DNA of 29,208 nucleotides from a virus, in the IMG/VR virus record IMGVR_UViG_3300030385_000202, positions 1-29,208 of that record; one strand, given 5' to 3'. Each line of letters begins with the position of its first letter. Within the stretch, counting starts at the first letter, position 1. The notes below the pieces were generated by a model. That model did not search any database. It saw only the letters and a program-made list of their open reading frames with translations, and was not told where the DNA came from. The translations under genes and the position numbers were made by a program. Of this stretch, positions 1 through 29,208 are shown in pieces.

Positions 1-37
1 GTAAACTTAGAAAGAATAACAGAACTTAGCTTATTAG
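1..37. repeat. Left copy of terminal overlap
   Basis: Bases 1-37 repeat at 29172-29208 with one mismatch (C at 6, T at 29177); bases 7-37 are an exact 31-base match to 29178-29208. The mismatch is a synonymous third-codon position (AAC/AAT) in the reading frame that crosses the join. The overlap indicates that the two ends are adjacent in the real molecule. A 31-base exact match could also simply be the k-mer overlap left by an assembler on a circular or permuted genome. Confidence 0.9.
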
Positions 38-111
38 AATGTCTAACTTGGTTAAGTTATGAAACAGATTTAAACGAAAGTAAAAAAGTAAATATAAATG
101 ATAAACAATAA
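1..111 (+). CDS. Tail assembly chaperone frameshift extension, 3' part (continues from the right end)
   Basis: This is the end of an open frame that begins at the right edge of the window. Joined across the ends, the codons run through the overlap (V-N-L-E-R-I-T-E-L-S-L-L) to a TAA at 109-111. The frame has two possible forms: a 45-residue ORF from an ATG at 29145, or the C-terminal part of a -1 frameshift product of the chaperone gene at 28501. I favour the frameshift product because the frame is open well upstream of that ATG and reads like protein there. The next gene starts at 98 and overlaps this one by 14 bases, as expected for tightly packed tail genes. Confidence 0.8.
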   Translation, partial: VNLERITELSLLECLTWLSYETDLNESKKVNINDKQ

Positions 112-631
112 GACGTACAATAATGTAATTAATACCTTAAAGAATATAGGTAGCCAACATCTTCAGATAGCAACAGTAACAACAGGCGACATATTTGACA
201 TCAATTTGGAAAAGATGGAGAAGTTCGCTTTAATGCACATCAATCCTGTAAACGTAACTACAGGAGATTTTGGTTTGACGTATAACTTCCAAATCTTTAT
301 TATGGACTTGGTAAGTGAAAAGGAGAATTGGACAGAAGCTAATATACAATCAGCTGATAATCTAAGTAATGAACAAGAAGTATTATCAGAAACGCTACAA
401 ATATCAGTAGATATTATTTCAATGCTTAGACATTCAGAACACCAATCAACTCAAAATGAAGATGATATAAATAAAGCCCTTTACTTTGCAACAGGACAAC
501 AAACTTTAGAACCATTCACCGAAAGATTTGACAACTTACTTACGGGGTGGGTGTTCTCTTTAAGTGTTGTAGTAGCTAATGACTTTAATGCTTGTATAAT
601 ACCTGTAACAGCAGGTGGTTCAGGAGAATGA
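98..631 (+). CDS. Tail terminator / neck-like protein (177 aa)
   Basis: A 177-residue protein with no signal peptide or membrane segment. The central part alternates beta-like and amphipathic helical segments (INPVNVTTGDFGLTYNFQIF, then the C-terminal FERFDN-like stretch and GWVFSLSVVV). I recognise the general type as conserved in Bacteroidetes siphophages directly after the tail assembly chaperone, where a tail terminator or head-tail joining protein is expected, but it has no motif that proves the role. It overlaps the chaperone extension by 14 bases at its start. At its end an ATGA overlap leads into a 22-residue micro-ORF. A structural role is likely; the exact one is inferred from position. 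Confidence 0.6.
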   Translation: MINNKTYNNVINTLKNIGSQHLQIATVTTGDIFDINLEKMEKFALMHINPVNVTTGDFGLTYNFQIFIMDLVSEKENWTEANIQSADNLSNEQEVLSETLQISVDIISMLRHSEHQSTQNEDDINKALYFATGQQTLEPFTERFDNLLTGWVFSLSVVVANDFNACIIPVTAGGSGE

Positions 632-696
632 TAAAATTTAAAATAGGTAAGTATAAAATAGAAATAGGATTTTTTAAAATAACAATAAATATATAA
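628..696 (+). CDS. Micro-ORF of 22 residues between tail genes
   Basis: An ATG at 628 shares an ATGA overlap with the stop of the preceding gene, and the frame ends in TAA at 694-696, three bases before the next ATG at 700. The peptide is basic and hydrophobic, rich in Lys and Ile (begins MIKFKIGKYKIEIG), with an alternating pattern that would suit a beta strand. It fills the gap between two tail genes exactly, the main argument for it being real. It is too short for family recognition and could instead be leader sequence. Confidence 0.4.
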   Translation: MIKFKIGKYKIEIGFFKITINI

Positions 697-699
697 ACA

Positions 700-1155
700 A
701 TGGCAGATTTAACAGTAACAGTAACCGAAAGCGTAAACATCAATGGAGCGTTAAGAGGTTCATCAAACACTTTAACAGTAACAGGAATAGCAGATACATT
801 TGAAAGAGTAGTAACTTGTGTTAATTCACAAACAACTACAATAGCTACATTTGCTGCACAACCTTATACTTCAGCAGGAGCAATAGATGTAGACAGATGT
901 AAGTATGTAAGAATAACTAACTTAGATGATAATGGGTGGATAGAATTAGCAATCGTAACAACTGCTTCAAACTACACAGTCTTACTTACTCCCGGCACTT
1001 CACATATCCTAGCACAGGGTGAAGCAGTAGCACTAGCTGAAGAAGATACAAGCCCTTCATTTGGTACTCTTGAAAACCTAGCGTCAATACAAGTACAGCC
1101 TGTAGGTGTATCTTATGACCCTCAAGTAGAAATATTTGCGGCTTCAGTAGCATAA
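700..1155 (+). CDS. Beta-rich virion protein, tail region (151 aa)
   Basis: A 151-residue Thr/Val/Ala-rich protein with no membrane segment. The N-terminal repeats of T-V-T-V type and the CKYVRITNLDD and LLTPGTSHIL segments suggest a beta-sandwich. The composition resembles small virion or decoration proteins. An A-rich leader ending ATATAAACA precedes the ATG, the usual Bacteroidetes style of initiation without a Shine-Dalgarno site. The stop overlaps the next start (TAATG at 1153-1157), so it is cotranscribed with the tail completion protein. Specific function unknown. Confidence 0.6.
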   Translation: MADLTVTVTESVNINGALRGSSNTLTVTGIADTFERVVTCVNSQTTTIATFAAQPYTSAGAIDVDRCKYVRITNLDDNGWIELAIVTTASNYTVLLTPGTSHILAQGEAVALAEEDTSPSFGTLENLASIQVQPVGVSYDPQVEIFAASVA

Positions 1156-1694
1156 TGGACACGGCTAATATAGAAAGGTATTTAAACTCTTTTGGTAAAC
1201 AAGTAGTCAATAGAGCTAAGGGCAACTTGCAAAGGGCAGGAAAGGGTGGTAAGCTAGAAGATTCAATTAAGTTTGAAGTAATAACTGATGCAGATGGCTT
1301 TACAGTACAATTCTATATGTCAAGTTATGGAGCTTTTGTAGATAAAGGAGTTTCAGGAACGCAAAAGAAAAGAACCTTTAAAAACTATAAGAACAAAGTT
1401 ATAAAAAGCCCTTACAGTTACAAGAAGTCTAAAGGACATTCACAACCTCCTAGTAGTGCTTTAGATAAGTGGGTAATAAAGAAAGGTATAGCCCCTAGAG
1501 ATGCAAGTGGTAGGTTTATGAAAAGAAAGACTATAACATTCTTAATTGCTAGAAGCATAGGGCGTAAAGGAATACAAGGAATAAGTTTCTTTCAAAAGCC
1601 TTTGATGTTAGGACTTAAACAATTCGGAAGTGAATTACTAGGTAATGTTAAACAAGATATAATAGATACTTTAAATCAAACAACAGTAAACTAA
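1155..1694 (+). CDS. HK97 gp10-like tail completion protein (179 aa)
   Basis: A basic protein of 179 residues. The segment YGAFVDKGVSG near residues 58-68 is typical of the HK97 gp10-like tail-component family, in which a short beta strand is followed by an (F/Y)(V)(D/E)xG turn; the preceding lines read as a long N-terminal helix plus beta strand. Family members join the tail to the connector. A Lys/Arg-rich loop follows (residues 71-97), then a long C-terminal helix. The start overlaps the preceding stop and its own stop overlaps the next start (TAATG), so expression is coupled through the tail operon. The assignment rests on one motif plus position. Confidence 0.6.
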   Translation: MDTANIERYLNSFGKQVVNRAKGNLQRAGKGGKLEDSIKFEVITDADGFTVQFYMSSYGAFVDKGVSGTQKKRTFKNYKNKVIKSPYSYKKSKGHSQPPSSALDKWVIKKGIAPRDASGRFMKRKTITFLIARSIGRKGIQGISFFQKPLMLGLKQFGSELLGNVKQDIIDTLNQTTVN

Positions 1695-3103
1695 TGGCAA
1701 CAATAATAGAACAAGAACCTTTATATGATATATTACCTGTAGGACAGCAAGTAATGTTTTCAGTATCTAACAATACTATAGTAGCAAATCAATTACAAGT
1801 AAAATTTGTAGCTGAAATACATATAAGTAATACACCTATAGTCTTATCAACTTCAACTGATTTAATAGCTACTTTAAAAACTACACCAAATAATAAAGGA
1901 GTAGGTATTTTTGATTTAAGACCAATATTAGAAAGCTATGTAAGTCCTGATTATTTAGGTTGGACAGATGGTTCAAATGGTAGTGAATATAAAGGTACAC
2001 AATTCTCAGGCAATAATGCTAATGCTATCCACTTAATTGATAAGTATGCAAGAAGTGAAAATGGACTTAGATATTTTGCTATTCGATTCTCAGTAGATTA
2101 TATAGATGTTACTACACTCCAACCTGTATTAGGTGCAGACATTAGAGATAGTGAGGGGGTTAGGTTCTTTAATGGAGTAATACAATATGATGATACACTT
2201 AATGTATTTAATAATGACTATGGATATGATATAACTAACTTCTACTTTACAGGAACTACTAAGTCGTTTCTTACTAATGCACCTACTACACAATACGCAC
2301 AACTAACTGATTACGGTACTTTGCCTTTCTTTAATTTAACAAGTTTAGATATTGTTGATGTTATATTTACATTCAAAGATAGTGCAGGTTCTACGTTAGG
2401 AAGTGAAACTGTTATACAAAATACTGCTAATGGTGGTGCTTTGCCTATTACATCAGATACTAGCAATCAGTTACTTTACTTAGGTGCTTTTCCTGCCAAC
2501 TTAGATAATTGGAGTACAGTATGGGATACACACAAAGCAAATGTAGCGTATTATACAGTAGCTGCATTTGATAGTACAGTTGGACACGGTGGTAGAATAA
2601 GTGAGTTTTATACCATCAATATTATCTGTCCTGCAAATAGTAGTAATCAAAAAGGATTTGAAGGTATAAGACTTACTTGGTTAAATCAATGGGGTGCTTG
2701 GGATTACTATACTTTTAATATGAAGTCAGTTAAATCACTTACAACTAATAAAGCAACTTATACTCAGCAGAGTGGAACTTGGAATAGTGATACATTTAGA
2801 ATTAATGGATATAAAGGTGGTGAGAAAAACTTTAGAGTAAATTCAACTGAAAAAATAAAGATGAATACTGACTTTGTAGATGAAGCAACAGGAGTATGGT
2901 TTGAAGAACTTATTAATAGTCCTGAAGTATATGTATTAAACGGATTTCAAGCTGATGGTGGATTTTCAGCTTTAAATACTTATGTAGAACCTGTAAGACT
3001 TACAACTTCAAGCTACACTAGAAAGACAATAGCAAATGACAAGTTAATGCAATATACTTTTGAAGTAGAAAAAAGTAAAATGAAAAGAACACAATCTGTA
3101 TAA
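1694..3103 (+). CDS. Large distal-tail structural protein (469 aa)
   Basis: A 469-residue protein rich in Asn, Thr, Tyr and Phe and beta-strand-like throughout, without signal peptide or membrane segment. Size and composition are those of a phage tail-tip or distal tail protein. I recognise the overall type from Bacteroidetes siphophages, where it precedes an even larger tail protein, but see no named domain. Stop and start codons overlap with both neighbours (TAATG at each junction), placing it in a translationally coupled unit with the gene at 3103. The role as distal tail or baseplate component is inferred. Confidence 0.6.
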   Translation: MATIIEQEPLYDILPVGQQVMFSVSNNTIVANQLQVKFVAEIHISNTPIVLSTSTDLIATLKTTPNNKGVGIFDLRPILESYVSPDYLGWTDGSNGSEYKGTQFSGNNANAIHLIDKYARSENGLRYFAIRFSVDYIDVTTLQPVLGADIRDSEGVRFFNGVIQYDDTLNVFNNDYGYDITNFYFTGTTKSFLTNAPTTQYAQLTDYGTLPFFNLTSLDIVDVIFTFKDSAGSTLGSETVIQNTANGGALPITSDTSNQLLYLGAFPANLDNWSTVWDTHKANVAYYTVAAFDSTVGHGGRISEFYTINIICPANSSNQKGFEGIRLTWLNQWGAWDYYTFNMKSVKSLTTNKATYTQQSGTWNSDTFRINGYKGGEKNFRVNSTEKIKMNTDFVDEATGVWFEELINSPEVYVLNGFQADGGFSALNTYVEPVRLTTSSYTRKTIANDKLMQYTFEVEKSKMKRTQSV

Positions 3104-5871
3104 TGAGTACACAACTAATATTATATCCACAAAACTATCAGGGCTTTAATAGTATATCTTTGCCTGTATTTAATGAATACATAGTTAATGGTATTGACTT
3201 TATAGGATTAAGCTCTACAACTTATTATACCACTACAGCAGGCTATCCTTCAGAAGATGCTATTATAAATTCACCGCCTTCAATAGTTAATACTTGGTAT
3301 AGATATAGTACATCAGGTAGCCCGTGGGGTGGAGTAGCTCCACCAATAGCAGTTGGAACAAATTTAGTATTATTTTACAATGGTGGTACTAATGGACATA
3401 CAGGCGTTTATCAGAAGATGTCATCTTTAACTGTTGGACTTAGTTATGATATAACTATTAATCTTACTCCTGCTGCTTCAGGAATAGTAGCTTTAGAAAT
3501 ATGGACAGGAACAGTATTACAATCTAACTTTTTATTTAGTTCTAATGTTTCACAAATAACTGCAACTTTTACAGCAAATTCTCCTAATGATATTTTTCTA
3601 ATAGACTATGAAGGTACTGCTGCACTTTTAACTATAGCTGATATATCAATAACAGAAAGTAGTCAAACCCCTTCAGGAGTATTTACTGAATTGCAAGACG
3701 GACAAGTTATTTGCGACTTATACCAAGAAGAAGATATACCTTTAACCTTAAGTGTTGATGAATTTAAAAATGTAGCTGAAAAAGTACAGTCATATTCTAA
3801 AGACTTTAATTTACCTGCTACTAAAAGAAACAATAAAATATTTGATAGTATATTTGAAGTAACTAGAACTGATACAGGTTTTAATTTCAACCCTTATGTT
3901 AAGACTAAGTGCGTATTAAAACAAGATGGATATATTCTCTTTGATGGCTATTTAAGACTTATAGATATTAAAGACAAAGAAGATGAAATAAGTTATGATG
4001 TCAATTTGTATTCAGAAGTAATAGCTTTAGCAGATACTTTAAAAGACAAGACATTTAGAGATTTATATTTTACAGAATTAGCACACGAATATAATAAGAC
4101 ACAAATTAAATATAGTTGGAATGACGCAGGTACAGGAATAACTTATACAAATTCAGGCACTTCAGGATTTAGAGATGCGTATAATACAGTAAAATACCCT
4201 TTTGTAGATTGGACAGGAAATATACCTATAACTACAAACACAAATACATCTTCAGGACCAACACCAAACAACCCTGAACTGCTTACTTTAGAACAAGCGT
4301 TTAGACCTTTTATTAATATCAAATACATAATAGATAGAATATTTCAAGACACTCCTTTTACTTTTACTTCAGATTTCTTTAATACTACTGACTTTGGCAA
4401 GTTATATATGGACTTTAATTGGGGTTCTAACGATAGCAGTACAGAACCTACTTCTGCGACTTATAATACACTTGCCCCTGATAGTGACCCCCAAGTATAT
4501 TCAGATACTTCTTGGAAGAATTTTCATTTATATGTGAATAGTTTATATAATTTTTCTGCTGATTTAGGATGGGATACCACAAATTATAGATTTGAAGCTG
4601 CATTAAATAATACGCAATACAATATTGATTATGAACTTAGTTTTAGGTGGAGTGGTCCCGGATATGATAAAGGTCTTTATTTTGAATGGGTACATAAAAA
4701 TAGTGGCGGAACAATATTAAATACTTTTGACCCTGCTTTTAGCATTATAGCAGACTATCCTACTTTTATAGGTAATTTTTCAGTACTGTTACAAGCAGGA
4801 GATACTTTACAAGCAAGATTTTATTCAACATCTGCTGCTCCTGCCAATGAATCATATAGACAAACGAGTATTTTTGCTCCTGTATCTACTGTTATTGCTT
4901 CAATAGGTAGTGGTCTTGCAACAACTAATACACTTTTACAAAACCTTAGAGGTGAGCTAGGACAATGGGATTTTTTAAAAGGATTAATGACAATGTTTAA
5001 CTTAGTTACTATGCCTGACCCTGACAATCCTAATAACATCTTGATAGAACCTTACTCAGATGTATTTATAACAAATACAGCAGGAACTAATTTAGCTTCA
5101 AGAAGTATTCAGCACGATTGGACTGACAAAGTTGATGTATCAGAAATGGAGCTTACACCACTTACAGACTTAAACAAAAAGACAGTATTTAAGTTTGTTG
5201 AAGATGATGATGACTATGCTTTTAATGTTTATAAAAATTCAGTAGGTGGGTTCTTATACGGAAGTAAAAATTATGATGCTTCAGGGTTTACTATATTAGA
5301 AGGTGAAGATGAAATAATTGCAGAACCATTTGCAGCTACAATACCAAAGCCTTTAGACGCTTTATTTCCTAATTTTATTATACCTTCAATTTATTCTATG
5401 AATGATGATGGTTCTACTGAAGGCTTTGAGAATAGTCCTAGAATAATGTATAACAACGGAATTAAAGATACAGGAATTACTTATTACATTCCTGAACAGA
5501 ATGGATTGTCTAGTGAAAATCAAGAGGACTTTTTACAATTTAGTCATTTAACAGATATACCTACTATTGTAAGTACACCACCTGTTGATGCTGATACTAG
5601 AGATTTTCATTTTGGAGAATGTCAATTAATACAACCTATTGGTGATGCTACTGTAAATAATTTATACAGTATATATTGGGAGCCTTATTATGATGAACTA
5701 TATAATGCAGATACTAGAATTATGACTTTAAAAGTAAACCTAAGTCCTGCTGACATAAACACATTCAAGTTTAATGATAAGGTGTTTATCAAAAATAGAG
5801 TGTTCAGAGTAAACAAAATAGACTACAAACCTAATGACTTAGCAACAGTTGAATTTATACTTATACCATAA
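3103..5871 (+). CDS. Tail hub / receptor-binding-region protein (922 aa)
   Basis: The largest protein of the window, 922 residues. The first 200 or so residues form a Gly/Ser/Thr-rich beta region that looks like a carbohydrate-binding or jelly-roll module. From about residue 200 a hub-like portion begins (QEEDIPLTLSVDEFKNVAEK, then FNLPATKRNNKIFDSIFEV), a stretch I associate with the central tail protein of Bacteroidetes phages. The C-terminal end (KVFIKNRVFRVNKIDYKPND) resembles the end of tail hub proteins, where it packs on the tail tube. The start overlaps the previous stop and the stop overlaps the next start. The hub role is probable; receptor binding by the N-terminal module is speculation. 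Confidence 0.6.
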   Translation: MSTQLILYPQNYQGFNSISLPVFNEYIVNGIDFIGLSSTTYYTTTAGYPSEDAIINSPPSIVNTWYRYSTSGSPWGGVAPPIAVGTNLVLFYNGGTNGHTGVYQKMSSLTVGLSYDITINLTPAASGIVALEIWTGTVLQSNFLFSSNVSQITATFTANSPNDIFLIDYEGTAALLTIADISITESSQTPSGVFTELQDGQVICDLYQEEDIPLTLSVDEFKNVAEKVQSYSKDFNLPATKRNNKIFDSIFEVTRTDTGFNFNPYVKTKCVLKQDGYILFDGYLRLIDIKDKEDEISYDVNLYSEVIALADTLKDKTFRDLYFTELAHEYNKTQIKYSWNDAGTGITYTNSGTSGFRDAYNTVKYPFVDWTGNIPITTNTNTSSGPTPNNPELLTLEQAFRPFINIKYIIDRIFQDTPFTFTSDFFNTTDFGKLYMDFNWGSNDSSTEPTSATYNTLAPDSDPQVYSDTSWKNFHLYVNSLYNFSADLGWDTTNYRFEAALNNTQYNIDYELSFRWSGPGYDKGLYFEWVHKNSGGTILNTFDPAFSIIADYPTFIGNFSVLLQAGDTLQARFYSTSAAPANESYRQTSIFAPVSTVIASIGSGLATTNTLLQNLRGELGQWDFLKGLMTMFNLVTMPDPDNPNNILIEPYSDVFITNTAGTNLASRSIQHDWTDKVDVSEMELTPLTDLNKKTVFKFVEDDDDYAFNVYKNSVGGFLYGSKNYDASGFTILEGEDEIIAEPFAATIPKPLDALFPNFIIPSIYSMNDDGSTEGFENSPRIMYNNGIKDTGITYYIPEQNGLSSENQEDFLQFSHLTDIPTIVSTPPVDADTRDFHFGECQLIQPIGDATVNNLYSIYWEPYYDELYNADTRIMTLKVNLSPADINTFKFNDKVFIKNRVFRVNKIDYKPNDLATVEFILIP

Positions 5872-6698
5872 TGGACTATAAAAAAGGATTTTCAGTAAAA
5901 CCTGCACGAGTTTCAGCAACAGGTCAAGTATTTTTTACTGATGGAACTAATGAAATGCAACCAAATCAAAAAGAATGTGAAGCATACGGATATACATACA
6001 ACAGAGCTTCAGGTACTTGTAGTACGTTTAGATATAATACTAATTTGAATAAGAATTTTAGTAATATCAATAACACTATTAAAGGTTCAAACAATACTAC
6101 AGAAACAGGAACTAATAACACCTTAATAATGGGTGAAAATAATACTGTAAAAGGAAGGTCAAGGAACAATATAGTAATAGGAAGTAATAATGAAGTAGCA
6201 AACGGTATAAACAATACAACAGTCTTAGGTAACTATGGGATAGCACAAAGGGATGGTGAAATAGTAATTGGTGGTGGTGCATTTGAAGGAACAGGTGTAG
6301 GATATGGACAAAGCTCTACAATGTCTTTATCAGGTACTACAACAGATGCTACTCAAACTAATTTAAAAGTAAACAGTAGCAGTACAAATACAATAATAGC
6401 TAGAAGTTCTACAAGTTCTTTTCAAGGCTTTGAAGCTAATGTAATTGGAGTAAGGACAGGTGGTAGTGCAGGTAGTGGTGCAGCAAATGATAGAATATTA
6501 TTAAGAGCAACAGGGATTATTTATCTTAAAGACTCACAAGAATCAGTTGCAACTTTAGGTAGTTTTGGAACAGTAGCAGGGTGGACAACAGCTATAGATT
6601 TTTCAAGTACAAATGATATGCACCTATCAGTAACAGGTGCAGCAGATATGAATATAAGTTGGAGTGCTACACTTCATCTTTACGAAATAAAAATATAA
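5871..6698 (+). CDS. Tail fibre-like beta-helix protein with NNT repeats (275 aa)
   Basis: A 275-residue protein. Residues about 57-120 contain repeated NNT/NNxxxxG units (NNTIKGSNN, TNNTLIMGENNTVKG, NNIVIGSNNEVANGINNTTV), a pattern seen in left-handed beta-rolls of YadA/Hep_Hag type and in phage fibre shafts. A Gly/Ser-rich middle and a compact C-terminal domain ending in WSATLHLYEIKI follow, which could be the receptor-facing tip. The N-terminus carries a short Cys-containing segment (CEAYGYTYNRASGTC). It lies between the hub and the tape measure gene, a plausible fibre position. Fibre identity is inferred from the repeats and location. Confidence 0.55.
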   Translation: MDYKKGFSVKPARVSATGQVFFTDGTNEMQPNQKECEAYGYTYNRASGTCSTFRYNTNLNKNFSNINNTIKGSNNTTETGTNNTLIMGENNTVKGRSRNNIVIGSNNEVANGINNTTVLGNYGIAQRDGEIVIGGGAFEGTGVGYGQSSTMSLSGTTTDATQTNLKVNSSSTNTIIARSSTSSFQGFEANVIGVRTGGSAGSGAANDRILLRATGIIYLKDSQESVATLGSFGTVAGWTTAIDFSSTNDMHLSVTGAADMNISWSATLHLYEIKI

Positions 6699-6701
6699 GT
6701 T

Positions 6702-8324
6702 ATGGCAGAGAAAATAATAATAGAAGCAGAAGTTAAATCAAATATAGGTGAAGTATCTAAAGATGCATCAAGTGCAGCAGGTGAATTTCAAGTTATGGGC
6801 GTTTCTTTAAATGGAGTTAAGGCAGCCTTTGGGAAAATAATACCAACTGCTAAAGCTATGTTCGGTACTATTAAAGCAGGAATTATAAGCACAGGGATTG
6901 GTGCTTTATTAATTGCAGTAGTATCTTTATTCTCTTACTTTAAAAATACACAGAAGGGTGCTGAAATGCTAGAGAGAGCTATGGCAGGAATGGGTGCAGT
7001 CATTGGTGAGATTTCTGACCTATTTGCTAAAGTAGGCGAAGTAATAGTAGGGGCTTTTTCAGACCCTCAACAAGCTATCAAAGATTTATGGGAAGCGCTA
7101 AAGAAAAACCTAATGAATAGGGTAACAGGAGTTATAGACCAATTCAAAGCACTAGGGAAAGTTATTAAGTCTGCTTTAAGTATGGATTGGGATGGTGTAA
7201 CAGAAGGAGCTAAAGAATATGGTCAAGCCTTAGTACAAGTGACTACAGGTATGGACGTAGAACAACAAAAAAAGTTCGCTGAGGGGTTAAAGAATATAGC
7301 AAAAGAAATGAATGAAGATGTGAATGCTGCTATGAGATTGAAAGGAGTAATGCAAGATATAAGACGGGAAGAAATGGAATTTACAAAAGTTCAAGCACAG
7401 ACTAGGCAAGATGTTGCAAAGGCTCGACTATTAGCTATGGACGAAAGTAAAACTCAGGAAGAAAGACTAGAAGCTATTAATGAGGTTATGAAGAAAGAAC
7501 TAGAAATGACTGCTAACATAATAGAAATGCAGAAGAAGAAAGTAGCTGCTAAAAGAGAAGAACTAACGTTAAATAAAACTATGATAGAAGATGAAGAAGA
7601 ATTAGCTGCTTTAGAGGTTGAGCTAATTAATCTTACTACTCAATCTACTATGACACAAAAAAGATTAATGCTTGAAGTAGAAACTTTAAATAACGAAATA
7701 GCAGCAAAACAAAAAGCAAAACAAAAAGAAATAGCTGATGCTGAAGCAAAAGCACTTAAAGAAATAGCTGATGCTAAAGAAAAAGCTGCAAAAGATAAAA
7801 AAGCAGCAGATAAAAAAGCAGCAGATGAAGAAATTGCTGAAGCAAAAAGAGTAGCTACTGAGAAAATGACAATATTAAAAGCCGAGCAAGATTTTAAGAA
7901 AGCTACAATAGATAAAACATTTGGTGCAGCAGCAGCTATGGCAGGAGAAAATGTCGCCTTATCTAAAGGAGTGGCAGCAGCACAAGTTATATATAATACG
8001 CAGCAAGGAATAATGGCAGCTATGGGGGCAACTTCTATAGCTGATAAGTTATTGCCTTATCCTTTAAGACTTGCCAATGCTATTGCTACAGGAGTTATGG
8101 GTGCAGCAGCACTATCTACTATTATGTCTACAAATCCTACAGGCGGAGTAAATAATCCCCCTCCTAGTACTACAGGTGGAACTCCTGCACCTGAAATGAT
8201 GTCAGGAGCATTTACTTTAAGTGGTGGGGTAGCACCTGAACCTGTACAGGCTTATGTAGTTACAGATGATATGACTAACAATCAAAACAAACTAGCTATT
8301 ATAAGACGTAGAGCTACAATATAA
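6702..8324 (+). CDS. Tape measure protein (540 aa)
   Basis: A 540-residue protein with the layout of a short tape measure. It has an alpha-helical N-terminus, a Gly/Ala/Ile-rich hydrophobic segment near residues 55-80 (IKAGIISTGIGALLIAVVSL), a long Lys/Glu/Ala coiled coil through about residues 200-400, another hydrophobic stretch near 420-470, and a Pro/Gly/Thr-rich tail. Tape measure proteins fill the tail tube during assembly and set its length. Using the usual scaling of about 0.15 nm per residue, this length would predict a tail of roughly 80 nm. The coiled coil contains short DNA repeats (see 7728-7823). Its position after the fibre and before the head genes is unusual. Confidence 0.8.
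   Translation: MAEKIIIEAEVKSNIGEVSKDASSAAGEFQVMGVSLNGVKAAFGKIIPTAKAMFGTIKAGIISTGIGALLIAVVSLFSYFKNTQKGAEMLERAMAGMGAVIGEISDLFAKVGEVIVGAFSDPQQAIKDLWEALKKNLMNRVTGVIDQFKALGKVIKSALSMDWDGVTEGAKEYGQALVQVTTGMDVEQQKKFAEGLKNIAKEMNEDVNAAMRLKGVMQDIRREEMEFTKVQAQTRQDVAKARLLAMDESKTQEERLEAINEVMKKELEMTANIIEMQKKKVAAKREELTLNKTMIEDEEELAALEVELINLTTQSTMTQKRLMLEVETLNNEIAAKQKAKQKEIADAEAKALKEIADAKEKAAKDKKAADKKAADEEIAEAKRVATEKMTILKAEQDFKKATIDKTFGAAAAMAGENVALSKGVAAAQVIYNTQQGIMAAMGATSIADKLLPYPLRLANAIATGVMGAAALSTIMSTNPTGGVNNPPPSTTGGTPAPEMMSGAFTLSGGVAPEPVQAYVVTDDMTNNQNKLAIIRRRATI
7728..7823 (+). repeat. Short direct repeats inside the tape measure coiled coil
   Basis: GAAATAGCTGATGCT occurs at 7728-7742 and 7761-7775. GATAAAAAAGCAGCA is tandemly duplicated at 7794-7808 and 7809-7823, encoding the repeated K-K-A-A-D units. 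Such in-frame repeats can expand or contract and change tape measure length. Confidence 0.75.
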
Positions 8325-8338
8325 AAAAAATGAAAAAC

Positions 8339-8368
8339 AAATAAAAACTAACTTAATCTATTATATAA
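8339..8368 (+). promoter_or_regulatory. Bipartite late promoter motif, copy upstream of the protease
   Basis: AAATAAA (8339-8345), 11 bases, then TCTATTATATAA (8357-8368). This is one of five copies with identical internal spacing. The ATG of the protease gene follows at 8370. If TATTAT (8359-8364) works as the -10-like core, transcription would start at about the A of that ATG, giving a leaderless message. Confidence 0.65.
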
Positions 8369-8369
8369 T

Positions 8370-9083
8370 ATGCCGTGTAAAAAATGTGAAGAAGGATACA
8401 AGTGGGGTGAAACAGGAGAATGTCAATACGACACTCTACAAGAATGTGAAGATGCAAATGCTTCTTATTCAGAAATGAAGGAAACTAAGATAGTTGAATT
8501 AATTATCGACCCTTCTGAAGAAGCGTTGGCCATAGACTGTATTAGTCTTGTATCAGCTCCTGCTATTGAAGAAAATATGGTTTACATGTCTAAAGCTAAA
8601 AACAATTTGACTTTAGCTAAAGTAGATGAAGACAAACGGGAATTAATTTCACCCGCCCTCATCCCCGATAAAAATATCTATCGTTATGATGCTGATACTG
8701 ATTCTGACTACTATGTTTACTTTTCAAAAGCGACAGTTAAGAATTGTGCTTATAGTTTCTTAAGAAATAACAATCATCACAAAGCAACCTTAGAACATCA
8801 AGATAGAGTATCAGGAGTATTGACTGTAGAAAGTTGGATAATTGAAGACCCTAAAATTGACAAGTCTAGGCTTTATGGATTTGAATTAAAAAAAGGGACT
8901 TGGATGGTGAAGATGAAAATAGAAAATGATGACCTTTGGAAAAAGATTAAGGACGGTGAATTAAAAGGGCTTTCAATTGAAGGATATTTCACTTCAAAGT
9001 TTCAGCAAATGCAAGAACAAGAACCAACAAGTGAAGAAATACTTAAGGCACTTAACGAAATTATCAGAAAATCAAACAAATAA
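8370..9083 (+). CDS. XkdF-like prohead protease (237 aa)
   Basis: A 237-residue protein resembling the XkdF-type putative serine protease (S78-like) that matures phage proheads. The core runs from about residue 90 to 207. It includes His143 in a NNNHHKATLEH segment, a central GVLTVESWIIED strand, GTWMVKMKI, and LKGLSIEGYF at about 199-207, where Ser202 is the candidate nucleophile. An N-terminal Cys-rich segment (CKKCEEGYKWGETGEC, residues 3-18, plus Cys26) precedes the core and could bind metal. The start at 8370 keeps this segment; an internal ATG at residue 36 would remove it and would leave room for a leader after the promoter motif. The next genes are scaffold and capsid, as expected. 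Confidence 0.75.
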   Translation: MPCKKCEEGYKWGETGECQYDTLQECEDANASYSEMKETKIVELIIDPSEEALAIDCISLVSAPAIEENMVYMSKAKNNLTLAKVDEDKRELISPALIPDKNIYRYDADTDSDYYVYFSKATVKNCAYSFLRNNNHHKATLEHQDRVSGVLTVESWIIEDPKIDKSRLYGFELKKGTWMVKMKIENDDLWKKIKDGELKGLSIEGYFTSKFQQMQEQEPTSEEILKALNEIIRKSNK

Positions 9084-9103
9084 ACATTTATTCTATTATA
9101 TAA
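9074..9103 (+). promoter_or_regulatory. Bipartite late promoter motif, copy upstream of scaffold and capsid
   Basis: AAACAAA (9074-9080), 11 bases, TCTATTATATAA (9092-9103). It begins inside the last codons of the protease gene, and the scaffold ATG lies at 9132. The predicted start near 9105 would give a leader of about 27 bases. This copy would drive the scaffold and major capsid genes. Confidence 0.7.
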
Positions 9104-9131
9104 CACAAACTTACTATAAATAAAAATTACT

Positions 9132-9794
9132 ATGGATTTAAAAGAAAAAATATTAGTTGCTTTAGGAATTAATGAAGAAGAAACTAAGCTCGGTTTCCAA
9201 GCGAAATCGGATGATGGTACAATCTTTGTTTCAACTGCTGAAGAATTAGAAGCAGGTGTGGACATCTCAGTTTTAACAGAAGATGGCACGACAATCCCTG
9301 TACCCGCAGGAACTTATAAATTAGATACAGGCGTAAGTTTCAGAGTTGAAGATGAAGGAATAGTTGCTGAGGTTTTAGAATCAGAAACAGAAGAAGAAGA
9401 TACTACTGAAGAAGTAGAAGAAGTTGAAGCAGCTGAAGAAGCAGATGTAGCTGATTGGCAAGGAATGGAAAAGAGAATTGAAAATCTTGAAATTGCAGTA
9501 GCTAAATTAAAAGAAGATAAAGAAGGCGGTGATGAAGAATTAACAGAAGAAACTGAAGAAGTAACAGAGCCTTCTACAAATCCTAAGTCAATTAAAACTA
9601 CAGAGGTTGTAGAATTTTCAATAGAAGAATTAAAAGCAGAAAACGAAAAACTTAAGGCTGAATTGGCGGAACAACCTGCTGAAGCACCTATTAATACAAA
9701 CAAATTTAGCTCAGAAAGAGCAGCTCCTACTAAGCAAGACTTTAGAAGAATGACTCAGCAGGAGAAATACTTATATAATTTATACAATAACTAA
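9132..9794 (+). CDS. Capsid scaffolding protein (220 aa)
   Basis: A very acidic 220-residue protein dominated by Glu, Thr and Val in the middle (residues about 85-150). Heptad-like helical stretches follow (MEKRIENLEIAVAKLKED and SIEELKAENEKLKAELAEQP), and the C-terminus is basic (RAAPTKQDFRRMTQQEKYLY). This is the standard make-up of phage scaffolds: an acidic coiled-coil rod with a basic C-terminal capsid-binding tail. Its place between protease and major capsid supports the role. It has its own predicted late promoter at 9074. Assignment is by composition and position. Confidence 0.75.
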   Translation: MDLKEKILVALGINEEETKLGFQAKSDDGTIFVSTAEELEAGVDISVLTEDGTTIPVPAGTYKLDTGVSFRVEDEGIVAEVLESETEEEDTTEEVEEVEAAEEADVADWQGMEKRIENLEIAVAKLKEDKEGGDEELTEETEEVTEPSTNPKSIKTTEVVEFSIEELKAENEKLKAELAEQPAEAPINTNKFSSERAAPTKQDFRRMTQQEKYLYNLYNN

Positions 9795-9806
9795 AAAAAT
9801 AAAACT

Positions 9807-10727
9807 ATGGCATTTAACGTCACAAGCAATTATGCAGGAAAAGCAGCGGGATTTTACATCTCAGCCGCTTTAAAAGAAGCAAAGTCTTTGGACTTCTTGA
9901 CTTCAATTGAAAACATTAAACTACAGAGTAACATCCAAGTGATGGATGCCTCAGTAAGTCCTGTTGCAGCAGCAACGTGCGACTTTACAGATGCAGGAAC
10001 ACTCGATTTAACCGAAAAGGTTTTAACAACTACTAATCTACAAATCAACCTAGATTTATGCAAGGGAACTTTACTAAGTTCTTGGGAAGCAATGCAGATG
10101 AGAGCAGGAGCAGGAGCACCACCACCTGCATCTTTTGATGACTATGTTATCTCTTATATGGGTAGTATTATAGCAAATGCAACTGAAAACTCAATATGGA
10201 GTGGAGTTGTAGCAGGTGGAGATTTCACAGGCTTTTGTGGTGCAGTAGTAGGATACTTATTGCCGGGAGTTGATGGAACTGTAAATCAAGCAGCAGGAAC
10301 GGCAGCAGCTTTTGATGAAACAAACATTATTGCTAACTTACAAACTGCAACTGCTGATGTAGCAGCTAATTCACCGGGAGTGTTAGACAAAGACGATTTA
10401 TATATCTATATGAATAATAAAAATTACAGCTTCTATATTTCAGCAATATCTACTTTAGGATATGTGAATGCTTACAATATGAATGGTTCTTACGAGCCTG
10501 TATTTGAAGGATATAAAATAGCAGTATGTCCGGGAATGGTAGACAATCAATTGGTAATAGCTCAGAAATCAAATATGTTCTTCGGGACTGACCTGCTTTC
10601 AGACGCTACTAGAATAGCTTTACTAGATATGGCTTCTTTGGATGGCTCAGATAATATGAGATTAGTTTGTAAATACTCAGCAGGAGTTCAAACAGGAGTA
10701 GGAGCAAATATTACAAGATTATCATAA
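9807..10727 (+). CDS. Major capsid protein (306 aa)
   Basis: A 306-residue protein without signal or membrane segments. It follows the scaffold gene after 12 bases with an A-rich leader, and a hairpin terminator follows it. Size, position and the mixed alpha/beta composition fit an HK97-fold capsid subunit. Segments such as SFDDYVISYMGSIIANATEN (spine-helix-like) and YEPVFEGYKIAVCPGMVDN near residue 230 (P-domain-like) agree with that fold. The protein has several Cys residues. The terminator directly after it is a common way to set very high capsid expression against downstream genes. Confidence rests mainly on context. Confidence 0.8.
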   Translation: MAFNVTSNYAGKAAGFYISAALKEAKSLDFLTSIENIKLQSNIQVMDASVSPVAAATCDFTDAGTLDLTEKVLTTTNLQINLDLCKGTLLSSWEAMQMRAGAGAPPPASFDDYVISYMGSIIANATENSIWSGVVAGGDFTGFCGAVVGYLLPGVDGTVNQAAGTAAAFDETNIIANLQTATADVAANSPGVLDKDDLYIYMNNKNYSFYISAISTLGYVNAYNMNGSYEPVFEGYKIAVCPGMVDNQLVIAQKSNMFFGTDLLSDATRIALLDMASLDGSDNMRLVCKYSAGVQTGVGANITRLS

Positions 10728-10738
10728 TAACACAAAGA

Positions 10739-10765
10739 AGGGAGTGTAAAAGCTCCCTACTTTTT
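10739..10765 (+). terminator. Hairpin terminator after the major capsid gene
   Basis: AGGGAG (10739-10744) pairs with CTCCCT (10753-10758) around an 8-base loop whose ends can add a T-G wobble pair. The stem is followed by AC and a run of five T at 10761-10765. It is a moderate intrinsic terminator, likely partial, since the next gene has no clear promoter of its own. Confidence 0.7.
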
Positions 10766-10784
10766 AACTTTTAAAAAATAAACA

Positions 10785-11366
10785 ATGGCGTGTACAACAT
10801 TAACGAAGGGGCGTGGCTTAGACTGTAATCGTGTCAGCGGTGGAATTAAAAATATATATTTTGGTGTCTATGACCAATTTACTGCACCAATACAAACAGT
10901 AGGAATAGTACAAGCATCAGGAGAAATTAGTGACATAGAAATGGATGCAGGTGGTCTTTATAGATATACTACACCTCTTGGAGTTGCAAGTATTTCAGAA
11001 AGTATTACAGGTAGCCGTGAAAATGGAACTATTTTTATGACTCCAACAGTAAACTTAGTATTAAACAGACTAACCAAAGAAGACCAAAATCAAATCAAAT
11101 TATTATCGCAAACGAAACTAGTTATCTTTGCAGAATTAAATGCAACTTTAACTAACGGACATAATGTGATTGTAGGTTTAGGTGTAACTAACGGAATGGA
11201 GCTTAATGCAGGTACTATGGATAGCGGGGCTGCTTGGGGAGATAGGGGAGGTTACACTCTTACTTTTGACGGATTAGAACCAATACCATTCCCAATGGTT
11301 GCGGACTACACGACTAACCCGTTTGACAATGCAGCATTTACAGGGGTGTCAATAACGACTTCATAA
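10785..11366 (+). CDS. Probable major tail tube protein (193 aa)
   Basis: A 193-residue protein that is beta-rich with two N-terminal Cys residues (MACTTLTKGRGLDCNRVSGG). The sequence YRYTTPLGVASISESI, GTIFMTPTVNLVLNRL and GDRGGYTLTFDGLEPI reads like a tail tube fold, with long strands and a terminal beta hairpin. Tail tube subunits are abundant, and this gene lies between the two best terminators of the structural block, which suits a highly expressed single product. An alternative is a capsid decoration protein. The tail tube call is moderate; the family is recognised only in a general way. Confidence 0.55.
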   Translation: MACTTLTKGRGLDCNRVSGGIKNIYFGVYDQFTAPIQTVGIVQASGEISDIEMDAGGLYRYTTPLGVASISESITGSRENGTIFMTPTVNLVLNRLTKEDQNQIKLLSQTKLVIFAELNATLTNGHNVIVGLGVTNGMELNAGTMDSGAAWGDRGGYTLTFDGLEPIPFPMVADYTTNPFDNAAFTGVSITTS

Positions 11367-11397
11367 TTTAATTAGTAGTTTTCATATATTCTTGATT

Positions 11398-11421
11398 AGG
11401 GTGGCGTAATGCCACCTTTTT
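11398..11421 (+). terminator. Strong intrinsic terminator after the tail-tube-like gene
   Basis: GGTGGC (11400-11405) pairs with GCCACC (11411-11416) around the loop GTAAT. An outer G-T wobble and an A-T pair extend the stem to 8 pairs, and it is followed by TTTTT (11417-11421). A late promoter motif begins 13 bases later at 11434, so this marks a transcription unit boundary. Confidence 0.85.
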
Positions 11422-11433
11422 CTTTGCTAATAC

Positions 11434-11463
11434 AAATAAATACGACCTTTTTCTATTATATAA
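11434..11463 (+). promoter_or_regulatory. Bipartite late promoter motif, copy upstream of the accessory virion genes
   Basis: AAATAAA (11434-11440), 11 bases, TCTATTATATAA (11452-11463). It sits directly after a strong terminator and 15 bases before the ATG at 11479. Being sandwiched between a terminator and a start codon makes this the most convincing of the five copies. Confidence 0.8.
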
Positions 11464-11478
11464 CATACTAGATACATT

Positions 11479-11958
11479 ATGATACAAGCAACAAGAGAAA
11501 CACACTTTACAGCTTATATAAATACAGAAGCAAATCGGATTGATACTTCTGTTGCTTCTACTCAGATAAGACATTTAATGAAGTTTACAAATGACTTAGA
11601 TGGTGCTGTATTTTATGCTTATGGAACAGAAACTATTTATGATAGATACACCTCTCTTGTATTTAGTTATAATGTAACTCCTGATATTTATACAGGGGCT
11701 ACTAAGTTAGTACCCGCAGGATATTACAAATATGAAGCCTATGAGGTTAGTTGGTCAGGTACAGTTGATGTTAGTTTAGGTAACGCACCTGCAACAGAAG
11801 ATGATGTATTAAGTCCACCTGCTTCTACTAAAGGAATTGTACAGGGTCTAGTAGCAATAGGAAAACTTAATCTATCTGAATTATCAGGTAGTGAACAAGT
11901 GCAATACACACAAAATTCTCCTGCTTCAGGAACTAATTATATATGGTACGGACAATAA
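11479..11958 (+). CDS. Unknown virion protein (159 aa)
   Basis: A 159-residue beta-rich protein with no membrane segment. The segment YNVTPDIYTGATKLVPAGYY, then KYEAYEVSW, and a Pro/Ser/Gly-rich C-terminal half ending in NYIWYGQ suggest a small structural protein of the virion surface or neck. I do not recognise the family beyond its resemblance to small conserved proteins of Bacteroidetes phages. It is the first gene after the promoter at 11434, and four genes including the portal follow without another terminator. Confidence 0.5.
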   Translation: MIQATRETHFTAYINTEANRIDTSVASTQIRHLMKFTNDLDGAVFYAYGTETIYDRYTSLVFSYNVTPDIYTGATKLVPAGYYKYEAYEVSWSGTVDVSLGNAPATEDDVLSPPASTKGIVQGLVAIGKLNLSELSGSEQVQYTQNSPASGTNYIWYGQ

Positions 11959-11991
11959 AATATAAAATATAAAAAATAAAACTTTAAAATT

Positions 11992-12276
11992 ATGGCAATA
12001 GAAAATGTACAACAGCTTTTAACAGAGCAATTAGGGAAAAACAGATGTGATGTAATAACTACATCAAATATGACAAGCAAAGAGTATTATTGTATTCACT
12101 TTCCTGTAGAAAGCGTAATCGCTACAATAGCAGCATCAAATGTTATTGAAGGTGGTGGTAGTGGAGTAGGCAACCTTCAAACTACAATGGTTGCGGGTAC
12201 GACCCTATTTCTTCAATTTACACAAATTCAGCTTACGAGTGGTTTGGCTTTATGTTACTATGAGCAACCTTTATAA
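11992..12276 (+). CDS. Small virion-block protein (94 aa)
   Basis: A 94-residue protein with an amphipathic N-terminal helix (MAIENVQQLLTEQLGKNRCD) and a Gly/Ala/Thr-rich beta C-terminus. No signal peptide, no known motif. It is preceded by an A-rich leader. Its stop codon abuts the next start (TAA ATG at 12274-12279), so it is probably coupled to the LamG gene. A small structural or assembly role is inferred only from location. Confidence 0.45.
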   Translation: MAIENVQQLLTEQLGKNRCDVITTSNMTSKEYYCIHFPVESVIATIAASNVIEGGGSGVGNLQTTMVAGTTLFLQFTQIQLTSGLALCYYEQPL

Positions 12277-13050
12277 ATGAAAATTCTAAAACTAGGACAA
12301 ATGTTAGGGGGTTCTAATACTCCAAGTGCAGCAGGATTTGAAAATCTATACTCATTAGATTTTGATGGGGTGAATGATTATGTAACTATTCCTGACCACG
12401 CATCTTACACTCCTACATCACTCACAGGGTGGACAATATCTTGTTGGGTTAAACTTTCTATTGTAAATAAGATATTTGTAAGCAAACGAACTACACCAAA
12501 CATTGAATGGAATTTAGGAGCTGCTAAGACTACGGGCTATGCGTCTATGATATTTTATGGTGGTAATTCTTTAGGTAATGTATTGAAATTAGCTGCACAT
12601 ATAAATATTTCTGATGGTAATTGGCATCACGTTATGTTTACTTTTGATGGATTAGCAAATTCTACTAGCATAATAGGATATATTGATGGAACTAAATATA
12701 GTGTCGCTTTAGGAAATGCAACTTTTGTAACTGTAGGAAGTTGGACAGGAGTAACAAATACTGTTGCCCCTTTAGAATTTGGAGCAGATAGACTGACTTG
12801 GTTTACAGCATGTGGCATAGATGAAGTATCAATATTTGATAGTGTTCTTGACGCTACAACTGCAGTTGATATGTATAATAGTGGAACACCAACTGACTTA
12901 ACAGGAGCTACTGATTTACAAGGTTGGTGGAGAAATGGAGATATAGCAGGAACATCAGTTTATCCAACTATTGAAGATTATAGTTCAGTTGGAAATGACG
13001 GAACAATGACTAATATGGCTTCAGGAGATATTGTAACAGATGTACCTTAA
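12277..13050 (+). CDS. LamG/concanavalin-like lectin virion protein (257 aa)
   Basis: A 257-residue protein containing a LamG-type jelly roll. It has FDGVNDYVTIPDH near residues 29-41, WTISCWVKLS near 51-60, SDGNWHHVMFTFDG near 110-123 and IDEVSIFDSVLDATTAVDMY near 187-206, with the DLQGWWRNGD and DYSSVGNDGTMTN ends typical of this superfamily. Such domains bind glycans. No signal peptide is present, and it is embedded in the head block, so a surface-displayed capsid or neck adhesin is likely. Decorated phages carry similar Ig-like or lectin-like modules that help them adhere to glycan-rich surfaces. The fold call is solid; the virion location is inferred. Confidence 0.75.
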   Translation: MKILKLGQMLGGSNTPSAAGFENLYSLDFDGVNDYVTIPDHASYTPTSLTGWTISCWVKLSIVNKIFVSKRTTPNIEWNLGAAKTTGYASMIFYGGNSLGNVLKLAAHINISDGNWHHVMFTFDGLANSTSIIGYIDGTKYSVALGNATFVTVGSWTGVTNTVAPLEFGADRLTWFTACGIDEVSIFDSVLDATTAVDMYNSGTPTDLTGATDLQGWWRNGDIAGTSVYPTIEDYSSVGNDGTMTNMASGDIVTDVP

Positions 13051-13060
13051 AAAATAAATT

Positions 13061-14929
13061 ATGAAAGATACAATGATTAACATAAATTTAGAAACATCAA
13101 CTAGCCCAACAGTTACAGAAGTAAGGGGTAGGGATTGGATTGAATACGGAACGGAAGAATGGCGCAATCTCTATCCACAGTTTCTTATTGACCTTTACTA
13201 CTCAAGTTCAATTACAGCTGCTATTGTGAATGCCACTTCAGAGATGATAAGTGCAGAAGATTTAATTATAGAAGATGCAGAAGATAGGGATTTAGAAGCT
13301 AGAGTTAAGCTACAGCATTTTTTAGATAGAGCAAACTCAAATGAAACTCTACACGAGGTATTAAAAAAGGTAGCATTTGACTTTAAACTTCAGGGAAGTT
13401 TTGCCTTGAACATTGTTTGGAGCAAAGACAGGACGCAAATTGCGGAAGTCTACCACGTTGGTGTGGAGAAAATTAGATGTGCTAGACCTGATGAATTTGG
13501 AAAGACTAATGGCTACTATATTTCATCAGATTGGTCAAACACTAGACAGAACAAACCTTATTTTGTACCTGCATTTAATGTTAATGATAGAACTTCACCA
13601 AATCAAATACTTTATTCAGGGCTTTATAGTCCTAATATGAATTCTTATTATACACCTGATTATATAGCTTGTAATAATTGGGCTTTGATAGACTCTAGGG
13701 TGTCAGAGTTCCATCTTAATAATATCAGTTCAGGATTTTCGGGGTCGTTTATGATATCCTTCGCTAATGGAATTCCATCTCAGGAGGAAAGAAACCAAAT
13801 AGAAAGAAGTCTTACAGATAAGTTTTGCTCAGAAACCAATAGTGGCAAATTTGTACTCACATTTTCAGATGATAAAACTAGAACACCTGAAATAACAGCA
13901 ATAACTCCTTCAGATTTGGACAAACAGTACTTAGCACTCCAAGAACTGCTCACTTCTAACATTTTAAGCGGACACAGAATTACGAGTAAAACATTAATGG
14001 GCTTAGATAGTGCTAATGGCTTCAGCTCAAATGCAGACGAGCTAAACGCCGCTGCAAATTTTTACTTGAATACAGTAATTAAGCCCTACCAAATCCATTT
14101 GATTAAAGTACTTAGAAAAATCTTCAAAGTAAATAATATGGATATGCCTGTACAATTTGTTCAGCTTAAACCTATAACTACTAAGTTTACAAACCAAGAC
14201 TTAGCAGCAGTTTTAACACCTAACGAAATACGTGAGGAAATGGGATATGCTCCTTTAGATGTAGATGTAGAAGTAAGAGAAGATTTATCAACTGATAAAT
14301 TTATAGAGCTAGAAAGTTTTATTGAAGAATTTGGTGAAGATATACCTGAAGATTGGGAAATGATAGATGAAGAAATAGTAGATGGTGAACATCAAGACTT
14401 TGATTTTGAAGAAACTTTAAATGAAGTAGCTAATGACAAAATAGAATTAGCTTCAACAGGTAGGGCAAATCCAAACGCTAGAGATAAACAAGATGGATTG
14501 AATAAAAGTGGTACTGATTTTTATAAAGTAAGATATGTTTATGCTAAGGATAACTTTTTAAGTCAAGAAGGAAAAACTAGAGAATTTTGTAAGTTAATGA
14601 CTTCAGCTAGAAAAGTATATCGTAAAAAAGATATTATTAATATGGGTTCTAAACCTGTAAATAGGGGGTGGGGACCTAAAGGTGCTGCTACCTATTCTAT
14701 ATGGCTTTACAAAGGTGGTGGAAATTGTCATCATTATTGGTTGCGTCAAATTTATAAATCACCTGCTGAAGATGATGATGCAGTTTATTACAAAGACAAT
14801 ATATCATCTAAAGAATTAATATCTTATACAAAAGCTATTTCAGAAGGATTTACAGCTAAAAGAAATGATAAGCTAGTAGCAAAACCACCAAAAAGAATGA
14901 AGAATAACGGATTTTTAAACCCTAGATAA
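13061..14929 (+). CDS. Portal protein with C-terminal extension (622 aa)
   Basis: A 622-residue protein. Residues 1 to about 420 resemble a siphophage portal: an N-terminal segment with WRNLYPQFLIDLYYSSSITA, a wing-like core, and the ITSKTLMGLDSANGFSSNAD and LNTVIKPYQIHLIKVLRKIF helices, which correspond to the portal stem region. An acidic linker (about 420-465) leads to a C-terminal domain of about 110 residues with REFCKLMTSARKVYRKKDI, WGPKGAATYSIWLYKGGG and NCHHYWLRQIY. That domain is Cys/His-rich and arranged rather like the end of MuF/SPP1 gp7 head morphogenesis proteins. The connector gene follows after 3 bases. The portal call is firm from architecture; the extension's function is unknown. 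Confidence 0.75.
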   Translation: MKDTMININLETSTSPTVTEVRGRDWIEYGTEEWRNLYPQFLIDLYYSSSITAAIVNATSEMISAEDLIIEDAEDRDLEARVKLQHFLDRANSNETLHEVLKKVAFDFKLQGSFALNIVWSKDRTQIAEVYHVGVEKIRCARPDEFGKTNGYYISSDWSNTRQNKPYFVPAFNVNDRTSPNQILYSGLYSPNMNSYYTPDYIACNNWALIDSRVSEFHLNNISSGFSGSFMISFANGIPSQEERNQIERSLTDKFCSETNSGKFVLTFSDDKTRTPEITAITPSDLDKQYLALQELLTSNILSGHRITSKTLMGLDSANGFSSNADELNAAANFYLNTVIKPYQIHLIKVLRKIFKVNNMDMPVQFVQLKPITTKFTNQDLAAVLTPNEIREEMGYAPLDVDVEVREDLSTDKFIELESFIEEFGEDIPEDWEMIDEEIVDGEHQDFDFEETLNEVANDKIELASTGRANPNARDKQDGLNKSGTDFYKVRYVYAKDNFLSQEGKTREFCKLMTSARKVYRKKDIINMGSKPVNRGWGPKGAATYSIWLYKGGGNCHHYWLRQIYKSPAEDDDAVYYKDNISSKELISYTKAISEGFTAKRNDKLVAKPPKRMKNNGFLNPR

Positions 14930-14932
14930 GAT

Positions 14933-15493
14933 ATGGCATACGTATTATTTATATCAGAAGCTAAACTAAAAGATAGCACAGCAATCAACTTAAATGTAGA
15001 TATGGACTTATTACTTCCGTTTGTACGTGAAGCGCAAAAGCTATATGTGGAAACAGCACTTGGTACAGACCTTACTCAGAAACTTAAAGATGAAATTATA
15101 GCAGGTACTTTAACAGGAGCTTATAAGACTTTAGTAGATGATTACATTGGAGATATGCTCCCTGCGTATTCGCTATATCACGCGATACCCTACCTTCGTT
15201 TTCGTGTGGAGAATGGCAATATCTATTCCAAGACTTCTGAAACAGGAACGGCTTTAAGCGAATCTGAAGCACAACATTTTCGTGAAGAAATTTTAAATAC
15301 TTCTTCATATTACCGTGAAAGACTTATAGACTATGTAAGAAACAATCTAACTAGTTTTCCTGAATACTCAACTAACACGGGTGCGGACGTTAATGCTTCA
15401 ACTGAAAACTATTATAACGGGATGAACCTAGAAAAGCCTAACGGTCAGGGTACAAGACTAACATTAAGGAACTTCTTAAATGCAGGTGATTAA
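14933..15493 (+). CDS. Head-tail connector-like protein, DUF6712 type (186 aa)
   Basis: A 186-residue protein beginning MAYVLFISEAKLKDSTAIN, with the segment LLLPFVREAQKLYVETALGT near residues 26-45, TLTGAYKTLVDDYIGDMLPA near 58-77 and a helical C-terminal half. This layout is that of the DUF6712 family, common in Bacteroidetes phages and similar in design to helical head-tail adaptors of HK97 gp6 type. It lies directly after the portal gene, the expected place for an adaptor. Its stop overlaps the start of a small ORF (TAATG at 15491-15495). The family call is moderate and the adaptor role inferred. Confidence 0.6.
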   Translation: MAYVLFISEAKLKDSTAINLNVDMDLLLPFVREAQKLYVETALGTDLTQKLKDEIIAGTLTGAYKTLVDDYIGDMLPAYSLYHAIPYLRFRVENGNIYSKTSETGTALSESEAQHFREEILNTSSYYRERLIDYVRNNLTSFPEYSTNTGADVNASTENYYNGMNLEKPNGQGTRLTLRNFLNAGD

Positions 15494-15636
15494 TGAAGAA
15501 ACACTATAAAATAAAGAAAGTTAATATAACTAAATTAAAAACATATTTAAAAGATGCCAATAAAACAAATAACAAAGGAAATAGGAGAGGTGATAGGATT
15601 CAACAGCATAATACTAAGCATAACAACCTTCACTAA
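15493..15636 (+). CDS. Possible small basic peptide gene (47 aa)
   Basis: An ORF of 47 codons starts at an ATG that overlaps the preceding stop (TAATG) and ends in TAA at 15634-15636, overlapping the next gene (15554) in another frame over most of its length. The peptide is strongly basic, rich in Lys, Asn, Arg and His (begins MKKHYKIKKVNITKLKTY). The coupling to the upstream stop is the pattern used by real genes here. It may be a genuine nested gene or a chance ORF that only provides coupling to the holin-like gene. Confidence 0.35.
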   Translation: MKKHYKIKKVNITKLKTYLKDANKTNNKGNRRGDRIQQHNTKHNNLH

Positions 15637-15757
15637 TTTAGAGGTAGTATTGAAAATATTATTGTTAGTTGTATCAATAGTATATACGGTAGACAAGTGG
15701 TGGTATCATAAAAAACAAAGAAGTGAAGAAGAAAAAGCTGAACAGCAAAAACCCTAA
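15554..15757 (+). CDS. Holin-like small membrane protein (67 aa)
   Basis: A 67-residue protein with a hydrophobic region at residues about 15-45, including LEVVLKILLLVVSIVYTVDK. It ends in a charged, Lys/Glu/Gln-rich tail (WWYHKKQRSEEEKAEQQ). One long or two short membrane helices followed by a hydrophilic tail is the classic small holin design. It is followed by a DUF5675-like gene and another membrane protein, as in a lysis cassette. No sequence motif proves holin function. Confidence 0.55.
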   Translation: MPIKQITKEIGEVIGFNSIILSITTFTNLEVVLKILLLVVSIVYTVDKWWYHKKQRSEEEKAEQQKP

Positions 15758-15774
15758 GTACAAAAAACAAGAAG

Positions 15775-16260
15775 ATGTTAAAGTGGATAAAAGATTTGTT
15801 GCTGAAGTTAATGGGGTTAAAATATACACAATACATTCCTAAACACTTGGATTCTAAAATTAATCTTTTACTTCTAAGAGATACATTTACAGACAATTCA
15901 ACTATTGGTGAGCTGTTTTTAAATGATGAATTTATGTGCGATACTTTAGAAAATCCTGAGTTAAATAATGTACGAAATATATCTTGCATTCCTGAAGGGC
16001 AATATAGTGTAAGATTAAGAACTGCTAAAGAATCAGCAACAAGAGACTATCTGCATTTGCTCGTAAAAGACGTTCCTAATAGAGATTATATCTTATTCCA
16101 TATAGGCAACTCAGTACAAGATACAAGCGGCTGCATTCTAGTAGGCGTAGGGCGTAAACAAGACTTTGTTAGTAACTCAAGATTGGCTATGGACTTGTTA
16201 ATGAAAGAAATAATTAATTTAGGCGGAGAGAAAATCAATTTAATAATTAAAAATAAATAA
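15775..16260 (+). CDS. DUF5675-like protein of the lysis block (161 aa)
   Basis: A 161-residue protein matching the DUF5675 pattern. It has STIGELFLNDEFMCDTLENP near residues 42-61, SCIPEGQYSVRL near 70-81, then FHIGNSVQDTSGCILVG near 108-124. The HIGN...TSGC arrangement resembles the active site line of L,D-transpeptidase-type folds. An attack on or remodelling of peptidoglycan is therefore conceivable, though not established for this family. The first 16 or so residues are hydrophobic and basic (MLKWIKDLLLKLMG), possibly a membrane-binding helix or weak export signal. No other endolysin candidate is visible in the window, so this is the best candidate for the lytic enzyme. Confidence 0.6.
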   Translation: MLKWIKDLLLKLMGLKYTQYIPKHLDSKINLLLLRDTFTDNSTIGELFLNDEFMCDTLENPELNNVRNISCIPEGQYSVRLRTAKESATRDYLHLLVKDVPNRDYILFHIGNSVQDTSGCILVGVGRKQDFVSNSRLAMDLLMKEIINLGGEKINLIIKNK

Positions 16261-16262
16261 AA

Positions 16263-16451
16263 ATGAAAAATTACATTTTGACAAAACTACTTTCTTCAAA
16301 GAAGGTATGGCTAGGAATCTCATCTATTGTAGTTCCTATGATTGCTTTAGCTTTAGGGGTTGATGAAACTAGCGTAAGCCAAATATGGTGGAGCTTAATC
16401 GCAATGCTTGGTGGACAATCTTTAGCAGATTTTGGAAAGTCAAACAAATAG
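16263..16451 (+). CDS. Second small membrane protein of the lysis block (62 aa)
   Basis: A 62-residue protein with two hydrophobic stretches, residues about 15-31 (VWLGISSIVVPMIALAL) and 40-53 (IWWSLIAMLGGQSL), joined by a short polar turn (GVDETSVSQ). This is the layout of a class II holin or of the small phage membrane proteins often found beside DUF5675. Its start lies 2 bases after the preceding stop and its end overlaps the next gene by 20 bases. It could be holin or antiholin relative to the 67-residue protein upstream. Confidence 0.55.
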   Translation: MKNYILTKLLSSKKVWLGISSIVVPMIALALGVDETSVSQIWWSLIAMLGGQSLADFGKSNK

Positions 16452-17166
16452 ATTTAGGCTAAAGCCAAACGAAATACAAGTTATAAAGGATTTACGGAGC
16501 AAGAAAGTTAATCGTTTAATCGTGGGTGATGTTCATTTACCCTACACGCATAAAAATTACCTTCAGTTCTGCATTTCCATTTATAACAAGTATAATTGCT
16601 CAGAAGTCAGCTTTACAGGTGATATTTTGGATTCTCATTTTTCAAGTTTCCATTCTACGAGTACAGAATCACAAGGAGCTAAATATGAGCTAGATGCTGC
16701 AATCGAGCAAGTTAAGGGTTGGTATGAAGCCTTCCCTAATGCAACTATAACACTAGGTAACCACGATTTAATTATAGCTAGAAAATCAGAAGAAGCAGGA
16801 ATAGATAAGAGATTCGTTAGAAATCTTAATGAAGTTCTTGGTTGTCCTGATTGGGTATTTGAAGAACAATTTGTACACGATAACGTATTATATACTCACG
16901 GTACAGGTTGTAGTGGTAAAGGAATCATAAAAAGAAGTCAAAATTGGGGTTCTTCTATGGTACAGGGTCATATACATACGGAATCTTTTGTGAATTTCAC
17001 GGCTTCTTTAACTGACCTCAAATGGCAATTACAAAGTCCTTGCGGAATTGACTATAAATCTTTCGCTTATGGGTACGCTAAGTTTCATACTGCTAAACCT
17101 GTATTAGGATGTGCCGTAGTTTTAGACGGTGGTCGTATGCCTATTATAGAACCAATGCCTTTATGA
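16432..17166 (+). CDS. Calcineurin-like metallophosphoesterase (244 aa)
   Basis: A 244-residue protein with the full metallophosphoesterase motif set: GDVH at residues 32-35, GDILDSH at 63-69, GNHD at 109-112, THG at 155-157 and GHIH at 179-182. These residues bind two metal ions and catalyse phosphoester hydrolysis. The start is a TTG at 16432 inside the previous gene; no ATG lies upstream of the first motif in this frame. Substrate unknown: similar phage proteins may act on nucleic acid ends or nucleotides. Its position at the end of the lysis block, coupled to a membrane protein, is odd for a DNA-repair enzyme. Confidence 0.85.
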   Translation: MESQTNRFRLKPNEIQVIKDLRSKKVNRLIVGDVHLPYTHKNYLQFCISIYNKYNCSEVSFTGDILDSHFSSFHSTSTESQGAKYELDAAIEQVKGWYEAFPNATITLGNHDLIIARKSEEAGIDKRFVRNLNEVLGCPDWVFEEQFVHDNVLYTHGTGCSGKGIIKRSQNWGSSMVQGHIHTESFVNFTASLTDLKWQLQSPCGIDYKSFAYGYAKFHTAKPVLGCAVVLDGGRMPIIEPMPL

Positions 17167-17240
17167 AATTAAGCAATACTACTAAAATCTTCATTTTGTA
17201 TATGTTTGTTATATTAGTAGTTCTATTACTTGTTATTTAA
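17163..17240 (+). CDS. Single-helix membrane micro-protein (25 aa)
   Basis: An ATG shares an ATGA overlap with the stop of the metallophosphoesterase gene, and a TAA ends the frame at 17238-17240. After a short polar N-terminus (MKLSNTTK) the rest is almost entirely Ile, Leu, Val and Phe, enough for one membrane helix. A terminator-like hairpin begins 6 bases after the stop. The overlap and the composition argue for a real gene, perhaps a lysis accessory or host membrane effector. Confidence 0.5.
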   Translation: MKLSNTTKIFILYMFVILVVLLLVI

Positions 17241-17246
17241 CACCCC

Positions 17247-17269
17247 CCTTAGCCCTCTAAGGCACTTTT
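17247..17269 (+). terminator. Probable terminator closing the structural-lysis unit
   Basis: CCTTAG (17247-17252) pairs with CTAAGG (17257-17262) around a CCCT loop, followed by CAC and TTTT. The tract of T is short, so termination is probably partial. The rest of the gap to 17439 holds no ORF that I accept, only promoter-like elements. Confidence 0.5.
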
Positions 17270-17378
17270 ACAACTTCTGAAGGGTAATACCTTACAAAGC
17301 ACTTTGAAACGCTTAGAGAACCGTTATTACTTAACATACTAATTGTTAATAACTTTGTAAATATTTATGTTAATATAG

Positions 17379-17408
17379 TTGTTAATTCAAATAATTGTTA
17401 TATGTTTG
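17379..17408 (+). promoter_or_regulatory. Host-type (Bacteroidetes) promoter for the early region
   Basis: TTG (17379-17381), 19 bases, then TATGTTTG (17401-17408), an exact match to the TTG-N(about 19)-TAnnTTTG promoter form known from Flavobacterium and Bacteroides primary sigma factors. A second -7-type match, TAACTTTG, lies at 17350-17357 without a clear upstream element. The next gene starts at 17439. This is the only strong host-type promoter I see, so it probably opens early transcription. Confidence 0.75.
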
Positions 17409-17438
17409 TACCATAATTAATCAATACATATAAGAAAA

Positions 17439-17648
17439 ATGAAAAAGTTAATCAAATTAGAAAGCGAAGGGTCTATAATGAAATCAGAAAAATATGGTTC
17501 TGAATACAAAAAAGATGAGAATACTATATTGTATAGGCCTATTACTACTGACGGAAGTATAGAGGAATGGTCAGAAGTTTCAGACGAAGCGTTTTCAGAA
17601 AAAGAATTAAAAGAGTTTAACAAAGAAATGGAAAAACTTTTTAGATAA
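17439..17648 (+). CDS. Isolated early protein of unknown function (69 aa)
   Basis: A 69-residue, charged, Lys/Glu-rich protein with no hydrophobic segment. It has a polar N-terminus, a short beta-like middle (ENTILYRPITTDGSIEEW) and a helical acidic-basic C-terminus (EKELKEFNKEMEKLFR). I do not recognise it. What stands out is the context: it is the first gene after the host-type promoter and is followed 15 bases later by a strong intrinsic terminator, so it forms a one-gene unit. Small isolated genes transcribed first in phages often act on host functions, but nothing in the sequence shows which. Confidence 0.65.
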   Translation: MKKLIKLESEGSIMKSEKYGSEYKKDENTILYRPITTDGSIEEWSEVSDEAFSEKELKEFNKEMEKLFR

Positions 17649-17663
17649 AAAGTAAAACAATAT

Positions 17664-17693
17664 GGGTAGATATTAAATTATCTACCCTTTTTT
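17664..17693 (+). terminator. Strong intrinsic terminator after the first early gene
   Basis: GGGTAGATA (17664-17672) pairs perfectly with TATCTACCC (17679-17687) around a 6-base loop (TTAAAT), followed by six T (17688-17693). The best terminator in the window. Confidence 0.92.
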
Positions 17694-17713
17694 ATAGCAT
17701 AAAACCCTTTGCA

Positions 17714-17726
17714 ACTAATATAGGTA
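17714..17726 (+). promoter_or_regulatory. ACTAATATAGGTA element, first copy
   Basis: The 13-base string ACTAATATAGGTA recurs at 18580-18592. The bases just upstream are also partly conserved in both copies (pattern AAAAnnCnTnGCn). Here the element follows the strong terminator and ends one base before the ATG at 17728, so a promoter role is the natural reading, for early or middle genes. Confidence 0.5.
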
Positions 17727-17727
17727 T

Positions 17728-17949
17728 ATGAAAATGACACAATTTAAAGTAATTAATCGGACAACAAGAAAAGAACAACTACTAAACTCAAGTGAAGTAT
17801 CTAGGTTCTTTAAATTAAACGACATTAGAGAATACGCTATTAGTAAAGTAAAATCTAATTTAGACAAAGCAATAGATGTTTATATTATTTCTTCAATAGC
17901 AGTACTTTCAGTTATTTTAATAACTAAAATAATACTGACATGGATATAA
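17728..17949 (+). CDS. Small C-terminal membrane-anchored protein (73 aa)
   Basis: A 73-residue protein with a basic cytosolic-type N-terminal portion (KVINRTTRKEQLLNSSEVSR) and one hydrophobic segment at residues about 51-71 (VYIISSIAVLSVILITKIIL). A tail-anchored topology is likely. The N-terminal part resembles a short HTH-like or substrate-binding stretch, but I do not recognise it. Its end overlaps the next gene by 10 bases. Two ATG codons lie close together (17728 and 17734); the first directly follows the ACTAATATAGGTA element. Confidence 0.5.
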   Translation: MKMTQFKVINRTTRKEQLLNSSEVSRFFKLNDIREYAISKVKSNLDKAIDVYIISSIAVLSVILITKIILTWI

Positions 17950-18314
17950 AAGATGCTGAATATCAAGAATGGAAAGAAGATAATTACGATTATAACAAGC
18001 CGCTAATATCCTTCTTTACAAAAAAACCTTTAGACAATAAAATAATCATAGCTGAAGATTGGTGGCTTAAACCAATGCTAATTGAAAGCTCAGTATTTTG
18101 TTATGATAAGGGTTCTAATATTGCAGACTACAAATCAGTTGGGCGTGATGTTAGAGTAGTTGGGACTAAGCTACAACTTTACAATCTATTCTGTAAAATG
18201 TCAGATGAACAAGGTTGGCAAATAAAAGATGAATGGAAAGCTAAAGTAAAGAAACGCTATTTAGATTTGTATATGAAGAATAGTCTTCAACCAATAATAA
18301 TAAATTTAAAATAA
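17940..18314 (+). CDS. Unknown early protein (124 aa)
   Basis: A 124-residue soluble protein with many aromatic and charged residues (AEYQEWKEDNYDYNK, IIAEDWWLKPMLIESS) and two Cys. It ends in a helical basic region (WKAKVKKRYLDLYMKN). There is no recognisable domain. Its start is nested in the previous gene and its stop overlaps the next start (TAATG at 18312-18316), so it is part of a compact early operon with the zinc-ribbon gene. Confidence 0.5.
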   Translation: MDIKDAEYQEWKEDNYDYNKPLISFFTKKPLDNKIIIAEDWWLKPMLIESSVFCYDKGSNIADYKSVGRDVRVVGTKLQLYNLFCKMSDEQGWQIKDEWKAKVKKRYLDLYMKNSLQPIIINLK

Positions 18315-18529
18315 TGCCAAAAGTAAATAGATACACAAGAGCAAGTAAGTATGATGGAAAAGCAATATATTGTCCAAAGTGCGATAGATTAAATAGAGTA
18401 TATCACTTTTCGTGGTCAGCAATTACTTGTGGAGGATGCAAAGAGATGATAGATAAAACAGAATGGAATTTAAAAGAAGGGGGAATGACAACACATCCTA
18501 AATCTAAAAACGACTATTGGGATTATTAA
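18314..18529 (+). CDS. Zinc-ribbon protein (71 aa)
   Basis: A 71-residue protein with two CxxC knuckles, CPKC at residues 20-23 and CGGC at 39-42, forming a single zinc ribbon between basic N- and C-terminal ends. The YHFSWSAITC segment between the knuckles is beta-like. The type is widespread in phages and is similar in size and layout to Com, the small zinc protein that activates mom translation in phage Mu. That resemblance is worth noting because Mom-like genes are present here, but this gene is several kilobases away from them. A nucleic-acid-binding role is likely. Confidence 0.6.
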   Translation: MPKVNRYTRASKYDGKAIYCPKCDRLNRVYHFSWSAITCGGCKEMIDKTEWNLKEGGMTTHPKSKNDYWDY

Positions 18530-18579
18530 AATAAATTTGTTATTTTTAACACAATTATTAACAGGCAAAAATCCTAGCC

Positions 18580-18592
18580 ACTAATATAGGTA
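18580..18592 (+). promoter_or_regulatory. ACTAATATAGGTA element, second copy
   Basis: This is an exact copy of the 13-base string found at 17714. It lies in the 72-base gap before the annealing-protein gene, whose ATG follows at 18602. The position in front of the replication and recombination genes supports a promoter role. Confidence 0.5.
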
Positions 18593-18601
18593 GAATATAT
18601 T

Positions 18602-19201
18602 ATGAGTATCAAAATGAAAACAATTAACATTCACGGAAAACAGTATGTAGAAGTAAAAGAAAGAATCAGGCACTTCAGGGAGTATTTTAAAGATTGGTCT
18701 TTAACTTCAGAACTTTTAGAATTAACAGATGATAGATGTGTAATTAAAGCAACAATATCAAATGAGCAAGATAGAGTTATTGCTTCAGGAATTGCTTATG
18801 AAACGAAAGGAAGCTCTTTTATTAATAAGACATCTTTTGTAGAAAATTGCGAAACATCAGCTTGGGGTAGAGCTTTAGGTAATCTAGGAATAGGAGTAGA
18901 TACTTCTATTGCAAGTGCTGAAGAAATACAATATGCAAAAGCACAAGATAAACCTAAAAAACTAACTAAAAGCAAATTAGATGATGGTCAGTTACAAGCT
19001 ATGATAGTTGCTATTGGCAAGGGTCAGGGAAATAAAGTTAAAGATAGACTGCCATTTTATACTTTAACCAAGAAACAACAAACCACATTAGACGAACTTT
19101 TATCTGATAAAAAAGAAGAAGAATCTAATGGAGTTTTAGGAATCATAGATGACTTAAATTCAATAGAAGTACCAACAGATTTTAAAAAGAGTAATAACTA
19201 A
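18602..19201 (+). CDS. Putative single-strand annealing protein, Erf/Rad52-like (199 aa)
   Basis: A 199-residue protein. The stretch ENCETSAWGRALGNLGIGV near residues 81-99, followed by SIASAEEIQYA, matches the form seen in phage Erf-like annealing proteins, where a conserved ETSAxGRAL(x)xLGI line ends the core fold. The N-terminal region (HFREYFKDWSLTSELLEL, then CVIKATISN and VIASGIAYE) supplies the beta strands, and the C-terminal third is charged and likely disordered. An SSB-like OB-fold gene follows after 14 bases, the usual pairing for recombination-dependent replication. The call is by motif reading and is moderate. Confidence 0.55.
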   Translation: MSIKMKTINIHGKQYVEVKERIRHFREYFKDWSLTSELLELTDDRCVIKATISNEQDRVIASGIAYETKGSSFINKTSFVENCETSAWGRALGNLGIGVDTSIASAEEIQYAKAQDKPKKLTKSKLDDGQLQAMIVAIGKGQGNKVKDRLPFYTLTKKQQTTLDELLSDKKEEESNGVLGIIDDLNSIEVPTDFKKSNN

Positions 19202-19215
19202 ATAAATAAATAAAA

Positions 19216-19575
19216 ATGGAAGTAACAGGTAAATTAGTACAGATACTTGACCTAGAAGAAGGTACAAGTAAAGCAGGAAAGGATTGGCAAAAACAATCTA
19301 TTGTAATAGATACAGGTGAAGATTTTAACAATCTAATTTGTGTTAGTGCTTTTGGAGAAAAGAACTTGAACTCACTAAGTAAGTTAGAGGAAGGAATGTC
19401 AGTTACCGTTCTTTGTAATGTTTATTCAAGAGAATACAACGGAAAATACTACCATAATATTGATGGCTATTGGTTCACAGCTAAGGTGGAAAAACAAATA
19501 GTGGGTTCAGGACATACATTTCAGGGAGATATGGCAGACCATTTAACTGACCCTGATTTGAACAATCCTTTCTAA
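19216..19575 (+). CDS. DUF3127-like OB-fold, SSB-like protein (119 aa)
   Basis: A 119-residue protein with an OB-fold layout: EVTGKLVQILDLEEGTSKAG, WQKQSIVIDTG, NLICVSAFGEKN, GMSVTVLCNVYSREYNG and YHNIDGYWFTAKVE. This is the DUF3127 pattern common in Bacteroidetes. The last residues, DPDLNNPF, resemble the acidic, Phe-ending tail with which bacterial SSB recruits partners. A role in covering single-stranded DNA next to the annealing protein is likely. Its stop overlaps the next start (TAATG). Confidence 0.7.
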   Translation: MEVTGKLVQILDLEEGTSKAGKDWQKQSIVIDTGEDFNNLICVSAFGEKNLNSLSKLEEGMSVTVLCNVYSREYNGKYYHNIDGYWFTAKVEKQIVGSGHTFQGDMADHLTDPDLNNPF

Positions 19576-20084
19576 TGATAGAAGAATATAACTTTAAATC
19601 AATATGCAACCTCACTACAAGAGTAATGGGGTTGCCTGATGGTGCTCTTGCTTTAAAAAGCAGGAAAAGACCCTTGCAAGTAGCACGTGCCATAGCGGGT
19701 GTTATTGCAAGAACTGAAGAAGATATACATAGAACAATTATAGCTAAGGTGTTAGATAGGGATAGGAGCTTGATATATCATTATGAAAAATATCATAAAT
19801 CAAACTATGCTACTTGTATTGTTTATAGAAATGCTTTTAATAAAATCTATAAAGCCTATAAAGATGTTAGTGGTACAAAAGATGTGTTTTTAGATAATGA
19901 TTTTATGAAACATTATTTGCTTAACAATGGAGTTGTAGAAACACTAGATTCTGAAGTAATATTAGAAATAAAAAGCGGTCAAGCTATTTGTGTAATAAAA
20001 ACTTCTTATATGGATTTTTCTAATCAGTTAGAAAATGTTAAGTTTGTACTGAAAAATTATCATTTTACAGTTAAAATAATATGA
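19575..20084 (+). CDS. Protein with DnaA domain IV-like HTH (169 aa)
   Basis: A 169-residue protein. Residues about 29-75 (KSRKRPLQVARAIAGVIAR, then TIIAKVLDRDRSLIYHYEK) strongly resemble the C-terminal DNA-binding domain of DnaA: a basic loop, an arginine-containing helix and a recognition helix where DnaA has RDHT and this protein has RDRS. The AAA+ domain is absent. The rest is helical and beta-like with no known motif. It sits between SSB-like and winged-helix initiator-like genes, so it may mark the phage origin or compete with host DnaA. Its stop shares an ATGA overlap with the next start. Confidence 0.6.
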   Translation: MIEEYNFKSICNLTTRVMGLPDGALALKSRKRPLQVARAIAGVIARTEEDIHRTIIAKVLDRDRSLIYHYEKYHKSNYATCIVYRNAFNKIYKAYKDVSGTKDVFLDNDFMKHYLLNNGVVETLDSEVILEIKSGQAICVIKTSYMDFSNQLENVKFVLKNYHFTVKII

Positions 20085-20686
20085 AAGAGAAACCTAATTA
20101 CTATGCTATAATACCTGCTGAAATAAGATATAATAAAAAACTAACTGCTAATGCTAAATTATTGTATGCTGAAATAACAGCACTAACTAATATGAATGGC
20201 AAATGTAATGCATCAACAAAATACTTTAGTGATTTATATGAGGTAAGCAGAGTGTCAATACAGAATTGGCTTAAACTATTAGAAGAAAATAATTATATTA
20301 ACAGAACAGTAATCTACAAAAAAGGTAGTAAAGAAATTTTATCTAGGTCAATAACTTTGATTAACAACCCTTGTAAAAATATCTTTACAGATAATACTAA
20401 TATAAATATAAATAATACTAATATTACATATAGTAATAAGGGGCGCTTTAAAAAACCAAATAAAATTGAAATTAAAGTTTATTGTGTTGAAAGGCAAAAC
20501 AATATAGATGCAGAAGCATTCTATGATTTCTATGAAAGCAAAGATTGGTTAATAGGTAACAATAAAATGAAGGATTGGAAAGCTTCTGTAAGAACTTGGG
20601 AACGCAGGGAAAAAAAGAAGCCACAAACAATGTCTAAAATAGATATGCAATTAAATGAATACTTAAAAGGAAAAGAATACTTATGA
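20081..20686 (+). CDS. Winged-helix replication initiator-like protein (201 aa)
   Basis: A 201-residue protein. The N-terminal NYYAIIPAEIRYNKKLTANA, with AKLLYAEITALTNMNGKC and VSRVSIQNWLKLLEENNYIN, forms a winged helix of the replisome-organiser type, residues about 5-85. A low-complexity Asn/Thr/Ile linker (about 105-120) follows, then a C-terminal module with FYDFYESKDWLIG and MKDWKASVRTWERRE that recurs at the end of phage initiator proteins. It likely binds the origin or recruits host helicase. It is coupled by ATGA overlaps to both neighbours. Confidence 0.65.
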   Translation: MKEKPNYYAIIPAEIRYNKKLTANAKLLYAEITALTNMNGKCNASTKYFSDLYEVSRVSIQNWLKLLEENNYINRTVIYKKGSKEILSRSITLINNPCKNIFTDNTNININNTNITYSNKGRFKKPNKIEIKVYCVERQNNIDAEAFYDFYESKDWLIGNNKMKDWKASVRTWERREKKKPQTMSKIDMQLNEYLKGKEYL

Positions 20687-21054
20687 AACCATTACAACAA
20701 GAAAATTTAGATGACCTTATTCCTAAAGTTTATGACCTGATTACTGAAACAAAAATTTCGATAGGTTTTAATACTGATGGGAAAACAATAGCAAGTTTGA
20801 GTAAAATATTTGCTGCTGATTTAATCAGGGAAAAAAGATGGGGCAATATAACTTTCAATCAAGTTGAAGATGCCTTTAGAGAAGCTATAAGATTTGGAAA
20901 AGATGAACCATTCTTAACTATAAGAAATTTTTATAAATGGATTTGGACTCATAAAAAGGAAAGAATAGATGTAGCTACATATAATGTGGAAACGCTAAAA
21001 CAAAACCCTAAAGAAGTTACGTACTATCAAGAACCTTTAAAACTATTGAAATGA
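20683..21054 (+). CDS. Replication-associated protein of unknown role (123 aa)
   Basis: A 123-residue, mainly helical protein (LDDLIPKVYDLITETK, ITFNQVEDAFREAIRFGKDE, FLTIRNFYKWIWTHKKE). The position immediately after an initiator-like gene is where small helicase loaders are often found. The mix of short helices without a Walker motif shows that it is not an AAA+ loader. I do not recognise the family with certainty. ATGA overlaps with both neighbours show that it is part of the replication operon. Confidence 0.5.
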   Translation: MKPLQQENLDDLIPKVYDLITETKISIGFNTDGKTIASLSKIFAADLIREKRWGNITFNQVEDAFREAIRFGKDEPFLTIRNFYKWIWTHKKERIDVATYNVETLKQNPKEVTYYQEPLKLLK

Positions 21055-21140
21055 AGATACTAACACTCATTTGGTTATTAATTATTGTAGTTTGTATATT
21101 AGAAGCATATTTTTGTACTAAGTTTGAAGACCAATTATGA
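21051..21140 (+). CDS. Membrane micro-protein (29 aa)
   Basis: This 29-codon ORF is linked by ATGA overlaps at both ends (start at 21051 in the previous stop, stop at 21138-21140 in the next start). The first 20 residues are Ile, Leu, Val, Trp and Cys-rich, enough for one membrane helix, and the C-terminus is polar (begins MKILTLIWLLIIVVCI). The double coupling makes it much more likely to be a real gene than chance. Confidence 0.55.
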   Translation: MKILTLIWLLIIVVCILEAYFCTKFEDQL

Positions 21141-21571
21141 TGCATATGAAATTTGAAAGAAAAGAAAATAAGAAAAGAGAAATCGAAACTCTTAAAACTT
21201 TCTGTAAACATTTTGAATTAACATTTGCAAAACATCCTGAGTATGCACATATTGATGCTGTACTATACAACAAAGGAAAGATAACAGGATTTGCAGAAGT
21301 AAAGGGAGTTCATAAAAGTATAGAAAAAGCGTATGATGTAATAGTTTCTATGCGTAAAATGGTAAGAGCGCAAAAGCTTCAAGTTCATAGTGGAAAACCT
21401 GTTGTAATAATATGGGCTTTTAATGATGGTATAGTATATGAACGAATAAATAATCTTAAAGGAATTTTCTATTATGGTGGGCGTACAGAAAGAATAGGTA
21501 GTACCTATGACCAAGAAATGCTTATAAAGGTATTAGTAAAAAACTTAATAAGAATTGAAAAAGACAATTAG
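21137..21571 (+). CDS. PD-(D/E)XK (VRR-NUC-like) nuclease (144 aa)
   Basis: A 144-residue protein with the restriction-endonuclease-fold core: Asp40 in HIDAVLY, then Glu54 and Lys56 in GFAEVKGV, giving the D...ExK triad. Predicted strands and a helix around these residues fit the fold. The size and the neighbouring NinG-like gene suggest a Holliday-junction resolvase or a similar recombination nuclease. Of the three Met codons at the start (21137, 21140, 21146) the first is favoured by the ATGA overlap. Substrate unknown. Confidence 0.65.
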   Translation: MMHMKFERKENKKREIETLKTFCKHFELTFAKHPEYAHIDAVLYNKGKITGFAEVKGVHKSIEKAYDVIVSMRKMVRAQKLQVHSGKPVVIIWAFNDGIVYERINNLKGIFYYGGRTERIGSTYDQEMLIKVLVKNLIRIEKDN

Positions 21572-21965
21572 TAAACTAAAAAAAGAACTAGACAAATGGT
21601 TCAGTTTATACATTCGGTTGCGTTCTGCAACTGATGAAGGTACGGTACAATGCTTCACTTGTGGTGTAATAAAGTATTATAAGTCAGGAATACAATGTGG
21701 ACATTTTCAAAGTAGACGTTTTTTAGCAACAAGATTTGATGAGCATAATTGCGCTCCACAATGTGTCGCTTGTAATATGTTTCGCAGCGGTGAGCAGTTT
21801 AAGTTTGCTTTAAATTTAGATGCTAAGTATGGAGATGGAAAAGCAGTAGAGTTAGAATATAAGGCAAGAACAATAATTAACTATTCTAGGTTAGATTATA
21901 CAAGTAGAATTGGTTATTACAAATCACTTGTTGATAAATTAAAAAAAGAAAAAGGAATTGAGTAA
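21555..21965 (+). CDS. ninG: NinG/Rap-like recombination protein (136 aa)
   Basis: A 136-residue protein matching the NinG (Rap) family of lambda-like phages. It has CFTC at residues 33-36, then GIQCGHFQSRRFLATRFDEH near 45-64 and NCAPQCVACNMFRSGEQ near 65-81, with Cys33, Cys36, Cys48, Cys66, Cys70 and Cys73 plus His50 forming a zinc-bound, HNH-like centre. Rap stimulates recombination by cutting branched DNA. The start is a TTG at 21555, nested in the previous gene; there is no ATG before the first Cys pair. The sequence ends in the long helix usual for the family. Confidence 0.8.
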   Translation: MKKTISKLKKELDKWFSLYIRLRSATDEGTVQCFTCGVIKYYKSGIQCGHFQSRRFLATRFDEHNCAPQCVACNMFRSGEQFKFALNLDAKYGDGKAVELEYKARTIINYSRLDYTSRIGYYKSLVDKLKKEKGIE

Positions 21966-21986
21966 ACTTTTATTTTAAGTTTGCGT

Positions 21987-22343
21987 ATGAGAAAACCAAT
22001 ATATGCAAGTAAGCAGCACGAAATAATCATAAAGGATTATATGACTATGACAAAAGAGTTCGTTAAAGACTTATCAAATGAAACAAGATTTAACAACTAC
22101 TTGGATATTTTTGACATAGTAATTGATTACCACAACAACTACGGAAGTGGAGTAAAAGAAGATAATTGGCACGATTGGGTAATGATATTACCTATAAATA
22201 TTTCAGTTATGACCAATGGATATTTAGCTGCAATAGAAACTAAAAGAAATTCAGCATTAGTTAGGTCGTATCGTTTAATACTTACTGAAATGGTACACGA
22301 AGTAGTGGATAAGATAGAACAACTAGAACCGATTAATGACTGA
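21987..22343 (+). CDS. Unknown early/middle protein (118 aa)
   Basis: A 118-residue soluble protein (MRKPIYASKQHEIIIKDYM...), acidic and helical, with NNYGSGVKEDNWHDWVMILP in the middle and a C-terminal helix (SALVRSYRLILTEMVHEVVD). I chose the ATG at 21987; a TTG at 21981 would add two residues. It overlaps the sigma-like gene by 8 bases, so the two are likely coupled. No motif recognised. Confidence 0.5.
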   Translation: MRKPIYASKQHEIIIKDYMTMTKEFVKDLSNETRFNNYLDIFDIVIDYHNNYGSGVKEDNWHDWVMILPINISVMTNGYLAAIETKRNSALVRSYRLILTEMVHEVVDKIEQLEPIND

Positions 22344-22914
22344 TATATATGTAGAAATATCAAAGCTAAGTTCTAAGTTCAGGACTATGTGCTATGGACT
22401 TACAAAAGACAAAGTAGCTATTGATGATGCGGTGCAGGAGTTGATGATTTATTTTATGCAGATGAATCCTGAAACATTAAAGACAATTTGGGAAAAAGAC
22501 AGAACTGAAGGAATTATAAGATATGGTGCAGTAGTTTTAAGACGTGCTTTAACAAGTACAAGAAGTCCTTTTTATTATCAGTACAAGAAATACTACACAC
22601 ATATTGACGGCTTTAGCTATAATTGCAGTAAAACTTTTAGTAATGATGAAGTTGCGCATAATGTTGCTAATAATAAAAATATATCAAATCTTCCTAATGA
22701 AGAAGTAGATAATTACCAATGGACAAAGCTAGAAGAAATTGACAAAGTGTTAGACGGCTTGTATTGGTACGATAAGAAAATATTTGAGTTGTATTATGAG
22801 GGCAATACGCTCGATTCACTCGCAAAGAAAACAGGCATAAGTCGTAACAGCTTATTCACTACAATAGACAAAGTTAGAGCAATACTTAAAAAAGAATTAA
22901 ATGAAGATAACTAA
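22336..22914 (+). CDS. Sigma-like transcription factor (192 aa)
   Basis: A 192-residue protein built like a small sigma factor. Residues about 26-45 (KVAIDDAVQELMIYFMQMN) correspond to the core-binding helix of sigma region 2, and the following segment (IIRYGAVVLRRALTSTRSPF) reads like the DNA-melting part. Residues about 145-186 (YDKKIFELYYEGNTLDSLAK, then ISRNSLFTTIDKVRAILKK) form a region-4-type HTH. It is placed at the end of the early block, just before the Mom-like genes and the first late promoter motif (24702), as expected for a middle-to-late switch. It is coupled to both neighbours by overlap. Sigma activity is inferred, not proven. Confidence 0.65.
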   Translation: MTDIYVEISKLSSKFRTMCYGLTKDKVAIDDAVQELMIYFMQMNPETLKTIWEKDRTEGIIRYGAVVLRRALTSTRSPFYYQYKKYYTHIDGFSYNCSKTFSNDEVAHNVANNKNISNLPNEEVDNYQWTKLEEIDKVLDGLYWYDKKIFELYYEGNTLDSLAKKTGISRNSLFTTIDKVRAILKKELNEDN

Positions 22915-23858
22915 TGAGCGTAAAAGATATATATACAATTAAGTCAATTAAAAAAGAATTATGCAAAGAATGGCTATTATATAAACACTATGCAAAAAGA
23001 ACTCCTAGTATATCCTTTTGTTTTGGATTGTTTAAAGACAATATCTTAGTGGGAGTTATTACTTTTGGAATGCCACCAAGCTCAACATTGGCAGCTTCAA
23101 TAGGTGGAGAAAAAAATAAAAGCATAGTTTTAGAATTAAACAGGTTGGTTGCAAATGATGGATTAGATAAAAACGCTTTAAGTTATTTTGTAAGTTGCAG
23201 CATCAATAAAATACCAAAGCCAAAAATTATAGTATCATTTGCTGACAATAATATGAATCATAGTGGATATATATATCAAGCAACTAATTTCATATATACA
23301 GGACAAACTTCAAATGACAGTATGTATATAGACAAAGACGGCAAAGAGTTTCATTTTAGAAACTTAGGACACTATCAGAAAAATAATAGACTAAATGTTT
23401 CACTAATCAAAAGAAGATTAAATGAAGATAAAATTGATAAAATTGAGATAGCTAACTACCTTAGAGATAATAAGGGAGAATGTACTGCTAAAAAATTAGA
23501 TGAAATATTTGGCTATAAAGATACTGCTGCCCATTGGTTCAGGACTGATGGTGGGTTTAGTTTTGCAAATATTGATGATTGGAAAAGATTAAAAAAAATA
23601 CTAAATTTAGATAATAAGTATGATAACATAATGCTAGACTTTGAATGGGTTGCAGATGTAAAAGAAATAATAAAGAAGTTAGAATTAAAAAAAGTAGAGA
23701 TATTGCCTAAAAATAGATATGTATTTGTTTCAGCTAATAAGAAAGAGAAAAAAGAAATATTATCTAATATGAAACTTACACCCTTACCCTATCCAAAAGG
23801 AATAAATAAAAGATATGATGCAAGTTATAAACCCCTTATACAAAAAGAATTATTTTGA
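22914..23858 (+). CDS. Mom-family DNA modification protein A, with C-terminal extension (314 aa)
   Basis: A 314-residue protein whose first 150 residues carry the Mom/GNAT-type signature: HY at 25-26, VGVITFG at 46-52, ELNRL at 74-78, SFAD at 108-111 and GYIYQATNF at 118-126. Mu Mom converts adenine in DNA to a modified form that resists restriction, using acetyl-CoA. Residues about 150-314 form an extra basic region with HTH-like stretches (ADKLDEIFGYKD-like and GGFSFANIDDWKRLKKIL), perhaps for DNA recognition. The start overlaps the sigma-like gene (TAATG) and the stop overlaps a TTG-started Cys-rich gene. It is the first and longest of three paralogues. Confidence 0.75.
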   Translation: MSVKDIYTIKSIKKELCKEWLLYKHYAKRTPSISFCFGLFKDNILVGVITFGMPPSSTLAASIGGEKNKSIVLELNRLVANDGLDKNALSYFVSCSINKIPKPKIIVSFADNNMNHSGYIYQATNFIYTGQTSNDSMYIDKDGKEFHFRNLGHYQKNNRLNVSLIKRRLNEDKIDKIEIANYLRDNKGECTAKKLDEIFGYKDTAAHWFRTDGGFSFANIDDWKRLKKILNLDNKYDNIMLDFEWVADVKEIIKKLELKKVEILPKNRYVFVSANKKEKKEILSNMKLTPLPYPKGINKRYDASYKPLIQKELF

Positions 23859-24262
23859 ATAAATTTTTTGTACCTAATAAAGTTTATGAAGATAGAATAG
23901 CTATCTGTAAGGAATGTGTTTATTATTCAAAGCCTTTAGGACAATGTAAAAGATGCCTTTGCTTTATGAAAGTCAAAGCACGAATAGCACCAATGGAATG
24001 TCCGCAGAAGTATTGGAGTAAGACTACTGAAATGAAAGCACCTGATGAACTGCCTAAAGAAATAGTAGAAGAAATACTAGACTTATGGAAAGACTTAAAA
24101 ACAGGAAGGGCAAAAGACATAGCAGCTAAAAAGAAAATGATTGAATTATGGAATACAATATCAGGCAGCAACTATAAAACAGGAACTAATTGTGGTTCTT
24201 GTTTATCAGCTTGTTTTGATGGTATTAAAAAACTATATTATGAATACTATAAAGGCGATTGA
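23855..24262 (+). CDS. Cys-rich zinc-finger-like protein (135 aa)
   Basis: A 135-residue protein with an N-terminal Cys cluster: Cys18, Cys21, Cys31, Cys34, Cys36 and Cys49 (ICKECVYYSKPLGQCKRCLC then ECPQKYW). This suggests a zinc-binding treble-clef or ribbon. A helical middle and a second small Cys pair (NCGSCLSAC) near residue 117 follow. Similar Cys clusters occur in small phage proteins near packaging genes. The start is a TTG overlapping the previous stop (TTGA). Function unknown; a nucleic-acid-binding partner of the Mom-like enzymes is possible. Confidence 0.55.
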   Translation: MNKFFVPNKVYEDRIAICKECVYYSKPLGQCKRCLCFMKVKARIAPMECPQKYWSKTTEMKAPDELPKEIVEEILDLWKDLKTGRAKDIAAKKKMIELWNTISGSNYKTGTNCGSCLSACFDGIKKLYYEYYKGD

Positions 24263-24446
24263 ACGCACACTTAATTGTGTAGATAGCAAAGGCATAGCTA
24301 GAGGGTGGGTAGTTTACTATGATAATAACGATAGGATAAAAGAGATTAAGTCTTTATTCAATCCACAAACTTATGACGGTAGTAGATACGTGCATACAGA
24401 TAGTGAGATAATAGAAAAATTAAATAAAGAAAAACTAAAGAAATGA
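24240..24446 (+). CDS. Small unknown protein (68 aa)
   Basis: A 68-residue protein. I chose the ATG at 24240, giving an N-terminus MNTIKAIERTLNCVDSKG and an overlap of 23 bases with the Cys-rich gene. A start at 24141 would add a segment that only mirrors the other frame. The protein has a beta hairpin-like middle (ARGWVVYYDNNDRIKEIKSL) and a basic C-terminal helix. It is coupled by an ATGA overlap to the zinc-ribbon gene. No motif recognised. Confidence 0.5.
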   Translation: MNTIKAIERTLNCVDSKGIARGWVVYYDNNDRIKEIKSLFNPQTYDGSRYVHTDSEIIEKLNKEKLKK

Positions 24447-24703
24447 TAAAATACATTTGCAATACTTGTGATGAAACTATAGAGCTTCAGAAGGCTACCA
24501 TTAAAGTAATAGATGGTAAGGTAAGAACACAAGAAGCGTATTGTAAAAAGTGTAAGGAATGGATGCAAGAAATTGAAAAAGACTTTGACGGTTTTCCTAG
24601 TCTGATAAGAACTGAAGAAACACTAAGTAGAAAAGGTGATAAACTTTGGGAAGGTGCTAAAGAAAAGCTATTAGGTGAAAGAGGAATAAATGAAGACTAC
24701 TAA
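24443..24703 (+). CDS. Zinc-ribbon protein (86 aa)
   Basis: An 86-residue protein with CNTC at residues 6-9 and CKKC at 34-37, spaced as in a single zinc ribbon, followed by an acidic helical tail. Com of phage Mu, which activates mom translation, has the same general build, and here a Mom-like gene lies on each side. A Com-like role is therefore attractive but unproven. The late promoter motif overlaps its last two codons and the sequence just after the stop. Confidence 0.55.
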   Translation: MIKYICNTCDETIELQKATIKVIDGKVRTQEAYCKKCKEWMQEIEKDFDGFPSLIRTEETLSRKGDKLWEGAKEKLLGERGINEDY

Positions 24704-24731
24704 ATAAATAACAACAAATTCTATTATATAC
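24702..24731 (+). promoter_or_regulatory. Bipartite late promoter motif, copy upstream of the ParB-like gene
   Basis: AAATAAA (24702-24708), 11 bases, TCTATTATATAC (24720-24731). The ATG of the ParB-like gene is at 24733, at the same distance from the TATTAT core as at the protease gene (8370). A leaderless transcript is predicted. This copy would drive the ParB/Mom cassette and, by read-through, the terminase genes. Confidence 0.65.
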
Positions 24732-24732
24732 T

Positions 24733-25380
24733 ATGCGACAACAACTTAAGATATACAAAGTAAAGGGAAACCCTCTCAATCCTAGACTTATTAAAAATGA
24801 TAAATTTAAAAAGCTAGTCAATAGTATCATCAGTATTCCTGCATTTATGAAATTAAGACCTATTATACTTGATGAGGACTTTATGGTAATAGGAGGAAAT
24901 ATGAGATTGAAAGCTCACCACCACTTGAATAGAAAAGAAATTTGGACTGATATGTTTACTCAAGCTGACTGTGATGAAATGAATAATATTGCACTAGCTG
25001 AAGAAAGAGAAACAAAAACTTATTTAGAATATTGTAATGAGATAACAATAAAAGATAATGTTAGTGCAGGAGAATGGGAGTATGATATGTTAGCTAATGA
25101 ATGGGATAGCGTTCAACTTAATGACTTTGGTTTAGATTTATGGCAGAATGAAGATGATATTGAAACAAGTGATGAGTTTAGTTTACCTGATGGAGAGAAA
25201 GGAAATTTAGAACAAATAACATACACACTAAGTAGTGAGCAGAGTAATATAATAAAAGAAGCAGTACAAGAAATAAAACATACTGAAGAATATAAGTATA
25301 TAGAAACATTTGGGAATGAAAATAGTAATGGAAACGCTTTATATTTATTAATAACTGAATGGAGAAAAACGAACAGCTAA
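24733..25380 (+). CDS. ParB-like N-domain protein (215 aa)
   Basis: A 215-residue protein. The N-terminal half matches a ParB/Srx-type fold: NPR at residues 16-18, a following helix (FKKLVNSIISIPAFMK), and LDEDFMVIGGNMRLKAHHHL near 47-65 containing the GGNMR box that ParB-like domains use for nucleotide contacts. There is no HTH domain and no fused methylase, though ParB-like domains in phages are often fused to or paired with DNA-modifying enzymes. The C-terminal half is acidic. It overlaps the next Mom-like gene by 22 bases, so they are likely to work together. Partition function is unlikely without a parA. Confidence 0.7.
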   Translation: MRQQLKIYKVKGNPLNPRLIKNDKFKKLVNSIISIPAFMKLRPIILDEDFMVIGGNMRLKAHHHLNRKEIWTDMFTQADCDEMNNIALAEERETKTYLEYCNEITIKDNVSAGEWEYDMLANEWDSVQLNDFGLDLWQNEDDIETSDEFSLPDGEKGNLEQITYTLSSEQSNIIKEAVQEIKHTEEYKYIETFGNENSNGNALYLLITEWRKTNS

Positions 25381-26057
25381 AAGACATAACAGTAAAGATT
25401 ATAGATAGTAAAACAGCAAAAAGATATACTATTGAAAATCATTATATGAAAACTTTTCCAATACCGAAAGTTTGTTTTGGAGTTTTCTATAATAAATTAT
25501 TAAGAGGTGTTATAACATTTGGACTAAGTCCTAGCACCGAGCAAAAAGTAAAAAAGATAGTTCCTAAAATTAATGAGAATGAATTTATCGAAATGCAAAG
25601 AATGAACCTATCAGATGTTTTAGGACATAATGCAGAAAGTTATGTATTAGGAAAAATCTATAAACTATTCAAAGACAATACTAAAGTGAAACTACTAATA
25701 ACACACGCAGGGGGATGTAAGAATGATTGCGGTATTGTTTATCAGGCTAGTAGTTGGTTGTATTTTGGGAAAGAAGTATGTAATGATTTTTACCATACAG
25801 TAAAAGGTGAATACAAAAACATAATATCACCAATGCGTTTCGGTAGAGTACCTAGAGAAGTTGTAAAATTAGGAAGCCAAAAAGTAGGTGAGTATTTATT
25901 TGGTGCAGGGAACATAATCAACTCCTTTAGATATTTGTATATTTATCCACTAAATAAAGGAATAAGAAGTTACTTAGAAAAAAAATGTATGGAATATCCT
26001 AAAGATAGTCAGGTGTTTAGAAAAAATCAAGAATGGATAATAGGGGGTGACCAATAG
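25359..26057 (+). CDS. Mom-family DNA modification protein B, divergent (232 aa)
   Basis: A 232-residue Mom-like protein. It has HY at 28-29, GVITFG at 50-55, EMQRM at 78-82 and GIVYQASSW at 125-133. The SFAD line of the other two copies is replaced by ITHAGG (114-119), followed by CKNDC. The loss of the Asp in that motif may change or remove catalysis. The ATG at 25359 overlaps the ParB-like gene. The stop codon lies inside the 48-base tRNA-like element at 26043. The C-terminal region is basic and ends in a short helix. Confidence 0.7.
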   Translation: MEKNEQLKDITVKIIDSKTAKRYTIENHYMKTFPIPKVCFGVFYNKLLRGVITFGLSPSTEQKVKKIVPKINENEFIEMQRMNLSDVLGHNAESYVLGKIYKLFKDNTKVKLLITHAGGCKNDCGIVYQASSWLYFGKEVCNDFYHTVKGEYKNIISPMRFGRVPREVVKLGSQKVGEYLFGAGNIINSFRYLYIYPLNKGIRSYLEKKCMEYPKDSQVFRKNQEWIIGGDQ

Positions 26058-26090
26058 GGGTTTTATGCAGTTCGAACCTGCACACCTCCA
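26043..26090 (+). ncRNA. Miniature tRNA-like element (48 nt)
   Basis: GGGGGTG (26043-26049) can pair with CACCTCC (26083-26089), seven pairs with one G-T, followed by a discriminator-like A. A perfect T-arm precedes the 3' strand: TGCAG, loop TTCGAAC, CTGCA (26066-26082). Only 16 bases join the acceptor to the T-arm, with at most a 3-pair ACC/GGT hairpin and no room for normal D and anticodon arms. This is a tRNA shrunk to acceptor and T-arm, or the 3' end of a tRNA. It overlaps the stop codon of the Mom-like gene upstream. Confidence 0.55.
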
Positions 26091-26098
26091 CTAATAAA

Positions 26099-26767
26099 AT
26101 GGGAAGAGCAAAAGAAATAAGAGTTAAAGTATTAACAAGTAAGGTGGCTAATGCTTTTGTAAAGAAGCAGCACTACTCAGGAAAGGTTGTTCCTAATAGC
26201 ACTTTACATTTTGGCTGCTTTTTAGATAAACGATTGCACGGAGTAATGAGTTTCGGACCTAGTATAAATAAGAAAGGCACAATTAACTTAGTAGAGGGAA
26301 CGGGTTGGAATGAATTTATAGAATTAAATAGAATGGCTTTTGATGACTTTTTGCCTAAGTATAGTGAAAGCAGATGTATAGCAATTAGTATGAAGTTAAT
26401 AAAGAAAAACGCACCTCATATAAAATGGGTAATTAGTTTTGCAGATGGAACACAATGCGGAGATGGAACAATTTACAGGGCAAGTGGTTTTAAATTAGTA
26501 GGTATTGTAGAGAATACTGCACTAAGAATAAATCCTGTAACTAAAAAACCTATGCACGTTATCCAAGCTCATCATTTAAAAATGAGTAGTGAATTTAGAA
26601 AATGGAAAGCGTATGATGGCTATCAGTTAAAGTATATTTATTTTATTGATAAGAAAATGGAAAGGAATTTAACAAAGCCAATTATACCTTTTAGTGAAAT
26701 AGATAAAATAGGTGCAGGTATGTATAAGGGAGAAAAGATAACATTAAAAGAAAGACAAAATGCGTGA
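26099..26767 (+). CDS. Mom-family DNA modification protein C (222 aa)
   Basis: A 222-residue protein, the copy closest in appearance to classical Mom: QHYSG at 24-28, HGVMSFG at 47-53, ELNRM at 75-79, WVISFADGTQCGDGTIYRAS at 110-129, then GFKLVG. The FADGxxCGxGTIY line is the one I associate with Mom of Mu-like phages. A family role in N6-modification of adenine to resist host restriction is likely. It begins 8 bases after the tRNA-like element, and its stop codon lies inside the tRNA-Gly-like gene. It differs greatly from copies A and B, so it is not a recent duplicate. Confidence 0.8.
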   Translation: MGRAKEIRVKVLTSKVANAFVKKQHYSGKVVPNSTLHFGCFLDKRLHGVMSFGPSINKKGTINLVEGTGWNEFIELNRMAFDDFLPKYSESRCIAISMKLIKKNAPHIKWVISFADGTQCGDGTIYRASGFKLVGIVENTALRINPVTKKPMHVIQAHHLKMSSEFRKWKAYDGYQLKYIYFIDKKMERNLTKPIIPFSEIDKIGAGMYKGEKITLKERQNA

Positions 26768-26833
26768 TTAGCATATACAGTAATGCATTGACTATTCCAA
26801 GTCAAAGAAGGGGTGCAATTCCACCATCACGCT
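26762..26833 (+). tRNA. tRNA-Gly(UCC)-like gene with enlarged anticodon loop
   Basis: A full cloverleaf can be drawn: acceptor GCGTGAT/ATCACGC (26762-26768 with 26826-26832, seven perfect pairs), discriminator T at 26833, D-arm GCAT/ATGC (26771-26774 with 26783-26786) and anticodon stem TTGAC/GTCAA (26788-26792 with 26801-26805). The anticodon loop has eight bases, TATTCCAA, instead of seven; taking T at 26795 as U33 gives anticodon UCC. G1-C72, C2-G71, G3-C70, U73, C35 and C36 are the bacterial glycine identity elements. The T-arm (GTGCAATTC core) has two stem mismatches. CCA is not encoded. Confidence 0.7.
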
Positions 26834-26851
26834 CTAACATAACATTTAAAA

Positions 26852-27205
26852 ATGGAACAAAATAGAACACAAATCGCAAAGAAGCAAATGCTGAAAGCAC
26901 TAGAGGGAAGTCTAGGGATAGTAACAACAGCTTTAAAGTCTTGCGACCTATCAAGAACAAACTACTACAAGTGGTTAAAAGAAGATGAAGACTTTGCTCA
27001 GAAAGTAAAAGATGTAGAATTAATAGCTCAGGATTTTGTTAAGTCTAAATTCTATGAATGTATAAAAGATAAAGTACCTTCAGTTGTAATACACGCAGCT
27101 AAAAACATACTAGGTATGAATGAAACCAATAGAGTAGATTTAACTTCAGGTGATGAACCTCTTAACTTACCATTAATAACATTTATCGAAACTGATACTG
27201 AGTAA
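26852..27205 (+). CDS. terS: Terminase small subunit (117 aa)
   Basis: A 117-residue protein. The N-terminal region (KKQMLKALEGSLGIVTTALK, then CDLSRTNYYKWLKEDEDFAQ) is the homeodomain-like HTH of small terminases, residues about 9-50. It is followed by a long helix (KVKDVELIAQDFVKSKFYEC) and a compact end. It recognises phage DNA and stimulates the large subunit during packaging. It lies directly upstream of the large subunit, whose likely start overlaps its last codons. An A-rich leader precedes the ATG; the tRNA-Gly-like gene ends 18 bases upstream. Confidence 0.75.
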   Translation: MEQNRTQIAKKQMLKALEGSLGIVTTALKSCDLSRTNYYKWLKEDEDFAQKVKDVELIAQDFVKSKFYECIKDKVPSVVIHAAKNILGMNETNRVDLTSGDEPLNLPLITFIETDTE

Positions 27206-28394
27206 AAAATACAATCCCTTATTTGATTCTAAGGCTAGATACTTTATTATAACAGGTGGTAGGGGTTCAGGTAAGTCTTTTGCTGTTACAGTCTTTCTAA
27301 CGCTACTTACTATGTCTGAAGGTATTAGAATATTGTTCACAAGATATACTATGACATCAGCACGTCTTTCAATTATACCTGAGTTCTTAGAAAAGATAAG
27401 TCTATTAGGCTATGAAAATGTATTTAGTGTAAACAAGTCAGAGGTTGTAAACTTAAAGAATAAGTCTGACATTCTATTTAGAGGTATTAAGACTTCAGCA
27501 GGAAATCAAACGGCTTCACTTAAATCACTAACAGGTGTATCTACTTGGGTACTTGATGAAGCAGAAGAATTAATAGATGAAAACATCTTTGACACTATTG
27601 ACCTAAGTATAAGAGAAAAGAATGTACAGAATAGAATTATACTTGTCTTGAATCCTGTTACTAAAGACAATTGGATTTATGAAAGGTTCTTTCAGGGAAA
27701 AGGAATTGAAGCAGGTTTTAATGGCGTTAAAGACAATGTATGTTATATACATAGTACCTACCTAGATAATAAAGATAATCTATCTGAGAGCTTCCTATCG
27801 CGTGTAGAAGCTATTAAGCATAATAATTATAAGAAGTACACTCAACAGCTTTTAGGTCAATGGCTAGACAAAGCTGAAGGTGTAGTATTTGAGAATTGGA
27901 GTATTGGAGAATTTAATCCTGATAACTTACAGACTTCTTGTGGTATGGATTTTGGATTTTCTATAGACCCTGACAGTCTTACTGAAGTTGCTATTGATAA
28001 GAAGCATAAGAAGATATACTTAAAAGAACACATATACAGGAATGGTTTAAAAAGTCAAGAGTTAGCAAAGATTGTTTTAGACAAAGTAGATGATAAACTT
28101 ATAATAGCTGATAGTGCAGAACCTAGACTAATAGCCGATTTAAAGCATTTAGGAGTAAACATAAGAGCGGTTAAAAAAGGAACTATTGAAAGCGGTATAA
28201 CTAGAATGCAAGATTATGAATTAATAGTAACACCTGAAAGCACTAACATAGCTAAAGAGTTAAACAATTATTGCTATGCAGATAAAGGTTCTAAGCTGTA
28301 TGTAGATAACTACAACCACGCAATAGACGGAATTAGATATAACATAATATACCATTTAGACAATCCTAATGCAGGTAAGTATTATGTGCAATAA
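27198..28394 (+). CDS. terL: Terminase large subunit, probable CTG start (398 aa)
   Basis: The ATPase and nuclease of DNA packaging, of the PBSX/Terminase_3 type. Walker A is GGRGSGKS at residues 20-27, Walker B is WVLDEAEE at about 117-124, and the nuclease acidic residues are in GMDFGFS (Asp251), IIADSAEP (Asp305) and HAIDGIRY (Asp377), numbered from a start at 27198. Walker A lies upstream of the first ATG in this frame (27312), so the gene must begin earlier. The frame is open only from 27180 (TAA at 27177) and contains no ATG, GTG or TTG before Walker A. A CTG at 27198 (then AGT AAA AAA TAC) gives an N-terminus MSKKYNPLF of typical length; CTG 27192 or ATA 27195 are alternatives. Confidence 0.85.
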   Translation: MSKKYNPLFDSKARYFIITGGRGSGKSFAVTVFLTLLTMSEGIRILFTRYTMTSARLSIIPEFLEKISLLGYENVFSVNKSEVVNLKNKSDILFRGIKTSAGNQTASLKSLTGVSTWVLDEAEELIDENIFDTIDLSIREKNVQNRIILVLNPVTKDNWIYERFFQGKGIEAGFNGVKDNVCYIHSTYLDNKDNLSESFLSRVEAIKHNNYKKYTQQLLGQWLDKAEGVVFENWSIGEFNPDNLQTSCGMDFGFSIDPDSLTEVAIDKKHKKIYLKEHIYRNGLKSQELAKIVLDKVDDKLIIADSAEPRLIADLKHLGVNIRAVKKGTIESGITRMQDYELIVTPESTNIAKELNNYCYADKGSKLYVDNYNHAIDGIRYNIIYHLDNPNAGKYYVQ

Positions 28395-28417
28395 AAAGGA
28401 AAAGCGACCTAAGTCGC
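28393..28417 (-). terminator. Hairpin after terL, reading as a terminator on the minus strand
   Basis: GCGAC (28404-28408) pairs with GTCGC (28413-28417) around CTAA. On the plus strand the hairpin is followed by AATCCCCC, no T run. On the minus strand it is followed by TTTT, CC and TTTTT. It would therefore stop leftward transcription, although no minus-strand gene is accepted here. Confidence 0.5.
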
Positions 28418-28459
28418 AATCCCCCACAAGTATGAAAACAGGGTAAAGGTAACATTTTA

Positions 28460-28489
28460 AACTAAATAATGGACTTTTCTATTATATAA
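28460..28489 (+). promoter_or_regulatory. Bipartite late promoter motif, copy upstream of the tail block
   Basis: AACTAAA (28460-28466), 11 bases, TCTATTATATAA (28478-28489). The predicted start near 28491 would give a leader of about 10 bases before the ATG at 28501. It would drive the tail genes across the window join. It is the copy with the weakest upstream box. Confidence 0.65.
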
Positions 28490-28500
28490 TATACGATACT

Positions 28501-29145
28501 ATGAAAGTAAAAATTAAGAAGGCAGGAAAGACTAAGCAGTACAATTTAATAAGTAAGTGGTCAGAAGTTACATTAGAAAAGTGGTTAAAACTTATTGATG
28601 TAGAAACAGATAGTAAAAGCAAAGAAGCGTTAGAAACAATAACAGCTTTGTCAAATATACCTAAACAGTTAGTTAAAGAATTAGGCATACAAGATGTAGC
28701 AGTTATAATGTCTAAGATGGCAGAGTTGCAAACGCAACAAGATAGTAAGTTAAAAAGGATAATAGAAGTAGGCGGTAAAGAGTACGGCTTTCATCCAAGT
28801 TTAGATGAAATTACCTTAGGTGAGTATGCCGATTTGGAAACTATAATAAAGAACGGAATAGAGAATAATATGCCTGAAGTAATGGCAATTCTTTACAGAC
28901 CAATAACAGAGAAAGGAGACAATGGAGTTTATACGATTGCAGCCTATGATGGCAATATAAGTATTAGAGCAGAAGAATTTAAAAAGATGAAAGCAGAACA
29001 AGTACAAAGTGCGCTAGTTTTTTTTTGGAATTTAGGGAAAGAATTGTCAAAGATTTTGCCATCATTTTTGATGGAACGTCTGAACAAGATAGGGAAGGAA
29101 TTGCAAGTGAATCCTTTGCCGAAAAGTGGGGATGGTTCGGAGTGA
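28501..29145 (+). CDS. Tail assembly chaperone, unshifted product (214 aa)
   Basis: A 214-residue protein of the type found just before the tail genes in Bacteroidetes siphophages (WSEVTLEKWLKLID near 20-33, FHPSLDEITLGEYADLE near 97-113, MPEVMAILYRPI near 124-135, VQSALVFFWNLGKELSKIL near 167-185). Its role is to bind the tape measure protein during tail assembly, as gpG does in lambda. The gene ends at TGA 29143-29145. Codon 175 lies in a T9 run, and the -1 frame is open past the stop, so a longer form of 260 residues is expected (see 29018 and 29025). A late promoter motif ends 11 bases upstream of the ATG. Confidence 0.65.
   Translation: MKVKIKKAGKTKQYNLISKWSEVTLEKWLKLIDVETDSKSKEALETITALSNIPKQLVKELGIQDVAVIMSKMAELQTQQDSKLKRIIEVGGKEYGFHPSLDEITLGEYADLETIIKNGIENNMPEVMAILYRPITEKGDNGVYTIAAYDGNISIRAEEFKKMKAEQVQSALVFFWNLGKELSKILPSFLMERLNKIGKELQVNPLPKSGDGSE
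29018..29026 (+). other. T9 slippery site for -1 frameshift
   Basis: Nine T in a row are read in the zero frame as GTT TTT TTT TGG. The heptamer T TTT TTT is a canonical slippery site of X XXY YYZ form. The -1 frame is open from 28983 past the zero-frame stop and through the window join to 111. Ribosomal slippage or RNA polymerase slippage on the run would both join the frames. Confidence 0.7.
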
Positions 29146-29208
29146 TGTACAGATTGACAAATGGTGAGATTGTAAATTTAGAAAGAATAACAGAACTTAG
29201 CTTATTAG
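29025..29208 (+). CDS. Tail assembly chaperone frameshift extension, 5' part (continues at base 1)
   Basis: After a -1 slip, codons run from TTG at 29025 without a stop to the window end, and continue through bases 37-111. The translation is protein-like (FAEKWGWFGVMYRLTNGEIV), and the part after ATG 29145 could alternatively be made as a separate 45-residue peptide (TGATG overlap). The joined product would be about 260 residues, 175 from the zero frame and 85 from this frame. In lambda the equivalent gpGT binds the tail tube protein while its G part binds the tape measure. Confidence 0.7.
   Translation, partial: MEFRERIVKDFAIIFDGTSEQDREGIASESFAEKWGWFGVMYRLTNGEIVNLERITELSLL
29172..29208. repeat. 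Right copy of terminal overlap
   Basis: Same sequence as bases 1-37 with one synonymous mismatch at 29177. See the left copy for interpretation. Confidence 0.9.

Follow-up and report, generated by a model that had tools for sequence, protein, structure and literature searches.

The stretch of DNA analyzed here (the window) is a 29,208 nt phage contig, comprising positions 1 to 29,208 of IMGVR_UViG_3300030385_000202 and read on one strand. The phage is a marine bacteriophage. Towards the end of the window lies a plus-strand gene (28501–29145) that encodes a 214 amino acid (aa) protein belonging to PHROG 32199, a family of unknown function. The protein consists of an N-terminal domain (residues 1–175), common to both predicted products of the gene, and a short tail read in the zero frame, which closes with a TGA at 29143–29145. 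Within the gene is a run of nine Ts (T9; 29018–29026, plus strand), inside which the heptamer T TTT TTT lies in phase at 29019–29025. The -1 frame is open from position 28983. Translation bears out the initial annotation on each of these points: the zero frame ends at 29145, the -1 frame remains open from 28983 through 29208, and the T9 run holds a single canonical heptamer in the right phase. A switch to the -1 frame at T9 would join the N-terminal domain to a C-terminal domain encoded on the same strand by 29025–29208 and, across the contig ends, by positions 1–111. The resulting fusion is 260 aa long and reads, across the run, ...QSALVFF followed by LEFRERIVKDFAIIFDGTSEQDREGIASESFAEKWGWFGVMYRLTNGEIVNLERITELSLLECLTWLSYETDLNESKKVNINDKQ, with the junction at FF-LEFRER.

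The contig is circular or circularly permuted; bases 29172–29208 repeat bases 1–37, with one mismatch. The -1 frame had been proposed to continue, on joining of the ends, to a TAA at 109–111. That stop is indeed reached, and gives the 260 aa product, but not by plain joining: direct concatenation of 29208 to 1 shifts the frame and puts a stop in the -1 frame, and therefore the 37 nt overlap must be collapsed. The reading through the collapsed overlap matches relatives in which the region is uninterrupted, providing independent confirmation of the joined sequence. The mismatch within the overlap (T/C, at window positions 29177 and 6) is synonymous in the -1 frame (AAT/AAC, Asn) and is probably a population variant.

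The T9 gene follows the large terminase gene and opens the tail module. Downstream of it are six ORFs (98–631, 700–1155, 1155–1694, 1694–3103, 3103–5871 and 5871–6698), of which that at 1155–1694 is related to neck/tail-completion proteins. Next in the same module is a plus-strand gene for a 540 aa tape-measure-like protein (6702–8324).

Other features of the window deserve mention. Firstly, upstream of the sequence for its Walker A motif (GGRGSGKS), the large terminase gene (27189–28394) lacks an ATG, GTG or TTG start. The reading frame becomes open a few codons upstream of a CTG, and this CTG overlaps the small terminase gene at its end. The 13 relatives checked also have a CTG there, which suggests conserved initiation at CTG or a further recoding event. 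Secondly, the window contains three Mom-family genes (PF25680, E 5e-34 to 9e-49), at 22914–23858, 25359–26057 and 26099–26767. The function of Mom proteins in phage Mu is DNA base modification. Near these genes, the product of 24733–25380 appears ParB-like by eye and has no Pfam match.

The T run and the -1 relation are retained across homologues

Homologues were gathered by searching viral contigs with the 214 aa protein, the fusion alignment, the fusion of phage P12024L and a distant member as queries; phage records were also searched. The best 80 of more than 500 viral-contig matches were used, and the resulting census comprises at least 106 distinct sequences that have both parts of the gene, including the window. 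Identity to the window across the census homologues ranges from 87% down to less than 30%. The initial annotation had considered that homologues might show no similarity to the -1 segment; instead, the C-part is present in all 106 distinct sequences among the matches listed, in the -1 frame relative to the N-part and directly behind the T run. The run is T9 in 97 of these sequences and T10 in nine, and the T10 members also keep the -1 relation. Within the T9 group, no in-frame length variant was found among the matches listed. Hence the predicted arrangement of a short product plus a -1-extended product, which is that of lambda G/GT, is present in every one of the 106 homologues listed.

T9 is the only run of nine or more Ts in the window. 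By itself it is not beyond chance there (shuffles average 6.4); what exceeds chance is its conservation, in 106/106 homologues among the matches listed.

The census includes the cultured Nonlabens phages P12024L and P12024S, which share ~28% identity with the window. In both, T9 is found at the corresponding position and the -1 frame encodes the second domain. Existing annotation treats their genes 40 and 41 (PHROGs 32199 and 38404) as hypothetical proteins independent of each other, and leaves the interval from T9 to the second ATG blank. Together, genes 40 and 41 make up a single T9 frameshift gene in P12024L (L023, 23946–24640) and in P12024S (L024).

Individual members show peculiarities of their own. 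A further locus (L021/L027), beyond those counted in the census, shows an internal N-domain deletion that disrupts the frame ahead of its T10 run; the local relation at the run is still -1, and the deletion may be an assembly artefact or real. A 29 kb family contig (L103, PBGL02000003.1) sits inside a MAG labelled Euryarchaeota archaeon SP3063, probably as a binning contaminant. The clade carrying the T9–T10 gene is large and consists of mostly marine phages, probably with Bacteroidota hosts.

Coding signal in the -1 frame

Codon-position diversity was computed over 56 relatives without indels. Upstream of the run, diversity is 0.29, 0.20 and 0.43, with position 3 of the zero frame the most variable. 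Just after the run, where the two frames overlap, the values are 0.19, 0.39 and 0.26 (in zero-frame order); that is, position 3 of the -1 frame is highest and position 2 lowest. The same pattern is seen past the zero-frame stop (0.11, 0.35 and 0.18, again in zero-frame order). The nine columns of the run itself are invariant in these 56 relatives.

Start codons tell a similar story. In 69 of 71 relatives, the -1 frame has no start codon (ATG, GTG or TTG) up to and including the run; in 38 of the 71, the interval from the run to the zero-frame stop lacks one. Since start codons are missing before or in the run in 69/71, the -1 frame is not started independently at the run, and independent initiation of the -1 ORF was rejected.

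The initial annotation had judged that the -1 frame reads as protein. The switch in codon periodicity at the run, the existence of single-ORF homologues (see below) and the retention of the -1 domain across the census all agree with that judgment. By these comparative measures, the -1 domain is a real, conserved protein.

Some relatives encode both domains in a single ORF

It had been anticipated that some related phages might encode the fusion in one frame, and such phages were found. Both domains are encoded in one ORF in Flavobacterium phages FPSV-F7, 23T and 2A (293 aa each), laban6-1 (301 aa), Cellulophaga phage Ingeline_1 (301 aa) and Microcystis phage Mea-Yong924-1 (274 aa). The Duneviridae homologues among these (Flavobacterium phages FPSV-F7, 23T, 2A and laban6-1, and Cellulophaga phage Ingeline) are phrog_25418 proteins. 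In a profile-profile comparison, the fused alignment matches the single-ORF homologues with 98.3% probability (E 1.1e-14) over 227 columns that span the junction; the C-parts alone match with 81% probability (E 1.2e-5). At the junction, the single-ORF homologues have only T4–T6, without T TTT TTT. A further database protein, A0A516L611 (258 aa), is a single ORF that matches both the N and C models.

The C-part of Flavobacterium phage 6H was not significant against the family by HMM alone; the similarity emerged from profile-profile comparison. The 6H homologue (L130, 10352–10927) is a 191 aa ORF, while the near-identical FPSV-F7, 23T and 2A have an intact 293 aa ORF. Local sequence differences, with small indels near codon 184, separate 6H from these three phages.

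Two conclusions follow. Firstly, because the -1 relation is kept in all homologues listed and distant relatives encode both domains in one ORF, the frame switch at T9 is, on this comparative evidence, real and not a sequencing error. Secondly, the Duneviridae make the fused form only, which shows that a two-product ratio is not a feature of every family member.

A candidate tail assembly chaperone

The N and C parts were folded separately, and both models are of moderate quality (pLDDT 70.5 and 66.3, respectively). Forty uncharacterized phage proteins match the N model at E<=1e-3; a single further hit, a weak one, carries the annotation tail assembly chaperone (E 1e-2, probability 0.98). The C part is modelled as a small domain made of helices. 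Neither a family match nor a chaperone model was found in Pfam or NCBIfam, and the parts of the gene have no match among solved structures (PDB). Matches to the PHROG categories "tail protein" (phrog_166) and "terminase small subunit" are weak, occur in some members only, and were set aside. The gene is also missing from the VIA-align list, an absence that carries no weight against any function.

The gene had initially been labelled a tail assembly chaperone lying just before the tail genes, as in lambda. Two features fit that role: its two-product design, and its place in the tail module ahead of a tape-measure-like gene. Counting against it are the six genes that come before the tape-measure gene, the lack of a chaperone family model or solved-structure match, and the Duneviridae, in which only the fused form is made. 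The lambda-like placement thus holds to the extent that the gene lies upstream in the tail module, but not as direct adjacency to the tape-measure gene. Elsewhere in the family, the single-ORF homologue of Cellulophaga phage Ingeline lies two genes before the annotated tape-measure gene, and P12024L carries homologous genes in the same order as the window. Weighing these points, we consider it rather likely that the putative two-product T9 gene is a tail assembly chaperone.

Possible RNA polymerase slippage and ribosomal frameshifting at T9

The initial annotation attributed the long form to ribosomal -1 frameshifting at T9, and added that a pure T9 run could also act by transcriptional slippage. 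The evidence that bears on the slipping agent comes from (i) the length and codon phase of the run, (ii) a scan for shorter or interrupted variants, (iii) the frequency of long runs elsewhere in these genomes, and (iv) RNA folding around the site.

The run at the frame junction is longer than eight Ts (T9 or T10) in all 106 sequences listed, and Tn with n>8 has been cited as a condition for polymerase slippage (PMC3711429). The run occurs in all three codon phases (phase 1, n=97; phase 0, n=8; phase 2, n=1), with a length of at least nine in every case. Two Ts beyond the 7 nt heptamer are always present, and they lie on different sides of it in the three phases. On a tree of the N-domain, from which the residues nearest the run were removed, phase 0 requires six changes, at least five of which are forced by well-supported branches. 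On the same tree, T10 arose three times in the close clade, and the length was at least nine each time. Some of the phase changes may be due to recombination, and a need for hydrophobic or aromatic residues could account for part of the surplus Ts in phase 1.

We scanned 2.9 million viral contigs for two variants, T8 and the synonymous TTT TTC, restricting the scan to the close clade's Q-S-A-L-V context. The scan returned five matches, none of which is in the family; the T9 form is found in the same Q-S-A-L-V context at ~70 loci of the family set. A looser wobble-variant pattern proved too unspecific, and gave no family member among the matches listed.

Long runs were counted in 432 kb of other coding sequence from ~100 related phage loci, and compared with synonymous shuffles. 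A runs of at least nine were observed six times, against an expected 39.3 (sd 5.1), and T runs of at least nine were not observed, against an expected 2.4 (sd 1.3); A8 runs are mildly depleted (43 versus 65). In many bacterial genomes, selection against A/T runs sets in at nine nucleotides, and has been read as a sign of slippage (Baranov et al., PMC1088944). The depletion seen here matches that nine-nucleotide onset as well as the n>8 condition for Tn (PMC3711429), hinting that the host RNA polymerase of these phages slips at nine. The avoidance of long runs could partly reflect protection from replication slippage.

No stimulatory RNA fold was detected in the 75 nt downstream of the run (mean z 0.07, with 2% below -2; the calculation excludes pseudoknots, and simple sites may need no fold) or in the 60 nt upstream (mean z 0.17). 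No Rfam family was found in the window.

Because run length is kept, T8 and TTC variants were not found, long runs are avoided and no stimulatory fold is seen, we favor slippage by RNA polymerase rather than by the ribosome as the probable event at T9, as far as sequence comparison can indicate. Of the two mechanisms raised initially, then, the evidence leans to the transcriptional one, supported by run length, phases, depletion and the lack of a fold; the programmed -1-frame extension stands, while the ribosome as slipping agent does not fare as well. The same long form could arise by programmed ribosomal frameshifting to -1 of the classical kind, at U UUU UUU, in the style of lambda G/GT. 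Tailed phages ordinarily use this mechanism (PMC5009743), the gene is a two-product gene of the tail module, and a T TTT TTT heptamer (X XXY YYZ) is in phase in every homologue, so that ribosomal slippage would be possible everywhere. This mechanism is nevertheless rather doubtful, given that the two surplus Ts are always retained on sides that differ by phase, that TTT-TTC and T8 variants were not found in the close-clade context, and that no structure was seen upstream or downstream.

It is very improbable that the gene encodes two separate proteins, with the -1 part translated by termination-reinitiation at the TGATG (29143–29147, plus strand) in which the zero-frame stop overlaps an ATG of the -1 frame. 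TRATG does occur at the zero-frame stop in the window and in many close relatives, and P12024L/S are annotated with two proteins (genes 40 and 41). However, in many relatives the zero-frame stop is not accompanied by an ATG, the positions of the stop vary, and the single-ORF homologues fuse both parts; in addition, the stretch from run to ATG is conserved as -1-frame protein, which re-initiation leaves unexplained. Termination-reinitiation was rejected as the main route because the stop/ATG overlap is not conserved; re-initiation may add an extra short C-terminal product.

Finally, homopolymers are prone to errors and A0A516L611 matches the N and C models in one ORF, but a sequencing or assembly error, or phase variation at the homopolymer (a true T10 or T8 in one continuous frame, as the initial annotation had envisaged), is so improbable, with an identical frame relation in all 106 distinct sequences listed and T10 members that remain at -1, that the census of the frame relation excludes it.

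Discussion

The work above characterizes a phage gene in which two conserved domains are encoded in different frames and joined, it is proposed, by slippage at a run of nine or ten Ts. In the account that we propose, standard expression would generate the 214 aa short form. A fraction of expression events would enter the -1 frame at T9, generating a 260 aa form that lacks the final 39 residues of the short form and carries the 85-residue conserved C-terminal domain in their place. The switch would occur when RNA polymerase slips on T9 and adds one U (T9 to U10), so that the two domains share a frame in some of the mRNAs; slippage of the ribosome to -1 on U UUU UUU may also play a part. By analogy with lambda gpG and gpGT, the mode of action of which is taken from PMC5009743, the short form would coat the tape-measure protein, and the extended form would recruit tail-tube subunits. 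We regard this account as a whole—a two-form gene made by polymerase slippage, and most likely a tail assembly chaperone—as reasonably likely. More tentatively, this clade of phages might set the ratio of two chaperone forms by RNA polymerase slippage at an invariant T9–T10 run, and not by ribosomal frameshifting.

Frameshifting in tail assembly chaperones is well established (PMC5009743) and is a textbook case of ribosomal recoding. Here, the same design is tied to at least nine Ts, a condition for polymerase slippage, in a highly diverged and abundant group of phages that lets one ask whether the same outcome is reached at transcription. If so, the gene would be a transcriptional counterpart of lambda G/GT that is conserved below 30% protein identity. 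Two unannotated families, PHROGs 32199 and 38404, would be explained as parts of one protein. The annotation of P12024L/S would be corrected accordingly; these cultured phages allow the mechanism to be tested, and the one-frame fused homologues provide a natural control. No paper on this gene family, or on slippage in tail assembly chaperones, was found in the literature searched, which suggests that the protein family is new and that, as far as we found, this kind of slip site is unreported for this class of gene.

The closest comparison lies within the family. The phrog_25418 proteins of Duneviridae and the Mea-Yong924 protein have homologous N- and C-domains in the same order as the window gene, and their genes likewise lie upstream of the tape-measure gene where one is annotated. 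They differ in being single ORFs of 274–301 aa, which need no programmed frame switch.

Lambda gpG/gpGT resembles the window gene in having a short and a -1-extended form, made from one tail-module gene upstream of the tape-measure gene. However, there is no detectable similarity in sequence or fold between gpG/gpGT and the window family. Further, the heptamer of lambda-type genes varies, whereas the site in the window family is always a T9–T10 run, with a mechanism that is probably transcriptional. Finally, lambda G/GT lies directly upstream of the tape-measure gene, whereas six genes intervene in the window and two in Ingeline.

Shigella mxiE, Citrobacter rodentium tssM and IS elements provide known cases of transcriptional slippage at T or A runs (PMC4256274, PMC1088944). 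In mxiE (with a run of Us) and tssM, a nucleotide added at a long A/T homopolymer fuses two ORFs and so yields the longer product (PMC1088944, PMC4256274), as is proposed here. The proteins concerned are different, and here the slippage, inferred from sequence, would take place in a phage gene, at a site that is kept across highly diverged phages.
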